A stretch of 64,000 nucleotides of DNA, taken from the NCBI RefSeq assembly GCF_900606115.1, contig NZ_UWPJ01000011.1, forward strand, positions 1 through 64,000. The letters are read 5' to 3'. The first letter of the stretch is position 1, and the number at the start of each line of letters is the position of its first letter. The stretch comes from Pigmentiphaga humi. GTDB taxonomy: Bacteria; Pseudomonadota; Gammaproteobacteria; Burkholderiales; Burkholderiaceae_B. This document shows positions 1 to 64,000 of the stretch, piece by piece. The notes under the pieces were generated by a model. The model saw nothing but the letters and a program-made list of their open reading frames with translations, had not been told where the DNA came from and searched no databases. Position numbers and translations under genes: made by a program.

Positions 1-1
1 T

Positions 2-19
2 GCCAAGGTATTGAAGTAA
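2..19 (+). CDS. tuf: 3' end of an elongation factor Tu gene (partial)
   Basis: Only the last five codons and the TAA stop are inside the window, reading Ala-Lys-Val-Leu-Lys. EF-Tu proteins end in a very similar string, and tuf is the usual gene just upstream of rpsJ in betaproteobacteria. The call therefore rests on gene order and a few residues. The rest of the gene lies before position 1. Confidence 0.55.
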   Translation, partial: AKVLK

Positions 20-20
20 T

Positions 21-98
21 CCCCCCTACGCGCTGACGCGCGCCCCCCAGGGGGCGGGACTGGCGGACCGGCAAAGCCGGATCCGCGGTCCCCTGGAT
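21..98 (+). repeat. Intergenic hairpin repeat, copy 1
   Basis: This is the first of five related ~80-nt elements. It starts with a C-run and CTACGCGC, followed by a CCCCCCAGGGGGCG hairpin and then GGACCGGCAAAGCCGGATCC, which folds on CCGGC-aaa-GCCGG. It lies directly after the upstream stop codon. The other copies are at about 46803, 49905, 50938 (inverted) and 52687. It may act as a transcript-end or processing element, but that is inference. Confidence 0.8.
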
Positions 99-125
99 CG
101 GGGCGCGGCAGTGCGGGTGGTTGGT

Positions 126-190
126 TATAGTGCCAGCAGTATCTGACTACTACCGGGACGGGTTTTCCGTCCTCTCGCTCTTTAGGGAAG
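126..190 (+). promoter_or_regulatory. rpsJ leader with possible -10 and a small hairpin
   Basis: TATAGT at 126-131 resembles a sigma-70 -10 box, although no good -35 is visible 16-18 nt upstream. A hairpin GGACGG-N5-CCGTCC spans 156-172. AGGGAAG at about 183-189 is the ribosome binding site for the ATG at 195. The S10 operon could start here or be read through from upstream translation genes. Confidence 0.35.
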
Positions 191-194
191 TTTC

Positions 195-506
195 ATGAAA
201 AAGCAGAAGATTCGCATCCGCCTGAAGGCGTTCGATTACAAGCTCATCGACCAGTCGGCCGCCGAGATCGTCGAAACCGCCAAGCGCACGGGTGCCGTGG
301 TCCGTGGTCCGGTTCCCCTGCCGACCCGTATCCGCCGCTACGACCTGCTGCGTTCGCCGCACGTGAACAAGACGTCGCGCGACCAGTTCGAGATCCGTAC
401 CCATCAGCGCCTGATGGACATCGTGGATCCGACGGACAAGACGGTCGACGCGCTGATGCGCCTGGATCTGCCGGCCGGCGTGGACGTGGAAATCGCTTTG
501 CAGTAA
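195..506 (+). CDS. rpsJ: Small ribosomal subunit protein S10
   Basis: The 103-residue product matches full-length S10. The N-terminus [18 protein letters not shown] and the central [20 protein letters not shown] are hallmark segments. S10 sits in the 30S head and also partners NusB in transcription antitermination. The start ATG at 195 has AGGGAAG upstream. It is the first gene of the S10 operon, but an unusually long 314-nt spacer separates it from rplC. Confidence 0.98.
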
Positions 507-820
507 CGTGGTATTTGCGCCCGGCGCTTGAAAAAGCGGCCGGGCGCACGCTATACTCGCAGGCTGGTCAGTGTTTTACTGGCCGGCTGGCGCACAGTTT
601 TTTCGTGTGCGCCTTTTCAGCCTGGCGGCAATCGCGCCGGGCTGGCTGGAAAAAAAGCGTCTTTCCGCGCTGATCCCGGGTTCATTGCCGGGTGCGCGAA
701 TTCCGCTCTACCTCTCGAGTTTGGCGCGGCACCCGGTCCGGGTGCCGCTGTCTCGGTGCTGCGCCCAGGCGCAACGCCACTTTTAGCCCCGGCCAATCGC
801 AGTCGGGAATGGAGAAAACG
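507..820 (+). promoter_or_regulatory. 314-nt hairpin-rich rplC leader
   Basis: No gene is supported here. GCGCCCGGC and GCCGGGCGC arms around 518-550 form a stem over a short A-rich loop, followed by CTATACTCG, which could be a -10. A perfect palindrome at 726-748 pairs GCGGCACCCGG with CCGGGTGCCGC. GGAG at 811-814 serves the rplC ATG. The position, before the genes for L3 and L4, fits a structured leader for control of ribosomal protein synthesis or a second promoter. Confidence 0.5.
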
Positions 821-1501
821 ATGTCGACCCAATCGACGGCCTCCACGCCAGCCGCATTCCGGCTCGGCCTGGTGGGACGCAAGGTTGGCATGACCCGCAT
901 TTTCACGGACGATGGCGAGTCCATCCCCGTGACCGTGCTGGACGTGTCGAACAACCGTGTGACCCAGGTCAAATCCCCGCAGACGGACGGCTACGCAGCT
1001 GTCCAGGTCACGTTCGGTACGCGCCGTGCTTCGCGCGTCACCCAGCCCCAAACCGGCCACTTTGCCAAAGCTGGCGTGGAAGCGGGCAGCGTGCTCAAGG
1101 AATTCCGCCTTGATCCGGCCAAAGCGGCCGAGTTCGCTCCGGGCGCAGTCATTACCGTGGAATCCGTGTTCTCGGTCGGCCAGAAGGTCGACGTCACCGG
1201 CACGACCATCGGCAAGGGCTTCTCGGGCGCGATCAAGCGTCACAACTTCTCGTCGAACCGCGCTTCGCACGGCAACTCGGTTTCGCACAACTCGGCTGGC
1301 TCCATCGGTATGGCGCAAGATCCGGGCCGTGTGTTCCCCGGCAAGAAAATGGCCGGCCATTATGGCGACGTGACCCGTACCGTGCAGAACCTCGACGTGA
1401 TTCGCGTGGACGCCGAGCGCGGCCTGCTGCTGGTCCGTGGCGCCGTCCCGGGCCACGCCGGCGCGGACATCGTCGTCCGTCCCGCTGTGAAAGGAGCCTG
1501 A
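821..1501 (+). CDS. rplC: Large ribosomal subunit protein L3
   Basis: The product is 226 residues. It has a short N-terminal extension before [20 protein letters not shown], which is where most L3 proteins begin. [17 protein letters not shown] and the [14 protein letters not shown] loop reaching the peptidyl transferase centre are present. ATG 821 is preferred over an in-frame ATG at 809 because GGAG lies 7 nt before it. L3 is an early 50S assembly protein. Confidence 0.97.
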
Positions 1502-1503
1502 AC

Positions 1504-2127
1504 ATGGCAGATCTCAAGCTCCTGAATGATCAGGGCCAGGTCGCTGCGACCGTCAGCGCACCCGACACCGTCTTCGGCCGTGAATTCAACGAAGCGCTGG
1601 TGCACCAGGTCGTTGTCGCCTACCAGACCAACGCCCGCAGCGGCAACCGTGCGCAGAAGGATCGCGCCGAAGTCAAGCACACGACCAAGAAGCCGTGGCG
1701 CCAGAAGGGCACGGGCCGCGCCCGCGCCGGTATGTCGTCCTCGCCGCTGTGGCGTGGGGGCGGCCGGATTTTCCCGAATTCGCCCGAAGAAAACTTCAGC
1801 CAGAAAGTGAACAAGAAGATGTACCGCGCCGGCGTGCGGTCCATCCTGTCGCAACTGGCCCGCGAAGACCGCATCGCGATCGTCGAGAACTTCGTCGTCG
1901 ATTCGCCCAAGACCAAGGTGGCCGCCGACAAGCTCAAGAGCCTGGGCCTGAACTCGGTCCTCATCATTACCGATGCGGTTGACGAAAACCTCTATCTGGC
2001 TACGCGCAATCTGCCGCACGTCGCCGTGGTCGAGTCCCGTTATGCCGATCCGCTGTCGCTGATCCACTACAACAAAGTGCTGATCACCAAGCCGGCGATC
2101 GCTCAGCTCGAGGAGATGCTGGGATGA
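1504..2127 (+). CDS. rplD: Large ribosomal subunit protein L4
   Basis: The 207-residue product has the L4 hallmark [15 protein letters not shown] of the long loop that lines the peptide exit tunnel. It follows rplC after 2 nt and its stop overlaps the rplW start (ATGA). In E. coli L4 represses its own operon through the mRNA leader. Whether the spacer at 507-820 is the target here is inference. Confidence 0.98.
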
Positions 2128-2423
2128 GCAACGACCGTCTGCTCCAGGTTCTGCTGGCCCCGATCGTCTCTGAAAAGAGCACGTTCATCGCCGACAAGAA
2201 CCAGCAAGTGGCTTTCCGCGTCCTGCAAGACGCCACCAAGCCGGAAATCAAGGCTGCCGTCGAACTGCTCTTCAAGGTGCAGGTCGAGTCCGTGCAGGTT
2301 CTCAATACCAAGGGCAAAGTCAAGCGCTTTGGCCGCTTCATCGGTCGCCGCCGCAATGAGCGCAAGGCCTATGTGTCGCTGAAGCCGGGTCAGGAAATCG
2401 ACTTTGCGCAGGAGGTGAAGTAA
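2124..2423 (+). CDS. rplW: Large ribosomal subunit protein L23
   Basis: The 99-residue protein begins with [16 protein letters not shown], typical of L23. It sits at the tunnel exit and is the docking site for trigger factor and SRP. It overlaps rplD by 4 nt and is immediately followed by rplB with no gap, so the three are translationally coupled. Confidence 0.98.
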
Positions 2424-3251
2424 ATGCCCCTCGTCAAGCTGAAGCCGACCTCGGCCGGTCGCCGCGCGATGGTGAAGGTGGTTCACCCCCACCTGCACAA
2501 AGGTCGCCCGCTCGACAGTCTGCTCGAAAAGCAGATGCAGAATGCCGGCCGCAACAACAACGGCCACATCACCACGCGTCATCGCGGCGGTGGTCACAAG
2601 CAACACTATCGCGTGGTCGATTTCAAGCGCACCAAGGACGGCATCCCGGCCAAGGTCGAGCGCATCGAATACGATCCGAACCGTACGGCGCACATCGCTC
2701 TGCTGTGCTACGCCGACGGCGAGCGTCGCTACATCATCGCCCCGCGGGGCCTGGAAGTCGGCGCCATGCTGCTGTCCGGCAGCGAAGCGCCCATCCGCGC
2801 CGGCAACACTCTGCCCATCCGGAACATTCCGGTCGGTAGCACCATCCACTGCGTGGAAATGATCCCCGGCAAGGGCGCCCAGATGGTGCGTTCGGCTGGC
2901 GGTTCGGCTGTGCTGCTCGCCCGTGAAGGCACCTATGCCCAGGTTCGCCTGCGCTCGGGTGAAGTCCGCAAGGTGCACATCGAGTGCCGCGCGACCATCG
3001 GCGAAGTCAGCAACGAAGAGCACGGCCTGCGCCAGATCGGCAAGGCCGGCGCTACCCGCTGGCGCGGTATTCGTCCCACCGTCCGCGGTGTGGCCATGAA
3101 CCCGATCGATCACCCGCACGGTGGTGGTGAAGGTCGTACTGGCGAAGCCCGTGAGCCGGTCAGCCCCTGGGGCACTCCGTCCAAGGGTTTCAAGACCCGT
3201 CGCAACAAGCGGACGAGCAATATGATCGTCCAGCGGCGCAAGAAGAAGTAA
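2424..3251 (+). CDS. rplB: Large ribosomal subunit protein L2
   Basis: The 275-residue product carries the L2 landmarks [19 protein letters not shown] near residue 40 and [17 protein letters not shown] near residue 220. The latter includes the histidine close to the peptidyl transferase centre. The length matches the family. The ATG abuts the rplW stop codon. Confidence 0.98.
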
Positions 3252-3263
3252 GCGAGGCGAGCC

Positions 3264-3539
3264 ATGTCACGTTCTATTAAAAAGGGCCCGTTCGTCGATC
3301 AACACCTTCTGAAGAAGGTCGATGCGTCGACGGCCGGCAAAGACAAGCGCCCGATCAAGACCTGGTCGCGTCGTTCCACGATCCTGCCCGAGTTCATCGG
3401 TCTGACGATCGCGGTCCATAACGGCCGCCAGCATGTTCCCGTCTACATCAACGAGAACATGGTCGGTCACAAACTCGGCGAATTCGCGCTGACCCGGACG
3501 TTCAAGGGCCACGCTGCGGATAAAAAGGCCAAGAGGTAA
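3264..3539 (+). CDS. rpsS: Small ribosomal subunit protein S19
   Basis: The 91-residue product begins [17 protein letters not shown] and contains the [14 protein letters not shown] and [10 protein letters not shown] segments of S19. It lies in the 30S head beside S13. It follows rplB after 12 nt and precedes rplV by 5 nt. Confidence 0.98.
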
Positions 3540-3544
3540 GCGCG

Positions 3545-3874
3545 ATGGAAACCACAGCGATTGTTCGTGGCGTACGCGTGTCGGCCCAGAAGGCCCGTCT
3601 GGTCGCGGATATGATCCGCGGCAAGTCGGTTGCCCAGGCCATCAACATTCTGACGTTCACGCCCAAGAAGTCCGCCGGCATCATCAAGAAAGCGGTCGAA
3701 TCCGCGATCGCGAATGCCGAGCACAACGACGGTGCCGATATCGACGAACTGAAGGTGAAAACCATCTACGTCGACAAGGGCACGTCGCTCAAGCGTTTCG
3801 ACGCTCGCGCCAAGGGCCGCGGCGTCAAGATCGAGAAGCAGACTTGCCACATCGTGGTCAAGGTCGGTAACTAA
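3545..3874 (+). CDS. rplV: Large ribosomal subunit protein L22
   Basis: The 109-residue protein shows the L22 pattern [19 protein letters not shown] at the start and the C-terminal hairpin [13 protein letters not shown] that reaches into the exit tunnel, where macrolide-resistance changes are known in the family. It is tightly spaced in the S10 operon. Confidence 0.97.
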
Positions 3875-3883
3875 GGAGCCACG

Positions 3884-4756
3884 ATGGGACAGAAAATTCA
3901 CCCGACCGGGTTCCGTCTCTCGGTCAGCCGTAACTGGTCTTCGCGCTGGTACGCGGGCGGCAGCGCCTACGCCGGCATGTTGGCCGAGGACATCAAGGTC
4001 CGCGAATACCTGAAGAAGAAGCTGAAAGGTGCTTCCGTGGGCCGCGTGATCATCGAGCGTCCGGCCAAGAATGCCCGCGTCACGGTCTACTCGGCCCGTC
4101 CGGGCGTCGTGATCGGCAAGAAGGGCGAGGACATCGAAGTCCTGAAAGCCGACCTGCAGCGCCTGATGGGCGTGCCCGTGCACGTCAACATCGAAGAGAT
4201 CCGCAAGCCGGAAATCGACGCGCAGCTGATCGCCGACTCGATCTCGCAACAGCTCGAGAAGCGCATCATGTTCCGCCGCGCGATGAAGCGCGCCATGCAG
4301 AACGCGATGCGCCTGGGCGCCCAGGGCATCAAGATCATGAGCGCGGGCCGCCTGAACGGCATCGAAATTGCTCGTACCGAGTGGTATCGCGAAGGCCGTG
4401 TGCCGCTGCACACCCTGCGCGCCAACATCGACTACGGCACTTCCGAAGCCGGCACGACCTACGGCCTGATCGGTATCAAGGTCTGGGTCTACAAGGGCGA
4501 CACGCTGGGCTCGGCCGAACTGGCCGCCGCCCCGGAAGCAACCAAGGACGAAGAGCGCAAGCCGCGCCGCGGTCCGCGCAACGATCGTGGCGATCGCCCG
4601 GGCAATAACCGCCCCGGCGCCGGCCGTGGTCGTGGCGGCCGCCGTCCCGAAGGTGAAGCAGCTGCCGCTGCCGCGCCCGAGGGCGGTGCCCGGCGTGCGC
4701 CGCGCAAGCCGGCTGCTGATGCCGCCGCGCCTGCGCCTGCCAAAGACGGAGAATAA
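3884..4756 (+). CDS. rpsC: Small ribosomal subunit protein S3 with a long C-terminal tail
   Basis: The protein is 290 residues against about 233 in E. coli. The core is ordinary: [12 protein letters not shown] at the start, a KH domain with [17 protein letters not shown] near residue 75, and the [16 protein letters not shown] block. The extra ~60 C-terminal residues are low-complexity, rich in Arg-Gly and then Ala-Pro, and probably disordered. S3 forms part of the mRNA entry channel. Extended S3 tails are common in related bacteria. Confidence 0.97.
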
Positions 4757-4758
4757 GC

Positions 4759-5175
4759 ATGCTGCAGCCATCGCGCAGGAAATACCGCAAGGAACAGAAA
4801 GGCCGCAATACCGGCCTGGCGACGCGCGGCGCCAACGTTTCGTTCGGCGAATTCGGTCTGAAGGCCACCGGTCGTGGCCGCCTGACCGCTCGTCAGATCG
4901 AAGCGGCCCGTCGTGCCATCACCCGCCACATCAAGCGTGGCGGCCGTATCTGGATTCGCGTCTTCCCGGACAAGCCGATCTCGCAAAAGCCGGCCGAAGT
5001 CCGTATGGGTAACGGCAAGGGCAACCCGGAGTACTGGGTCGCCGAGATCCAGCCCGGCAAGGTGCTGTACGAAATGGAAGGCGTCAACGAAGAACTGGCG
5101 CGCGAGGCGTTCCGCCTGGCCGCTGCCAAGCTCCCGATCGCGACCGTCTTCGTGACGCGTCACCTCGGGACGTAA
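4759..5175 (+). CDS. rplP: Large ribosomal subunit protein L16
   Basis: The 138-residue product starts [17 protein letters not shown] and holds [20 protein letters not shown] and the [20 protein letters not shown] region that contacts the A-site tRNA. It begins 2 nt after rpsC and is followed by rpmC after 11 nt. Confidence 0.98.
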
Positions 5176-5186
5176 GGAGAATAGCA

Positions 5187-5378
5187 ATGAAGGCAAGCGA
5201 ACTCCGTTCGAAAGACGCTGGCGAGCTCGGTAAAGAGCTCGAGGGTCTGCTTAGGGCTCAGTTCAGTCTGCGCATGCAGCTGGCTACCCAGCAGCTTTCC
5301 AACAACAGCCAGCTCGGCAAGGTCCGCCGCGACATCGCGCGCGTCCGTACCGTGCTGCGCGAGAAAGCCGGGAAGTAA
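5187..5378 (+). CDS. rpmC: Large ribosomal subunit protein L29
   Basis: The 63-residue helical-hairpin protein has the usual start [18 protein letters not shown] and the conserved end [13 protein letters not shown]. It lies near the tunnel exit next to L23. AAGGAG before the ATG is a clear ribosome binding site. Confidence 0.97.
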
Positions 5379-5380
5379 AC

Positions 5381-5644
5381 ATGAGCGAAACCAAGCTGAA
5401 GCGTACGCTGACCGGCCGTGTGGTCAGCGACAAGATGGACAAGACGGTTACCGTGCTGGTCGAGCGCCGCGTGAAGCATCCGCTCTACGGCAAGATCGTC
5501 GTCCGGTCCGCCAAGTACCACGCTCACGACGAAACCAACCAGTACAACGCTGGCGACCTGGTCGAGATCGCGGAAACCCGTCCGGTTTCCAAGACCAAGG
5601 CCTGGGCCGTGGTTCGTCTGATCGAAGCCGCGCGCGTCATCTGA
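5381..5644 (+). CDS. rpsQ: Small ribosomal subunit protein S17
   Basis: The 87-residue OB-fold protein has [18 protein letters not shown], a signature of S17, and [12 protein letters not shown] near the end. It is the last gene of the S10 operon and is followed within 35 nt by an intrinsic terminator. As in E. coli, the operon stops here. What differs is that rplN starts 37 kb away. Confidence 0.98.
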
Positions 5645-5676
5645 TCGCGCTGTGAGGGCGCGCGCGCCCTCGCAAG

Positions 5677-5713
5677 AAAGCCGCCCCACCGCAAGGTGTC
5701 GGGCGGCTTTTTC
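5677..5713 (+). terminator. Rho-independent terminator of the S10 operon
   Basis: Arms AAAGCCGCCC and GGGCGGCTTT form a perfect 10-bp stem over a ~16-nt loop and run into TTTTT. A second GC-rich inverted repeat, GAGGGCGCG-CGCGCCCTC, lies just upstream at about 5654-5671. The placement after rpsQ marks the end of the operon and separates the island from ribosomal transcription. Confidence 0.88.
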
Positions 5714-5817
5714 ATTTCACGTCCAGCCGGGCTCGCCAGGTGCCGCGCCGCACATGGATGCCGGCGCCGATGGGGTATCGTGAAGGCATCGCTGCAAGCC
5801 GAAGCAACAGCCGAACC

Positions 5818-6411
5818 ATGTCGAGCCTCGAAGACCAATTCGCCCACATCCGCACCGGGCAGATGTATGACGACCTGACTCCGGAGCTGCTCGCAGCACG
5901 CGAACAGGCTGTATTGCTGACGAACGAATACAACGGATCTTTTTCGTCGCCGGCCATCGTGCGCGAGGCCATCCTCAAGCGTCTGCTCGGAACAGTCGGC
6001 TCGCGCGTGCATTTCGAGCCGACCTTTCGCTGCGAATTCGGCCGCAACATCCACATCGGCAACAACTTCTACGCCAACTTCGATTGCGTCATGCTCGATG
6101 GCGGCGGGATCTACATCGGCGACGACGTGCTGCTGGCTCCGCGCGTGGGCATCTACACGTCCAACCACGCAATCGACCCGGAAGAACGGGCGGCGGGTGG
6201 CTGTTTCGCCAAGCCGGTGAGGATAGGCGACAAGGTCTGGATAGGCGCGGGGGTCCACCTCAATCCCGGCGTGTCCATCGGCGACGGCGCCATCATCGGC
6301 TCAGGCAGTGTCGTGACCTCGGACATTCCGGCAGGCGTGGTGGCCGCAGGCGTGCCCTGCAGGGTGATTCGCGCCATCACGGAAAAAGACAAGACAGGAT
6401 TCCAGCCCTGA
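5818..6411 (+). CDS. maa: Maltose O-acetyltransferase-like hexapeptide acetyltransferase
   Basis: The 197-residue protein fits the Maa/LacA/NodL family. The N-terminal cap includes MYDDLTPELLAAREQA, and the left-handed beta-helix includes GNNFYANFDCVMLDGGGIYIGDD, given in part as NNFYANFDC and IYIGDDV. The catalytic His is likely in YTSNHAIDP, and a final turn reads GSGSVVTSDIPAGVVAAGVP. The family moves acetyl from acetyl-CoA to a sugar hydroxyl. ATG 5818 was chosen because it gives the family N-terminus; earlier starts add unrelated residues. It stands alone between the S10 terminator and a convergent gene. Confidence 0.85.
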   Translation: MSSLEDQFAHIRTGQMYDDLTPELLAAREQAVLLTNEYNGSFSSPAIVREAILKRLLGTVGSRVHFEPTFRCEFGRNIHIGNNFYANFDCVMLDGGGIYIGDDVLLAPRVGIYTSNHAIDPEERAAGGCFAKPVRIGDKVWIGAGVHLNPGVSIGDGAIIGSGSVVTSDIPAGVVAAGVPCRVIRAITEKDKTGFQP

Positions 6412-6441
6412 TCTCGACGCGGCCGGATAAGCGTGCCGGCG

Positions 6442-7743
6442 CTATGGCTTCGCCGCTGCCTCGGCCGGCGGCAATTCCGGCCCGAACACGCTGCGCCCGC
6501 CGTACCGATGCGAATCCCGCCGCTCCTGGGCGATGAAGGCATCGACCGCTGCGCCTTCGGCATCGCGTTCGAGGCGGCGCGCCTGAGCGTCGAGCCGGCG
6601 GATGGCGTCGAGCTTTTCGTCGTTGCCCAATCGCGCCTGGGAGACGGCCGTTTTCAGCACGGCGATCGTGCGGTCGTAGACCTCGCACGGAACGGGATAG
6701 GGATGCCTGTCCTTGCCGCCGTGCGCGAGCGAAAAGCGCGCCGGGTCGGTGAAGCGGCACGGCGTGCCGTGCACCACCTCGGCCACCAGCGCCAGCGAGC
6801 GCACGGTGCGCGCGCCCACGCCGGGCACCATCAATAGTTCGGAGAAATCGACCGGGCCGCATTCGGCGGCGGCCGCCAGCGCGCCGTGCAGGCGGCGCAC
6901 GACGACGTCCTTGGGACGCACGTCGTGGTGCGCGGGCATGACGAGATGGGGCAGCAGCGACAACTGTGCGATGCGCGCCGGGTGCTCGTCCTGCGGCGGT
7001 TGGGCTTCGGCCGGCGGAGCATCGCGCCCGCGGCCGAGCAGCCCCAGCGCGGCCGCTTCGCAGGCGATGAAATCGGGTCCGCGGTCGAGCAGCAGTGCCA
7101 CCTGGCTTCGCCGCGACGCGGCGGCCCGGCGGTCGGTGAGGTTGACGATGCGTCCCTGGTTCACGCCGTCGATCGCCGCGTGCGGCGCCTCGACGAAGCT
7201 GGCCATGTCTTCCGATAGCCAGTGGTAGCGGCGCGCATAGCGCGTGTCGCCATTCATGCCCTGCTGCACGACTGCCCACTTGCCGTCGTCGGTCACGAAG
7301 AAGCCGTGCAGATAGAGATCGAAGCCGTCCTGCAACGCGGCGCTGTCCACCTTGGCGACCATCCGGCTGGCCTGGGCCAGCGCGTGGCCGTCGAAGCCGG
7401 TGCGTTCGCCGATGGCCGCCAGCTCCTGCGGCGTCTTGCGCGAATGGTTGCCGCGCCCGCCGCATACGTGCAGGCCGAGTTCGCCCGACAGCGGCGCCAG
7501 CCCGCGCTTGAGCGCGCCGATCACGCTGGTGGTGATGCCCGACGAATGCCAGTCCATGCCCATCACGGCGCCGAAGGACTGGAACCAGAACGGGTGCGCC
7601 AGCCGGCGCAGGAATTCGTCCCGGCCGTAATGGTGGACGATGGCCTGCGTGATCACCGCGCCCAGCCGCGACATGCGCCGGCCCAGCCAGGCGGGGACGC
7701 GGCCGTGATGGAGGGGGAGGTCGGCGCTGCCTGCGCGTCGCAT
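6442..7743 (-). CDS. DUF763 domain protein
   Basis: The 433-residue product begins RRAGSADLPLHHGRVPAWL and continues with AHPFWFQSFGAVMGMDWHSSG and CGGRGNHSRKTP, the conserved pattern of DUF763. PGVGARTVRSLALVAEVVHG near residue 310 resembles a helix-hairpin-helix DNA-binding element. No enzymatic function is established for the family, although an HhH element suggests nucleic-acid contact. It is convergent with maa. The ATG at 7743 matches the family N-terminus. Confidence 0.8.
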   Translation of the reverse strand: MRRAGSADLPLHHGRVPAWLGRRMSRLGAVITQAIVHHYGRDEFLRRLAHPFWFQSFGAVMGMDWHSSGITTSVIGALKRGLAPLSGELGLHVCGGRGNHSRKTPQELAAIGERTGFDGHALAQASRMVAKVDSAALQDGFDLYLHGFFVTDDGKWAVVQQGMNGDTRYARRYHWLSEDMASFVEAPHAAIDGVNQGRIVNLTDRRAAASRRSQVALLLDRGPDFIACEAAALGLLGRGRDAPPAEAQPPQDEHPARIAQLSLLPHLVMPAHHDVRPKDVVVRRLHGALAAAAECGPVDFSELLMVPGVGARTVRSLALVAEVVHGTPCRFTDPARFSLAHGGKDRHPYPVPCEVYDRTIAVLKTAVSQARLGNDEKLDAIRRLDAQARRLERDAEGAAVDAFIAQERRDSHRYGGRSVFGPELPPAEAAAKP

Positions 7744-7872
7744 CGGATCGTGCCCGGAAAGAAAGACGGTAACTGCCGGACGATTGTAGCGAATCGGGAA
7801 TGGGTGCCGAGCCGGGCCTCTCTGCGCATGCTCGGCAAAGAGGCGCCGCCCGATGCGCGCGGCGATCTTCCA

Positions 7873-7905
7873 TTGCGATCTGCAATGAGAGTGATTATCA
7901 TTGGC
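7873..7905 (+). promoter_or_regulatory. Fur-like box over the promoter of signalling operon 1
   Basis: GAGAGTGATTATCATTGGC at 7887-7905 matches 14 of 19 positions of the classic Fur box. TTGCGA at 7873-7878 and TATCAT at 7896-7901, 17 nt apart, form a plausible sigma-70 promoter whose -10 lies inside the box. Iron repression of the following fecI-type gene is the natural reading. Confidence 0.7.
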
Positions 7906-7957
7906 ATTTGTCCGGTGGCGGCGACAGCCTGCCCGGCACCCCTGGGGGAGCACTGTC

Positions 7958-8470
7958 TTGAGCTCGCGTCTGCCGCTGTCCGTGCGCAACGTGGAAACGC
8001 TGTACGTCGCGCACCATGGCTGGCTGCTGAACTGGCTGCGCCGGCGCCTGTCCGATGGCAGCCAGGCCGCCGACATCGCGCAGGACGCATTCCTGCGCGT
8101 GCTGGCCTCCCGCAGCCGCGAACCCATCGCCGAACCGCGCGCGCTGCTGGCGCGCATCGCCAAGGGCTTGATGATCGACCGGTGGCGGCGCCAGGAGTTC
8201 GAGCGGGCCTACCTGGAAGCCCTGGCCGCGCAGCCCGAGCCGGTGGCGCCGTCGCCCGAGACGAGGCTGGCGATCCTGCAGGCGCTGGAACGCATCGACC
8301 GCCTGCTGGATGGCCTGCGGCCGCCGGTGCGCGAGGCCTTCCTGCTGGCCCAGCTGGAGGGCCTGGGCTACGCCGCGATCGCGGCCAAGCTGGGCGTCAC
8401 CACCCGCTCGGTCGAACGTTACATGGCGCAGGCGCTTTTCCACTGCCATCTGGCACTGGAGGAAGACTGA
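7958..8470 (+). CDS. FecI-type ECF sigma factor (system 1)
   Basis: The 170-residue protein shows ECF sigma region 2 (HHGWLLNWLRRRL...AADIAQDAFLRVLA) and region 4 (VREAFLLAQLEGLGYAAIAAK, then SVERYMAQAL). TTG at 7958 is chosen as start because GGGGGAG ends 7 nt before it; longer readings would run back into the Fur-like box. It probably directs transcription of the receptor gene 1.1 kb downstream once the receptor binds its ligand. The FecR-type gene follows after 3 nt. It is paralogous to the sigma gene at 22034. Confidence 0.88.
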   Translation: MSSRLPLSVRNVETLYVAHHGWLLNWLRRRLSDGSQAADIAQDAFLRVLASRSREPIAEPRALLARIAKGLMIDRWRRQEFERAYLEALAAQPEPVAPSPETRLAILQALERIDRLLDGLRPPVREAFLLAQLEGLGYAAIAAKLGVTTRSVERYMAQALFHCHLALEED

Positions 8471-8473
8471 GCC

Positions 8474-9463
8474 ATGACGACCGCGGGTAGCGCTCCGTTC
8501 AACCAACTTGTCAGGCAGGCGATCGACTGGGCCGTGCTGCTGCAATCCGACCGCGCCGACGACGGCGCGCGGCACGCCTGTCGATGCTGGCGCGACAGCG
8601 ACCCCGACCGCGAACGGGCCTGGCAGCGCGTGCAGCAGGTGCTCGCCGCCGTGCGCCAGGACATCGGCCTGCTGCCGTCGGCCGGCGCAGCGCATGCTGT
8701 CCTGCGCGCTTCTGCCGAGCGGGCCGGGCGCCGCAAGGCGCTCAAGCTCCTGACCGCATCGCTGGCCACCGCGCTGTCGGCCGGCTGGCTGGCGGAACGG
8801 CATCTGCCGTGGCAGCGGCTGGCGGCCGACCATTACACCGGCGTCGGCGAACGCAAGACGGTGCTGCTGGCCGACGGCACCCGCCTGGTGCTGAATACCG
8901 ACAGCGCCGTGTCGGTGCGTTTCGACGCCGCGCAGCGCCTGATCGTGCTGACTCGCGGCGAGGCGGCCCTGGCCAGCGGCGCCGATTCACGCTCGCCGCG
9001 CCATCGGCCCCTGAAGGTACAGACCCGTCATGGCCTGTTCGAGGCATTGGGCACGCGCTTCATAGTGCGGCTGGAGCCGGCATCGAGCATGCTGACGGTG
9101 GAAGAGGGCGCCGTCGCGATCTACCCGCGCGACGCGCGCGGCGCGCCCGTCATCGCCCGCGCCGGCATGGCCTACCGGACCGACGGCGCGGCCGCGGTGC
9201 CGGCCGACACACGCGGCCTGGACTCCGCCAGCTGGGTCCATGGCGCGCTGTCGGTGCGCAACATGCGCCTGGCCGACTTCCTGGCCGAAGTGGCGCGCTA
9301 CCGCGCCGGGCGGGTCGACTGCGACGAGGCTGTCGGCGAACTCCGGCTCTCGGGCGTCTATCGGCTCGACGACTCGGACGAGCTGCTCGCCATGCTGCCC
9401 GACATCCTTCCCGTCCAGGTGCGGTACCGGACGCGCTACTGGGTCCACGTCGGCGCGCGTTGA
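8474..9463 (+). CDS. FecR-type sigma regulator (system 1)
   Basis: The 329-residue protein has an N-terminal cytoplasmic part with a DUF4880-like region (AIDWAVLLQSD...ACRCWRDSDPDRERAWQRV). A membrane segment lies near residues 95-110 (KALKLLTASLATALSAGWLA), followed by the FecR periplasmic domain with VGERKTVLLADGTRLVLNTD. It relays a signal from the receptor plug domain to the FecI-type sigma. The C-terminal GVYRLDDSDELLAMLPDILPV region fits a secretin/TonB-like (STN) interaction fold. Confidence 0.9.
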   Translation: MTTAGSAPFNQLVRQAIDWAVLLQSDRADDGARHACRCWRDSDPDRERAWQRVQQVLAAVRQDIGLLPSAGAAHAVLRASAERAGRRKALKLLTASLATALSAGWLAERHLPWQRLAADHYTGVGERKTVLLADGTRLVLNTDSAVSVRFDAAQRLIVLTRGEAALASGADSRSPRHRPLKVQTRHGLFEALGTRFIVRLEPASSMLTVEEGAVAIYPRDARGAPVIARAGMAYRTDGAAAVPADTRGLDSASWVHGALSVRNMRLADFLAEVARYRAGRVDCDEAVGELRLSGVYRLDDSDELLAMLPDILPVQVRYRTRYWVHVGAR

Positions 9464-9543
9464 TTTTGTTGCGCCGGGCTGTCGGGTTTCGGGCGCCCGT
9501 TCGGCTTTAGGAGAACAGAGCATCTCCTGCGACGAGCCATCCC

Positions 9544-12162
9544 ATGCCCTATCCTCCCGTACCGTCTCATTTCCGCAGCGGCCGATCCAACCCGCGGTCG
9601 CGCGGCCTGCCTTGGACCGCCGCCGCCACTGCCGCGCTGCTGGGCGTCCATCCCGGCGTCATGGCCCAGGCGCCGGCGCCAGCCGGCGTACGCGCCTACC
9701 TGGTCGCGCCCGGGCCGCTGGACGAGGTGTTGAACGGCTTCGCCCGCCAGGCCGGCATCTCGCTGTCGTTCACGCCGCAGCAGGTGGCCGGGCGCAGCAG
9801 CCCGGGGCTGGCGGGCGAGTTCAGCGTCGATGCGGCGCTGGCGCGCCTGCTGGAAGGCAGCGGCCATAGCGCCGTGGCGCAGGCGCCCGGCCGTTATCGA
9901 CTGCAGGCCGCGGCGGCCGGTTCGGCGGCCGTAGCCGCCGCACCGCCGGCGGGCGACGCGGAGGTGGCCACGCTGCCTACCGTAGTGGTGACGGCCGCCG
10001 CCGATACCGGCATCGCCGACGCCTCCAACACCATCGTCATCAGCCGCGAAAGCCTGGACCGCTTCCCGCCCACCAGCCCGGGCGACATCTTCCGCGACAT
10101 CGCCGGCGTCATGGTCGCAAACAATCGCAACGGTCCGTCGCTGGACCTGAACATCCGCGGCATGCAGGGCTTCGGGCGGGTCAAGGTGCTGGTGGACGGC
10201 ACCGAATCATCCAGCTCCAGCTACAAGGGCTACGGTGGCGAAAGCACGCGCGCCTTCATCGATCCCGAACTGCTGGGCGAGGTCAAGATCGAGAAAGGGC
10301 CCAACGCCGGTCCCTACGGCGCCGGCGTGGTCGGCGGCGTGGTGAGCGCTTCGACCTTGACGGCGGCCGACCTCATCAAGGACGGCAAAAGCTACGGCCT
10401 GCGCCTGCGCGGCACGCTGGCCAACAACCAGGCCGGCACCGACAGCTACCAAGTGTTCGGCCCGGGGCCCAGCGGCTCGGCGTCGGCCCAGCCGGGCACC
10501 GACGCAGGCTTCCGCGAGATCACGCTGCCCGGCCGGACCTGGACGGGCAGCATCGTCGGCGCCTGGCGCCCCAACGACATGCTCGACCTGGTCGCCGGCT
10601 TGAGCCGCCGCCGCGCCGGCAACTACGTCTCGGGCAGCCGGGGCGATGTGACCGGCCGCTTCGCGCCCGCCGAGGCGCCGCGGCGGCTGTCGTACTACCA
10701 GCCCGGATCCGAGGTCTACAACACCTCGCAGGACACCGACTCGGTGCTGCTGAAGGCGGGCCTGAAACTGCCCGCCGACCAGCGGCTCGACCTCGGCTTC
10801 AGCCGGCTGGAGAGCCTGTTCGGCGAGGCGCGCAGCGCCGGCTATCCCGAATACATCGAACAGCTCAATCTCAGCAGCGCCGACAAGAAGCTGTACACGG
10901 CCCGCTATGCGTGGTCGCCGGTCGGCAACCCGTGGATCGACCTGCGCGCCAACGTGTGGGCCGCCGACTCCGAGGAATACCAGGCCGCCGACATCCGCGG
11001 GATCGCCATGATCTCCGGCATCCATCGCGCCCAGCACGCCAACACGCGCGGCCGCGGCGTAGAAGTGTGGAACACCAGCGTGCTGGACCTGTGGGGCGTG
11101 GGGCTGAGCCTGAAGTACGGCGCAACCTGGCTGTACGAGAAGGCCCGAATCGCGCCGCTGGACGGCGGCATCTACATGGAGCCCAACGGTCAGCGCCGGA
11201 TGAGTTCGGAATTCGTGCAGGCCGAGGTGATGCCGATCGACAGCGTGACGCTCAACGCCGGCGTGCGCCGCGAGCGCTACGAGATGCGGGGCGCGGGCGA
11301 GGTCTCGTCGGGAATACCGGGGCAAGTGCTGCCGCTGAACATCCGCCATGGCGAGAGCCGGACCAATCCGAGTCTGGGGGCCACCTGGCAGATCATGCGG
11401 GCGGTGCAGCTGTTCGGCCGCTACGGCGAAGGCTGGCGTCCGCCTTCGACCAAGGAGACGATCAACGGCCTGATCGCCGACTCGAACGTGGGCCGGGCTC
11501 TGCTCAGGCCCGAATTCATCCGCAGCACCGAGGCCGGTGCGAGGCTGACGCTGCGCGACCAGTGGCTGCGCAACGACCAGTTGGCCGCGTCGCTCACGTT
11601 CTTCCGCAACAAGACGACCGATTACGTGCAGGGCTTCGCCGGCGAGTTCCGCAACGCCGACAGCGCCGATTTCCGCGGCCTGGAGTTCAACCTGAACTAC
11701 GACGGCGGCGTGGTCTTCGCGCGCTATGCCTTCACCCGCTACTCCAAGATCGAATTCTGCGGCGTGGCGCTGGCGTTCAATACGGCGCCGCCGTGCTTCA
11801 AGATGCCGTACGAAGACTATGCCTCGGGCTGGGACCTGTCGATGAGCGGGCTGTACGTGCCGCCCAAGGCCCAGCACAGCCTGACGGTCGGCGCCCGCCT
11901 GCTGGAGCGCCGGCTGACGCTGGGCGCGCGCGCGATCCTGGCGCGCGACAACGCCGCCGGCGGCGACGTGGTGTCCAGCGGCTGGCGTTCCTATACGGTC
12001 TACGACCTGTTCGCGGGCTACCGGATCAACGACCGGCTGAACGTCAACCTCAGCGTCGAGAACCTGACCGACCGCTTCTACATGGACGCCGGCACCAGCT
12101 CCATGCTGGCCATACCGTCGCCCGGCCGCACCGCCAAGCTCACGCTCACGTACTCTCTTTGA
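9544..12162 (+). CDS. TonB-dependent HasR/HemR-like transducer receptor (system 1)
   Basis: The 872-residue outer-membrane receptor has a signal peptide ending near VMAQA and a secretin/TonB N-terminal (STN) signalling domain at about residues 50-115. A TonB box-like LPTVVVTAA follows near 140, then the plug (DIFRDIAGVMVANN, LNIRGMQGFGRVKVLVDG) and a beta-barrel ending LAIPSPGRTAKLTLTYSL. Plug and barrel features resemble heme/hemoprotein receptors of the HasR-HemR group. Ligand identity is inference. It lies downstream of fecI- and fecR-type genes and 8 nt before the next gene, so it belongs to one operon. Confidence 0.85.
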   Translation: MPYPPVPSHFRSGRSNPRSRGLPWTAAATAALLGVHPGVMAQAPAPAGVRAYLVAPGPLDEVLNGFARQAGISLSFTPQQVAGRSSPGLAGEFSVDAALARLLEGSGHSAVAQAPGRYRLQAAAAGSAAVAAAPPAGDAEVATLPTVVVTAAADTGIADASNTIVISRESLDRFPPTSPGDIFRDIAGVMVANNRNGPSLDLNIRGMQGFGRVKVLVDGTESSSSSYKGYGGESTRAFIDPELLGEVKIEKGPNAGPYGAGVVGGVVSASTLTAADLIKDGKSYGLRLRGTLANNQAGTDSYQVFGPGPSGSASAQPGTDAGFREITLPGRTWTGSIVGAWRPNDMLDLVAGLSRRRAGNYVSGSRGDVTGRFAPAEAPRRLSYYQPGSEVYNTSQDTDSVLLKAGLKLPADQRLDLGFSRLESLFGEARSAGYPEYIEQLNLSSADKKLYTARYAWSPVGNPWIDLRANVWAADSEEYQAADIRGIAMISGIHRAQHANTRGRGVEVWNTSVLDLWGVGLSLKYGATWLYEKARIAPLDGGIYMEPNGQRRMSSEFVQAEVMPIDSVTLNAGVRRERYEMRGAGEVSSGIPGQVLPLNIRHGESRTNPSLGATWQIMRAVQLFGRYGEGWRPPSTKETINGLIADSNVGRALLRPEFIRSTEAGARLTLRDQWLRNDQLAASLTFFRNKTTDYVQGFAGEFRNADSADFRGLEFNLNYDGGVVFARYAFTRYSKIEFCGVALAFNTAPPCFKMPYEDYASGWDLSMSGLYVPPKAQHSLTVGARLLERRLTLGARAILARDNAAGGDVVSSGWRSYTVYDLFAGYRINDRLNVNLSVENLTDRFYMDAGTSSMLAIPSPGRTAKLTLTYSL

Positions 12163-12170
12163 AGACTGCC

Positions 12171-13931
12171 ATGAAGACATTTTCCATCGCGGGCCGATAC
12201 AGCCGCTGCCTGCCGCTCTTGCTGGCGCTGGCCGTGTCGGCCGGTCCGGCCCGCGCCGCGCTGCCGTCGGTCGACATCATCACCAACTTCACCGGCAGCC
12301 AGCCCGGCGGCGGCAACGGTTCATTGAGCCACGGCACGCTTACCGAGGGCGCCGACGGCTATCTGTACGGCCGCTCGCTGTTCGGCGGCGGCACCGAGGC
12401 CAACATGCAGGATGCCGGCGGCCTGCAGGGCGGCCGCGTACCGGTGTTCTACCGCCTGCGCAACGACGGCAGCGGCTTCGAAGTGCTGTCGCGCAACGCC
12501 ACGGTGCTGCCGGTGGCCACCGGCGGCTGGCTCGCCGCCGGCGACGGCTATCTGTACGGGCCGTCGAACAACAACGGCGGCGTGCTGCTGCGCTACCTGC
12601 CCGGCGGCAGCCCCGAATGGACCTTCTTCGGCCCCAATAGCACCGTCAGCCCGCGCGCCGACGTGGTGGCCGAATCCCTGGGCCGCTTCATCGTGGGCCG
12701 CACCAGCAATCCTCTGCGCGCGCTAAGCATGGACGGCGCCACGGTGACGACGCTGGCCGCGCTCGGCAACGTCGGCGCCAGCCCGATCTATATGGTGACC
12801 GATACCGACGGCACCGTGTACGGCGTGTTCAGCACAGGCGGAGGCAACGGCCGCGGCTCGCTGTTCCGCCTGAGCGCCGACGGCGCCGCGCTGAAGCTGA
12901 TCCTGGGCTTCGACGACAACCAGGTCGGCGGCTATTTCAACGGTCCCTACCGGCCGATCGTATTGGCCGGCGACTACATATACGGCGTGACCTACCGCGG
13001 CCCGCTGGCCGGCGGCGTGTTCTGGCGCATCCGCAAGGACGCCGCCGGCGCCAACAGCGGCCGCGACGACGTGGAGATACTGCACAGCTTCGGCACCGGC
13101 GACGTGCTGGGAGGCAACAATCCCGACAACCTGATCCTGGGCCGGGACGGCCACATCTACGGCATCACGCAGGGCGGGGCGACGCTGTCGGGCGCGCCGG
13201 CCAGCGGCGCCATCTTCCGCTATCGGATCGGCGAGGGCGAAGACGACAAAGGCCTGCTGGAAGTGCTGCATACCTTTTCCCGCGAGTTGCCCGATCCGCC
13301 GCGCAACAACATCTACTACGTGAACGGCGCGCCGGTGGCCAGCCCGATCAACCTCGGCGCCAATGCCGGCGGCCACACCGTGACGGCGCTCGCGCAGGCC
13401 AGCAACGGCCAGTTCTACGGGCTCACTTCCTTTGGCGGCAGCTACGGCTGGGGCACGCTGTTCCGCTTCAATCCCGGCGACGAGGTGGAGCCCGGCTCGG
13501 CGCTGACCCCCGTGCAGCCGCAGGTGATCTTCGGCATCAACAGCCTCGACGCTGGCCAGAACCGCTACACCCTGGCGGTGGGCGGCCATGTGTCCTTCTA
13601 TTGGCGCGGCGTGTTCGCGGCCGGCTGCGTGGCGTCGTCGACCGAGCCGGATTCTCCGTGGAACGGGCCGCGGCCGCAGGAAGGCAACTATCTGAAGGCC
13701 GAACGCATCGACGCGGTGAAAGGCGGCACCTGGCAGTACACGCTGACGTGCGAGCCGCAGAGCAGCGAATACACCGAGCCGGTGTCGGCCACCGTGACGG
13801 TGGAAGTGGTGCCGGAGGTGGCCGACGCAAAAGAAGTGGGCAACGGCGGCGGAGCGTTCGGGTGGTGGAGCCTGTTGCCGCTGCTGATGGCGTGGGGCTG
13901 CGCGGCGCGCCATCGCAGGCGCGCATGCTGA
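12171..13931 (+). CDS. Secreted GloVer-type repeat protein with C-terminal anchor
   Basis: The 586-residue protein has a signal peptide ending near ARAAL. It then has repeated units ending in YG plus a glycine-rich turn and LFR (for example DGYLYGRSLFGGG, GTVYGVFSTGGGNGRGSLFR, GQFYGLTSFGGSYGWGTLFR), typical of GloVer tandem-repeat proteins that probably form a propeller-like fold. The tail is GNGGGAFGWWSLLPLLMAWG followed by RHRRR: a Gly motif, hydrophobic span and basic end, like GlyGly-CTERM sorting signals. Its place 8 nt after the receptor suggests a surface accessory to uptake. Function is not known. Confidence 0.65.
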   Translation: MKTFSIAGRYSRCLPLLLALAVSAGPARAALPSVDIITNFTGSQPGGGNGSLSHGTLTEGADGYLYGRSLFGGGTEANMQDAGGLQGGRVPVFYRLRNDGSGFEVLSRNATVLPVATGGWLAAGDGYLYGPSNNNGGVLLRYLPGGSPEWTFFGPNSTVSPRADVVAESLGRFIVGRTSNPLRALSMDGATVTTLAALGNVGASPIYMVTDTDGTVYGVFSTGGGNGRGSLFRLSADGAALKLILGFDDNQVGGYFNGPYRPIVLAGDYIYGVTYRGPLAGGVFWRIRKDAAGANSGRDDVEILHSFGTGDVLGGNNPDNLILGRDGHIYGITQGGATLSGAPASGAIFRYRIGEGEDDKGLLEVLHTFSRELPDPPRNNIYYVNGAPVASPINLGANAGGHTVTALAQASNGQFYGLTSFGGSYGWGTLFRFNPGDEVEPGSALTPVQPQVIFGINSLDAGQNRYTLAVGGHVSFYWRGVFAAGCVASSTEPDSPWNGPRPQEGNYLKAERIDAVKGGTWQYTLTCEPQSSEYTEPVSATVTVEVVPEVADAKEVGNGGGAFGWWSLLPLLMAWGCAARHRRRAC

Positions 13932-15268
13932 GGGGCGTGCGGCGTCCATGGCTGCCGCTGTCGTGGCTGATGGCGTCGTGGCTGCTGCTGGCGCCAGGGC
14001 CTGCGGCCGGTGCCGATGCCTGGACGGCGCTGCAGGACCGCGTCCAAGAGTTTTACCGGCAAGGCGCCTATGCGGAGTCCGAGCAGAGCGCGCGGCAATC
14101 GCTGGCATTGGCGCAGGCACAGGACGGCGAAGACTCGATGCGGGCGGCGTCCAGCCTGAACGGGCTGGCGCTGGCGCTGGACGCGCAGGGCCGGCACGCC
14201 GAGGCGCTGCCGCTGCTGGCGCGCGCCGTGCGGATCTCGGAGACGGTGCCAGACGCGCCGCCCGGCGTTGCGGCCTCGCTGCGTTTCAATCTCGCCTCGG
14301 TGCACGAAGCCCTGAACGATTATGCGGCCGCCGCGGCGGCGTATGAGCAGGCGCTGCGGATACGGGAAGCCGCGCCGGGCGCGGATGCCGCCGACGCGCT
14401 GCCCGTCCTGCTGGCGTTGAGCCGGGTCGGGGCGCAGCAGGGCCGGCATGGCGAAGCGGAGGCATACGCGCGGCGGGCTGTGGCCAATATCGAGTCCCGG
14501 CTCGGCCCCGACGCGCTGCAGTTGGCCCGGCCGCTGATCGAAACCGCGCTGGCCATGCAGCGCCAGGGCAAAACCGAAGGCGTGCCGGCGCTGCTGGAGC
14601 GCGCGCTGGCGATCCGGCAGGCGGCGCTCGGCCCGGCGCATGCCGACGTGGCCGACAGCCTCGAGCATCTGGCGCGCTTCTACCAAAGCACCAGCCGCGC
14701 GGATCTCGCCGAAACCCTGCTGGCGCGCGCGTTGGCCATCCGCGACGGACAGCGCGAAGAGACGCCGGCAATGGCCGAGAGCCTGAACGGCCTGGCGCTG
14801 GCGCATTACGCCCGCGGCGAATACGGCCAGGCCCGGCAGGCTTTCGCGCGCGCATTGGCCATTCTCGAGCGGCACCAGGGCCCCGATAGTCTGGTCGTGG
14901 CGCAGGTGGCGGGCAATCTGGCGCGGGCCGAAAGCGCGCAGGGCCATCAGGCCGAAGCGCAGGCGCTTTATCTGCGGGCGCTGGCCGTGCGCGAACGGCT
15001 CGACCCCGAGAGCCTGGATACTGCGCAGACGATGGAGGACCTGGCCGCGATGTATTTCGCGCAGCGCAGCTTCAGCAAGGCCGAGCCGCTATATCGCCGC
15101 GCGCAGGCGATCATAGCGAAGCGGCTGGGGCCGACCGATGTCCGGCTGCTGTACGGGCTGGACAGCCTGGTCGACCTGTACCAGGCGACGTTGCGCAGCG
15201 ACAAGGCGCGCGACGCGGCCAGACTGGCGCAGGACATCCGCAAGGCGGCCGCCGCCGGCACGCACTGA
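13925..15268 (+). CDS. Secreted tetratricopeptide-repeat protein
   Basis: The 447-residue protein begins with a signal peptide (LPLSWLMASWLLLAPGPAAG) and then consists of about nine TPR units of the long ~42-residue kinesin-light-chain type. Examples are LNGLALALDAQGRHAEALPL and AESLNGLALAHYARGEYGQA. It overlaps the preceding gene by 7 nt and is the last gene of system 1. A scaffold or adaptor role in the periplasm is likely, perhaps for the GloVer-type protein. No specific function can be assigned. Confidence 0.75.
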   Translation: MLRGVRRPWLPLSWLMASWLLLAPGPAAGADAWTALQDRVQEFYRQGAYAESEQSARQSLALAQAQDGEDSMRAASSLNGLALALDAQGRHAEALPLLARAVRISETVPDAPPGVAASLRFNLASVHEALNDYAAAAAAYEQALRIREAAPGADAADALPVLLALSRVGAQQGRHGEAEAYARRAVANIESRLGPDALQLARPLIETALAMQRQGKTEGVPALLERALAIRQAALGPAHADVADSLEHLARFYQSTSRADLAETLLARALAIRDGQREETPAMAESLNGLALAHYARGEYGQARQAFARALAILERHQGPDSLVVAQVAGNLARAESAQGHQAEAQALYLRALAVRERLDPESLDTAQTMEDLAAMYFAQRSFSKAEPLYRRAQAIIAKRLGPTDVRLLYGLDSLVDLYQATLRSDKARDAARLAQDIRKAAAAGTH

Positions 15269-15355
15269 GTCTGCCGCGGATGCTGTCGTCGGGCCAGCTG
15301 AAGGCAAATCATGCAACTGGTACCGGAGCCTAGAGAAGGCGTGGGAACATCGGAA

Positions 15356-15676
15356 CTACGCCTGGTGCAGTGCTTCGCGCAAGATGCGGCGCAGCGTTTC
15401 TTCGGTCAAAGGTGCCTCGCCTCCAACGAATGCCCGGCGCAACGTATCGTTGATGACTGTCTGGTATCCGGTCCCTTGCCGTGCCGCCTGGGTCTTGGCT
15501 GCTTCGATCACGTCGGCGTCCAGGCGTATGGTGATGCTGATCTTGCCGGGCTTGGCCGCACGCGCGAAATCTTCCGGCGTCCATTCAGGATTGTCGGAAT
15601 CGGCCGCGATGCCCGCGTTGATTGCGGCATCTTCGGCCTCCGTGGGAGACAGATGATCCGGCTTAAGCTTCGGCAT
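15356..15676 (-). CDS. brnA: BrnA-type antitoxin
   Basis: The 106-residue protein ends in a ribbon-helix-helix-like DNA-binding segment. KISITIRLDADVIEAAKTQA is the beta strand plus first helix, and GTGYQTVINDTLRRAF the second. The N-terminus EWTPEDFARAAKP is typical of BrnA. It follows brnT with a 14-nt overlap, the usual toxin-first order of this family, and would bind toxin and repress the pair's promoter. Confidence 0.85.
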   Translation of the reverse strand: MPKLKPDHLSPTEAEDAAINAGIAADSDNPEWTPEDFARAAKPGKISITIRLDADVIEAAKTQAARQGTGYQTVINDTLRRAFVGGEAPLTEETLRRILREALHQA

Positions 15677-15935
15677 ACTGCCGCTCCTCCCGCTTGTTCG
15701 CTTTGCGCAAGCTGATAATGCGGCGAATATTGCCGCGATCCACGTACACCACTACATGGAGGCGGTTACCGATGTAGCCGATCGCGCTCATGCGATCTTC
15801 ACCATATTCGAAACGATCGTCTTTGCGCACCAGCGCATCGGCCCACTCGAATGAGCGGGCCTCGTCCAGCGGCATGCCATGTTTGGCTTGGTTCGACTCG
15901 TTCTTCGTGGGGTGATAAGTGATGTAGACCAGCAT
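15663..15935 (-). CDS. brnT: BrnT-type ribonuclease toxin
   Basis: The 90-residue product has the BrnT pattern ESNQAKHGMPLDEARSFEWA, then RMSAIGYIGNRLHVVVYVDR and IRRIISLRKANKREER. The family has a RelE-like fold and cleaves RNA. ATG 15935 gives the family N-terminus; an in-frame ATG at 15965 would add ten unrelated residues. An AT-rich stretch at 15930-15970 with ATGTACAT probably carries the promoter and antitoxin operator. Confidence 0.85.
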   Translation of the reverse strand: MLVYITYHPTKNESNQAKHGMPLDEARSFEWADALVRKDDRFEYGEDRMSAIGYIGNRLHVVVYVDRGNIRRIISLRKANKREERQYAEA

Positions 15936-16198
15936 TAATGTACATACAAAGTAACTACATAACAAGTAGTCTCTCTTGTTTACGCGCCGCAGGCGCCGTA
16001 CCTGGCATCGGAATGGGGTAGGCGCGCCCTACCGCGCACTCTACCGAGCATTGCTGCAGTTGCACCGGAAGCTGAGGGGCGATTTGTCCTATTCCTCGTC
16101 TCGATAGAGCCTCTCGCGCACCGTCGCGAGCGCCTGCTTGCTTCACCGCTGTTCGACCACGGGCTTCCACGAAACGGACCGCCGCAACCGCCGTCGTC
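15936..16198. other. Gene-free spacer between brnTA and the receptor promoter
   Basis: No convincing coding sequence was found. The left end is AT-rich and probably carries the brnTA promoter. A small inverted repeat, GGTAGGGCGCG-like on either side of 16021-16033, reads GTAGGCGCGCCCTAC. The rest looks like unconstrained GC-rich DNA and may be the scar of an insertion or deletion. Confidence 0.4.
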
Positions 16199-16249
16199 TT
16201 GACAAACAATTTTGGGAATCATTATTATTCTTACTGATCATTTGGTCAG
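16199..16249 (+). promoter_or_regulatory. Promoter with Fur-like box and TetR-type operator
   Basis: TTGACA at 16199-16204 and TATTAT at 16223-16228, 18 nt apart, form a good sigma-70 promoter. A Fur-like box (AATTTTGGGAATCATTATT, 13/19) covers 16208-16226 between them. An inverted repeat, ACTGATCATTTGGTCAGT at 16233-16250, lies at the expected transcription start. A variant of the same palindrome precedes the tetR-type gene at 19843-19860, which suggests a shared operator. Confidence 0.75.
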
Positions 16250-16364
16250 TTAACGAATCGATCGATTAATTACTCGGTGTGAAACCGATCCGAGCCCATA
16301 GCGCCCTGTCATGGAACAGGGTCTTTTCGGCCTGGATTTCCCTGCATCTGTCCGAAGGCGAGCC

Positions 16365-18566
16365 ATGCGTGCCAGCAATCACCAAGAGTGTGTCCATGAG
16401 GTCTTGCCGCGACTTTCGCGGATTGCCGGTGCGCTGGCGTCGTTTCTCGTAGCGGCGCCCTCGGCATGGGCGCAGAGCGATGCATCGCCCCAGCCCGTCG
16501 CGGAGCTTCCGGCCGTCACCGTGACGGCCCGCAAGCGCGAGGAATCCGCGCAAACCGTTCCGATCAGCATGACCGTGCTCGACGGCCAGACCGCGGCGGC
16601 CGTCTCGGCCCCGTCCGACAGCAACGCCGGGCTGGCGCGGTCGGCGCCGAACGTTGCTTTCGCCGACAGCGGCGGCCAGTTCGGCAATCTGTTCGTCATT
16701 CGCGGCGTCGGTTCGTTCGCGCCGCTTTCGTCGGACGACACGTCGGCCGTCATGTACCTGGGCGAGGTGCCGCGCTCGGTCTATGGAACACCGCCGGCCT
16801 TGCTCGACATCGACCGCGTCGAAATCATGCGCGGCCCGCAAGGCACATTGTTCGGCCGCAATACGCAGGCCGGGGCAATCAACGTCGTCCCCAGGCTGCC
16901 CACTTTCAAACGCGAGTTTTCGGCGACGGCCGAGGCCGGCACGCACGGCCACCGCCTTGGCGAGCTGATCGCGAACACGCCGCTGTCCGACACGCTGGCC
17001 GCGCGCCTGGCGGTGCGCTATTCGAATCTCGACGGCGCCGTTCCCAATGTCGCGGCCGGCGGCAGCGACGGCCGCGTGCAGGTGGGCGCGATGCGCGGGT
17101 CGCTGCTGTGGCTGCCGGGCGACCGCACCACCGTTGCCTTCACGGGCTTCTACGACCGGCGCGAATCCGACGCGCCGCGCTTCGTCTGGCTGCAGAACCC
17201 GCAGTTCCCGCAAAGCGCGGTCAACCCGGCCGGCAACATCCGCTGGCGCGACGCGGGTGCCAGCCTGAGGATCGAGCACGAGTTCGACCGCGTGCGCCTC
17301 ACCTCGCTGACCAGCTATCAAGACGATCGTTCGTTCCAGCCTTTCGACCTGACCGACGGGCTGATCTACGCCGCCATGACCGGGCAGCCGCAGGCCCTGT
17401 TCAACGTGCCGTATGCGGACTACGTCGGCATCCACTTCCGGGAGAAGACGTTCCAGCAGGAGTTGCGGCTGTCGTCGCTGGAGGAGGGCGGTTTCACCTG
17501 GACGGCCGGCGTCAACTACTTCCGCTCGCGCTTCACCAACGACACGCAGGCCGTGGCTTCGCCCGCCGCGTTCAATTTCCAGGCGCAGAACGGCACGCAG
17601 GACAACCGCATCGCCACCGACAGCATCGCGCTCTTCGGCGAGGGCACGCTGGCGCTGACGGACAGGCTCAAGGCCACGCTGGGCCTGCGCTATACGCACG
17701 AGAGCAAGGATGCGGACTATCTGTTCACCGGCAACGGGAACCCGGCCACCGTGCCGTTCTCCAGCCATAGCCTGAACCTCTCCGACCGTTTCCTGACCGG
17801 CCGCGCCGGGCTGTCGTACGACTGGACGCCCGACACCATGACCTACGCGACCGTTTCGCGCGGCGCGGTGAGCGCGGGCTATCCCGTGGTCCAGGTCAAC
17901 GGCGTCTATGGCAAGGCCGAGCCGCCGTATCCCACGTCGACGAGCTGGACGTATGAAGCCGGGTTCAAGTCGATGTGGCTGGACAGGCGGCTGGGCGTGA
18001 ACGGTTCGGTGTTCTACAACGACGTGAAGAACGGACACCTGATCGTTTTCGATCCGGCGCAGCTGTTCTTCGGTTCCGCATCTCTCGATTACCAGAGCAA
18101 GGGTGCGGAACTGGAGGCGGTTGCCAGCCTGAGCCGCCATCTGAAGCTGAGCGCGAGCGCCGGCTACACGCATGCCGAGCTCGTCGATGTTCCATCGGGC
18201 AGCTCGACCGGCGCGAAATCGGGCAACCGCGTGCCGAACATGCCCAAGTTCAATGCCTCGCTGGGCGTGCAATACGACGCGCCCATGCGCGTCGGCGCCG
18301 CCCGGGGGCGGCTGAAGGCCGCGCTCGCCTGGCAGTACGTGGGCAGACGCGCGGCGGACGTGAAAGAGAGCTTCGATCTGCCGGGCTATGGCGTCGTCAA
18401 TGCCCGGCTGGGGTGGCAGCAGGGCAGTTGGGAGCTCTACGGTTTTGCCTGGAATCTGTTCGACAAGCAATACCTGGTGGCCGGCCAGGCCTGGGGCCCG
18501 GGCGTCAGTTCGGTGCGCGTCGGGCAGCCGCGCGTGGTCGGGATGGGCGCGACCATGCGGTTCTGA
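16365..18566 (+). CDS. TonB-dependent siderophore receptor-like protein
   Basis: The 733-residue outer-membrane receptor has a signal peptide ending near PSAWAQ and a TonB box-like LPAVTVTARKREESAQ. The plug includes FVIRGVGSF and DRVEIMRGPQGTLFGRN, and the barrel ends in GMGATMRF with the terminal Phe needed for BAM insertion. It has no STN domain, unlike the other two receptors here. ATG 16365 is preferred because AAGGCGAG precedes it. With the MFS gene 14 nt downstream it forms an uptake unit, probably for a xenosiderophore. Confidence 0.88.
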   Translation: MRASNHQECVHEVLPRLSRIAGALASFLVAAPSAWAQSDASPQPVAELPAVTVTARKREESAQTVPISMTVLDGQTAAAVSAPSDSNAGLARSAPNVAFADSGGQFGNLFVIRGVGSFAPLSSDDTSAVMYLGEVPRSVYGTPPALLDIDRVEIMRGPQGTLFGRNTQAGAINVVPRLPTFKREFSATAEAGTHGHRLGELIANTPLSDTLAARLAVRYSNLDGAVPNVAAGGSDGRVQVGAMRGSLLWLPGDRTTVAFTGFYDRRESDAPRFVWLQNPQFPQSAVNPAGNIRWRDAGASLRIEHEFDRVRLTSLTSYQDDRSFQPFDLTDGLIYAAMTGQPQALFNVPYADYVGIHFREKTFQQELRLSSLEEGGFTWTAGVNYFRSRFTNDTQAVASPAAFNFQAQNGTQDNRIATDSIALFGEGTLALTDRLKATLGLRYTHESKDADYLFTGNGNPATVPFSSHSLNLSDRFLTGRAGLSYDWTPDTMTYATVSRGAVSAGYPVVQVNGVYGKAEPPYPTSTSWTYEAGFKSMWLDRRLGVNGSVFYNDVKNGHLIVFDPAQLFFGSASLDYQSKGAELEAVASLSRHLKLSASAGYTHAELVDVPSGSSTGAKSGNRVPNMPKFNASLGVQYDAPMRVGAARGRLKAALAWQYVGRRAADVKESFDLPGYGVVNARLGWQQGSWELYGFAWNLFDKQYLVAGQAWGPGVSSVRVGQPRVVGMGATMRF

Positions 18567-18580
18567 CGGGGCGCCGGCGC

Positions 18581-19828
18581 ATGCAGACAGTGAATCATGC
18601 CGTGGACGCAGGTTCGGACGGCGCCCGGATCCGTCCCGCGATCGTGCTCCTTTCCGTGGCCCTGGCCTACGTGTCGCTGGGCGCCATCCTCGGCTTCGTC
18701 CAGGGCGGCGTGGCGCCCGTGCTGCGCACCCGGGGCATGGACTTGTCGGCCATGCGCTGGGTCTACGCGCTTTACCTGCCGTTCGGCATTGCCTTCCTGT
18801 GGGCGCCCGTGGTCGATTCCCGGCGCTGGCCCTGGCTGGGACGCCGCACCGGCTGGATCGTTCCGATGCAGTGGATTGCGGTCCTGGCCTTGCTGGCGGC
18901 GGCGTGCAACGCGCCAGGGCCCGGCGCATGGGGCATTTTGCTGGCGCTCGGCATGGTGGCCACGCTGGCGGCCGCCACCATGGACGTGGCCCTGGATGCG
19001 CTGACCGTCGAAACCGTTCCCGAGGCGCAGCGGCCCGCCGCCGCCGCGGCCAAGATGGGCGGCGTTTCGCTCGGTTCCGTGCTCGGCGGCGGCGTGCTGG
19101 TGGCGCTGTATCCGCGCCTGGGGTGGCCAGGCGCGATGGCCGCCATTGCCGCACTGATGGCGGTGTCCGGCGTACCCATGCTCGCCCTTATCGGCGCGGA
19201 GCGTGCGTTGACCGGCCGCTCGCCGCGCCGGCGCGCGGGCATCGGGCAGATGCTGCGCAAGCGCGGGATGCGCCCGCGCTTCATCCGGCTGACGCTGCTG
19301 GCCTGCACCCTGCTGGCGTTGTTCAACTTCAACCGGCTGCTGCTGGTGGACATGGGGGTTTCTCTGGAGCGCATCGGCAGCGTGCTGGGCACGGCCGGAC
19401 CGCTGGCCAATGCGGTGGCCTGCGCGCTCGCGCCGCTGCTGGTGCGGCGTCTGCCTTTGCGGTCGGCGGCCATGTCCATGGCCATGGCTTGCCTGGCCAG
19501 CGCCTGCCTGGTGTGGCTGGGCTACGCCAGGATGAGTCCGGCCATGGCGCTGGCGGGCAGCGTGCTGGTCACGGCCGGCGCCTCGGCGCTGTATGTGGTG
19601 CTGGGCAGCCTGATCCTGGAATGGGCAAGCGGCGACCAGGCCGCCACGGACTACGCGCTGCTCTACGGGCTGGGCCGCTTCCTCGGGACTGCCGCCCTGA
19701 TGATCCTGCCGGGGCTGATACAGACTGTTGGATGGTCCGTTTTCCAGGGCGGCATCGTGATCGCCTTTGCCTGCGCCGCCTGGTACTTCCTGCGATTGAT
19801 TCCCCGAGCCGAGGCCGGTCCCTCCTGA
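18581..19828 (+). CDS. MFS permease, RhtX/FptX-like
   Basis: The 415-residue protein has about twelve hydrophobic segments. Family-like features are YVSLGAILGFVQGGVAPVLR near the start, PFGIAFLWAPVVDS, and AATMDVALDALTVE in the middle, resembling AmpG-like and RhtX/FptX siderophore permeases in sequence style and length. It would carry a ferri-siderophore across the inner membrane after the upstream receptor. Export of a siderophore is an alternative. It is co-directional with the receptor after 14 nt. Confidence 0.65.
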   Translation: MQTVNHAVDAGSDGARIRPAIVLLSVALAYVSLGAILGFVQGGVAPVLRTRGMDLSAMRWVYALYLPFGIAFLWAPVVDSRRWPWLGRRTGWIVPMQWIAVLALLAAACNAPGPGAWGILLALGMVATLAAATMDVALDALTVETVPEAQRPAAAAAKMGGVSLGSVLGGGVLVALYPRLGWPGAMAAIAALMAVSGVPMLALIGAERALTGRSPRRRAGIGQMLRKRGMRPRFIRLTLLACTLLALFNFNRLLLVDMGVSLERIGSVLGTAGPLANAVACALAPLLVRRLPLRSAAMSMAMACLASACLVWLGYARMSPAMALAGSVLVTAGASALYVVLGSLILEWASGDQAATDYALLYGLGRFLGTAALMILPGLIQTVGWSVFQGGIVIAFACAAWYFLRLIPRAEAGPS

Positions 19829-19842
19829 AATGCGATTAATCT

Positions 19843-19860
19843 GCTGACTATTTGATCAGC
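19843..19860 (+). promoter_or_regulatory. Second copy of the TetR-type operator
   Basis: GCTGACTATTTGATCAGC is an imperfect inverted repeat sharing CTGA-N2-ATTTG-N-TCAG with the repeat at 16233-16250. It lies 52 nt before the ATG of the TetR-family gene, where autoregulation would act. Confidence 0.65.
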
Positions 19861-19911
19861 ACGCAAGCCGTGGAAGGCGGCTGTGCACGCCGCCCTCAGG
19901 AGATTCGTCCC

Positions 19912-20580
19912 ATGTCCGAATTACGCCAGGTCTACACCACCGTCGATGCCCGCGACCGTATCGTGGAGGCCGCCCTGACCGTCTTTGCCAAGCTCGGCTT
20001 CGATGGCGCCACGACCCGCGAGATCGCCAAGGAGGCCGGTGTGTCGCCAGGCTTGATACACCACCACTTCCAGGACAAGGAAACCCTGTGGAAGCTGGTC
20101 GGCACTCGCATTACCGAAGAGTTCGCCGAGTTGGGCAGCGCGGCCGTCGATCCGGCGCTGCAGGGCAAGCCGGAAGGACTCAAGCAGATGCTGGCGGCCT
20201 ATATGCGCTATTGGCGCGAGCATCCGCGCGCGCTGCGGTTTCAACTCTGGCGCGTGCTCGGCGCCCCGAAGGAGGAGCGCAAGTCGCGTTCGCAGTCGCT
20301 GAACCAGCTGTTCGTGCCGCATTTCAAGGCCGCTCAGGACGCCGGGCTCATCCGGCAGGACGTGCCCGCGGGCCTGCTCATGGTCACTGCGGGCGGTCTG
20401 GTCCAGTTCTTCCTGCACAGCGACATCGAGACCAACGATGCTCTGGCGGTCACCGGCGCGCCGCCGCTCGAGGACGATGCCGCACTGGACTACCTCTGGG
20501 GGCTGATCGCCGCCGATCGGCCCGCCTCGAAACCCGCCCGGAAACCCCCATCCCGCAAACGCAGTTCATCCAGGACATAG
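19912..20580 (+). CDS. TetR-family transcriptional regulator
   Basis: The 222-residue protein has a typical N-terminal HTH, RDRIVEAALTVFAKLGFDGA followed by TTREIAKEAGVSPGLIHHHF, and a longer helical ligand-binding part. CAGGAG at 19896-19901 serves the ATG at 19912. The basic tail KPARKPPSRKRSSSRT is unusual and may aid DNA binding. The shared palindrome before this gene and before the receptor gene suggests it controls the receptor-permease unit and itself. Confidence 0.9.
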   Translation: MSELRQVYTTVDARDRIVEAALTVFAKLGFDGATTREIAKEAGVSPGLIHHHFQDKETLWKLVGTRITEEFAELGSAAVDPALQGKPEGLKQMLAAYMRYWREHPRALRFQLWRVLGAPKEERKSRSQSLNQLFVPHFKAAQDAGLIRQDVPAGLLMVTAGGLVQFFLHSDIETNDALAVTGAPPLEDDAALDYLWGLIAADRPASKPARKPPSRKRSSSRT

Positions 20581-20588
20581 CATCGGCC

Positions 20589-21008
20589 ATGCTGAGCAAG
20601 AACGATTTCAGGCATTACGACATCTCCGCCTTCCCGATCGTGAGCATCCGGGGCAGCCGGCTTCCCGCCGGCTATGCGCCGCAGTGGATCGTGGAGATGG
20701 AGGCGCTGGTGGCGAACGCCCAGCCCTTCGTCTTCATATTCATCGACAGCGCCGAACATCCCGAACATGAGGACCAGAAGGCCCAGGTGCAGTGGTTGAA
20801 GGCGAACAAGAAAACCCTGGCCCAGGTGTGCAAAGGAATCGTTGCGGTCGAACCGGATCGGGCCAGGCGAGTCCTGAAGCGCGCGCAGGCCCTGGCGCTC
20901 TCGGCCGCTTTCGGGCTTCGCATGTCGGTCGCGCCGGACCTCGGCGAAGCCCGGGTTCGGGCGCAACGCCTTCTCGAGGGAAACGAGATCGCCGACGATG
21001 AGGAATGA
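20589..21008 (+). CDS. Conserved small protein of unknown function
   Basis: The 139-residue protein has no signal peptide. It alternates hydrophobic strands (FPIVSIRG, PFVFIFIDS, KGIVAVEP) with amphipathic helices, the pattern of a small alpha/beta domain such as the SpoIIAA/STAS-like fold; that likeness is only visual. It starts 8 nt after the tetR-type gene, so it is probably co-transcribed with it. Confidence 0.6.
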   Translation: MLSKNDFRHYDISAFPIVSIRGSRLPAGYAPQWIVEMEALVANAQPFVFIFIDSAEHPEHEDQKAQVQWLKANKKTLAQVCKGIVAVEPDRARRVLKRAQALALSAAFGLRMSVAPDLGEARVRAQRLLEGNEIADDEE

Positions 21009-21050
21009 GGCACGGAGCGGGCGGCAATAACGCGTGGCCGTCTGCCCGAG

Positions 21051-21881
21051 TCATTGCGTTCGCAATTCATAGAGCGCGTAGAACGGCACGCCGAACAAAA
21101 CGCGGAACGCCGGCCCGATCAAGGCATAAGGCCAGCCGTAGCTCTCCATGATGGGGTGCGCCGCCGCAAGCTTCAGGCGCGGAGAGTCCCTGGTGAGTTC
21201 GGCGGAGCGGCGCGGCCCCCAGCGGAATTCGGCCTGGGTGTGGCGCACCGAGGGGTGGCGCTTCGCGCGTCCGGCGGCCAGCCAGCACATCGCGTCGAAA
21301 ACGAAGGACGAGCCGGCCGGCGCGCGTTCGCCGAAGGTGCGCAGCACCGCATGGACCATGGCCGGTTCCAGGTACATGAAGACGCCCTCGGAAAGCAGGA
21401 ACACCGGCGCCTCGTCGCGGCTGGCCGGCAAGCCCAGGGCGTCCCACCAGTCCGCCGCGGCGAGATCGACTTCGCGCACGATGTGCCGGCCGCCCCCGGC
21501 CGGCAGCAGTTCGCGGCGGATCTCCAGCACTTCGGGCAGGTCGGCGTCCGTCATGCGCATGCGGCCGTTGTCCAGCCACTGGAAGTAGTTGGACAGGCCG
21601 CAGCCGAGATTGACGACGCGGCCATCGGGACGCGCGGCGAGGAACTGCGCGGCCAGGTCGCGGAAGCGGCGCGTGCGTGCGAGGACGCCGTAGACGCTTC
21701 CGCGGTCGCGCAGCCAGACGGCGCCGTCGTCGCCCAGCGCCGTGAGCATGCGCGCGGCATCCGCGTCGCCGACGGCCATGTTCGGGAACATCGCGTCGCC
21801 CAATGCCCTGGCCGCGAGCGGAATGCGCAGCGTGGAAGGCACGGCGGACAGCCTGGCGACATCGGGAAGCGGATTGGACAT
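21051..21881 (-). CDS. Class I SAM-dependent methyltransferase, LCM/TcmP-like
   Basis: The 276-residue protein has the SAM-binding motif VVNLGCGLSNYFQWLD near residue 90, an acidic strand end MRMTDADLPEV, and VFLLSEGVFMYLE near 160. These features are typical of leucine-carboxyl/TcmP-type O-methyltransferases. Its start lies 69 nt from a Fur-like box shared with the divergent fecI-type gene, so it may respond to iron. The substrate cannot be read from the sequence. Confidence 0.75.
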   Translation of the reverse strand: MSNPLPDVARLSAVPSTLRIPLAARALGDAMFPNMAVGDADAARMLTALGDDGAVWLRDRGSVYGVLARTRRFRDLAAQFLAARPDGRVVNLGCGLSNYFQWLDNGRMRMTDADLPEVLEIRRELLPAGGGRHIVREVDLAAADWWDALGLPASRDEAPVFLLSEGVFMYLEPAMVHAVLRTFGERAPAGSSFVFDAMCWLAAGRAKRHPSVRHTQAEFRWGPRRSAELTRDSPRLKLAAAHPIMESYGWPYALIGPAFRVLFGVPFYALYELRTQ

Positions 21882-21949
21882 GGGACAGTTCCTCGAACGG
21901 TGCCGGAGGCCTAAAACCGAACCGGCATCCGGCTAGATTAGATCGGTAT

Positions 21950-21970
21950 TGAAATAAGAATCATTATCAT
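21950..21970. promoter_or_regulatory. Fur-like box before signalling operon 2
   Basis: TGAAATAAGAATCATTATC at 21950-21968 matches 14 of 19 Fur-box positions, with the right half perfect. TATCAT at 21965-21970 could be the -10 of the rightward promoter; the -35 is poor. It lies between the divergent methyltransferase and fecI-type genes. Confidence 0.65.
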
Positions 21971-22033
21971 GTAAATTCGCTGCTCGGTCAGATGTTTGCG
22001 GAGGACGGGGGTGATCCGAGGCGCGGCTTTCCC

Positions 22034-22510
22034 ATGACGATCGAAACCATGTATCGGAGCCACGGCTCGTGGCTGCTGGCCCGTTTGCAGCGCAAGCTCG
22101 GCAACAGCTGGGACGCTGCCGACCTGGTCCAGAATACCTTTCTGAAGGTGCTGACGTCATTCGACGTCGCGGCGATCGCCGAGCCGCGCGCCGTGCTGAC
22201 GACAGTGGCGCGCACCCTCTGGATCGATCAGCTGCGGCGCCAGGCGCTGGAACGCGCGTATCTGGAGGCCTTGGCCCGGCAGCCCGAGAACCTGGTGCCG
22301 CCGCCCGAAGTGCGGCTCATCGCCATCGAGGCGCTGGTCGAAATCGACCGCATGCTCGACGGCGTGCCCTTGCAGGCCAAGCAGGCTTTCCTGATGGCGC
22401 GCATCGAAGGCATGTCGCTGGGAGAAATCGCGGCGGCGCTCGGAATCTCGCTGGCCACCGTGAAGCGGCGCATCGCTCAGGCCGCCGTGCGCTGCTACTT
22501 CGGATACTGA
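22034..22510 (+). CDS. FecI-type ECF sigma factor (system 2)
   Basis: The 158-residue protein has sigma region 2 (SHGSWLLARLQRKLGNSWDA, DLVQNTFLKVL) and region 4 (QAFLMARIEGMSLGEIAAAL, ATVKRRIAQA). It shares long blocks with the system-1 sigma, such as ERAYLEALA, so the two are paralogues. ATG 22034 is chosen because it gives the family N-terminus; an in-frame ATG at 21992 is possible. It is expected to drive the downstream receptor genes when the receptor is occupied. Confidence 0.87.
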   Translation: MTIETMYRSHGSWLLARLQRKLGNSWDAADLVQNTFLKVLTSFDVAAIAEPRAVLTTVARTLWIDQLRRQALERAYLEALARQPENLVPPPEVRLIAIEALVEIDRMLDGVPLQAKQAFLMARIEGMSLGEIAAALGISLATVKRRIAQAAVRCYFGY

Positions 22511-22512
22511 CC

Positions 22513-23505
22513 ATGCCGCCCGTCACGCTTGCCGCGCCCGACGCCGTCGATGTGCCCGAAACCGTGGCCCGCCAGGCAGTGCAGTGGCTGATCGAGTTGC
22601 AGACGAAGCCGCTGGACGAGGGGCGGATGCAGGCATGGATGCGTTGGCGCCACGCATCGGCCGTCCACGAGCGGGCCTGGCTGCGTATCGAAGAGATCGA
22701 CGATCGCCTGCGCCAGGTGGGATCGGCGGCGGTCGCCATCGAGGCCGTCGGCGGTGCCGAGCGCAGCCGCCGGCGCACGCTCAAGCTGCTGGCGGCGGGC
22801 GTGGCCGGCCTGGGCGGAACGATCGTGCTGCTGCCGCGCGCCGCGCCGTTCCAGGCGTGGATGGCTAATCACGCGACCCCGGTCGGCGAGCGCCGCACGG
22901 TGCGGCTGGAAGACGGCACCCGCGTGGCGCTGAATACCGATAGCGCGCTCAATGTGCGCTATGGCGCGCAGCGGCGGGTGCTCGAGCTGCTGCGTGGCGA
23001 AATCCTGGTCGAGACCGGCGGCGATCCGGCGGGGCGGCCGTTTCTCGTGCGGACCGCGCAAGGCGATGCGCGGGCGCTCGGCACGCGCTTTACGGTGCGC
23101 CAGTACGACGCAAGCACCCGCGTGTCCGTCTGGGAAGGCCTGGTGGCGCTGGAGCCGCGCCGCGGCGCCGGGCCGGGCCTGCGCCTGCGCGCCGGCGAGC
23201 AGGGCGCCTACACTTCCACCTCGGCCCAGGGGCCGGAAGCGTCGGACCCTTACGCCGATTCATGGGCGCGCGGCTATCTGACGGCCGACCATACGCCCTT
23301 GGCGGTGTTCCTGGCCGAAGTCGCCCGCTATCGGCAAGGCTGGGTGCAATGCGATCCGGCGGTAGCCCACCTGCCCGTCTCCGGCACGTTTCCGCTCGAC
23401 GATCCCGACCGCATTCTTGCGTCGCTTCCGCATGCGCTGCCCGTGGAAGTGCGCAGACGCACGCGCTACTGGGTACGCGTCGAAGCGCGTTCTCCCGCCG
23501 CCTGA
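22513..23505 (+). CDS. FecR-type sigma regulator (system 2)
   Basis: The 330-residue protein has the DUF4880-like cytoplasmic part (VARQAVQWLIELQTKPLDEG). A membrane segment follows (LKLLAAGVAGLGGTIVLL, near residue 100), then the FecR domain with VGERRTVRLEDGTRVALNTD and the C-terminal SGTFPLDDPDRILASLPHAL. It starts 2 nt after the sigma gene. It should transmit receptor occupancy across the inner membrane to the paired sigma factor. Confidence 0.9.
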   Translation: MPPVTLAAPDAVDVPETVARQAVQWLIELQTKPLDEGRMQAWMRWRHASAVHERAWLRIEEIDDRLRQVGSAAVAIEAVGGAERSRRRTLKLLAAGVAGLGGTIVLLPRAAPFQAWMANHATPVGERRTVRLEDGTRVALNTDSALNVRYGAQRRVLELLRGEILVETGGDPAGRPFLVRTAQGDARALGTRFTVRQYDASTRVSVWEGLVALEPRRGAGPGLRLRAGEQGAYTSTSAQGPEASDPYADSWARGYLTADHTPLAVFLAEVARYRQGWVQCDPAVAHLPVSGTFPLDDPDRILASLPHALPVEVRRRTRYWVRVEARSPAA

Positions 23506-23628
23506 ACCCGGGCTCCGCGACGGGCGTGGCCCGCTCGCGCGACGCCGGTGAGCCGATTTTCGGCCGAGTTCGTCAATGGATATGTAAGCCGCGAAATCGA
23601 CGCGGCCGAACCGGGACTCAGCCACTTC

Positions 23629-26415
23629 ATGTCTTTCCGCTTTCCGATGCCCAGCCGCCGCGGGGTTGGCGTTGCCGCGCTCGCCGCGGCGCTGGCCGCG
23701 CTGGCATGGACGCCGCTCGACTCGCGCGCGCAGGCGCAAGCCAGCGCCCCCGCCGTGCGCCACTACCAGATCGAGCCTGGAGACCTCACGCGCGTCCTCA
23801 AGGATTTCGGCATCGCGAGCGACCTGCTGATCAGCTTCGACTCGCATCTGGCCGATGGCCGCCAGAGCGCCGGACTCCGGGGCGAGTACGCGCTGCCGGA
23901 CGCCTGGCGGGCGGTGCTGGCCGGCACCGGCCTGGAGGCCCTGCCGTCCGGCGAGCGCAGCTATACCCTGCGCGTCGCGCCCGCGACGGTGCAGCCCGGC
24001 ATGCTGGGCACGGTCACGGTGGTAGGGCTGCAAGAGCGCGACGAGAAAGAGGAGGTCTACAAAACCGCCGGCTCGCGCAGCGTCCTCACCCGCGACGACA
24101 TCGAGCGCAACCGCGGCATGTCGGTGGGCGACATCTTCCGCGGCGTGCCCGGCGTACTGGTCGGCGAGCTGCGCAACAGCGGCGGGCTGGACATCAACAT
24201 CCGCGGCATGCAGGGGCAGGGCCGGGTGCCCATCCTGGTCGACGGCGCGCGCCAGGAAACCACGGTGTACCGGGGCTATTCCGGCGTGGTGTCGCGCAGC
24301 TACATCGACCCCGACCTGATCGGCGGCATCACCATCGACAAGGGTCCGACCCTGTCGGCCCAGGGCACCGGCGCCACCGGTGGCCTGGTCAGCATGCGCA
24401 CCATCAAGGCCGAAGACATCGTCCGGCCCGGCCAGGACTTCGGCATACGCGTGCGCGGCCAGGCCATCGGCAACAACACCGGCTCGCCCATGGCGCCGGA
24501 CACGCCTACCGGCCTGTTCACCGGCGTCGGCGAAACCTTCAATTCGGCCCCGGTCTACCGCACCGACTGCGCCACCGCCGGCGCATGCGCCGGCAAGTAT
24601 GCGCTGCCCGACGAGTGGGGCAACCCGGAAGGGCTGGACCGCCCCGGTACCTTCCAGCCCAAAAGCTATGCCGGCAGCGTAGCCATCGCCAAGCGCTGGG
24701 AAAAATTCGACCTGGTGGCCGCCTACGCGCAGCGCGAGCAGGGCAACTACTACGCAGGCGAACACGGGCCCGCGGGCTGGGTGGATGTGTCGAACCGGCG
24801 CAAGCTGCCTTTCTACACGGAGGTCCGCCCCGAGATCAAAGGCGCTTCCGTATTCCGGGCCGGCGAGCGCATACCCGGCACCAACTACGAAAGCAAGTCG
24901 GCGCTGCTCAAGGGTACGGCCTACCTGGCCGACGACCAGGAACTGGAACTCGCCTACCTGCGCTACAGCAGCGTGTACAGCGAGATCATGCCCTCGCAGA
25001 TCATCCGCTTCGCCAATCTCTCGCCGGTCCTGCAGCCGCGCAATAGCGACGTCACGGTCAACACCTACACCAGCCGCTACCACTGGAAACCCGCCGGCCA
25101 GCCGCTGCTGGACCTGCGCGCCGACCTGTGGCACACCCGCACCAACGCCACCAACAACAGCCCCAGCGAGACCCAGCCTTCCCTCTACAACAACGTGCGC
25201 GAAAAATACAAGCGCTGGGGGCTGACCCTGGAGAACACCTCCACCCTGCAGCACGGCGACTGGGGCGAGAGCCAGGTGCGCGTCGGCATGGCCGCGCAAT
25301 GGGAAAGCGTCGGCACCACTGCGCTGAACGACGGCGACTCCCGTTCCGCCGGGCGCAGCGGCGACCGCGATGAATACAGCGCGTTCGCCGCCTGGCTCTA
25401 CAAGCCCATCGAAACCGTGGCCCTGGACGTCGGCCTGCGCCATACGCGCTTCAAGTCCAGCGACGACAAGGACATCGTCGTCAGCAATCCGGACAGCCCC
25501 AACTGCGTCGACCGCGACGGCGACGGCGTCTGCGATCCCATCCCCAACCGGAACAAGCAAAGCGGCACCGCCCCCGTGCTCAGCCTGAGCTGGGAGCCGG
25601 GTAAGCGCGGCCTGCAGTTCTACGGGCGCTACGCCGAGGCCTACCGCATGCCTAGCCTGTTCGAGAGCACCTCGGGTTTCTCGTTCGATGCTGCGCCGGA
25701 CGTCGCCCTGAAGCCCGAGCACGCCAGGAACAGGGAAATCGGCATCAACTACGCGAAGGACGGCATCCTGGCCGGCCGCGACCGCCTGCGCCTGAAGCTC
25801 GCCTATTTCCGCAACCACATCACGGACTACCTGACGCGCACGTCGCCCAACCTGTGGGAGGAGGGCGGGTCAGGCGGCGAGCTGGCCCAGTCGTCGAGCT
25901 TCACCATGCGCAACATCGACAGCGCCACCTTCCACGGGCTGGAGCTATCGGGCGGATACGACCTGGGCGTGGTGTTCACCGAGTTCGGCTTCACCAAATA
26001 CAACAAGATCGAAATCTGCCACACCGGCAGTTACCGCGTGAACCGTTGCAACGACTACGGCATCGCCGGCAGCTACATCAACAACATGGTGCCGCCCAAG
26101 TGGCACGGCAGCGTCACGCTCGGCGCGCGCCTGATGGACTACCGGCTGGTGCTGGGCGTGCGCGCCACCCTGATGGGCCAGCGCACCAACGCGCCGCAAT
26201 ACAACAACGACACCGCGCGCGGTTTCCTCGCTGTCGTGCCGTGGCACTCCTACCGCGTATTCGACCTGTTCGCCAGCTACCGCGTGAACGATCGCGTCAG
26301 CATCGATTTCAACCTCGACAACTTCACCGACCGCTACTACATCGACGCGCTCAGCCTCGGGCTGATCCCCGCTCCCGGCCGCACCGCACGGCTGAGCGTC
26401 ACCTTGCGGTACTGA
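23629..26415 (+). CDS. TonB-dependent HasR/HphR-like transducer receptor (system 2)
   Basis: The 928-residue protein has a signal peptide ending near SRAQAQ and an STN signalling domain (VRHYQIEPGDLTRVLKDFGI). The plug reads DIFRGVPGVLVGEL and INIRGMQGQGRVPILVDGAR. The barrel has a FRAP/NPNL-like region (YRMPSLFE, LKPEHARNREIGINY) and ends LIPAPGRTARLSVTLRY. These fit heme/hemophore receptors. An extracellular-loop insert at 25499-25540 encodes NCVDRDGDGVCDP, a calcium-site-like motif between two cysteines. ATG 23629 gives a normal signal peptide; an upstream in-frame start at 23548 is less likely. Confidence 0.87.
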   Translation: MSFRFPMPSRRGVGVAALAAALAALAWTPLDSRAQAQASAPAVRHYQIEPGDLTRVLKDFGIASDLLISFDSHLADGRQSAGLRGEYALPDAWRAVLAGTGLEALPSGERSYTLRVAPATVQPGMLGTVTVVGLQERDEKEEVYKTAGSRSVLTRDDIERNRGMSVGDIFRGVPGVLVGELRNSGGLDINIRGMQGQGRVPILVDGARQETTVYRGYSGVVSRSYIDPDLIGGITIDKGPTLSAQGTGATGGLVSMRTIKAEDIVRPGQDFGIRVRGQAIGNNTGSPMAPDTPTGLFTGVGETFNSAPVYRTDCATAGACAGKYALPDEWGNPEGLDRPGTFQPKSYAGSVAIAKRWEKFDLVAAYAQREQGNYYAGEHGPAGWVDVSNRRKLPFYTEVRPEIKGASVFRAGERIPGTNYESKSALLKGTAYLADDQELELAYLRYSSVYSEIMPSQIIRFANLSPVLQPRNSDVTVNTYTSRYHWKPAGQPLLDLRADLWHTRTNATNNSPSETQPSLYNNVREKYKRWGLTLENTSTLQHGDWGESQVRVGMAAQWESVGTTALNDGDSRSAGRSGDRDEYSAFAAWLYKPIETVALDVGLRHTRFKSSDDKDIVVSNPDSPNCVDRDGDGVCDPIPNRNKQSGTAPVLSLSWEPGKRGLQFYGRYAEAYRMPSLFESTSGFSFDAAPDVALKPEHARNREIGINYAKDGILAGRDRLRLKLAYFRNHITDYLTRTSPNLWEEGGSGGELAQSSSFTMRNIDSATFHGLELSGGYDLGVVFTEFGFTKYNKIEICHTGSYRVNRCNDYGIAGSYINNMVPPKWHGSVTLGARLMDYRLVLGVRATLMGQRTNAPQYNNDTARGFLAVVPWHSYRVFDLFASYRVNDRVSIDFNLDNFTDRYYIDALSLGLIPAPGRTARLSVTLRY

Positions 26416-26463
26416 TTTCGCAGCCACCTCCTGAACGACATCGACAAGCAAAGGACACTCGAC

Positions 26464-28995
26464 ATGACACAGATATTGCGCAACCTCGCGGCGGGGCTGG
26501 CTAGCGCCGCCGTGCTGCTGCTGGCCGCGTGCGGCGGCGGAGGCGACGGCGGTGGCGGCGGCAACACAGCCACCCCGCCCACCGCCGTCGCCACGGCCGC
26601 CCCGGCCAGCGCGCCCATCGGCACCGTCGTCACGCTCGACGCCAGCGCCAGCACCACGCCCAATGGCGGCACGCTGAGCTACGAGTGGACGCTATCGGCC
26701 AAACCGGAAGGCAGCGCCGCCGCGCTTTCCAGCGCCACGGCCGCCAAGCCGACCCTGACCGTCGACCTGCCCGGAGAATACGTGGCCGACCTGATCGTCA
26801 AGGACGGCGCGGCCAGCGCCAGCGCGCGCGTCACGGTCACCGCGACCAACCCCGACCCGGTGGCGGTGGTCGTGCCTCTGGAGCAGACCGTGCTGCAAGG
26901 CGAGACGGTCACGCTGGACGGCAGCAAGAGCCTGCCGCCCACGGGCGGCGCGGCCAGCGAGCTGCGCTACCAGTGGAACTTGATCGACCAGCCCGATGGC
27001 GATCTGACCACCCCCTTGGACAACGCCGCCAGCGCTCAGGCCAGCTTCCTGGCCGAACGGGTCGGCGTCTACCGCGCCACGCTGGTCGTGCGCCACGGCG
27101 ACAAGGTCAGCGCCCCGGTCGAGGTCAAGATCACCGTCAATACCGGCAACAGCTATCCGGTCATCTCCATCGTCGAGCCGGAAGGGGCCACGCACAACGC
27201 CAGCGGCCACCTGCTGTTCAACGCTACCTTGCGCAAGACGATCGTGCTCGACGGCAGCGGCACCAAGGACCCGGACGGCGATGTCCTGAGCTACCGCTGG
27301 CGCTTCGCGCTCGACGTGCCCACGCCCAAGCCCGACGGCAGCGAGGCCGTGATCAGCGGCACCAGCAGCGCCAAGGCCGAATTCACGCCCGACATCGTGG
27401 GCAAGTATTACCTCGATTTCCTCGCCTACGATGGCCACGCCTCGACTACCCAGCGTGTCGTCATCACCGTCGCCAAGGCCGCTGGCGATACGGTCAATAC
27501 CGCACCCGGGGCGACGATAGGTTTCGCCACCACCACCGATCAATGCGAGCTGGGCGGCAGCGGCACCTGGTGGCCCTATTGCACCGTCTACGCCTACGCC
27601 TACGATGCGGAAGGCGATCCGCTGACCTACAACTGGACTTACTGGAAGGCAGGCTCGGAAGACCGCCAGACCAGCGCCGACGCGTCCTTGAAGCTGGATG
27701 GCAACGACGCGGGCGACTGGCGCGTGGAGCTGGTCGTCAACGACGGCAAGCTCGACAGCGCGGTGGCAGCCAAGACCTTGACCATCAAGATTGCCGCCAA
27801 CCGCGCCCCCGTCGCCAAGGTCGCGCTGGACGTGGCCAAGGTGGAAAAGGGCGGCACCCTCGTCTTCGACGGCAGCGGCAGCACCGACGCGGACGGCGAC
27901 CAGATGTTCTACACCTGGACCCTGGTGGATCGCCCCGACGGCAGCGCCGCCGTGGTGGACGGAAAAGAGAGCGATCCCATAGCCAGGGTGACGACCGACA
28001 AGGCTGGCGTTTACACGGTGCACCTGCAAGTGAAGGATGCCCGGGGCGGGTATAGCCCGGCGACCGACACTACGGCCAGCGCCAGCGGCTTCGCCAAGGT
28101 GAGCAACCATGCGCCGGTGTTGTCGGAGCTGCGTCTGGAAGGGGGGACGACGACCGTCGCGGGGAGATTGAACAGCAACATCACGCCGGGCCAGGCCGTG
28201 GTCGTGAATGATGATGGGCTTCATAATTTCAGCCTTCATCTCTATCCCATCGTCCTCGATCCGGACCAGGATACGCCCCTCTACTACGACATTTCGGTGA
28301 CGCAGCCCCAGGGGAGCACGATCAAACCGGTGTCTTGCACGATTCCGGTCACGACTGCGAACCGATGCAGCTTCGTCAGCACGCCGAATCCATTCGTGCC
28401 GGGCGACTATGCCTTCGAGGCCATCGCCAGCGACGGTCTGGCCTACTCCGAGACCAAGCGCCTGGAGATCAGCGCCGTCAGCCGCCAGAACTACCCCACG
28501 CTGCTGCTGGAGCAGAACCCGAAAGGAGATCCTGCTGCCGGTACATCGGCAACGCAGAAGTTCTTCCCCTTTACGGCCGTTCCGGCTTCGACATTGGATG
28601 GCAGTTCTTGGACATACACGCTGAATAGCCTCGGGGATTCTGGCAGGAGCGACGATTACCAGGCGATTTACCAACTGACGGCTTTCGATCGCGACTACAC
28701 CATCGTCGACCTCGCCACGTCGGCGGTAGACGGCTACCAGCCCAGCTTCGTCGGCCTGCAGAACAATCAGGTGATACGCAAGGGCGAGTCGGTGCTGTTC
28801 TACCTGAGGCGCCCGCGCATCCCCAACGAAGCGCAGCTCTATGCCGAGGCGCTGGAGAAGTACCCCAACCTCGGCAGCATCCCGAAGGCAGAGCGCGAGA
28901 GCCTGCACAACCTCATCGCGACCTACCAGTTCAAGTGGTCTTTCCGCGTGTCGGAAAAGGACGGCTACACCTTCCACGTGGGACCGCTCAATTGA
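26464..28995 (+). CDS. PKD-domain lipoprotein of the Slam-linked locus
   Basis: The 843-residue protein has a lipobox LAAC with Cys23, followed by a Gly-rich linker. Several PKD-like Ig domains follow, recognisable from repeats of LDGS/FDGSGS...DPDGD...YRWRF or YTWTLVDRPDGS and later V..VTV strands. The last ~250 residues have no domain I recognise. It starts 48 nt after the receptor and precedes two hairpins. Cargo binding at the surface is inference; because Slam proteins can move lipoproteins to the surface, it may be a second substrate of the nearby Slam. Confidence 0.78.
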   Translation: MTQILRNLAAGLASAAVLLLAACGGGGDGGGGGNTATPPTAVATAAPASAPIGTVVTLDASASTTPNGGTLSYEWTLSAKPEGSAAALSSATAAKPTLTVDLPGEYVADLIVKDGAASASARVTVTATNPDPVAVVVPLEQTVLQGETVTLDGSKSLPPTGGAASELRYQWNLIDQPDGDLTTPLDNAASAQASFLAERVGVYRATLVVRHGDKVSAPVEVKITVNTGNSYPVISIVEPEGATHNASGHLLFNATLRKTIVLDGSGTKDPDGDVLSYRWRFALDVPTPKPDGSEAVISGTSSAKAEFTPDIVGKYYLDFLAYDGHASTTQRVVITVAKAAGDTVNTAPGATIGFATTTDQCELGGSGTWWPYCTVYAYAYDAEGDPLTYNWTYWKAGSEDRQTSADASLKLDGNDAGDWRVELVVNDGKLDSAVAAKTLTIKIAANRAPVAKVALDVAKVEKGGTLVFDGSGSTDADGDQMFYTWTLVDRPDGSAAVVDGKESDPIARVTTDKAGVYTVHLQVKDARGGYSPATDTTASASGFAKVSNHAPVLSELRLEGGTTTVAGRLNSNITPGQAVVVNDDGLHNFSLHLYPIVLDPDQDTPLYYDISVTQPQGSTIKPVSCTIPVTTANRCSFVSTPNPFVPGDYAFEAIASDGLAYSETKRLEISAVSRQNYPTLLLEQNPKGDPAAGTSATQKFFPFTAVPASTLDGSSWTYTLNSLGDSGRSDDYQAIYQLTAFDRDYTIVDLATSAVDGYQPSFVGLQNNQVIRKGESVLFYLRRPRIPNEAQLYAEALEKYPNLGSIPKAERESLHNLIATYQFKWSFRVSEKDGYTFHVGPLN

Positions 28996-29001
28996 GCGCC
29001 G

Positions 29002-29037
29002 GCGGCCGGGTCGATCGACGGCCACCCGGCCGCTTTT
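29002..29037 (+). terminator. Terminator-like hairpin after the PKD lipoprotein gene
   Basis: GCGGCCGGGT and ACCCGGCCGC form a perfect 10-bp stem over a 12-nt loop, followed by TTTT. It lies 6 nt after the stop codon. A second stem, GGGCGCCGC/GCGGCGCCC, follows at 29041-29072 without a T-run. Partial termination here would set different transcript levels for the receptor genes and the hemophilin-like gene. Confidence 0.6.
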
Positions 29038-29195
29038 CCCGGGCGCCGCTGTGCTTGCGCGCGGCGGCGCCCGTCCAGGCCAAGGAGGCGAGGGCACACC
29101 ATGCATGAGGCTGCCTGTCAGCGACATCCCCGCCCTGGGCGGGACATGTCGGTAAACCGTGTGCCCAGGTGCACACATATTGAGGAATCACGATC

Positions 29196-30086
29196 ATGAA
29201 ACACACAGTGATTGCATTGGCCATACTCGCCGCCTCCGGCGCCGCGCAAGCTCAGACCGTCAGCGGTTCCGTCAATACGGGCAGCCAGCTCGTCGTGGTG
29301 GGCGGGGCGACCATCGGCGGCTTTCATGGTCCGCTGGGCGCGCCGGGCATCGGCGCCTACGACGGCGACAACGACCCGACCAATGACCAGCTCATCAGCC
29401 TGCAGAGCATCGAGCCGTTCACCCGCCAGACCACCCTGGACGTTGTCGAAGGCGGCCTGACCTTCGCCTACTACCAGCTGCCGTCCGGCTTCGCGCATCC
29501 CCCGGTGCCGGGGGGCGGCACGCCGCCTGCCACCACGGTCGACATGAACGGCGTGAAGGTCCCGAACCTGACCAAGAACGTCTACTTCGGCATGGCGAGC
29601 TCGGGTACCGCCGGGGTGGGCACCGTCGAGCACGAGGCATGGTTCGTGGGCGATACGACGGGCCGCGTCCTGCCTGCCGCCGCCACCAACTACGCTACCG
29701 TGGCGTTGCTGGGGCTGACCGGAGCAACGACCAACGACGGCACCTCGTTGGATGTCCTGCAAGGCACGCTGAGCCTGGGGACGCCCACCGGAGGAGCGGC
29801 CTCGACCGCTTCGTTGACGGGGACTTTGAGCAAGTCGGCCACCAGCCAGTATCTCGACATCAATGCCGTTGCCACGCTCAGCGGCGCGGGCGCGGGCACC
29901 TTCGCCGGCAACGCCACGTACTACGTGACCACTCCGGTGGCCGCCAACGGCACCACCAGCGGCCAGTTCTTCGGCAATGCCAGCTCTACGACTCCCGGCA
30001 CCGACGGCAGCGCGCTGGCCGGCGTCGCGAGCGGCAGCTATCTCGGCACCGACTATGTCGCCTCCTTCGGCGGCCGCGCCAACTGA
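29196..30086 (+). CDS. Secreted hemophilin-like Slam substrate
   Basis: The 296-residue protein has a clear signal peptide (MKHTVIALAILAASGAAQA) and no lipobox, so it should be soluble. Its C-terminal third has the small beta-barrel pattern of Slam cargo: GQFFGNAS, then GSALAGVASGSYLG and DYVASFGG, like the GxFFG...A...AGxxxG block of hemophilin and TbpB-type barrels. Taken with the adjacent Slam gene and the STN receptor, a heme- or metal-carrying secreted protein is likely. The ligand is unproven. TTGAGGAATCACG upstream gives a GAGG binding site. Confidence 0.72.
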   Translation: MKHTVIALAILAASGAAQAQTVSGSVNTGSQLVVVGGATIGGFHGPLGAPGIGAYDGDNDPTNDQLISLQSIEPFTRQTTLDVVEGGLTFAYYQLPSGFAHPPVPGGGTPPATTVDMNGVKVPNLTKNVYFGMASSGTAGVGTVEHEAWFVGDTTGRVLPAAATNYATVALLGLTGATTNDGTSLDVLQGTLSLGTPTGGAASTASLTGTLSKSATSQYLDINAVATLSGAGAGTFAGNATYYVTTPVAANGTTSGQFFGNASSTTPGTDGSALAGVASGSYLGTDYVASFGGRAN

Positions 30087-30157
30087 GCGGGCGGGGCCTT
30101 TCTGACCGCCGCTTGAAAAGAGACTGCCTTTCGCCATGGTGAACCGCTTCAGTCTCT

Positions 30158-30185
30158 CCCGTATCCGCCCATGGGCGGATACGGG
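30158..30185 (+). promoter_or_regulatory. Perfect 28-nt palindrome between cargo and Slam genes
   Basis: CCCGTATCCGCC pairs completely with GGCGGATACGGG across a CATG centre. It lies 40 nt before the Slam ATG, in the 138-nt gap after the hemophilin-like gene. There is no T-run, so RNA processing, stabilisation of the upstream message, or attenuation is more likely than full termination. Confidence 0.7.
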
Positions 30186-30224
30186 TTGTTCGGCTTGCCT
30201 CGACTCGACCTGCATCCCGCTTTC

Positions 30225-31685
30225 ATGACATCCCGGTTCCAACGCCTACTACGCAGCGCCGCGTTGCTGTTCTTCCTGTGCTCCGCCAGCGCCTGGGCGC
30301 AACAAGACACGGCCGACCGCCTGTGGCAGGGCGCCGAGCGGCAGGCGCAGCAACTCCGCCGCCAGAGCGACCCGCTACAGGGTGCGGGCCGGGGCAACTG
30401 GCTGGAGGAATCCATGCTGTCGGCCTGGCAGACGCCCCAGACCCGCCTGCACCAGCTGCTTCTGTCCATCATGCAGGCCGTCAATGCGCGCGACTGGTTC
30501 GGCGCGGACCGGCTGCTGCGCCAGTACGCCCAGGTGCCCGGGCGCGACCCGGCCCTGTTCACTTTCGTCGAGGCCGCCCGCCTGGCCGCCGAAGGCGATT
30601 ACGACGCCGCCATTGCCGGCTATCGCCAGGTATTGCAGGCCAATCCCAAGTTCATACGCGGCAACCTGGACCTGGCGCGGGCGATGATGGCCGACAGCCG
30701 CCTGCGCGATGCGCGCGAAATCTTCCAGCAGATGCAGGCGCGGCCGCTGCCGGCCGAAGTGGAACGCTACATCGCCGATGCCATGACGGCCATCGAGCAG
30801 CGCGGCCGTCTGCGCCTCACTTTGTCAGTGGCGGCGGTGCGCGACGACAATTTGGCCAATACCTCGCGGGTGGTCGATCCGTGCGCGCTGGTGTTCTACG
30901 GCACATGCCTGCAGAACGTGCCCGGCAGCAAGACCGCCGACAGCGGCGCCTATTTCGAGGCCAGCCTCAACAAGCTCTGGCCGCTGGCCGGCCACCACGG
31001 CGTGCTGCTGCGCAGCCTCAACTACGGCAATCACTACCGCCACGAGAGCAATTTCGACAACCTCGTTTCCACCACCTACCTGGGCTACCAGTACAGCACC
31101 GCGCGCGGCCATTTCCAGTTCCTGCCCTTGTTCGAACTCGATCTGGAAGGCGGCCGCGAGGCCTACCGGGCCGTGGGTTTTCGCACCAGCTTGAATCGGC
31201 AGCTGAACCCGCGCGCCATGATCGAAGCCAGCTACGAGTACAAGCACCGCGACTTCACCGAGCGGCTGCAAGGCCTGGAGGGCGATTTCCGCAGCGCCAT
31301 GCTGTACGGCCAGTACGCGGTCCGGCCCGATCTGTTGCTGTACGGCGTCCTGACCTGGCGCGAAAGCGACGCCGGCTTCGGTCTCTTCGGCTATCGCGAG
31401 CAGATCGCGCGCCTGGGCATCGTCAAATCGTTCAATCAGAAGGTGACGGTCAACGCGGCCTACAGCTACCGCCGCAGGCAGGCCCAGGAGGACTACGCCA
31501 TTTTCGGCAGGCGTCAGCGCGACCACGAGAACGGCCTCTATCTGAGCGTCTCGCTGCCGGGCTACGCCTGGGCAGGCTTCACGCCCACCATGAGCTACGA
31601 GTACCGCAACAACCGGAGCAGCATCCCGCATCTCTACACCTACGAAAGAAACCGCTTCACCCTGGGCTTCACCAAAGTTTTCTGA
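30225..31685 (+). CDS. Slam-family outer-membrane translocator (DUF560)
   Basis: The 486-residue protein has a signal peptide ending ASAWAQ, an N-terminal helical TPR region (about 60-190, with RLAAEGDYDAAIAGYRQVLQ) and a C-terminal beta-barrel of about 290 residues. The barrel ends in TLGFTKVF with a terminal Phe. This arrangement is that of surface lipoprotein assembly modulators, which move lipoproteins or soluble hemophilins across the outer membrane. The neighbouring gene encodes a matching cargo. ATG 30225 gives the signal peptide; an earlier in-frame ATG overlaps the palindrome. Confidence 0.85.
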   Translation: MTSRFQRLLRSAALLFFLCSASAWAQQDTADRLWQGAERQAQQLRRQSDPLQGAGRGNWLEESMLSAWQTPQTRLHQLLLSIMQAVNARDWFGADRLLRQYAQVPGRDPALFTFVEAARLAAEGDYDAAIAGYRQVLQANPKFIRGNLDLARAMMADSRLRDAREIFQQMQARPLPAEVERYIADAMTAIEQRGRLRLTLSVAAVRDDNLANTSRVVDPCALVFYGTCLQNVPGSKTADSGAYFEASLNKLWPLAGHHGVLLRSLNYGNHYRHESNFDNLVSTTYLGYQYSTARGHFQFLPLFELDLEGGREAYRAVGFRTSLNRQLNPRAMIEASYEYKHRDFTERLQGLEGDFRSAMLYGQYAVRPDLLLYGVLTWRESDAGFGLFGYREQIARLGIVKSFNQKVTVNAAYSYRRRQAQEDYAIFGRRQRDHENGLYLSVSLPGYAWAGFTPTMSYEYRNNRSSIPHLYTYERNRFTLGFTKVF

Positions 31686-31710
31686 GGACTTCTTCAACGG
31701 AACCCGCACC

Positions 31711-32691
31711 ATGAAAGTCAACTTACGATCCTTGCTGTTCCCATGTCTGTTGCCCGCCCTGCTGGGCGGCTGCCTGTCGACTTCCCACATCCGCGCCGTG
31801 CCGGACGACCAGCGCCCGCACGTCATCAGCCACGCCGAGGGCCTGGAGCGCGATCGGCAAGCCATCCTGGCGATGGTGGGCGACTACCGCGTCAGCTTCA
31901 ATTTCGAGGAAGGCGATCCTGCGCCCGGCTACGAGCCCAAGCGGCGCTATCGCAGCGGCGCCTACGAGATGGTGCTGGTGGCCGAAGACACGGGTGACCG
32001 CATCGTGCTGCAGCACCTACTGGTCCACCGCACCGCCGGTTTCGTGGTCAAGCACTGGCGCCAGGATTGGCAATACCAGGCGCCGACGCGGCTGGAGTTC
32101 ACCGAGGACCAGACCTGGCGCCTGCGTTCCATCGACCCGGCCGTCACCAAGGGCGCCTGGACCCAATGCGTCTACGAGGTCAGCGACGCGCCGCGCTATT
32201 GCGGCACGGGCAAATGGACCTACGACAACGACACCCCCACCTGGACCTCGGACGCCGGCTGGCGGCCGCTGCCGCGGCGCGAGTACACCAAGCGCAGCGA
32301 CTACAACGCGCTCGGCATCGTCAATGTCCAGCGCATCACGCCCGAAGGATGGATGCACGAGCAAGTCAACCGCAAGGTGGTGCGCGACGGCGAGCGCGAA
32401 GTCTCCACGCTGGTGAAGGAAACCGGCGCCAACGACTACCGTCGCATCACGGGATTCAACTTCAGTTCCGGCTACCGCTATTGGGAGAACACGGCCGACT
32501 ACTGGCGCCGCATCCGCGAAGAGTGGAAACTGCGCATCGCCGAGGGCCAGGGTGTGCATCTGAACTACCCGGTCGATGGCATGAAAATGATCCTGAGCAT
32601 GTACGTCCAGTCACAGCAGGCGAACAATGGCGTCGCGATCAGCGAGGCGGACATCCGCGAGCTGTTCGATCCGTGGGTGTCGGCGCCGTAG
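31711..32691 (+). CDS. DUF6607-family lipoprotein
   Basis: The 326-residue protein has a lipobox LLGGC with Cys21 and the DUF6607 pattern of aromatic-rich segments, such as HRTAGFVVKHWRQDWQYQAP, YCGTGKWTYDNDTPTWTSDA and REYTKRSDYNAL. The family is often seen near TonB receptor genes but has no defined activity that I know of. It follows the Slam gene after 25 nt and appears to close the locus. Confidence 0.75.
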   Translation: MKVNLRSLLFPCLLPALLGGCLSTSHIRAVPDDQRPHVISHAEGLERDRQAILAMVGDYRVSFNFEEGDPAPGYEPKRRYRSGAYEMVLVAEDTGDRIVLQHLLVHRTAGFVVKHWRQDWQYQAPTRLEFTEDQTWRLRSIDPAVTKGAWTQCVYEVSDAPRYCGTGKWTYDNDTPTWTSDAGWRPLPRREYTKRSDYNALGIVNVQRITPEGWMHEQVNRKVVRDGEREVSTLVKETGANDYRRITGFNFSSGYRYWENTADYWRRIREEWKLRIAEGQGVHLNYPVDGMKMILSMYVQSQQANNGVAISEADIRELFDPWVSAP

Positions 32692-32864
32692 GGCACCTGC
32701 GCTTGGAAGTGCGCGGCCGACCGAGCGGGTTGGCCACGCTCCCATGTGTCTTGCGGCCGCTTGCCCCTGTGGCCACCCCAGATGGACAAACGCCTGCCGC
32801 AATAGCCGCCGCCGGCTTTGCATGCCATAGAGTACGTGTCCCGCCCATTCCATCGGGACACGCC

Positions 32865-33818
32865 ATGCGGCACCACGACCGTCACTACCGGCGCCTGTTC
32901 GGCCACCCGGCCATCATGCGCGACTTGCTTGCCGCCATCCTGCCGCCTCAATGGCGAGGCCTGATCGACCTGGATACGCTCGAGCCCCTGCCCGCCGACC
33001 ACCTGAGCGCCAAACAACACGTCCGCCACGGCGACCTGCTCTGGAAGGTTTGCCGGACCGACGGCCAGCAACTGCACCTGCTGGTGCTGCTCGAACACCA
33101 GTCCTCGGGCGACCGCATCATGGCTGTGCGCATACTCAGCTATGCCGCGCTCAGCTACGAAACCCTGCTGCGCCGCGAGCGACGCTCCACCCGGCAGCTT
33201 CTGCCCGCGCTGCTGCCCATCGTTCTCTACACCGGCTTGAAGCCCTGGCGCGCCGCGACCGACGTGGCGGCGCTGATCGACCCCGTTCCGGCCGCGCTGC
33301 AACCCTTCCAGCCGGCCATGCGCTACGTGTTGGCCGATGCCGGCGTGCTGGTACGCCAGGGCGCGCTGCCTGCCGGCAACCTGGCCAGCCTGGTGCTGCA
33401 GTTGGAGCATAATCAAGGCATCGAGCAGGCCGCGCGATTGCTGCGGGAGCTGTGCACGGCCATTGCAAGCCATGCCGGACACGAAGCGTTGCGCCACGTT
33501 CTGGGCGCCTGGGTGCGCTACATCGTGCTGCCGCGCGCCTTGCCCAAAGACATCCCCTTGCCTGACACCGACGATATTGCGGAGCTTGCCATGACAGTTG
33601 CACATTCGCGGGACTGGACCCTGCGGCCACGGATGGAAGGGCGCGAGGAAGGGCGCCGGGAAGGCCAGGCCCAGTTGCTCAAGCGCCAGCTGATGAAGAA
33701 GTTCGGCATCCTGCCGCCCGCGGTCGTCCAGCGGCTGGAGCAGGCCACCGAGGCTCAGACCGAAGCCTGGTCGCTGAATTTTGTCGACGCGGACACCTTG
33801 GACGACGTGTTCCGCTGA
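32865..33818 (+). CDS. Rpn-family PD-(D/E)XK nuclease
   Basis: The 317-residue protein has the Rpn/YhgA-like N-terminus HYRRLFGHPAIMRDLLAAIL, then GDLLWKV and LLVLLEHQSSGD, which contain the Asp and Glu-x-Gln positions expected for this nuclease fold. A C-terminal DUF4351 region follows (LLKRQLMKKFGILPPAVVQR). Rpn proteins are linked to DNA cleavage, recombination and phage defence. Older annotation calls them transposases, but no inverted repeats flank this gene. It stands alone. Confidence 0.83.
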   Translation: MRHHDRHYRRLFGHPAIMRDLLAAILPPQWRGLIDLDTLEPLPADHLSAKQHVRHGDLLWKVCRTDGQQLHLLVLLEHQSSGDRIMAVRILSYAALSYETLLRRERRSTRQLLPALLPIVLYTGLKPWRAATDVAALIDPVPAALQPFQPAMRYVLADAGVLVRQGALPAGNLASLVLQLEHNQGIEQAARLLRELCTAIASHAGHEALRHVLGAWVRYIVLPRALPKDIPLPDTDDIAELAMTVAHSRDWTLRPRMEGREEGRREGQAQLLKRQLMKKFGILPPAVVQRLEQATEAQTEAWSLNFVDADTLDDVFR

Positions 33819-33861
33819 TCTCTCAGCGAGATGGTGATGTCGTCCTTGGCGCGTTTGCCGG

Positions 33862-36243
33862 TCAGTGCAATTCGAACCTCGCGCGCTCCACATCCTGCGA
33901 GTTCAGGCCGATCTGGACTTCGAACGCGCCGGGTTCCGCTACGTGTTCCAGCCTGGCGTTGAAGAACTTCAGGTCGTCTTCGACGATGTCGAAATGCACG
34001 ATGCGTTCCTCGCCCGGCTCCAATGAAATCTTCTGGAAGTTCTTCAGTTCTTTTACCGCGCGCACCACCGAGGCGCTTTCGTCGCGCACGTAGAGCTGCA
34101 CCACGGTTGCGCCCGCGCGGTCGCCGGTGTTCTTGACGGTGATTCGCGCGCCGATGCGTCCGCCGCGCGCCATGACCGGGCTGCTCAGCGCAAGATCGCC
34201 AAGAGAGAAGCTCGTATAGCTCAGGCCATAGCCGAAGGGGTAGAGCGGACCGGTCTTTTCCTCGAAGTACTGCGACGTGTAGTTGCCCGGCTTGCCCTCG
34301 GTGAAGGGGCGCCCGACCCGGGGATGGTTGTAATAGGTGGGGATCTGGCCGATGGAGCGCGGGAACGAGATCGGCAGCTTGCCCGAGGGGTTGTAGTCGC
34401 CGAACAGCACGTCGGCGATGGCGTTGCCGCCTTCCGTGCCGCTGAACCAGGTTTCCAGCAGCGCGTCGGCGGTGGCGCTTGCTTCGCGCAGGTCCAGCGG
34501 CCGTCCGTTCATCAGCACCAGCACCAGCGGCTTGCCGGTCGCTTTCAGGGCGGCGAGCAGGGCGCGCTGGCTGGCGGGGATGTCGAGGGTCGTGCGGCTG
34601 GAGGATTCGTGCGACATGCCGCGCGATTCGCCCACCGCGGCGACGACCACGTCGGCCCGGCGCGCCGCGGCGACGGCTTCGGCGATCATCTCGGCCGGCG
34701 GACGCGGGTCCTGCACGATTTCCTTGGTGTCCCAGTTCAGCTGGTTCAGGTACTCGACCAAGGCCGGGTCGTCGGTGACGTTGGCGCCGCGCGCGTAGAG
34801 CAGCCGCCCCTGGCCGCGCATGGCGGCTTCCATGCCCTGGCGCAGCGTGACCGGGTTCGTGCCTCTACCGGCGGCCGACCAGCTGCCCATGATGTCCACG
34901 GGGGAGTCGGCCAGAGGTCCGACCAGCGCGAGGATGGCGTTCTTGCGCAGCGGCAGGGTCCGGTTGCGGTTCTCCAGCAGCACCAGGGATTCGCGCGCCA
35001 GGGCGCGCGCGTCCGCGCGGTGCAGGCGCGATTCGGCGTAGAGGTCGGGCGGGTCGTCGGCGGCGCGGCCGATGCGCAGGTAGGGATCGTGGAACAGGCC
35101 CATGTCGTACTTGGCGCCGAGGATGTTGCGCACGGCGCGGTCGATGTCGGCGATGGGGACTTCGCCGCTCTTGACCAGCCCGGGCAGCTCGTTCAGGTAC
35201 AGCTCGTCGGCCATGCTCATTTCGACGCCGGCGCGGATGGCGAGCTTGGCTGCTTCGCGGTCGTCGCGCGCCACGCCGTGGCGTATCAGTTCCTTGATGG
35301 CGCCGTGGTCGCTGACGGCCACGCCGCCGAAGCGCCAGTCCCGGCGCAGCAGATCCTGCAGCAGCCAGGTGTCGGCGCTGGCGGGCACGCCATTGATCGA
35401 GTTGAGCGCCACCATGACCCCGCCGGCGCCCGCGTCGATGGCGGCGCGGTAGGGCGGCAGGTAGTCCTGGTACATGCGCATGGGGCTCATGTCGACGACG
35501 TTGTAGTCGCGGCCGCCTTCGACCGCGCCGTACAGCGCGAAGTGCTTGACGCTCGCCATGATGCTGTCGCGCCGGGAGGTGGCGTCGCCCTGGTAGCCGC
35601 GGACCATGGCGCGCGCGATGCGCGAGACCAGATAGGGATCTTCGCCGAAGCCTTCGGAAGTGCGGCCCCAGCGCGGGTCGCGTGCGATGTCCACCATGGG
35701 CGCGAAGGTCATGTCCAGGCTGTCGGCGCTGGCTTCGATGGCGGCGACGCGCGCGCCGCGCTCGATGGCCTGCATGTTCCAGCTCGAAGCCTGCCCCGGG
35801 CCGATCGGGAAGATGGTGCGGTGGCCGTGCACGACGTCGTAGGCGAAGAAAATGGGGATCTTCAGGCGGCTGCGCTGCACGGCGGCGTTCTGCATCGCCC
35901 GGTTGTCGGCAGGGACGACCGAGTTGAACGTGCCGCCTATGCGGCCCGCGGCGATCTCGTTGGCGATGCGTTCGCGCGACATGTCCGGGCCGATGCTGAT
36001 CAGGCGAAGCTGGCCGATTTTCTCGTCCAGCGTCATCTGGCCCAGCAGGTCGGCGATGAAGGCCTGCCTGTCGCCCAGCAGCGCGGGGTCGGGGGCGGCC
36101 GCGGCCGGGCCGGCCAGCAGCATCGCGGCCAGGCCCGCTGCCAGGCGGGCGCGCAGGGGCAAGCGGCGGCGCGAGGGGCCGTGGGATTGCGGGTGGGCGG
36201 AGGGGGGCGCGAGACGCGGCAGGGAAGCGGGGCAGGACGCCAA
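33862..36243 (-). CDS. bglX: Glycoside hydrolase family 3 beta-glucosidase
   Basis: The protein is about 793 residues if it starts at TTG 36243; the frame stays open further upstream, so the start is uncertain. A hydrophobic signal ([21 protein letters not shown]) precedes the GH3 domain. [13 protein letters not shown] is a family landmark, and the nucleophile is the Asp in [13 protein letters not shown]. The GH3 C-terminal domain and a fibronectin-III-like end ([18 protein letters not shown]) follow. It would cleave beta-glucosides in the periplasm. It is divergent from opgG, a gene for glucan synthesis. Confidence 0.88.
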
Positions 36244-36484
36244 GAGTTCGGTCTCCGGAAAAGCGGGTCGGGTGCGGCCGATTGTACGCAGCGGGGCCGG
36301 CAGCGGCGCGCGGGCCGCGCGGATGGGGCCTATGGTATTTTCCTGGCGGGAATCATCGCGCGGCGCCGCTGTGGCCGTCACGGTACCAGACAGCTTGTTA
36401 CAACCGCGCAGCCGCTGGGCCGCGCTCGCCGGAATCCTCTGCGCCCCGGGCGGTCTAGTTGTGTTCCGGACAATCACTGCGCAC

Positions 36485-38098
36485 ATGCGCTTCAGGGAGA
36501 ATCTAGTGGGTTTCACAGACCTCGCGGCCTTCATGCGGAAAGGGCTGCTGCAAGCCGCGCTGGGGGCGGCTACCATGCTGGCCGCCGCAGGCACGGCAGC
36601 CGTACAGGCATTTACGCTCGACGACGTCACGGCGCGCGCGCGCCAGCTGATCGAACAGCCCTATGCGGCCCCGGTCAGCAACCTGCCTCCGGTCTTCAGC
36701 AAGATGGAGTTCGCCGACTACCTGCGCATCCAGCCGCGCCGCGACAAGTTCGAATGGCAGGATCTGGCTACCCCCTTCAAGCTGGCCTTCTACCATCAGG
36801 GCATGCATTTCTCCAGCCCGGTGGCGATCAGCGAGGTGGTGGACGGCAAGGTCCACGAGATCAAGTACGACCCGGCCAAGTTCGATTTCGGCGGCCTGAA
36901 CTTCGACGCGGCCGCCACGCGCAATCTCGGCTACGCGGGCTTTCGCGTGCTCTATCCGATCAATCGCGACGGCGTGCAGGACGAGATCATGAGCCTGCTG
37001 GGCGCGAGCTATTTCCGCGTGATCGGCAAGGGGCAGATCTACGGTCTGTCGGCGCGCGGCCTGGCGATCGACACGGCCTGGCAGGACGGCATGTCCGAGG
37101 AGTTCCCGCGCTTTCGCGAATTCTGGGTCGAGCGGCCCAAGCCGCAGGATCGCGAACTGGTCATCTATGCCTTGATGGATTCGCCGCGCGCCACCGGCGC
37201 CTACCGCTTCGTGCTGCGGCCGGGCGAGGACACCGTGGTCGACGTCCAGTCGCGCGTGTTCGTGCGCGGCGAGATCCATCGCCTGGGCGTGGCGCCGCTG
37301 ACCAGCATGTTCCTGTACGGTCCGAACCAGGGCGTGCGCGGCAACAACTTCCGGCCCGCGCTGCACGATTCGAACGGCCTGGCCATCCACACCGGCGACG
37401 GCCAGTGGCTGTGGCGCCCGCTGAACAATCCCGAGTTCCTGTCGGTGAGCGCCTTCCAGGTGACCAACCCCAAGGGCTTCGGCCTGCTGCAGCGCGGCCA
37501 CGAATTCCATCGCTACGAAGACCTGGCCGACCGCTACGATCTGCGTCCGAGCGCGTGGATCGAGCCGCAGGGCGACTGGGGGCCGGGCCAGGTGCAACTG
37601 GTGGAGATTCCCACCGCGGACGAGACCAACGACAACATCGGCGCGTTCTGGACGCCCGAGAAGCTGCCTCCCAAGGGGCAGCCCATGCGCCACGACTATC
37701 GCATCCACTGGACGCTCAACGAACCGGCGCTGCTGGAAAAAGAAGTGGGCTGGGTCAAGCAGACGCTGCGCACCGACGGCGAGGTGCGCCAGGCCAACCT
37801 GATCCGCCAGCTCGACGGCAGCACCGCCTTCATGATCGATTTCGAAGGGCCGGTGCTGGCCGGCCTGCCGAACGGCACCACCGTCAATGCGCAGGTGGAC
37901 GTGGGCGGGAACGGCGAAGTGCTGGAAAACGTCCTGCAACGCAATCCGGCCATCCAGGGCTGGCGCCTGACGCTGCGCGTCAAGGTCAAGGATCCGCGCC
38001 AGCCGCTGGAGCTGCGCGCGGCGCTGGTCGACGGCAAGAAGGCGCTGACCGAAACCTGGAGCTATCAACTGCCGGCGCGCTCGGTGCGCGCGCCTTAG
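36485..38098 (+). CDS. opgG: Osmoregulated periplasmic glucan synthesis protein OpgG
   Basis: The product is 537 residues, or 521 from ATG 36533; both give a signal peptide ending TAAVQAF. It matches OpgG/MdoG throughout: [39 protein letters not shown] and [20 protein letters not shown] are characteristic. OpgG acts in the periplasm on the beta-1,2-glucan backbone made by OpgH, which is not in the window. The stop codon overlaps that of the convergent LysR gene. Confidence 0.95.
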
Positions 38099-38997
38099 GC
38101 CGGCCCGTTGTCGCGCCGATAGCGCTCGATCACTTCCAGCATGGCGAGCAGGGCGGGGGAGCGGTTGCCGCGCAGGTAGGCGCAGCTCAGCTCCACGTCC
38201 GGCAGGAATGCCGAATCGAGCGGGCGGTAGGCCACGCCGGGCAGCAGCAGATTGTCGGCCGCCGAGCGCGGCGTCACGCACAGGCCGAAACGCCCGGCCA
38301 CCAGGGCCACGCAGGTCAGTACGTCCTCGACCTGCTGCACCACCCGCAGCGCCACGTTCTCGCGGTTGAACATGCGCGCCACGCGTTCTTCCAGCCCCGG
38401 CATGTCGAGGTTGGGGTAGAGGATCATGGGCTGGTCGTGCAGGTCGGCCGCGCGCAGACGGTCCCGCCGAGCCAGCGGATGGCTCTCGTGCATGCCGACG
38501 TAGAGAGGCTCGCGCGTCACCAGTTGGGCGTCGATATCGGGATCGTCGGGCGGCAGCCGATGGAAGCCGGCGGTAATGCGCCGCTCGCGCAGCGCCTCCA
38601 ACTGCTCGGGCTTGGTCAGGTTGTGCAGACGGATCTCCACGTCTGGGCGCTCGGCATGCAGGATGGCCAGGATGCGCGGAATCACGCTGAGTATCCCGGA
38701 GCCGAACACGCCAATTTCCAATGTGCCCGTCAGCCCCTGGCCGGCGCGGCGCGCCCGCTCGTGGGCGCGCTCGGTCAGCGACAGGATGTTGGGGACTTCG
38801 TCCAGCAGCGCGGCGCCGGCTTCGGTCAGTTCCACCCCCTTGGGCGTGCGCACGAACAGGGGCGCGCCCAGGTCGCGTTCCAGTTCCGCCATGTGACGGG
38901 TCAGCGGCGGTTGCGCCATGTGCAGCCGCTTGGCGGCGCGCGTGAAATTGCGCTCCGTGGCCACCGCCACGAAATAGCGCATCTGCTTCAGGTTCAT
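38095..38997 (-). CDS. LysR-family regulator divergent from the intradiol dioxygenase
   Basis: The 300-residue protein has the LysR HTH ([20 protein letters not shown], then [20 protein letters not shown]) and a co-inducer domain like that of BenM/CatR-type aromatic regulators. It is transcribed away from the dioxygenase gene across a 126-nt region with a T-N11-A site. A role as activator of that gene is likely. Confidence 0.9.
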
Positions 38998-39012
38998 CGT
39001 GGAAAGTGAGCC

Positions 39013-39027
39013 ATACTGTATCGGTAT
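39013..39027. promoter_or_regulatory. LysR-type T-N11-A site
   Basis: ATACTGTATCGGTAT is an inverted repeat ATAC-N7-GTAT with the T-N11-A form bound by LysR regulators. It lies 16 nt from the LysR start and about 97 nt before the dioxygenase ATG. A related half, ACTGTATCG, recurs at about 39052. Confidence 0.55.
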
Positions 39028-39123
39028 GGAGATCGTCATAGACGGTATTGGACTGTATCGCATCCGTCCGCGATCATCCAGCCGTGGCGCGCCCGCATGG
39101 CCGCTCATCGATATGGACCAGAC

Positions 39124-40074
39124 ATGATCATCAAGAACCAGCAAGACGTGACCGAGGCCGTGCTGGCCGAGGCCGCGCGGGCCGACGACCCGCGCCTTCG
39201 CGAAATCCTGTCGGCCGGCGTGCGGCACCTGCATGCCTTCGTGCGCGAGGTCCGGCTGACCGAGGCCGAGTTCCACCAGCTCTGCGGCGTGATCGCCCGG
39301 GCTGGCCAATTGACCAACGCCTTCCACAACGAAGTCGTGCTGGCGGCGGGCTCGCTGGGCGTGTCGTCGCTGGTCTGTCTGCTGAACAACGGCGACAACG
39401 GCCAGACCGAGACCTCGGCCAACCTGATGGGGCCGTTCTGGCGCATGGATTCGCCGGTCACGCCCAACGGCGGCAGCATCGTGCGTTCGCCCACCCCGGG
39501 CGATCCCATTTTCGTCAACGCCTGGGTGCGGGACCGCGACGGCCGGCCGGTGGCCGGTGCCGAGGTGGACGTCTGGCACAGCTCCACCGAGGGCTTCTAC
39601 GAGAACCAGGATCCGGCCCAGGGCGACATGAACCTGCGCGGCAAATTCACCACCGACCAGGACGGCCGCATCGCTTTCCGCAGCATCAAGCCGGCGGGCT
39701 ACCCCATTCCCGTCACCGGGCCGGTGGGCGACCTGATCAAGGCGCAGGGCCGCCACAACATGCGGCCCGCCCACATCCATTTCATGATCTACAAGCCGGG
39801 CTACAAGACCCAGTTCTCGCAGGTGTATTCCAGCGACGATCCCAACCTCGAGACCGACGTGCAGTTCGGCGTGACCGAGGCACTGGTGGGGCGCTACGTG
39901 GCGCACGATGCCGCCGGCGAGCCCGCGCCGGCACCGGACGTGCAGGGCCGCTGGTACACTCTGGACCAGCATTTCGTGGTCGAGCCGGGGGAGGCTCGGC
40001 TGCCCAAGCCACCGATTACCGGCAAGGCCGACGGCGATCGTCCGGTGTTAACGGTGCTGGAGCGGCGTCCGTAA
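39124..40074 (+). CDS. Intradiol ring-cleavage dioxygenase, hydroxyquinol type
   Basis: The 316-residue protein has an N-terminal helical dimerisation domain. The catalytic domain shows the four non-heme Fe(III) ligands as Tyr159 (EGFYENQ), Tyr193 (PAGYPIP), His217 and His219 (RPAHIHF). NLMGPFWRMDSP and the overall length fit hydroxyquinol 1,2-dioxygenases, which open 1,2,4-trihydroxybenzene to maleylacetate; catechol or chlorocatechol are alternatives. No maleylacetate reductase gene is seen nearby. Confidence 0.85.
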   Translation: MIIKNQQDVTEAVLAEAARADDPRLREILSAGVRHLHAFVREVRLTEAEFHQLCGVIARAGQLTNAFHNEVVLAAGSLGVSSLVCLLNNGDNGQTETSANLMGPFWRMDSPVTPNGGSIVRSPTPGDPIFVNAWVRDRDGRPVAGAEVDVWHSSTEGFYENQDPAQGDMNLRGKFTTDQDGRIAFRSIKPAGYPIPVTGPVGDLIKAQGRHNMRPAHIHFMIYKPGYKTQFSQVYSSDDPNLETDVQFGVTEALVGRYVAHDAAGEPAPAPDVQGRWYTLDQHFVVEPGEARLPKPPITGKADGDRPVLTVLERRP

Positions 40075-40280
40075 CGGTATCGGGCGGCGCCTCCGGCTTG
40101 CTCCCGCCCGATCGACACCCCGGTTCTTCGCCACTCACGATGATCTGATTTTCTTGCCCAGCATCCCGCGTTGCTCATGCACAAGCAGGTGTGCAGCGAT
40201 GTCGAACGCGCCACACGGAGTCTGCCGCGCCCGGGGGGGGACGGCAGAAGACCTCTCTTTCTACTCAACGACGCGAGATC

Positions 40281-42326
40281 ATGCATCTAAAAACCAGAAC
40301 CCGCTTTCTCCTTCTGCCGGTGGTGTCGGCGGTACTCGCCGCGTGCGGCGGCTCGGGAGACCCCGCGCCAACGGAGGCTTGTGCCGAAACGGGCGAATAT
40401 GCCTGCAAGACGGGCGCGACCGAGCCTCTCTATACCTTTCAATGGGCGTTGAACCGCGCGACCACCTTTTTCAAGGACTTCCCCGCCACGTTCGCCACCG
40501 ATGTCGATCTGAACGTGGAGCCGGCACATCGCCAGGGCTACAAGGGCGAGGGCGTGCGGGTTCTGGTGCTCGACACGGGCGTCGAGCTGAAGCACGAAGA
40601 CTTGGCGGCGAATGCCGACCCGAGCATGTCGTACAACTTCCTGACCGGCACCGACGATCCGTTCCCGGAACTGTCTCCCCCCGATAGCGCCGCACATGGC
40701 ACGGCCGTGGCGGGCATGATCGCGGCGGCTCAGAACGGCAAGGGCGTGATGGGCATTGCGCCGCGCGCCACCGTGGGCGGTGCCAACCTGCTGTCCAGCA
40801 CCAATTGGCAGTCGGATCTGCTCCTGGCGTTCGGCGGCGCGCCCTGGTCCAGCAAGGCGGATGTGTTCAATGGCTCGTTCGGGGATTCCGTCGCGCTTGC
40901 CCAGGGCTACGACGACGAAACGGATGGCGCCACGCTTGCCGTGCGTCAGCTCAAGCGCCTGCGCGGCGGCAAGGGCGGGGTATTCCTGAAGTCGGCAGGC
41001 AATTCTTTCCAGGAAGGCACGTGCGGCACCGGCCTGGCCTACTACTCTTGTTCCAATGTGGGCAACGACCGGTTGACGCTGGAGCCCAGCGTCGTCACGG
41101 TAGCGGCCCTCAACGCCATGGGCAGGGCCAGCAGCTATAGCAGCGCGGGCTCGGTGGTCTGGGTTACCGGCATGGGCGGGGAGTTCGGCAGCTCCGGCAC
41201 CTATGGCGAAGGGGTGAGCGCGGGCAGGGTCCAGAACGGACCCACCATTTTCAGCACCGATCTGAGCGGTTGCGTCAACGGTTTCAGCAATACGGCCGCG
41301 TCCACGCTTTTCCAGCGTGGACAAAGCAGCCGCAATGGCCAGCCGGACAACGCCAACTGCGACTACACCTATATGAATGGCACGTCTTCGTCCGCGCCCA
41401 CGATGTCGGGCGTGGTGGCGTTGATGCTCAGCGCCAATCCGGATCTCACCTGGCGCGATGTGCGCGACATCCTGCAGAAATCGTCGCGCAAGGTCGATGC
41501 CGATTACTCCGCCAACCTGGTCCCGGGCGGAACCAAGCGATATGGCGCCTTGATGAGCCTGAACACCAACCAGTTGCTCGACCTGCGCGGCAGCGCCGTC
41601 GACATCCGCGATGGCTCTTTTGTGGCTCCCGTCGAACTGGGCTGGCAGAAAAACGCCGCGGGCCTGGAGCATTCCAACCGGTACGGCTTCGGCGTGCCCG
41701 ATGCCGGCCGGGCCGTGGAGCTGGCGCTGGAGTACAAGAAAGACCCGAGCCGCAGCCGGACCGCAGATGTGAAGATCCCCGACTTCACCCCGCTCAGCTA
41801 CAGGCAGAAGGGCGGTACCGACGTTCCGGATCCGGAGGATCTCGCGGAGTTCGGCTTCGTCGATATCGGCAGTCCTTTCCCTTACCGGCGCGTGACCGAG
41901 GACGTGGCTTCGCTCACGGTCGCCGACGCCGGGACCGTGGATGCGTTTCAGGTGCGCCTGAGCGGAGAGAATGTCTGCCTGGGCTCGCTGGGCATCGCCG
42001 TCCGGTCGCCCTCGGGAACCATGTCGCTGCTCAAATTGCCCAATGATGCCTTCCGGGCCGGTTACTACAATCTCCCCTGGGGTTCGGGGCCGTGGAACAA
42101 GTTCGACAACTATGGTTTGTCCAGCGCGACTTTCTATGGCGAGCAGGCCCGGGGGGATTGGAAGGTCTTCCTCATTGCGGCCAATCCGGACGAGCAGATC
42201 GAAATCTACCGGGTGGTCGACAACAAGCGTGAATTCATGATGTCCGAGAAGTGCTCTTCCACGTTGGAAGACGGATCGCCGGCGGACTTCAAGTTCATGG
42301 TCGAAGCGCGCGTCATCGCGCAATAA
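40281..42326 (+). CDS. Kexin-like S8 serine protease lipoprotein with P domain
   Basis: The 681-residue protein has a lipobox LAAC (Cys22) and no visible long prodomain. The S8 triad is Asp98 (VLVLDTGVE), His139 (AHGTAVAGM) and Ser369 (MNGTSSSAP), with oxyanion Asn241 (SAGNSF). A C-terminal P/proprotein-convertase domain spans roughly 560-680 (VADAGTVDAFQVRLSGENVC...GDWKVFLIA). It should sit on the outer membrane or surface. The lack of an N-terminal inhibitor domain is notable beside the small secreted protein encoded next. Confidence 0.88.
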   Translation: MHLKTRTRFLLLPVVSAVLAACGGSGDPAPTEACAETGEYACKTGATEPLYTFQWALNRATTFFKDFPATFATDVDLNVEPAHRQGYKGEGVRVLVLDTGVELKHEDLAANADPSMSYNFLTGTDDPFPELSPPDSAAHGTAVAGMIAAAQNGKGVMGIAPRATVGGANLLSSTNWQSDLLLAFGGAPWSSKADVFNGSFGDSVALAQGYDDETDGATLAVRQLKRLRGGKGGVFLKSAGNSFQEGTCGTGLAYYSCSNVGNDRLTLEPSVVTVAALNAMGRASSYSSAGSVVWVTGMGGEFGSSGTYGEGVSAGRVQNGPTIFSTDLSGCVNGFSNTAASTLFQRGQSSRNGQPDNANCDYTYMNGTSSSAPTMSGVVALMLSANPDLTWRDVRDILQKSSRKVDADYSANLVPGGTKRYGALMSLNTNQLLDLRGSAVDIRDGSFVAPVELGWQKNAAGLEHSNRYGFGVPDAGRAVELALEYKKDPSRSRTADVKIPDFTPLSYRQKGGTDVPDPEDLAEFGFVDIGSPFPYRRVTEDVASLTVADAGTVDAFQVRLSGENVCLGSLGIAVRSPSGTMSLLKLPNDAFRAGYYNLPWGSGPWNKFDNYGLSSATFYGEQARGDWKVFLIAANPDEQIEIYRVVDNKREFMMSEKCSSTLEDGSPADFKFMVEARVIAQ

Positions 42327-42346
42327 CTTACGGCATCGAGGACGAT

Positions 42347-42805
42347 ATGAAAAAATTGGTGCAAACAGCCTTGGTGGCGCTGGGTCTGTCCGTGGCGATG
42401 GCGTGCCAGGCAGCCGAGACGCCCGAGCCGGGGCAGCGGATGTCGCCGGAGCAGCTCGCACAGTGGGGACAACTGCGCAGCTACACCGCCGGTTCCAGCC
42501 GCTTGCGTGTGCTGCCCGTCCCGCCCGCGGACGGAGAGGGCGTCTTGCTGCTCAGTTCGCAAGACGTGGTCGGGCTCAGCCGCAACGAGGTGCTGGTGGT
42601 CGGCGCCTCCGAAGATCAGGTCAGGGCGGCCGCCTCGGTACCCGCTCCGGTGTCGGTGCAATACATGGCGCCGACCGGCTCGGCGCTGCTGCGCTATGCC
42701 GAATTCGGCCAGGCGGTGGCGGCCCTGAAGGCGCTCAAGACCAATCTGCCCGGAGCGACGGTGCGCCTGCCGGTGCAATGGGAAAAGACGCCCGTGCCGC
42801 GTTGA
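42347..42805 (+). CDS. Small secreted protein, possible chaperone/inhibitor of the S8 protease
   Basis: The 152-residue protein has a signal sequence ending near AMACQAAE; the Cys could be lipidated, though AMAC is not an ideal lipobox. The mature part has strand-rich segments and a helix (FGQAVAALKALKTNLPGATV) reminiscent of the beta-alpha-beta inhibitor I9/prodomain fold. It starts 20 nt after the protease gene. A separate folding helper or inhibitor is plausible; the identity is not established. Confidence 0.55.
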   Translation: MKKLVQTALVALGLSVAMACQAAETPEPGQRMSPEQLAQWGQLRSYTAGSSRLRVLPVPPADGEGVLLLSSQDVVGLSRNEVLVVGASEDQVRAAASVPAPVSVQYMAPTGSALLRYAEFGQAVAALKALKTNLPGATVRLPVQWEKTPVPR

Positions 42806-42920
42806 CGGCGCGACCGATGCCGGCGGCCGCAGAGGGCGCGTTCCGCGCGAATGCGCCATGTGGTTCTTGTCGGCAATGTTGCGCCCAGGCTGCCCGTCGG
42901 TTCTTCCGGCATGAAAGGTG

Positions 42921-42949
42921 TTGCCATTTGACGGGAACCGGGCTAATAT
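42921..42949 (+). promoter_or_regulatory. Predicted promoter of the spc operon
   Basis: TTGCCA at 42921-42926 and TAATAT at 42944-42949, with a 17-nt spacer, form a good sigma-70 promoter 236 nt before rplN. Together with the terminator after rpsQ it shows that the spc operon can be transcribed independently of the S10 operon. The rest of 42806-43184 holds no supported gene and is the rplN leader. Confidence 0.7.
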
Positions 42950-43184
42950 CAAAGGCTTACCTTTGCAGTTGCTGGATGCGTCCTCGAGTTTTGTGGGCTG
43001 ATCCATGCGGCTGCCGAGGTGGAAACTGGCCTTGCGTTGTGGGGTTTCCCGCGGCGTTCGCTTCAGAATTTCAACCCAGGGCGAGCAAGCAGTTGCCTGC
43101 CTGACGGGACCAAAACTGATCGGATGGCCTGGCGCTGCTTGAATGGCGCCGGGTATTTCGGGTTAAGTTGGAACAGGGTAAATC

Positions 43185-43553
43185 ATGATTCAAATGCAGA
43201 CCACGTTGGACGTGGCCGACAACACCGGTGCGCGCTCGGTTATGTGCATCAAGGTGCTCGGCGGCTCCAAGCGCCGCTATGCCGGCATCGGCGACGTCAT
43301 CAAAGTGAGCGTCAAGGATGCGGCCCCCCGCGGTCGCGTAAAAAAGGGCGAAATCTACAACGCCGTGGTGGTTCGTACCGCCAAGGGCGTCCGTCGCAAG
43401 GACGGTTCGCTGATCCGTTTCGGTGGCAATGCCGCCGTGTTGCTCAACGCCAAGCTCGAGCCCATCGGCACTCGTATCTTCGGACCCGTTACGCGCGAAC
43501 TGCGTACCGAGCGTTTCATGAAGATCGTGTCGCTGGCGCCCGAAGTGCTGTAA
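43185..43553 (+). CDS. rplN: Large ribosomal subunit protein L14
   Basis: The 122-residue product starts [19 protein letters not shown] and ends [13 protein letters not shown], as L14 does. It lies at the 30S-50S interface. It is the first gene of the spc operon, 37.5 kb from rpsQ, and is preceded by a predicted promoter and a ~230-nt leader. Confidence 0.98.
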
Positions 43554-43563
43554 AGGGGCCGCG

Positions 43564-43881
43564 ATGAACAAGATCCGTAAAGGCGACGAAGTCATCGTCC
43601 TGACCGGCAAAGACAAGGCCAAGCGCGGTGTCGTGCTTAGCGTTGGCGAAGACCGTGTCGTGGTCGAGGGCATCAATGTCGTCAAAAAGAACGTGAAGCC
43701 GAATCCGATGGCCAACCAGCCTGGCGGCATCATGGACAAGACCATGCCCATCCACGTCTCGAACGTGGCGATTTTCAACCCCGCCACCGGCAAGGCCGAT
43801 CGCGTGGGCGTCAAGAAAGTCGAAGGCAAGAATGTGCGCGTCTTCCGTTCCAATGGCGAAGCCATTGCGACGAAAGCGTAA
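43564..43881 (+). CDS. rplX: Large ribosomal subunit protein L24
   Basis: The 105-residue protein has the KOW motif near the start ([19 protein letters not shown]) and [17 protein letters not shown], as in L24, an early 50S assembly initiator. It is spaced 10 nt after rplN. Confidence 0.98.
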
Positions 43882-43896
43882 GCGGGAGCAAACGAC

Positions 43897-44436
43897 ATGG
43901 TCCGTCTTCAAGACTATTACCGCGAGAAGGTCGTTGCCGACCTGACCAAGCAGTTCTCGTACAAGAGCGCGATGCAAGTGCCGCGCATCACCAAGATCAC
44001 CCTGAACATGGGTGTCTCGGAAGCTGTCGCCGACAAGAAAGTCATCGAGCACGCTACCGGCGATCTGACCAAGATTGCTGGCCAGAAGCCCGTCGTGACC
44101 AAGTCGCGCAAGGCTATCGCCGGCTTCAAGATCCGCGAGAACTATCCGATCGGCTGCATGGTGACCCTGCGCGGCGCCCGCATGTACGAATTCCTCGATC
44201 GCCTGATCAGCGTCGCGCTGCCGCGCGTGCGCGATTTCCGTGGCGTGTCCGGCCGTGCTTTCGACGGTCGCGGCAACTACAACATCGGTGTGAAAGAACA
44301 GATCATCTTCCCCGAGATCGAGTACGACAAGATCGACACGCTGCGTGGGCTGAACATCAGCATCACGACCACGGCAAAGACCGATGAAGAAGCCAAGGCG
44401 CTGCTTTCGGCCTTCCGCTTCCCGTTCCGTAACTAA
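43897..44436 (+). CDS. rplE: Large ribosomal subunit protein L5
   Basis: The 179-residue product contains [19 protein letters not shown] and [20 protein letters not shown], diagnostic for L5. It binds 5S rRNA in the central protuberance. In E. coli the mRNA near this gene is the S8 target for spc repression. Confidence 0.98.
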
Positions 44437-44447
44437 GGGGTGAAATA

Positions 44448-44753
44448 GTGGCTAAGCTTTCACTCATCAATCGCGATATCAAGCGTGCCAAGCTGGCGGC
44501 CAAGTATGCCGCCAAGCGTGCCGCGCTCCAGGCTATCGTCGACGATGCGTCCAAGTCGGACGAAGAACGTTACCAGGCTCGCCTGAAAATTCAGCAGCTG
44601 CCTCGTAACGCCAACCCCACTCGCCAGCGCAACCGCTGCGCGGTGACCGGTCGCCCCCGTGGCGTGTTTCGCAAGTTCGGTCTGGCCCGTAACAAGCTGC
44701 GCGAGATGGCTATGCGCGGCGAAGTCCCGGGCATGACCAAGGCCAGCTGGTAG
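44448..44753 (+). CDS. rpsN: Small ribosomal subunit protein S14 (zinc-free form)
   Basis: The 101-residue protein starts at GTG and ends [18 protein letters not shown]. Only one cysteine is present ([12 protein letters not shown]), so this is the longer form without a zinc-binding CxxC pair. It belongs to the 30S head. GGGG at about 44437-44440 is the binding site. Confidence 0.97.
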
Positions 44754-44764
44754 GAGAGTCATTC

Positions 44765-45160
44765 ATGAGCATGAGCGATCCGATCGCCGATATGCTGACG
44801 CGCATTCGCAATGCGCAGCGCGTAGACAAGGCGTCCGTATCCATGCCCTCCTCGAAGCTGAAGGTGGCGATTGCCACCGTGCTGAAGGACGAGGGCTACA
44901 TCGACGGTTTCGAGGTCAAGGCCAATGATGGCAAACCCGTACTCGAAATCAGCCTGAAGTATTACGCCGGCCGTCCGGTCATCGAGCGCATCGAACGCGT
45001 CTCGAAGCCCGGTCTGCGTATCTACAAGGGCCGTCATTCCATTCCCCAGGTCATGAACGGCCTGGGCGTGACCATCGTGTCCACCTCCCGTGGCGTGATG
45101 ACCGATCGCAAAGCACGCGCCAATGGCGTGGGCGGCGAGGTCCTCTGCTACGTGGCGTAA
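44765..45160 (+). CDS. rpsH: Small ribosomal subunit protein S8
   Basis: The 131-residue protein starts [18 protein letters not shown] and ends [12 protein letters not shown]8 is a primary 16S rRNA binder and the known autoregulator of the spc operon in E. coli. The first of two ATGs matches the family N-terminus. Confidence 0.98.
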
Positions 45161-45169
45161 GGAGTCGAC

Positions 45170-45703
45170 ATGTCGCGTATTGCTAAGTATCCCGTCGAGT
45201 TGCCCAAGGGCGTCGAGGCCACCATCGCTGCCGATCAGATCACCGTCAAGGGCCCGCTGGGCACTCTGGCGCAGGCCTTGACCGGCCAGGTCACGATCGG
45301 CCAGGACGATGGCAAGCTGACCTTCGTCGCTGCCAACGACAGCCGCGAAGCCAAGGCCATGTCCGGCACCCTGCGTGCCCTGGTCAACAACATGGTGACC
45401 GGCGTCAGCAAGGGCTTCGAGCGCAAGCTCACCCTGGTCGGCGTGGGCTACCGTGCCCAGGCCCAAGGCGACTCGGTCAAGCTGCAACTGGGTTTTTCGC
45501 ACGATGTCGTGCACCAGATGCCCGCCGGCGTGAAAGTCGAATGCCCCACCCAGACCGAAGTGGTTCTGAAGGGTGCCGACAAGCAACGTGTTGGTCAGGT
45601 GGCCGCTGAAATCCGCGCCTATCGCCCCCCCGAGCCCTACAAGGGCAAGGGCGTGCGCTATGCGGACGAGCGCGTGGTCATCAAAGAGACCAAGAAGAAA
45701 TAA
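45170..45703 (+). CDS. rplF: Large ribosomal subunit protein L6
   Basis: The 177-residue protein has the two L6 half-domains. The second carries the conserved [16 protein letters not shown] near the C-terminus. It lies near the factor-binding site of the 50S subunit and follows rpsH after 9 nt. Confidence 0.98.
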
Positions 45704-45721
45704 GGCGGGTAAGGACGAATC

Positions 45722-46078
45722 ATGGACAAGAAGCAATCTCGTTTGCGTCGTGCGGTACCTACCCGCCGAAAGATCGCCGAGTTGCGCGTGCATCGCCTGT
45801 CGGTGTTCCGCTCGAACCTCCACATCTACGCAAACATCATTTCGCCGGAAGGCGACAAGGTGCTGGTCAGCGCCTCGACCGTCGAAGCCGAAGTGCGCCA
45901 GCAATTGGCGGGCAAGGGCGGCAACGTGGATGCTGCAACCCTGGTGGGCAAGCGCGTGGCCGAGAAGGCCAAGGCCGCCGGTATCGAAACCGTTGCGTTC
46001 GATCGCAGCGGTTTCCGCTACCACGGCCGCGTCAAGGCCCTGGCCGATGCCGCGCGTGAAGCCGGCCTGAAGTTTTAA
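45722..46078 (+). CDS. rplR: Large ribosomal subunit protein L18
   Basis: The 118-residue protein contains [20 protein letters not shown] and the end [20 protein letters not shown], typical of the 5S rRNA-binding protein L18. It is in the spc operon between rplF and rpsE. Confidence 0.98.
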
Positions 46079-46089
46079 GCGAGGATTAC

Positions 46090-46611
46090 ATGGCCAAGAT
46101 GCAAGGTAAGAATGCCGCGGCTGAGGAGCGCGATGACGGTCTTCGCGAGAAGATGATCGCCGTCAACCGCGTCACGAAGGTCGTGAAGGGCGGTCGTATC
46201 CTCGGTTTCGCAGCGCTGACGGTGGTCGGCGACGGCGACGGTCGTGTCGGCATGGGCAAGGGCAAGGCCCGGGAAGTCCCGGTCGCCGTCCAGAAAGCCA
46301 TGGAAGAAGCCCGCCGCAAGATGGTCAAGGTGCCGCTCAAGAACGGCACCCTGTACCACAACGTGGTCGGCAAGCATGGCGCCTCCACCGTTCTGATCTC
46401 GCCTGCCGTCGAAGGTACCGGCGTGATCGCCGGCGGCCCGATGCGTGCGATTTTCGACGTGCTCGGCGTTCGTAACGTGGTGGCCAAGAGCCTCGGCTCG
46501 ACCAACCCGTACAACCTCGTGCGCGCTACGCTCAACGGTCTGAGCGCAAGCTCGACTCCGGCCGACGTCGCCGCCAAGCGCGGCAAGTCGGTCGAAGAGA
46601 TCCTGGGGTAA
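46090..46611 (+). CDS. rpsE: Small ribosomal subunit protein S5
   Basis: The 173-residue protein has the dsRBD-like N-terminal domain ([20 protein letters not shown]) and the [20 protein letters not shown] helix of S5. S5 influences decoding fidelity, and changes in the 20-30 region confer spectinomycin resistance in E. coli. Confidence 0.98.
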
Positions 46612-46614
46612 GCC

Positions 46615-46800
46615 ATGACGAAGAAGAACGTCAAAGTGACGCTCGTGCGTTCCCCCATCGGGACGCCCGAATCGCATCGCGCCACCGTGCGCGGCCTGGG
46701 CCTGCGCGGGCTGAACAGCTCGCGCGTCCTGGTCGATACGCCGGAAGTGCGCGGGATGATCCGCAAGGTGTCGTATCTGATCACCGTGTCGGAAGTATGA
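46615..46800 (+). CDS. rpmD: Large ribosomal subunit protein L30
   Basis: The 61-residue protein reads [20 protein letters not shown] then [20 protein letters not shown], a standard bacterial L30. It begins 3 nt after rpsE. A copy of the intergenic repeat starts right after its stop. Confidence 0.97.
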
Positions 46801-46802
46801 TT

Positions 46803-46880
46803 CCCCCCCTACGCGCTGCGCGCGCCCCCCAGGGGGCGATGCAAGCGGACCGGCAAAGCCGGCTCCGCCGCATCCTGGAC
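46803..46880 (+). repeat. Intergenic hairpin repeat, copy 2
   Basis: It has the same element order as copy 1: C-run, CTACGCGCTGCGCGCG, CCCCCCAGGGGGCG, then GGACCGGCAAAGCCGG and CTCCGCCGCATCCTGG. It fills most of the 120-nt gap between rpmD and rplO inside the spc operon, so it must be transcribed and cannot be a strong terminator. Confidence 0.8.
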
Positions 46881-46920
46881 GGCAAGCGCGCTGTGTTGTT
46901 GTGGCACTGGAGTATTTGAC

Positions 46921-47352
46921 ATGCAATTGAATTCGCTCAAGCCTGCCGAAGGCGCCAAGCACGCCAAGCGCCGCGTCGGCCGCGGTATCGGCTCCGGCCT
47001 CGGCAAGACCGCCGGCCGCGGTCACAAGGGCCAGAAGTCGCGTTCGGGCGGCTTCCACAAGGTCGGCTTCGAAGGCGGCCAGATGCCGCTGCAGCGCCGT
47101 CTGCCCAAGCGTGGCTTCAAGTCGCTGGGCCAGCATCTGTACGCGCAGGTCCGTCTGTCCGAACTGCAAGCCCTGCCCGTCGAGGAAGTCGACGTGCAGG
47201 CGCTCAAGCAGGCCGGTCTGGTCGGCCAGCAGGTCCGTTACGTCAAGGTCATCAAGACCGGCGAGCTCTCCCGCAAGGTGGTGCTCAAGGGCATGACGGC
47301 GACGGCGGGTGCCAAGGCGGCGATCGAAGCTGCTGGCGGCTCCCTGGTCTGA
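46921..47352 (+). CDS. rplO: Large ribosomal subunit protein L15
   Basis: The 143-residue protein has the basic Gly-rich N-terminus [20 protein letters not shown] and [18 protein letters not shown] of L15, which threads into 23S rRNA during late assembly. It precedes secY by 17 nt. Confidence 0.98.
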
Positions 47353-47369
47353 TAACCGAGGACTGAGCT

Positions 47370-48692
47370 TTGGCTAATGCGAACGCACTGGGCAAGACCG
47401 GCAAGTACGGCGACCTGAAGCGCCGGCTGGTTTTCCTGCTGCTCGCCCTGGTGGTGTACCGGATCGGTACGCACATCCCCGTGCCCGGAATCGATCCGAC
47501 CCAACTGTCCGCCCTGTTCCAACAGAACCAGGGCGGCATTCTGGGCCTGTTCAACATGTTCTCGGGCGGTGCGCTTTCGCGTTTCTCGATCTTTGCACTG
47601 GGGATCATGCCGTATATCTCGGCATCGATCATCATGCAGCTGATGACGGTCATCGTGCCGTCGTTGGAAGCGATCAAGAAGGAAGGCGAGGCCGGGCGGC
47701 GCAAAATTACGCAGTACACGCGCTATGGCACGCTGGCGCTTGCGATGGTTCAGGCGGTCGGTATTTCCGTCGCGCTCGAATCGCAGCAAGGGTTGGTCAT
47801 CGATCCGGGCCTGATGTTCCGGGCGACGACGATGATCTCGCTGGTGACGGGAACGATGTTCCTGATGTGGCTGGGTGAGCAGATCACCGAGCGCGGCCTG
47901 GGCAACGGTATTTCGATCCTGATCTTCTCGGGTATCGCGGCGGGCTTGCCCCACGCGCTGGCCGGGTTGTTCGAGCTGGTCAATACCGGGGCGATGGCTG
48001 TGCTGACGGCGTTGTTCATCGTGGTGCTGGTGGTGCTGGTGACGGCTTTCGTGGTGTTCGTGGAACGCGGGCAGCGCAAGATCGTCGTCAACTACGCCAA
48101 GCGCCAGGTAGGAAACCGGGTGTACGGTGGGCAAAGCTCTCATTTGCCGCTGAAGCTGAATATGTCCGGGGTGATTCCGCCGATCTTCGCGTCGTCGATC
48201 ATCCTGTTCCCGGCTACGGTGGCAAGCTGGTTCTCCAGCGGCGAAGGCATGCGCTGGCTGAAAGACCTGGCCGCCGCGCTGTCGCCCGGACAACCGCTCT
48301 ACATCACGTTGTATGCCGTCGCCATCGTGTTCTTCTGCTTCTTCTACACGGCGCTCGTGTTCAATAGCCGCGAGACCGCCGACAACCTGAAGAAGAGCGG
48401 CGCGTTCGTTCCGGGCATTCGTCCGGGCGAGCAGACCGCGCGGTACATCGACAAGATCCTGATGCGCCTGACGTTTACCGGCGCCATCTACATCACGTTG
48501 GTGTGCCTGCTGCCGGAGTTCTTGGTGTTGCGCTGGAATGTTCCGTTTTACTTCGGTGGTACGTCTTTGCTGATTATCGTTGTGGTGACCATGGATTTCA
48601 TGGCCCAGGTGCAGGCTTACGTCATGTCGCATCAATACGATTCACTGCTCAAGAAGGCGAACTTCAAGGGTGGGAATCTGCCGATGCGGTAA
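47370..48692 (+). CDS. secY: Protein translocase channel subunit SecY
   Basis: The 440-residue inner-membrane protein has ten hydrophobic segments. [17 protein letters not shown] leads into the plug region, [20 protein letters not shown] and the C5 loop around [13 protein letters not shown] are conserved. It forms the SecYEG channel that exports the many signal-peptide proteins in this window. The start is TTG at 47370, which gives the family N-terminus; no ATG or GTG fits better. Confidence 0.97.
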
Positions 48693-48701
48693 CGAGAATG
48701 T

Positions 48702-48920
48702 ATGTCCAAAGACGACGTTATCCAGATGCAGGGAGAGGTGCTGGAAAACCTCCCCAACGCAACATTTCGTGTCAAGCTCGAGAATGGCCATGTCGTGTTG
48801 GGACATATCTCGGGAAAAATGCGGATGAACTATATCCGCATCCTGCCGGGAGATCGTGTGACGGTCGAGTTGACGCCATACGATCTGTCACGCGCAAGAA
48901 TCGTGTTCCGCTCGAAGTAA
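48702..48920 (+). CDS. infA: Translation initiation factor IF-1
   Basis: The 72-residue OB-fold protein begins [20 protein letters not shown] and ends [16 protein letters not shown], as IF-1 does. It lies between secY and rpmJ, an order usual in betaproteobacteria but not in E. coli. Confidence 0.98.
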
Positions 48921-48957
48921 GCCCCAAGGCTTACCGGGTAAGAATTAGGAGTCAATC

Positions 48958-49071
48958 ATGAAAGTAATGGCATCGGTCAAAGCAATTTGCCGGAACTGCA
49001 AGGTCATCAAGCGCAAGGGCGTGGTGCGCATCATCTGCACCGACCCGCGCCACAAGCAACGTCAGGGCTGA
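48958..49071 (+). CDS. rpmJ: Large ribosomal subunit protein L36
   Basis: The 37-residue protein reads [20 protein letters not shown] followed by [17 protein letters not shown]. Cys11, Cys14, Cys27 and His32 are the zinc ligands of the zinc-binding form of L36. GGAGTC upstream provides the binding site. It is short enough to be missed by automatic gene finding. Confidence 0.96.
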
Positions 49072-49106
49072 GCCCCGGCTAGCACTCAGGTATTCAAGGA
49101 AACGTT

Positions 49107-49472
49107 ATGGCCCGTATCGCTGGCATCAACATTCCGCCGCATCAGCACACCGAAATCGGTCTGACGGCGATCTTCGGCATCGGCCGCTCGCGCGCTCGCA
49201 AGATCTGCGAAGTGTCCGGCGTGCCGAACAACAAGAAGGTCAAGGATCTGAACGACGCCGAACTCGAGCGGATCCGCGAGCAGATCAACACCTTCACCGT
49301 CGAAGGCGACCTGCGCCGCGAGATCCAGCTGTCGATCAAGCGTCTGATCGACCTCGGCTCTTACCGTGGTTTCCGCCACAAGCGCGGCCTACCCGTGCGT
49401 GGTCAGCGCACCCGCACCAACGCCCGTACCCGCAAGGGTCCGCGTCGCGCCGCGGCCTCGCTCAAAAAGTAA
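49107..49472 (+). CDS. rpsM: Small ribosomal subunit protein S13
   Basis: The 121-residue protein starts [20 protein letters not shown] and contains [20 protein letters not shown], both conserved in S13, which contacts P-site tRNA. It is the first gene of the alpha operon. Confidence 0.98.
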
Positions 49473-49501
49473 ACGGCTGATACCCAGTCAAGGATCCAGA
49501 A

Positions 49502-49903
49502 ATGGCGAAATCCCCGAACAGCGGCGCCCAGCGCGTTCGCAAGAAGATCAAGAAGAACGTGTCGGACGGCATTGCGCACGTCCACGCGTCCTTCAACAAC
49601 ACCATCATCACGATCACCGATCGCCAAGGCAATGCGCTGTCGTGGGCGACGTCGGGCGGCGCTGGCTTCAAGGGCTCGCGCAAGTCGACACCGTTCGCTG
49701 CCCAGGTCGCTGCCGAATCGGCTGGCCGCGTGGCGCTGGAATACGGCATCAAGACGCTGGAAGTTCGCATCAAGGGCCCCGGCCCCGGCCGCGAATCGTC
49801 GGTGCGCGCCCTGAACGCGCTCGGCATCAAGATCTCCAGCATCGCCGACATCACGCCGGTGCCGCACAACGGCTGCCGTCCGCCGAAGCGCAGAAGGATC
49901 TAG
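49502..49903 (+). CDS. rpsK: Small ribosomal subunit protein S11
   Basis: The 133-residue protein has [20 protein letters not shown] and the end [18 protein letters not shown], diagnostic for S11 of the 30S platform. A repeat copy begins just after the stop. Confidence 0.98.
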
Positions 49904-49904
49904 G

Positions 49905-49987
49905 TCCCCCCCCTACGCGCTTCGCGCGCCCCCCCAGGGGGGCGGCACTGGTGGGCCGGCGGAGCCGGATCCACTGTGCCCTGGGTC
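49905..49987 (+). repeat. Intergenic hairpin repeat, copy 3
   Basis: C-run, CTACGCGCTTCGCGCG, CCCCCCCAGGGGGGCG and GGGCCGGCGGAGCCGGATCC appear in the same order as in copies 1 and 2, ending in CCCTGGGTC. The second hairpin has GGA instead of AAA in its loop. It opens the 364-nt gap between rpsK and rpsD. Confidence 0.8.
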
Positions 49988-50267
49988 TTTTGGCTCGTTG
50001 CCCTTTGGGCAACGTTGCCGGGGTTGCTGGGGTTGGGTTTCGGCTCGATTCCGGGTGGGATGCGAAAGCGCGGTAGAATGGCGGGCTTTGCCGCGTTTTG
50101 CGGCAATTTTTGCAGTCTGGTTTTTATTGTTTCTGGGGGCGCAGCCGGCAGGGCTGGGTGCGCCGAGTAAGACCACCGTTTGCCGCGTTCTGGTTCATCG
50201 AACGTAAATGACCAAGGCAAACTCCTCGCCATGCGTGTGCATGGCCTGACAGAGAAAAGGATACATC
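49988..50267 (+). promoter_or_regulatory. rpsD leader with internal terminator-like hairpin
   Basis: No gene is supported. TAGAAT at 50074-50079 is a possible -10 without a clear -35. At 50088-50111, TTGCCGC-GTTTT-GCGGCAA runs into TTTTT, an intrinsic terminator form. It lies 157 nt before rpsD, so transcripts from upstream could be attenuated here. In E. coli S4 (rpsD product) represses the alpha operon, which makes a control element here reasonable. Confidence 0.55.
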
Positions 50268-50891
50268 GTGGCACGTTATATTGGCCCCAAGTGTAAGCTT
50301 TCCCGCCGCGAAGGCACGGACCTCTTCCTCAAGAGCGCCCGTCGTTCGCTGGATTCCAAGTGCAAGCTCGAGAGCAAGCCCGGCCAGCATGGCCGCACCT
50401 CGGGTGCCCGTACCTCGGACTACGGTCTGCAGCTGCGTGAGAAGCAGAAGCTCAAGCGCATGTACGGCATTCTGGAAAAGCAGTTCCGCAAGTACTTCGA
50501 AGAAGCCGATCGCCGCAAGGGCAACACCGGCGAGAACCTGATCCAGCTGCTCGAATCGCGCCTGGACAACGTCGTCTACCGCATGGGCTTCGGCTCGACC
50601 CGCGCCGAAGCGCGCCAGCTGGTCAGCCACAAGGCCCTGATGCTGAACGGCCACACCGCCAACGTGCCTTCCATCATCGTCAAGGCCGGCGATGTCATCG
50701 CCATCCGTGAAAAGGCCAAGAAGCAGGCCCGGATCCAGGAATCGCTGCAACTGGCTTCCAGCCAGGGCATGCCGCAGTGGGTCAGCGTCGACCAGACCAA
50801 GCTCGAAGGCACCTTCAAGCAGGCTCCGGACCGCGCCGACGTCGCCCGCGACGTCAACGAATCCATGGTCGTGGAACTGTACTCGCGCTAA
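50268..50891 (+). CDS. rpsD: Small ribosomal subunit protein S4
   Basis: The 207-residue protein starts at GTG with [20 protein letters not shown]. It contains [20 protein letters not shown] and the S4 RNA-binding domain [21 protein letters not shown]4 is a primary 16S rRNA binder and in E. coli the repressor of this operon. AGAAAAGGAT upstream is the binding site. Confidence 0.98.
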
Positions 50892-50937
50892 TCGAACCAA
50901 GCCGGCGGAGAAAAACGCCGCCGGCCTGTAAAAAATA

Positions 50938-51015
50938 CCCCAGGGCACCGCGGATCCGGCTTTGCCGGTCCGCCAGTGCCGCCCCTTGAGGGGCGCGCGA
51001 AGCGCGTAGGGGTGG
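50938..51015 (-). repeat. Intergenic hairpin repeat, copy 4 (inverted)
   Basis: This copy runs in the opposite direction: CCAGGGCACCGCGGATCCGG, CTTTGCCGGTCCGCCAG, then GCCCCTTGAGGGGCGCGCG and AAGCGCGTAGGGG. The C-rich hairpin has changed to CCCCTTGAGGGG. It lies between rpsD and rpoA, so the element is not strand-specific with respect to transcription. Confidence 0.8.
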
Positions 51016-51074
51016 GCCATTCCTCCACCAGCCTTATCGGTGTAACGAGCCGAGGGTATTGACAAGGAACATTC

Positions 51075-52061
51075 ATGGCGAACGCCGCATTTCTGAAACC
51101 GCGCAACATCGACGTCGAAGTCGTCGGCGCCAATCACGCCAAAGTGATCATGGAGCCCTTCGAGCGTGGCTACGGCCATACGCTGGGCAACGCGCTGCGC
51201 CGCATCCTGCTGTCCTCGATGGCGGGCTACGCTCCCACCGAAGTGCAGATCACCGGCGTCGTGCATGAGTACTCCGCGATCGACGGCGTGCGCGAAGACG
51301 TGGTCGACATCCTGCTGAACCTCAAGGGTGTCGTGTTCAAGCTGCACAACCGCGATGAAGTCGTCCTGACCCTGCGCAAGCAAGGTCCCGGCCTGGTCAC
51401 CGCCGCCGACATCGAAGTGTCGCACGACGTCGAGATCATCAACCCGGATCACGTCATCGCCAGCCTGACCGACAACGGCCGCCTGGAGATGCAGTTGAAG
51501 GTCGAGAAGGGCCGCGGCTACGTGCCGGGCAACCTGCGCAGCTTCGCCGACGACCATTCCCGCACCGTCGGCCGCATCGTGCTGGACGCCTCCTACAGCC
51601 CGATCCGCCGCGTCAGCTACACGGTCGAAAGCGCCCGCGTCGAACAGCGTACCGACCTGGACAAGCTGGTGCTGGACATCGAGACCAACGGCGTGATCTC
51701 GCCCGAGGAAGCCGTGCGCCAGTCGGCCCGCATCCTGATGGACCAACTGTCGGTGTTCGCCGCGCTGGAAGGCTCGACCGAAACCATCGAAGCGCCCGCC
51801 CGCGGCACGCCGCAGATCGACCCGATCCTGCTGCGCCCGGTCGACGACCTCGAACTCACCGTGCGTTCGGCCAACTGCCTGAAGGCCGAGAACATCTACT
51901 ACATCGGCGACCTGATCCAGCGTACCGAGAACGAACTGCTCAAGACCCCGAACCTGGGCCGCAAGTCGCTCAACGAGATCAAGGAAGTGTTGGCTGCCCG
52001 TGGTTTGACCTTGGGCATGAAGCTGGAAAACTGGCCGCCTCTGGGCCTCGAGAGGCCCTGA
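51075..52061 (+). CDS. rpoA: RNA polymerase alpha subunit
   Basis: The 328-residue protein has the dimerising N-terminal domain ([20 protein letters not shown]) and the C-terminal DNA-binding domain ([40 protein letters not shown]). It is full length. The gap before it carries the inverted repeat copy, and the gap after it a hairpin array. Confidence 0.98.
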
Positions 52062-52064
52062 GGC

Positions 52065-52179
52065 CCCGGGCGTAGCCCGGGTTGCTGGGCAAAGCCCAGC
52101 AAGGCCAGTTTCGGCGAAGGCTAACTTGGGCAAAGCCCAAGTTAAGGCCCGAAAGGGCCGGCCGAAGCCAAAATTGGCT
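52065..52179 (+). repeat. Array of five tandem small hairpins
   Basis: Five stems lie in 115 nt. CCCGGGC-gta-GCCCGGG is at 52065-52081 and TTGCTGGGC-aaa-GCCCAGCAA at 52082-52102. TAACTTGGGC-aaa-GCCCAAGTTA is at 52122-52144, GGCCC-gaaa-GGGCC at 52146-52159 and AGCCAA-aa-TTGGCT at 52166-52179. They sit between rpoA and rplQ with no T-runs, so RNA processing or stability control is likelier than termination. Confidence 0.75.
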
Positions 52180-52298
52180 GCAATTCAAGAAGACCTGTTT
52201 TAGAAACCTATTTTCAATACCGGCCCGCGGCACCTCGCCGATAGAAGAGCTGGAAACCCCGCGGCACGGCCGCTTCTAGATTCATAAAGGAAGTCATC

Positions 52299-52685
52299 AT
52301 GCGTCACCGTCACGGTCTCCGTAAACTGAACCGCACCAGCAGCCACCGTCTGGCCATGTTCCGCAACATGGCTGTCTCGCTGCTCACGCACGAAGCCATC
52401 AAGACCACCCTGCCTAAGGCCAAGGAACTGCGCCGCATCGTCGAGCCGCTGATCACCCTGGGCAAGGAACCCACCCTGGCCAACAAGCGCCTGGCCTTCG
52501 CCCGCCTGCGCGACCGCGACCTGGTGGTCAAGCTGTTCGCCGAGATCGGCCCCCGCTTCAAGGAGCGCAACGGCGGCTACACCCGCATCCTGAAGATGGG
52601 CTTCCGTCAAGGCGACAACGCCCCGATGGCCTATATGGAACTGGTCGACCGCGCGCCGGAAGGCGAAGTGGCCGAAACGGAATAA
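52299..52685 (+). CDS. rplQ: Large ribosomal subunit protein L17
   Basis: The 128-residue protein starts [20 protein letters not shown] and contains [12 protein letters not shown] and [20 protein letters not shown], as in L17. It is the last gene of the alpha operon and is followed by a repeat copy and a terminator. Confidence 0.98.
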
Positions 52686-52686
52686 G

Positions 52687-52769
52687 GTCCCCCCCTACGC
52701 GCTTACGCGCGCCCCCCAGGGGGCGAAACTGGCGGACTGGCAAAGCTAGATCCGCGGTTTCCTGGGTCT
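52687..52769 (+). repeat. Intergenic hairpin repeat, copy 5
   Basis: C-run, CTACGCGCTTACGCGCG, CCCCCCAGGGGGCG, then GGACTGGCAAAGCTAGATCC and CCTGGGTC follow the same order as in copies 1 to 3. The second hairpin has lost pairing bases (CTGGC/GCTAG), so this copy is diverged. It lies just before the alpha-operon terminator. Confidence 0.78.
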
Positions 52770-52775
52770 AAACAG

Positions 52776-52811
52776 AATCCCCATGCGACGTGCGTCTCAT
52801 GGGGATTTTTC
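52776..52811 (+). terminator. Rho-independent terminator of the alpha operon
   Basis: AATCCCCATG and CATGGGGATT make a perfect 10-bp stem over a 12-nt loop, followed by TTTCTTT. A short A-rich stretch precedes the stem, so it may also serve the convergent Bug receptor gene. Confidence 0.87.
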
Positions 52812-52829
52812 TTTGTTTGCGGGCGGGAT

Positions 52830-53825
52830 TTATTCGGGCTTGACGCCGGCCATTTCGAAGGCGTCGCGCAGGACCGCCATGTCGTTCTTCAGTGCCGCGC
52901 CGAAGGCTTCGGGCGTGCTGCCGATGACGCTCCAATGCTGTTCGTCGATCTTGGCGCGAATGTCGGGCTGCTGCAGGACCGTGTTGAAGGTCTGCGCCAG
53001 CTTGGCGACGATGGGGGCCGGCGTGCCGTTGGGGGCGACGAAGCCCATCCAGTTGCCGAAGGGCCGGAAGTTCGGCAGGGCTTCGGTAATGGCCGGCACG
53101 TCGGGATGCAGCGGATGGCGCGTCGGCGACATGAAGGCGAGCACCTTGATCTGGCCGGCCTTCCACTGGCCCAGCAGGCTGCCTACGCTCAGGATGGTCG
53201 TATCCAGCCGGCCCGCCAGCAGTTCGATGGCGATCTGGCCCGCGCCCTGGTAGGGCACGTGCATCATGTCCACGCCGGCGGCCGCCTTGAACTGTTCGCC
53301 CAGGATGTGGTTGAACGAGCCGTTGCCGACGCTGGCGTAGTTGGTCTTGCCGGGGTTGCGCCTGAGGTAGTCGATGAATTCGCGCGGGGTGTTGGCCGGC
53401 ACTTTGGTGCTGACCATGAGGGCCACGGGAATGTCCGCGACGGCGGTGATCGGCGTGAAGTTCTTGAGCGGATCGTAGGGCAGGTCCTTGCGCAGGAAGC
53501 TGTTGAGCAGGAAGGCCGAGGTGGTGGTCAGGTGGATGGTGTAGCCGTCGGCGGCGGCGCGGGCGGCCTGGCCGGTGCCGATGATGCCGTTGGCGCCGGG
53601 CTTGTTCTCGAAGACCAGCGGCTGCCCCAGGATCTTGGCCGCGCGTTCCGACATCAGCCGGCCGATGGCGTCGATGGGCGATCCGCTGGGGTAGGGAAAG
53701 ACCACGTGGATGGGGCGGGTGGGGTAGGCCTGCGTTTGAGTCTGGTTCTGGGCATGGGCCAGGAACGGCGCGGCGAGCGTGGCGCATGCGAGGGCGCAGG
53801 CGAGGCGACGAAGCGTGGGTCTCAT
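52830..53825 (-). CDS. Bug-type tripartite tricarboxylate solute receptor
   Basis: The 331-residue protein has a signal peptide ending LAHAQ. Family features are YPTRPIHVVFPYPSGSPIDA, KPGANGIIGTGQAARAAADG and LPYDPLKNFTPITAVADIPV, diagnostic of Bug/TctC periplasmic receptors, which are numerous in Bordetella and relatives. No TctA/TctB membrane genes are adjacent, as is common for these orphans. It is the last gene of the four-gene minus-strand operon and probably binds the substrate of the enzymes encoded upstream. Confidence 0.93.
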   Translation of the reverse strand: MRPTLRRLACALACATLAAPFLAHAQNQTQTQAYPTRPIHVVFPYPSGSPIDAIGRLMSERAAKILGQPLVFENKPGANGIIGTGQAARAAADGYTIHLTTTSAFLLNSFLRKDLPYDPLKNFTPITAVADIPVALMVSTKVPANTPREFIDYLRRNPGKTNYASVGNGSFNHILGEQFKAAAGVDMMHVPYQGAGQIAIELLAGRLDTTILSVGSLLGQWKAGQIKVLAFMSPTRHPLHPDVPAITEALPNFRPFGNWMGFVAPNGTPAPIVAKLAQTFNTVLQQPDIRAKIDEQHWSVIGSTPEAFGAALKNDMAVLRDAFEMAGVKPE

Positions 53826-53860
53826 GGTTGAATCCTCCGGGGATGGGGTGGGCGTCCGGG

Positions 53861-54853
53861 TCATGGCCTGGACATGTTGTCGGCATGCGGGGCGGGCGAA
53901 CCGTGCAGGAGCTCGCCGAACGCCTCGCAGATGGTGTCGTTGGCGCGGCGCGCCGATTCCGAGGCTTCGAAGAAGCCGAAGAAGGGATGGAACATGTCTT
54001 CGAAGCGCAGGATGCGCGTGGCCACGCCCGCTGCCGCGAGGCGGGCGCCGTAGGCCTGGCCTTCGCCGTAGAGCGGATCGTGCCCGGCCAGGGCGATGAC
54101 CGTGGCCGGCAGGCCGGACAGGTCGGCCGCGCGCAGGGGCGAGGGCGGAAAGCCTGCTGCCTCGTCCATGCGGGAGCCCATGTACAGGCGCGCGATGTCG
54201 CGCAGGTCGGCGGGCGTGAGCATGGGGTAATCGTCGCCGCCCGGCCGTTCCAGCGGGCGGGTGTCGCGCGCCATGTCCACCCCGGGCACGACCAGCAACT
54301 GCGCGGCGAGCCGCAGGCCGCGGGTGCGGCATTGCAGGGCGGCGCTGGCGGCCAGGTTGGCGCCAGCGCTTTCGCCCGCGATGGCGACCTGCGCGTGGGA
54401 TCCGCCCAACTGCGTCGCGTGCGCCGAGGCCCACAGCGTCGCGGCGAGCGCGTCGTCGTGCGCGGCGGGGTAGGGATGCTCGGGGGCGAGCCGGTAGTCG
54501 ACCGAGACCACGATGGCGCGCAGGTCGCGGCACAGTTTGCGCGCGATGTCGTCCATCAGTTCGACGCTGCCCAGCACGAAGCCGCCGCCGTGGAAGAAAA
54601 CGACGATGGGCAGCGGGCCGGATGCGGCAGGCGGCTCGTAGATCCTGACCGGAACGCTCACGCCGCCGTGCTGCGCCACCACATTCCGCACGCGCCCGAC
54701 CTCCGGCAGCGGATGCCGCTGCCGGGCCTGCATGATCGCCTGCGTCATGCGGGCGCGCGCTTGCGGCGCCGAGCCGGAGAAGGGCGGCGGCGCGCCGCGC
54801 GCGCGCAGGGCAGCGACGATGGCCGCCAGTTGCGGATCCAGCGGCGTGCTCAT
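53861..54853 (-). CDS. HSL-family alpha/beta hydrolase (esterase)
   Basis: The 330-residue protein has the oxyanion motif HGGGFVLGS near residue 85, the nucleophile elbow GESAGANLA near 160, and later Asp (ALAGHDPLYGEG) and His (FEDMFHPFFGF) residues completing the triad. These mark hormone-sensitive-lipase-type carboxylesterases. Its ATG overlaps the stop of the amidohydrolase gene (ATGA). It probably cleaves an ester or lactone in the operon's pathway. Confidence 0.88.
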   Translation of the reverse strand: MSTPLDPQLAAIVAALRARGAPPPFSGSAPQARARMTQAIMQARQRHPLPEVGRVRNVVAQHGGVSVPVRIYEPPAASGPLPIVVFFHGGGFVLGSVELMDDIARKLCRDLRAIVVSVDYRLAPEHPYPAAHDDALAATLWASAHATQLGGSHAQVAIAGESAGANLAASAALQCRTRGLRLAAQLLVVPGVDMARDTRPLERPGGDDYPMLTPADLRDIARLYMGSRMDEAAGFPPSPLRAADLSGLPATVIALAGHDPLYGEGQAYGARLAAAGVATRILRFEDMFHPFFGFFEASESARRANDTICEAFGELLHGSPAPHADNMSRP

Positions 54854-56190
54854 GCCGGCAATTCCATGACATAAGCCTGCGAAGCCCGCGCGCGCGCCAT
54901 CAAGGCCTCGAGATCGATGTCGAGCATGCGGCCGGCCCGCTTGACCGCGCGGCCGGCGACGAACACCGAGTCGACGTTGCCGGGATGGGCGGCCAGCACG
55001 ACCGCGCCGACGGCATCGCACACCGGGGCCAGGTTCAGGTCCCCGGTGCGGACGAAGATGATGTCCGCCTGCTTGCCCGGCGTCAGCGAGCCGACCTTGT
55101 CGCCCAGGCCGTTGGCATGCGCGCCGGCCACGGTGGCGAACTCGAGCACGTCGCGCATGGTCAGCGTGGCGGGCGCGTCGGGCTCCCGCGAATGGCGGCC
55201 GCCCATCCACGAACGGTAGTAGGCGAAGGCCAGGCGCATCTGGGTGAACATGTCGCCCGAGCACTTGGTTTCGGTGTCGCCGCTGAGGCTGGGGCGGATG
55301 CCGGCGGCCAGCAGGCGGTCGAAGGGAATGTCGCCGATGCCCTGGGCGTTCATTTCGCAGTGCACGCCCAGCGAGGCGCTGACGCCGGCGTCGGCCATCA
55401 TCGAGATCTCGTCGCGGCCGCAGCAGCAGCAATGCACGAAGGTCAGGTCGGGGCCGAGCGCGCGCTCGCGTTCCATCTGCGCGATCGCGCGCACGGGCGC
55501 GTTGCGCGCGTAGGCGCCCATGTGGATGCTGGAACGGATGCCCAGTTCGCGCGCCAGCCGCAGGTCGGCCAGCCAGGTTTCCCGGCGCGCCATCTCGGGG
55601 CCGCGCGCCGCCATGGCGAGCGTCAGCAACTGGTCGTCCGAAGAGAAGTATTCCTTGCGCAGGCGCCGGATGTCTTCGGGATGGCCGCGCTGGCTGTCGA
55701 ACATCCAGCTGGCGCCGTCGACCAGCGGCCAGCCATGGCCGAACACCGCCCGCAAGCCGGCGTCGCGCAGCGCGTGGATGGCGGCGTCGCTGTGCTCCGG
55801 GCTGTTCTGCACGTGCGACCAGTCCATCATGGTCGTGATGCCGCCGTCGAGCGCGGATACCGCGCCCAGCAGCGTGCCGGTATAGACGTCCTCGGTGCGG
55901 AACGCCGCGCCTTTGGCGCCCAGCATTTCCGCGAAGTAGATCTGCGGGTCGATGTCGGCATAGCGGTGCCGCACGCAGCTCTGCCAAGTGTGGCGGTGCG
56001 TATCGACGAAACCCGGCAGCACGATCATGCCGCCGGCGTCGATCTGTTCGGCGTCGTCCACGCGCAGCTCCGGCGCGACGGCGGCGATGCGCTCGTCTTC
56101 GACCAGCAAGTCGCCGCGCGGCAGCTCGCCGATGCGGGGATCCATGCTGAGGATCCATCCGCCCTTGATGAGTTGGCGGCGCGGGCTCAT
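54850..56190 (-). CDS. Amidohydrolase, 8-oxoguanine deaminase/chlorohydrolase-like
   Basis: The 446-residue protein has the amidohydrolase metal sites: FVDTHRHTWQS near residue 60, and later His and Asp residues (VHCCCCGRDE, LSGDTETKCSGD). GDKVGSLTPGKQADIIFV near the end is typical of the 8-oxoguanine deaminase and SsnA/atrazine chlorohydrolase branch. The run of four Cys in VHCCCCGRDE is unusual. It would deaminate or hydrolyse a ring nitrogen substrate. Both ends overlap neighbours by 4 nt. Confidence 0.82.
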   Translation of the reverse strand: MSPRRQLIKGGWILSMDPRIGELPRGDLLVEDERIAAVAPELRVDDAEQIDAGGMIVLPGFVDTHRHTWQSCVRHRYADIDPQIYFAEMLGAKGAAFRTEDVYTGTLLGAVSALDGGITTMMDWSHVQNSPEHSDAAIHALRDAGLRAVFGHGWPLVDGASWMFDSQRGHPEDIRRLRKEYFSSDDQLLTLAMAARGPEMARRETWLADLRLARELGIRSSIHMGAYARNAPVRAIAQMERERALGPDLTFVHCCCCGRDEISMMADAGVSASLGVHCEMNAQGIGDIPFDRLLAAGIRPSLSGDTETKCSGDMFTQMRLAFAYYRSWMGGRHSREPDAPATLTMRDVLEFATVAGAHANGLGDKVGSLTPGKQADIIFVRTGDLNLAPVCDAVGAVVLAAHPGNVDSVFVAGRAVKRAGRMLDIDLEALMARARASQAYVMELPA

Positions 56191-57698
56191 GGCTGGAGCC
56201 CCCGCAGCCAGCGGCCGAGTTCCGCGCGCGCCTGTGCGGCGCCCTGAGCGGGGTCCGTGCCGGCCCAGGCGACGTAGGCGTCGGGGCGCACCAGCAGCCC
56301 CGTGACGCCGCGCAGCTCGGCCGGGACCCTGCCCAGCCGCGCCTGCATGCGCCTTACCGGCAGGCCGTCCAGCGGCAGCGCGTCGAACTGGCCGGAATAG
56401 CCTTCCAGGTCGAGCAGGACGAACTCCCGCCGGCGCAGCAGTTCGGTCAGCCGCAGAGGTTCGCCTTCCAGGGGCAGGACGTCGATGTCGGGCGCGCGGC
56501 ATCCCGCCAGTGCATGGCTGCCCGGCGGCCGCGGATAGGGCTGCGACAGCCCGCACAGCTCCAGCACCAGCTTGCGCTGCACGTCGGGCTGGGGAATGAC
56601 TTCGCTTTGCATGCGGCGCTTGAGGGCCACGCCTTCTTCGCCGAAGTTGAATTGCAGCGCGCACTGGGCCATGACGCTGGCCAGCAGTTCGCGCATCACG
56701 GGCAGGCGTTCGTCGTTGTAGCTGTCCAGGGTCTCGGCGGGGGCGGTGCCCTTGAGCACGTTGGCCAGCTTCCATCCCAGGTTGAAGGCGTCCTGCAGGC
56801 AGAAGTTCATGCCGACGCCGCTGGCCGGGTAGTGGATGCGGGCCGACTCCCCCACCAGGAACACGCGGCCGCTGCGCAGCGCGGGGACGGCGCGCATCTG
56901 GTCGTCGAAGCGCGAGGCCCACCGATGGCTGCGTATGCCGTAGTCGGTGCCGTGCACGTCGCGTATGCATTGCAGCGCCTCGTCCAGCGTGACGGGATCG
57001 TCCTTGGCGGCGTGGCGCCGGTCGCGGTGCACGATGTTGAAGCGGGTGATGCCCTCGCCGAAGGCGTAGCCGCGCACCCAGCCCATTTCGTTGTCGACGT
57101 TGATGCGCCCGCCCGGCCACGGCGCGTCCAGCTCGGCGTCGAAGACGATGCCGCGGAACGTGCCCGAGCGGCCCTCGAACGGCAGGTCGAGCGCCTTGCG
57201 GACCGCGCTGCGGCCGCCGTCCGCGCCGACGACGTAGCTTGCCCGGATGCGCGCGACGCGTCCGCTGGTATCCACGGTCTCGACTTCCACCCCGTCGCCA
57301 TCCTGGCTCAGGCCGCGCACTTCCACGCCGCGCTGGATCTGCGCACCGCTTTCGACGGCCCAGTCCCAGAGCAGCGCTTCAGTTTCATTCTGCGGCAGCC
57401 CGAGCGTGACGCCGAAGCGCGACTCGAAGTAATGCCATTCGATCGGGTGGAAGCCCGCCCAGATGTGGGACGGGCGGAAGGGATAGGGGCTGATGCGCCG
57501 CGTCCTTTCCACGAAGCGGCCGGCAATGCCGCGCGCATCGAACAGTTCGAGGACGCGTGGCAGCAGGGTGCCGGCGCGCGACTGCACGCCCTCGGTGCGC
57601 CGTTCCAGCACCAGCGTCCGCGCGCCCGATCCCGCCAGCTCCGCGGCCGTGACCAGGCCCGACGGGCCTCCGCCTACAACAATGGCATCCCACTGCAT
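56187..57698 (-). CDS. FAD-dependent aromatic monooxygenase
   Basis: The 503-residue protein has the N-terminal FAD-binding motif VVGGGPSGLVTAAELAGSGA. GADGGRSAVRKALDLPFEG carries the DG motif of class A hydroxylases, and GRVFLVGESARIHYPASGVG the second FAD site. The C-terminal thioredoxin-like region is as in MhpA/PheA. It would hydroxylate an aromatic ring using NAD(P)H and O2. It is the first gene of the minus-strand operon and is divergent from a LysR gene. Confidence 0.88.
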   Translation of the reverse strand: MQWDAIVVGGGPSGLVTAAELAGSGARTLVLERRTEGVQSRAGTLLPRVLELFDARGIAGRFVERTRRISPYPFRPSHIWAGFHPIEWHYFESRFGVTLGLPQNETEALLWDWAVESGAQIQRGVEVRGLSQDGDGVEVETVDTSGRVARIRASYVVGADGGRSAVRKALDLPFEGRSGTFRGIVFDAELDAPWPGGRINVDNEMGWVRGYAFGEGITRFNIVHRDRRHAAKDDPVTLDEALQCIRDVHGTDYGIRSHRWASRFDDQMRAVPALRSGRVFLVGESARIHYPASGVGMNFCLQDAFNLGWKLANVLKGTAPAETLDSYNDERLPVMRELLASVMAQCALQFNFGEEGVALKRRMQSEVIPQPDVQRKLVLELCGLSQPYPRPPGSHALAGCRAPDIDVLPLEGEPLRLTELLRRREFVLLDLEGYSGQFDALPLDGLPVRRMQARLGRVPAELRGVTGLLVRPDAYVAWAGTDPAQGAAQARAELGRWLRGLQP

Positions 57699-57845
57699 GT
57701 CTTGTCTCCTGCGTGGCGGCGCAACGATGCGCGCGCCTGTTTTCCCGGCCCGGGGGCCGCCGGATACGCATGGTGGCGTTGGCCTGGACGTGCGTAAAGT
57801 TAATTGTTTAAATTCGACTCATTTGCCAGATAAATAGGTTGGGCA

Positions 57846-58844
57846 GTGCGATTCAACAAACTGGACTTGAACCTGCTGGTGGTGCTGGACGCCCTGCTGG
57901 CCACCCACAGCGTCAGCCGCGCGGCCGAACGCTTGTTCCTGAGCCAGCCCGCGACCAGCCTGGCGCTGGGAAGGCTGCGCGAATACTTTGCCGACGAGCT
58001 GCTGGTGCCGGTGGGCAAGACGCTGGTGCCGACGCCGCTGGCCGAGCAACTGGTCAAGCCCGTGCGCGACGTGCTGCTGCAGATCCAGGCCGTCACGCGC
58101 GCCCGCCCCACCTTCGATCCCGCTACCGCGACCCGCCGCTTCACCATCGAGTCCTCGGACTACGTGATCACCGTGCTGCTGTCCGAGGTGGTGCGGCGCG
58201 CCGCGCGGCTGGCGCCGCTGATGCAGTTCGACCTGCGGGCCATCAGCCCGCAGACGCGCGAACATCTGGACAGCGGCGATATTGAACTGCTGGTTGCGCC
58301 GGAGTTCGCCGTCGTCGCAGGCCATCCGTCCGAGCCCCTGTTCGAGGACGACTTCTCCTGCCTGGCCTGTATCGAGCACGGCGGCGCCGGCACCGGCATG
58401 ACCGCGGAGCGCTACTTCGAATCCGCCCACGTCGGCGTGGAGTGGGGCGGCGGCCGGCGCATCACCTACGACGCCAAGATGATCGCCACCGGGCCGCAAG
58501 TGCGCCGCCAGGACGTCATCGCGCCCAACTTCACGCTGGTGCCCGAACTGGTGATGGGCACGTCGCGGATCGCCACGCTGCCCACGCGCCTGGCCCGCCA
58601 CATGGCCGCGCGCTATCCGCTGCGCGTATTGCCATGCCCGATCCCGATCCCGCGCTTTTTCGAGAACCTGCAGTGGCACAAGTACCAGGAGCGCGACCCG
58701 GCGATCTCCTGGCTGCGCGCCCTGATCCGGGAGACCGCGCAAGGGCTGCCGCCGCTGGCCGGCCTGGCCGCGTCCGGCCGGCGCGGGCGCGGCGCGGGGC
58801 GGGCTCCCGCGCACGGCAAGGCGCGGCCGCGGCGCGCGGACTGA
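57846..58844 (+). CDS. LysR-family regulator, NodD/NahR-like
   Basis: The 332-residue protein has the HTH NLLVVLDALLATHSVSRAAE then LSQPATSLALGRLREYF and a NodD/NahR-type effector domain (FTIESSDYVITVLLSEVVRR). It is transcribed away from the monooxygenase operon across 147 nt that includes an AT-rich segment around 57795-57820, the probable binding region. The basic C-terminal tail (RGRGAGRAPAHGKARPRRAD) is unusual. Confidence 0.9.
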   Translation: MRFNKLDLNLLVVLDALLATHSVSRAAERLFLSQPATSLALGRLREYFADELLVPVGKTLVPTPLAEQLVKPVRDVLLQIQAVTRARPTFDPATATRRFTIESSDYVITVLLSEVVRRAARLAPLMQFDLRAISPQTREHLDSGDIELLVAPEFAVVAGHPSEPLFEDDFSCLACIEHGGAGTGMTAERYFESAHVGVEWGGGRRITYDAKMIATGPQVRRQDVIAPNFTLVPELVMGTSRIATLPTRLARHMAARYPLRVLPCPIPIPRFFENLQWHKYQERDPAISWLRALIRETAQGLPPLAGLAASGRRGRGAGRAPAHGKARPRRAD

Positions 58845-58948
58845 GCCGGGCTCGACCCGGCATCATCCCGATGCCGGGCGGCGCCATTCCAGTGTATGGT
58901 GAACGCCGATCGCGGATTCCCATTCCTCCCACACGCCACGAGGTCGCC

Positions 58949-59836
58949 ATGGCTCGCCTGACTGCGGAAGATTTCCACCCGGAACTGCTGGAACTGTACG
59001 ACTACTACGTGCACGGGAAAATCTCCCGGCGCGACTTCCTCGACCGCGCCGGCAAGTACGCCGTGGGCGGGTTGACCGCGGCGGGGCTGCTGGCCTCGCT
59101 GATGCCCGACTATGCGATGGCCCAGCAGGTGTCGTTCACCGATCCCGACATCGTCGCCGAATACATCGTCTATCCCTCGCCGAAAGGACACGGCCAGGTG
59201 CGCGGCTATCTGGTGCGGCCGGCCAAGGTCGCGGACAAGCTGCCGGGGGTGGTGGTGGTGCACGAGAACCGCGGCCTGAACCCTTACATCGAGGACGTCG
59301 CGCGGCGCACCGCCAAGGCCGGGTTCATCGCGCTCGCGCCCGACGGCCTGAGTTCGGTGGGGGGCTACCCAGGCAACGACGACAAGGGCCGCGATCTGCA
59401 GCAAAAGGTCGATCCGGCCAAGCTCATGAACGATTTCTTCGCCGCCGTGGACTTCCTGATGGCCGATGGCAGGACCACGGGCAAGGTCGGGATCACCGGC
59501 TTCTGCTATGGCGGGGGCGTGGCCAATGCCGCCGCCGTGGCGATCCCCGAACTGGCGGCGGCCGTGCCGTTCTACGGCCGCCAGCCCAGCGCGGAAGAGG
59601 CCGCGCGCATCCGCGCGCCGCTGCTGCTGCACTTCGGCGAACTGGACAAGGGCGTGAACCAGGGCTGGCCGGCCTACGAGGCCGCCCTCAAGGCTTCGGG
59701 CAAGACCTACGAGGCGTACGTCTATCCCCGCGCCAACCACGGCTTCCACAACGACTCCACGCCGCGCTACGACGAAGCGGCGGCCAAGCTGGCGTGGGAC
59801 CGGACGGTGGCGTGGTTCAGGCGCTACCTGGCCTGA
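58949..59836 (+). CDS. Dienelactone hydrolase-family protein with Tat-like signal
   Basis: The 295-residue protein has an N-terminal segment KISRRDFLDRAGKYAVGGLT resembling a twin-arginine signal (SRRDFL) followed by a hydrophobic stretch ending AMAQQ. The hydrolase domain has VVVVHENRGLNPYIED, the nucleophile Cys in GFCYGGGVANAA, and His in NHGFHNDSTPRY. These fit the YghX-like branch of dienelactone hydrolases. The end is convergent with and overlaps the lactonase gene by 13 nt. Confidence 0.85.
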   Translation: MARLTAEDFHPELLELYDYYVHGKISRRDFLDRAGKYAVGGLTAAGLLASLMPDYAMAQQVSFTDPDIVAEYIVYPSPKGHGQVRGYLVRPAKVADKLPGVVVVHENRGLNPYIEDVARRTAKAGFIALAPDGLSSVGGYPGNDDKGRDLQQKVDPAKLMNDFFAAVDFLMADGRTTGKVGITGFCYGGGVANAAAVAIPELAAAVPFYGRQPSAEEAARIRAPLLLHFGELDKGVNQGWPAYEAALKASGKTYEAYVYPRANHGFHNDSTPRYDEAAAKLAWDRTVAWFRRYLA

Positions 59837-60633
59837 GCGCGCACGTGCCGCAGCCAATCGCCCAGCACGCGATTGAAGGTGTCCGGCTGCTCCACGTTCG
59901 GCACATGGCGGGCGCCCGTGAACTCCTGGTAGCGTCCGTCGGCCAATAGCGCGGCGATGCGGCGGCTTTCCTCGGGCGTGGCGCGCGGATCTTCACTGCC
60001 GCAGGCCACCAGGGCCGGGATGCGTACCGTGCCGAGGCGGTCGGTGTAGTGGAAGTCGGCCAGGGCTTGCGCGCAGCCTATATAGCCCTCTGCGGTGCAG
60101 CCGGCCACGGTGTCGCGTATCTGCTGCCACCGCAGCGGATGCGCCGCGCGGTAGGCCGGCGTCAGCCAGCGCTCCATGGTGTCGTCCGCGATCGCCGCCA
60201 CGGTGCCGGTTTCGCGCAGCGTGGCGATGCGTTTGCCCCAGTGCGTCGCCGCATCGGGAAACGACTCGCTCTGGGTGTCGCACAGCATCAGCGAGCGCAC
60301 GCGGTGGGGATGGCGCAGGGCCAGCGATTGTCCGATGGCGCCGCCGATCGATAGGCCCACGAAGTGGAAGCGCTCGATGCCGGCGGCGTCGGCGATGGCG
60401 ATCAGGTCGTCGGCCAGTTCGTCCATGGTGTACGGGCCGGGCGCGGCGCGGCTGCCGCCATGGCCGCGCAGGTCGCTGCGCAGGACGCGGTAGCCGCCGT
60501 TCAGCAGCGCGGGGAGCTGCTCCGCCCAAAGGCCGAGGTCGGCGGCGAGCGAGTGGGTGAAGGCGACGACTTCCCCGGTCTCCGGGCCGGCCAGGTCATA
60601 GCAGAGCGTGCGGTCTTTCAGCGGGAGGAGCAT
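59824..60633 (-). CDS. pcaD: 3-oxoadipate enol-lactonase-like alpha/beta hydrolase
   Basis: The 269-residue protein has the nucleophile elbow VGLSIGGAIGQSLA near residue 95. RSDLRGHGGSRAAPGPYTMD and the C-terminal Asp/His (CGSEDPRATP, GARHVPNVEQP) fit PcaD. It would open the enol-lactone of the beta-ketoadipate pathway. No pcaBC genes are beside it, so the exact substrate is uncertain. Confidence 0.8.
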   Translation of the reverse strand: MLLPLKDRTLCYDLAGPETGEVVAFTHSLAADLGLWAEQLPALLNGGYRVLRSDLRGHGGSRAAPGPYTMDELADDLIAIADAAGIERFHFVGLSIGGAIGQSLALRHPHRVRSLMLCDTQSESFPDAATHWGKRIATLRETGTVAAIADDTMERWLTPAYRAAHPLRWQQIRDTVAGCTAEGYIGCAQALADFHYTDRLGTVRIPALVACGSEDPRATPEESRRIAALLADGRYQEFTGARHVPNVEQPDTFNRVLGDWLRHVRAQAR

Positions 60634-60855
60634 CGCGTCACTCCCCGGTCGGCGCGGGGCGCCGCGAGGGGGGCGGGCCGTGCGTGATCTTGCATGTCTT
60701 CATGTATCCTTCGCTCCTCGATGTGTGCTGGCCGCCAGGCAGGCTTGCCGCTATAGTGACTTCTCGCCTTGGCCGCCAACCGGGAATTCTTCCATTCCCG
60801 GCCATCGCAGTCGATTGAATAAAACCGCCCGCCTCGTTAAAGGAGTGGTTAATCG

Positions 60856-61788
60856 GTGCCCACCAAGCTGGACTGGTATCTTCAGGTCAATCTCAAGGCG
60901 CGCCAGCTCCAGCTGCTCGTCGCACTCGACGATTTCGGCAACCTGAAGAAAGTCGCGGAGGTGTCGCACGTCACGCTGCCCGCGGTGTCCAAGGCGCTGA
61001 CCGAACTCGAAAAAGGACTGGGGCTCGAGCTTTTCACCCGCACCGCGCAGGGGATGCTTCCCACCGTGTACGGAGAATGCCTGATCCGGTACGCCCGGGG
61101 CATGCTGACGGACTTGCAGCAGGTGCGGGACGAACTCAAAGCCCTGGAGTCGGGTTCCAGCGGCAAGGTCAATATCGGCGTATATCCGCTGTCCAGTCCC
61201 GCCCTGGTTCCGCGGGCGCTCGTGCTGCTCAAGCAACGCTCCCGCAGCACCAATGTCAGGGTGATCGAAGGCACCACGCGTGCCCTGCTGCCCCAATTGC
61301 TCGAGGGCAAGCTCGACCTGGTGATCGGCAGGCTGCCCGCCTTGCAGTCGCCGACGGGGTTCGAGGCAAAGGAACTGCTGGAGGAAGACCTCCTGGTGGT
61401 GGCCGGACCCCAGCATCCGTTGGCCAAGCGCGAACACGTGGACTGGCCGGAGCTGACGGGCTACACATGGGTGCTGCCGCCGCTGTTCTCACAGATGCGC
61501 GAGCCGCTCGAGCGCGTCCTGCTGCAGCACGGTATGCCGCTCGAGAACGACTACCTCGAGACGCCCTCGATCTCCCTAGCAAAAGCCTATCTGTATCTCA
61601 CCGACGCCGTTGCTGTGATGGCGGGCACGGCGGCCCACGACTCCTTGCAGCCGTTGGCGATTCTGCCGGTGAGTCTGCCTCGCTTGCTGCCGCCGCTGGG
61701 CGTGCAATGGAACCGCAACCGGCCCTTGAGCCGGTCGGCCAGGCTCATGGTGGAGTGCCTCGAAGAAGCCGCGGCCATGCTGCGCTAG
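60856..61788 (+). CDS. LysR-family regulator
   Basis: The 310-residue protein starts at GTG with AAAGGAG 12 nt upstream. The HTH reads LVALDDFGNLKKVAEVSHVT and LPAVSKALTELEKGLGLELF, and the effector domain includes NIGVYPLSSPALVPRALVLL. It resembles the GbpR/PcaQ-like group. It is divergent from the enol-lactonase gene across 222 nt and is a likely regulator of it. Confidence 0.88.
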   Translation: MPTKLDWYLQVNLKARQLQLLVALDDFGNLKKVAEVSHVTLPAVSKALTELEKGLGLELFTRTAQGMLPTVYGECLIRYARGMLTDLQQVRDELKALESGSSGKVNIGVYPLSSPALVPRALVLLKQRSRSTNVRVIEGTTRALLPQLLEGKLDLVIGRLPALQSPTGFEAKELLEEDLLVVAGPQHPLAKREHVDWPELTGYTWVLPPLFSQMREPLERVLLQHGMPLENDYLETPSISLAKAYLYLTDAVAVMAGTAAHDSLQPLAILPVSLPRLLPPLGVQWNRNRPLSRSARLMVECLEEAAAMLR

Positions 61789-61833
61789 CAGGGGCCGGGG
61801 CGCCCCGCCAATCCGGCCGCGCCCGGCCGACGC

Positions 61834-62379
61834 TCAGCGCTTGACCTGCGACAGCGGATCGTCCGGCTTGTAGGTGGGAGTCTGGGGCCTGGGCGAGCCG
61901 AGCATCACGCACATCAGCGCTTCTTCGTCGCCGATGTTGACCTCGCCGCGGTAGACGCCGGGGGGCACGGAGATCAGGTCGCGCTCGCCGGCTTCCGCTT
62001 CCCAGTATTCGCCTTCCTTGGATTCGCACATGATGCGCACCTTGCCGCGCAGCACGAAGAAGACTTCCTCGGTGTCTTCGTGCAGGTGCAGCGGGCCGAC
62101 GTGGCCGGCCGGGATGATCATGGTCGAGAAGGTGAAGTGCACCGAGGGCACGGTGTTGCTGTCGCTGGACACGCCGGTGGCGCCGGTGCCGATGTAGCGC
62201 ATCTGGGCGCGGCCGTACTTGGGATCGTAGTCGGCCTGGAATTTCAGCGCGTTCCAATCGTACTTGCGAGTGGAACGCATCACACATCGCGATGCCATCC
62301 AGTCGCCGAAGCTCATCCCTTCGGGGCGCTGCAAGGTGGGAAGCGCGGCGTCGATCAGTGGTCTTACGGGGTCGTTCAT
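61834..62379 (-). CDS. Cupin-domain protein
   Basis: The 181-residue protein has a cupin core with GPLHLHEDTEEVFFVLRGKV (motif 1, likely metal ligands His-x-His and Glu) and VPPGVYRGEVNIGDEEALM (motif 2). The length fits a single-domain cupin such as those in aromatic or lactone metabolism. The substrate is unknown. A Fnr-like site lies 72 nt upstream of its start. Confidence 0.8.
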   Translation of the reverse strand: MNDPVRPLIDAALPTLQRPEGMSFGDWMASRCVMRSTRKYDWNALKFQADYDPKYGRAQMRYIGTGATGVSSDSNTVPSVHFTFSTMIIPAGHVGPLHLHEDTEEVFFVLRGKVRIMCESKEGEYWEAEAGERDLISVPPGVYRGEVNIGDEEALMCVMLGSPRPQTPTYKPDDPLSQVKR

Positions 62380-62450
62380 GGCTATTCCCTGGTGTGGTTG
62401 CGGGGGGATATCGTCGGAAGAAATTCTAGGGACGATGGCGGCCGGAATCC

Positions 62451-62464
62451 TTGATCTAGGTCAA
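62451..62464. promoter_or_regulatory. Fnr/Anr-like box
   Basis: TTGATCTAGGTCAA matches 9 of the 10 fixed positions of the Fnr consensus TTGAT-N4-ATCAA. It lies between the divergent cupin and nodI genes in an AT-rich patch (62440-62510). Oxygen-responsive control of either gene is possible. Confidence 0.55.
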
Positions 62465-62603
62465 ATTTGTTCCATAATTAAACTGTTGTCTCATAGGTAA
62501 AAAATAAAGACGGATGACGCCGCAGTGGCCTTCGCCCGGCGGAGCGGCCATCCTCCCATCGGCCCGGTCCTGCGGCGCGGCGGGCACCGGGTACTATTCC
62601 CCT

Positions 62604-63575
62604 ATGACCAACACCTTCCTGCATGCCGGATCCCCGCCCTTGGCAGCCGATGGAGCCGGTCCCGCGCTGCGGGTCGAACGGCTGGCCAAGCGCTATGGCG
62701 ACCGGGTGATCGTCGATGGCTTGTCGTTCGAGATCCGGCGCGGCGAATGCTATGGATTGCTGGGGCCCAATGGCGCCGGCAAGACGACCACGCTGCGCGC
62801 GCTGCTCGGGCTCACTCCCATCGACGGCGGCAGCATCCGCCTGCTGGATTTCGAGGTGCCCGGGCAAGCGCGGCAGGCGCGTGCCCGCGTCGGCGTGGTG
62901 CCGCAAATGGACAACCTCGATCCCGATTTCACGGTGGAGGAAAACCTGCTGGTGTTCGGCCGCTACTTCGGCCTGTCCGATGCGCAGGTCCGCCGCCGCA
63001 TTCCGGGTTTGCTGGATTTCGCCTCGCTGGCATCCAAGCGCGCCGCGCGCATCAACGAGCTGTCGGGCGGCATGAAACGGCGCCTGACGCTGGCGCGGGC
63101 GCTGGTCAACGACCCGGACCTGATCGTGATGGACGAGCCGACCACCGGGCTGGACCCGCAGGCCCGCCACCTGATCTGGGAGCGCCTGCAGGCCCTGCTC
63201 GGGCAGGGCAAGACCATTCTGCTGACGACGCATTTCATGGACGAGGCCGAACGGCTGTGCGGCCGGCTGGGCCTGATCGACCACGGCAGGATGATCGCGG
63301 AAGGCGCGCCGCAGGAACTGATCGCCCGCCACGTCGAGCCCGAAGTGGTGGAGGTGTTCGGCGAGGGTGCGCTGCAGTGGCTGGCGCGCCGCCGGCAGGA
63401 ATTGCCGGGCCGCATCGAGACCAGCGGCGAGACCGTGTATTGCTATACCGCCGAACCCGAGCGGGTGCTCGGCCTGCTGCGCCAGGACGGCAGGCTGCGC
63501 TATCTGCACCGGCCCGCCAGCCTGGAAGACCTGTTCTTGCGCATCGCCGGCCGCGACCTGCGCGAAGGAGCCTGA
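62604..63575 (+). CDS. nodI: NodI-type ABC transporter ATP-binding protein
   Basis: The 323-residue protein has Walker [11 protein letters not shown] near residue 55, signature [15 protein letters not shown] near 155, Walker [13 protein letters not shown] and a switch His in [33 protein letters not shown] is characteristic of NodI and relatives in the DRA family. In rhizobia NodIJ exports lipo-chitin signals; in non-symbiotic bacteria the substrate is unknown. The permease gene follows after 2 nt. Confidence 0.87.
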
Positions 63576-63577
63576 AC

Positions 63578-64000
63578 GTGTCCGCGCAACGACCCGGCAC
63601 GATGCCCGCCATGCGCCGCCCGTCCGGCCTCTGGGGTCTGCCGCGCCCGGGCCGCGGCTGCCTGCCGGTGCTGCGCCGCAATTTCCTGGTGTGGCGCAAG
63701 ACCGCGCTGACCACGGTGCTGGGCGACGTGATGGATCCGATGGTCGCGCTGCTGGCGCTGGGCTACGGCCTGGGCAGCCTGCTGCCCGGCATAGACGGGG
63801 TGCCGTACGTGACCTTTCTCGCGGCCGGGTCGATCTGCATGGGGGCGTTGTACGCGGCGACGTTCGAGGCCACGTATAGTGCGTTCTCGCGGCTGCACAT
63901 CCAGCATTCCTGGGATGCCATGCTCAACACCCCGCTGTCGCTGGACGACGTGGTGTTCGCCGAAATCCTCTGGGCCGCGGCCAAGAGCCTGAAGAGCGGC
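63578..64000 (+). CDS. nodJ: NodJ-type ABC permease (cut by window end)
   Basis: A frame opening at GTG 63578 stays open to the last base, giving 141 residues. LRRNFLVWRKTALTTVLGDV, MDPMVALLALGYGLGSLLPG and IDGVPYVTFLAAGSICMGAL are typical of the ABC-2/NodJ permease start. ATG at 63602 is an alternative start. It is the membrane partner of the preceding ATPase. Confidence 0.85.
   Translation, partial: MSAQRPGTMPAMRRPSGLWGLPRPGRGCLPVLRRNFLVWRKTALTTVLGDVMDPMVALLALGYGLGSLLPGIDGVPYVTFLAAGSICMGALYAATFEATYSAFSRLHIQHSWDAMLNTPLSLDDVVFAEILWAAAKSLKSG

Follow-up and report, generated by a model that had tools for sequence, protein, structure and literature searches.

Which ligand is taken up by the seven-gene cluster of Pigmentiphaga humi that runs from a FecI-type sigma factor gene to a DUF6607 lipoprotein gene, and which of its products take part? 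The window analyzed here is the whole stretch of 64,000 nucleotides that contains the cluster (NZ_UWPJ01000011.1, positions 1 to 64,000). A sequence-only reading had proposed seven co-directional genes, and indeed all seven open reading frames (ORFs) were found open at the proposed positions on the plus strand. The cluster is probably a hemophilin/Slam-type operon for heme acquisition, controlled by cell-surface signalling and carrying two additional components. Its features are listed below; the secretion signal and the lipoboxes were read from the sequence.

21950..21968, plus strand: Fur-like box, 14/19 to the palindromic consensus, 84 bases upstream of the sigma gene ATG (22034)
22034..22510, plus strand: FecI-type ECF sigma factor (Sigma70_r4_2, 3.5e-14); ORF open from 21992
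22513..23505, plus strand: FecR-type anti-sigma factor (DUF4880 + FecR; FecR, 1e-23)
23548..26415, plus strand: TonB-dependent heme/hemoglobin-family receptor with an N-terminal STN-like signalling domain; likelier start at ATG 23629
26464..28995, plus strand: PKD-repeat lipoprotein; lipobox LAAC, four K319L-like PKD stretches
29196..30086, plus strand: hemophilin-like secreted haemophore (the cargo); Sec-type signal, no lipobox
30225..31685, plus strand: Slam/type 11 secretion outer-membrane protein (TPR_Slam + SlipAM barrel); ORF open from 30171
31711..32691, plus strand: DUF6607 lipoprotein of the RhuH-type haemophore family (DUF6607, PF20311, 9.9e-67); lipobox LGGC

The receptor scored 353 bits against TIGR01785 (TonB-hemin), over the curated cut-off of 316.85, and its STN-like domain (residues about 72-152) matched PF07660 just short of the cut-off (27.6 versus 28.4 bits; positions 2-50 of 52). 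This supports a heme-type signalling receptor, with the STN match slightly below threshold. Of the two proteins for which HMM identification had been suggested, the 486-residue protein at 30225-31685 is a Slam: its barrel matched SlipAM (PF04575, 1.9e-43) over positions 5-288 of 288, and its N-terminal domain matched TPR_Slam (PF24575, 8.1e-17). The cargo at 29196-30086, searched alone, gave no match at E 0.1 in either Pfam or NCBIfam, and it was identified by a family profile together with its predicted fold. In line with the C-terminal barrel expected from the sequence, the model shows the hemophilin fold, an N-terminal clamp and a C-terminal 8-stranded barrel, and the gene for this barrel-bearing cargo adjoins the Slam gene. 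No HasA chain was found among the 8 matches up to E 10 for the cargo; a HasA of a Has system was rejected on this ground and because profile and fold both indicate hemophilin.

Candidate heme ligands of the cargo are His44 (29325-29327) and His101 (29496-29498). His101 is invariant in 9/9 cargo family members, and a histidine lies within or beside the Gly-Pro loop in all nine. In HphA, heme is bound by His43, on a loop, and by His106. His101 is not aligned with His106 of HphA and its stretch has a pLDDT below 50; its role as the second heme ligand is uncertain. By family, the cargo would be made with a Sec signal and then pass through the outer membrane via its Slam. As with HphA and HphR, it would strip heme from heme proteins outside the cell and pass it to the receptor.

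The sigma factor and FecR genes adjoin the receptor gene as in FecIRA systems, confirming the predicted gene pair. The same seven-gene order, for which a genome search had been suggested, is present in three further genomes (G166, G179 and G190). It is not kept in G199, where FecR is shortened and the ECF gene is not detectable. Among eight named loci, one has no sigma gene (L068), one ends before the receptor (L069) and in one the sigma/FecR genes are divergent from the receptor (L071). The anticipated Fur-like box was found upstream of the sigma gene, scored against a palindromic consensus. A one-strand first-order simulation (40 runs) gave a chance expectation of 0.125 sites scoring at least 14 per window, and one other place in the window reaches this score (7887; 14 on the plus and 15 on the minus strand). 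Near position -55 relative to the sigma gene, a box is also present in L067 (P. kullae; 14/19) and in L066 (MAG 67-32; 13/19); no box scoring at least 12 was found upstream of the sigma genes of L070, L073 and L059. Judging from the box, iron shortage would cause Fur to leave the sigma gene. As in FecIRA and Has systems, heme at the receptor would be signalled by way of the STN domain to FecR, the sigma factor would be released and transcription would rise.

The sequence-only reading had suggested that ligand-loaded cargo at the receptor may induce the whole export and uptake machine. In the Has system, heme at the receptor together with the hemophore, even one unable to bind heme, leads to induction (PMC9249621). 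The Serratia marcescens has operon (hasI, hasS, hasR, hasA, hasDEB) likewise combines an ECF/anti-sigma pair, a signalling receptor, a haemophore with its exporter and Fur sites. It differs in that HasA exits by HasD and HasE of the cytoplasmic membrane, whereas here a hemophilin stands beside a Slam (PMC9249621). The has operon is unrelated, yet follows the same ECF/anti-sigma logic (PMC9249621).

A close parallel is the Acinetobacter baumannii hemO cluster, ordered ECF sigma factor, anti-sigma factor, hphR, hphA, hsmA (Slam) (PMC10483418). The five-gene core has the identical order and comprises a hemophilin haemophore, a Slam and a heme-uptake receptor (PMC10483418, PMC8560813). Given this cluster, the claim that hemophilin systems lack an ECF/anti-sigma pair is not supported (PMC10483418). 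That claim apart, the sequence-only interpretation held for the Slam, the hemophilin-type cargo, the signalling receptor, the ECF/FecR pair and the Fur-like box. As listed in those sources, the hemO cluster has neither a PKD lipoprotein nor a DUF6607 protein, both present here, and it includes TonB-related and heme oxygenase genes (PMC10483418, PMC8560813); by family assignment, none of the seven genes of the window operon encodes TonB or heme oxygenase. The basic plan is known from other bacteria, and the two added proteins are new to it. The cluster appears to encode a released heme-binding protein, plus an unrelated heme binder and a hitherto unstudied partner, both held on the envelope, under a heme-dependent switch.

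The DUF6607 lipoprotein is, by sequence comparison, a member of the family of the haemophore RhuH, a relation that had been missed. It matched RhuH (PDB 8xjc) at E 3.9e-61 over chain residues 22-270 of 298. In the alignment, with positions counted by hand, the axial heme ligand His96 of RhuH corresponds to His115 (32053-32055). Of five further heme contacts, four are kept (Arg143, Tyr144, Arg170 and Gln198), and Arg183 is replaced by Ile203. RhuH is from Riemerella anatipestifer, and its homologues were placed predominantly in Weeksellaceae and Flavobacteriaceae; the main text of that paper uses neither "lipoprotein" nor "DUF" (PMC11967795). In contrast to RhuH, the protein studied here is a proteobacterial lipoprotein sharing an operon with a hemophilin. 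It would be a second heme binder, structurally unrelated to hemophilin, tethered as a lipoprotein and holding heme on one or the other face of the outer membrane.

On which face decides between two readings. With a chance not far below even, DUF6607 is a periplasmic outer-membrane lipoprotein that takes heme from the receptor as a chaperone or buffer, hemophilin being the sole extracellular haemophore. Such a placement suits its lipobox and its conservation, the highest of the seven proteins (85-87% when the window species is compared with its congeners; the cargo reaches 44-46% and the PKD lipoprotein 56%), as expected for a protein not exposed outside. It also suits the place after the Slam gene, which in three relatives is occupied by heme oxygenase, an intracellular enzyme, instead of DUF6607. 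Against it, RhuH was reported to occur in outer-membrane vesicles and to acquire heme from hemoglobin (PMC11967795). As a tentative reading with a somewhat smaller chance, we propose a three-part relay. In it, the Slam-secreted hemophilin and the tethered RhuH-type haemophore would feed one signalling receptor, and the PKD lipoprotein would serve as general co-receptor of the receptor clade, also in modules without a secreted haemophore. If so, DUF6607 would be a heme-binding family of Proteobacteria too. The tie to a solved haemophore gives DUF6607 in Proteobacteria a testable function, for which our literature search found no description.

The PKD lipoprotein travels with the receptor and not with the Slam branch, which had also been missed. 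With a profile built on its C-terminal region (28090-28992), the gene was found with this receptor clade in 18/18 modules. Since nine of these are rows used to build model A7, picked from loci in which PKD had already been seen, the independent count is 9/9, of which four (G000 C22, G905, G911 and G912) may represent one module shared by close relatives. We suggest that the protein is an outer-membrane partner of the receptor, most likely a surface co-receptor, with the PKD repeats as a stalk and the C-terminal region facing receptor or ligand. Alternatively, the neighboring Slam could take it to the surface as a lipoprotein cargo, given its lipobox, its place beside a Slam and the known delivery of surface lipoproteins by Slams (PMC5449769, PMC9090332). 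This is unlikely: for nine of 18 receptor-PKD modules, the stretch examined downstream gave neither a cargo nor a Slam match, and in the window genome three modules of this kind stand against a single Slam. Furthermore, the low-confidence model of the C-terminal region is Ig/PKD-like in its first half, with no hemophilin or TbpB entry among the 50 matches listed.

Equally improbable is an ordinary hemO-type cluster in which the genes for the PKD lipoprotein and DUF6607 are carried along as passengers, with no role in heme uptake. It would account for the absence of DUF6607 from 4/8 named loci, for the lack of a PKD match in L059 and L061, two more remote loci with receptor, cargo and Slam, and for the A. 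baumannii cluster as listed, which has neither gene. The constant company of PKD and receptor speaks against it, also when the model-building rows are left out. So do the co-occurrence of cargo and DUF6607 in the same 5/11 genomes of the genus and the recurrence of DUF6607 next to hemoglobin-type receptors elsewhere. Against the main heme-acquisition reading, the receptor was undetected at 4/10 DUF6607 loci of the class sample and lay only on the other strand at a fifth, and 0/8 loci examined in the order sample had a receptor match. A metal or another tetrapyrrole as ligand is very unlikely, since receptor, cargo and DUF6607 each indicate heme and heme oxygenase is the downstream neighbor in three relatives; of the earlier "heme or metal", heme stands.

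The heme-acquisition reading names a PKD lipoprotein as constant partner of a heme-receptor clade, a role for which we found no description in the literature searched. Nearest in print is a genome table with PKD genes beside FecI/FecR/receptor genes, given without comment (PMC6461280). In it, Kerstersia gyiorum has fecI-fecR-fecA-PKD sets twice in one genome (Table 6), known by annotation under iron uptake; these rows name no Slam or cargo (PMC6461280). The domain layout, a lipoprotein with PKD repeats toward the N terminus and a distinct domain at the C terminus, resembles that of Bacteroides BtuH2, a vitamin B12 lipoprotein whose gene belongs to a locus for vitamin B12 transport; BtuH2 differs in phylum and ligand (PMC8941943).

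Pigmentiphaga is a genus of soil and pollutant degradation, and the operon points to hemophilin/Slam piracy in a genus whose heme source is not obvious. Elsewhere in the genome lie a gene for heme oxygenase and, next to it, one for a periplasmic binding protein. Heme would pass through an inner-membrane importer and then be opened by this heme oxygenase.

All seven co-directional genes of the ECF-signalled, Slam-linked uptake locus proposed in the sequence-only reading were confirmed as open reading frames on one strand of the window:

21950-21968, Fur-like box
22034-22510, + strand, FecI-type ECF sigma factor
22513-23505, + strand, FecR
23548-26415, + strand, TonB-dependent receptor
26464-28995, + strand, PKD lipoprotein
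29196-30086, + strand, hemophilin-like cargo (candidate haemophore)
30225-31685, + strand, Slam
31711-32691, + strand, DUF6607 protein

Six of the seven proteins were placed individually in the claimed families (FecI-type sigma, FecR, TonB-dependent receptor of the heme family, PKD-repeat protein, Slam, and DUF6607), and the 486-residue Slam matched both the TPR model and the barrel model. Searched alone at E 0.1, the 296-residue cargo had no match in either Pfam or NCBIfam. The Fur-like box was also found upstream as claimed (14/19 positions; 0.125 sites expected in a simulated window of equal composition). Similar boxes precede the sigma genes of two congeners, and none was found before the sigma gene in the three more distant loci examined.

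A lipobox is present in the PKD lipoprotein, and the KIAA0319-like PKD model matched it in four stretches. At 1e-5, its PDB matches were PKD-bearing proteins (e.g., KIAA0319-like and collagenase ColH) together with a single cellulose-binding protein. Its gene lies 3' of the receptor gene in all seven named loci containing a receptor (L066-L068 and L070-L073); L069, which is cut at the receptor, was left out of this count. No PKD match was present in L059 and L061, two more distant receptor-cargo-Slam loci. When clade membership was set at E up to 1e-100, 18 receptors were found in nine genomes, and each was followed on the same strand, 1.7-2.3 kb downstream, by a match to the PKD C-terminal region. 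Nine of these receptors are rows of the model itself; among the nine independent of it, linkage was likewise complete (9/9). Four of the 22 PKD matches were unlinked to a receptor; one of these lies at the edge of a contig, a second is in tandem with another match, and the remaining two are elsewhere. Cargo and Slam were present in nine of the 18 receptor-PKD modules, and neither was detected within the stretch fetched for the other nine. The window genome has three such modules (C15, C22, and C41) against one Slam, no second being found. Both of its paralogous receptors, and three other receptors tested, exceeded the heme-family cut-off. In the class-wide sample, the PKD C-terminal region was detected in 7/369 genomes. 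Besides that of the window genome, two matches fell below 1e-10: one lies inside a sigma-FecR-receptor-PKD set, and for the other, the 18 kb retrieved contained no match to the receptor.

A Kerstersia gyiorum genome paper lists fecI, fecR, and fecA grouped with a PKD protein, twice (PMC6461280). Within the literature searched, the invariable pairing of the PKD lipoprotein with this clade of heme receptors is new. A useful parallel, not implying kinship, is BtuH2, a PKD lipoprotein reported to bind vitamin B12 by its C-terminal domain (PMC8941943).

A profile of five DUF6607 members matched the haemophore RhuH of Riemerella anatipestifer (PDB 8xjc) at 3.9e-61, with no other PDB match below 0.5. 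In RhuH, His96 is the heme ligand, and Arg143, Tyr144, Arg170, Arg183, and Gln198 are located at the propionates (PMC11967795). All six were located as published in the printed alignment, and the window protein keeps five of them (His115, Arg162, Tyr163, Arg190, and Gln218), with Ile203 in place of Arg183 (all positions counted by hand). Pfam still lists the family as of unknown function, and the name DUF6607 was not found in the literature searched. Within that literature, a RhuH-family protein inside a hemophilin operon appears to be new; two unrelated haemophore types would therefore be present within one operon.

DUF6607 occurs in 11/369 genomes of the class-wide sample, including the window genome. 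In five of the ten other cases, a same-strand TonB receptor adjoins it; four of these receptors scored above the hemoglobin receptor family cut-off (448.1, 447.6, 443.1, and 430.5 bits versus 323.75) and the fifth below it. In one further case a receptor lies approximately 2 kb away on the opposite strand, and in four the receptor model detected no neighbor. In the order-wide sample (8/300 genomes, including the window genome), none of the eight other loci fetched matched the receptor model; a cytochrome b561 gene adjoins DUF6607 in one. Since receptors neighbor DUF6607 in only part of the class-sample loci and in none of the fetched order-sample loci, the association with heme receptors is frequent but not constant.

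The Slam-family search revealed nine related loci, eight with Slam relatives over most of the length or up to a contig edge and one with a match over 30 residues only. The nearest are in Pigmentiphaga kullae and two unclassified Burkholderiales from the same genus sample, which places the window in Pigmentiphaga or close to it. Among the 11 genomes of this sample, cargo was detected in five (G000, G166, G179, G190, and G199), and DUF6607 showed the identical distribution. The seven-gene order recurred in G166, G179, and G190; in G199, FecR is shortened and a search for the ECF gene found none. Compared with the receptor of the congener MAG 67-32 (L066 3610-6378), the window receptor shares 84% identity in plug and barrel versus 28% in the STN-like domain, and sigma and FecR share 42% with that congener. 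The signaling parts may have been replaced as one unit or may be drifting fast.

A heme oxygenase gene was found in all nine genomes carrying the locus. It is immediately 3' of Slam in three of the eight named loci (L069, L072, and L073), which lack DUF6607; DUF6607 directly follows Slam in four (L066, L067, L068, and L071), and L070 has neither in this place. In the window genome, heme oxygenase is on a separate contig, adjoining a PF01497 periplasmic binding protein gene. In a survey of this secretion family, heme oxygenase adjoins 137/1,111 proteins of the survey's cluster 1 (PMC12282271). In Corticibacter populi (L086 1-4932, with L073 14571-21421), a sigma-FecR-receptor-PKD module is followed directly by heme oxygenase, and cargo and Slam are absent.

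By analogy with HphA/HsmA/HphR and FecIRA/Has, the cargo would be exported via Slam, bind heme, and hand it over to the receptor, and sigma would be released. That ligand-loaded cargo induces the operon, as first suggested, is a guess. In Has, the signal comes from heme on the receptor plus hemophore, even a hemophore unable to bind heme (PMC9249621). An ECF/anti-sigma pair in a hemophilin system is not in itself new, since an Acinetobacter baumannii hemophilin/Slam locus with an ECF pair is already published (PMC10483418).

Other arrangements were also observed. In Alcanivorax sp. 24, a heme-uptake island of approximately 50 kb (contig positions ~265-313 kb; L087, L123, L124, L071, and L129) contains four receptor-PKD modules together with two complete sets of cargo and Slam; DUF6607 and heme oxygenase are also encoded there. 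In genome G811, an ECF-FecR-receptor locus (L059 2542-10660) has two tandem hemophilin-like cargos, then one Slam, and no PKD match; on another contig, DUF6607 adjoins a hemoglobin-type receptor.

The heme locus sits in 37.5 kb separating rpsQ from rplN, which interrupt the S10-spc ribosomal operon (window 5645-43184; genes named from translations). Across the 11 genus genomes, the rplP-rplN gap is 38.0 kb in the window genome, 8.4-14.8 kb in seven, and 0.9-1.0 kb in two, and in one the two genes are on two contigs. Given this range of 0.9 to 38.0 kb, the site appears to be a hot spot for insertions. The same insert contains a second pair of FecR-like and large receptor-like genes (8474-12162, read from translations), with no adjoining PKD C-terminal match and with a Fur-like site at 7887 (14-15/19; window 7887-12162).
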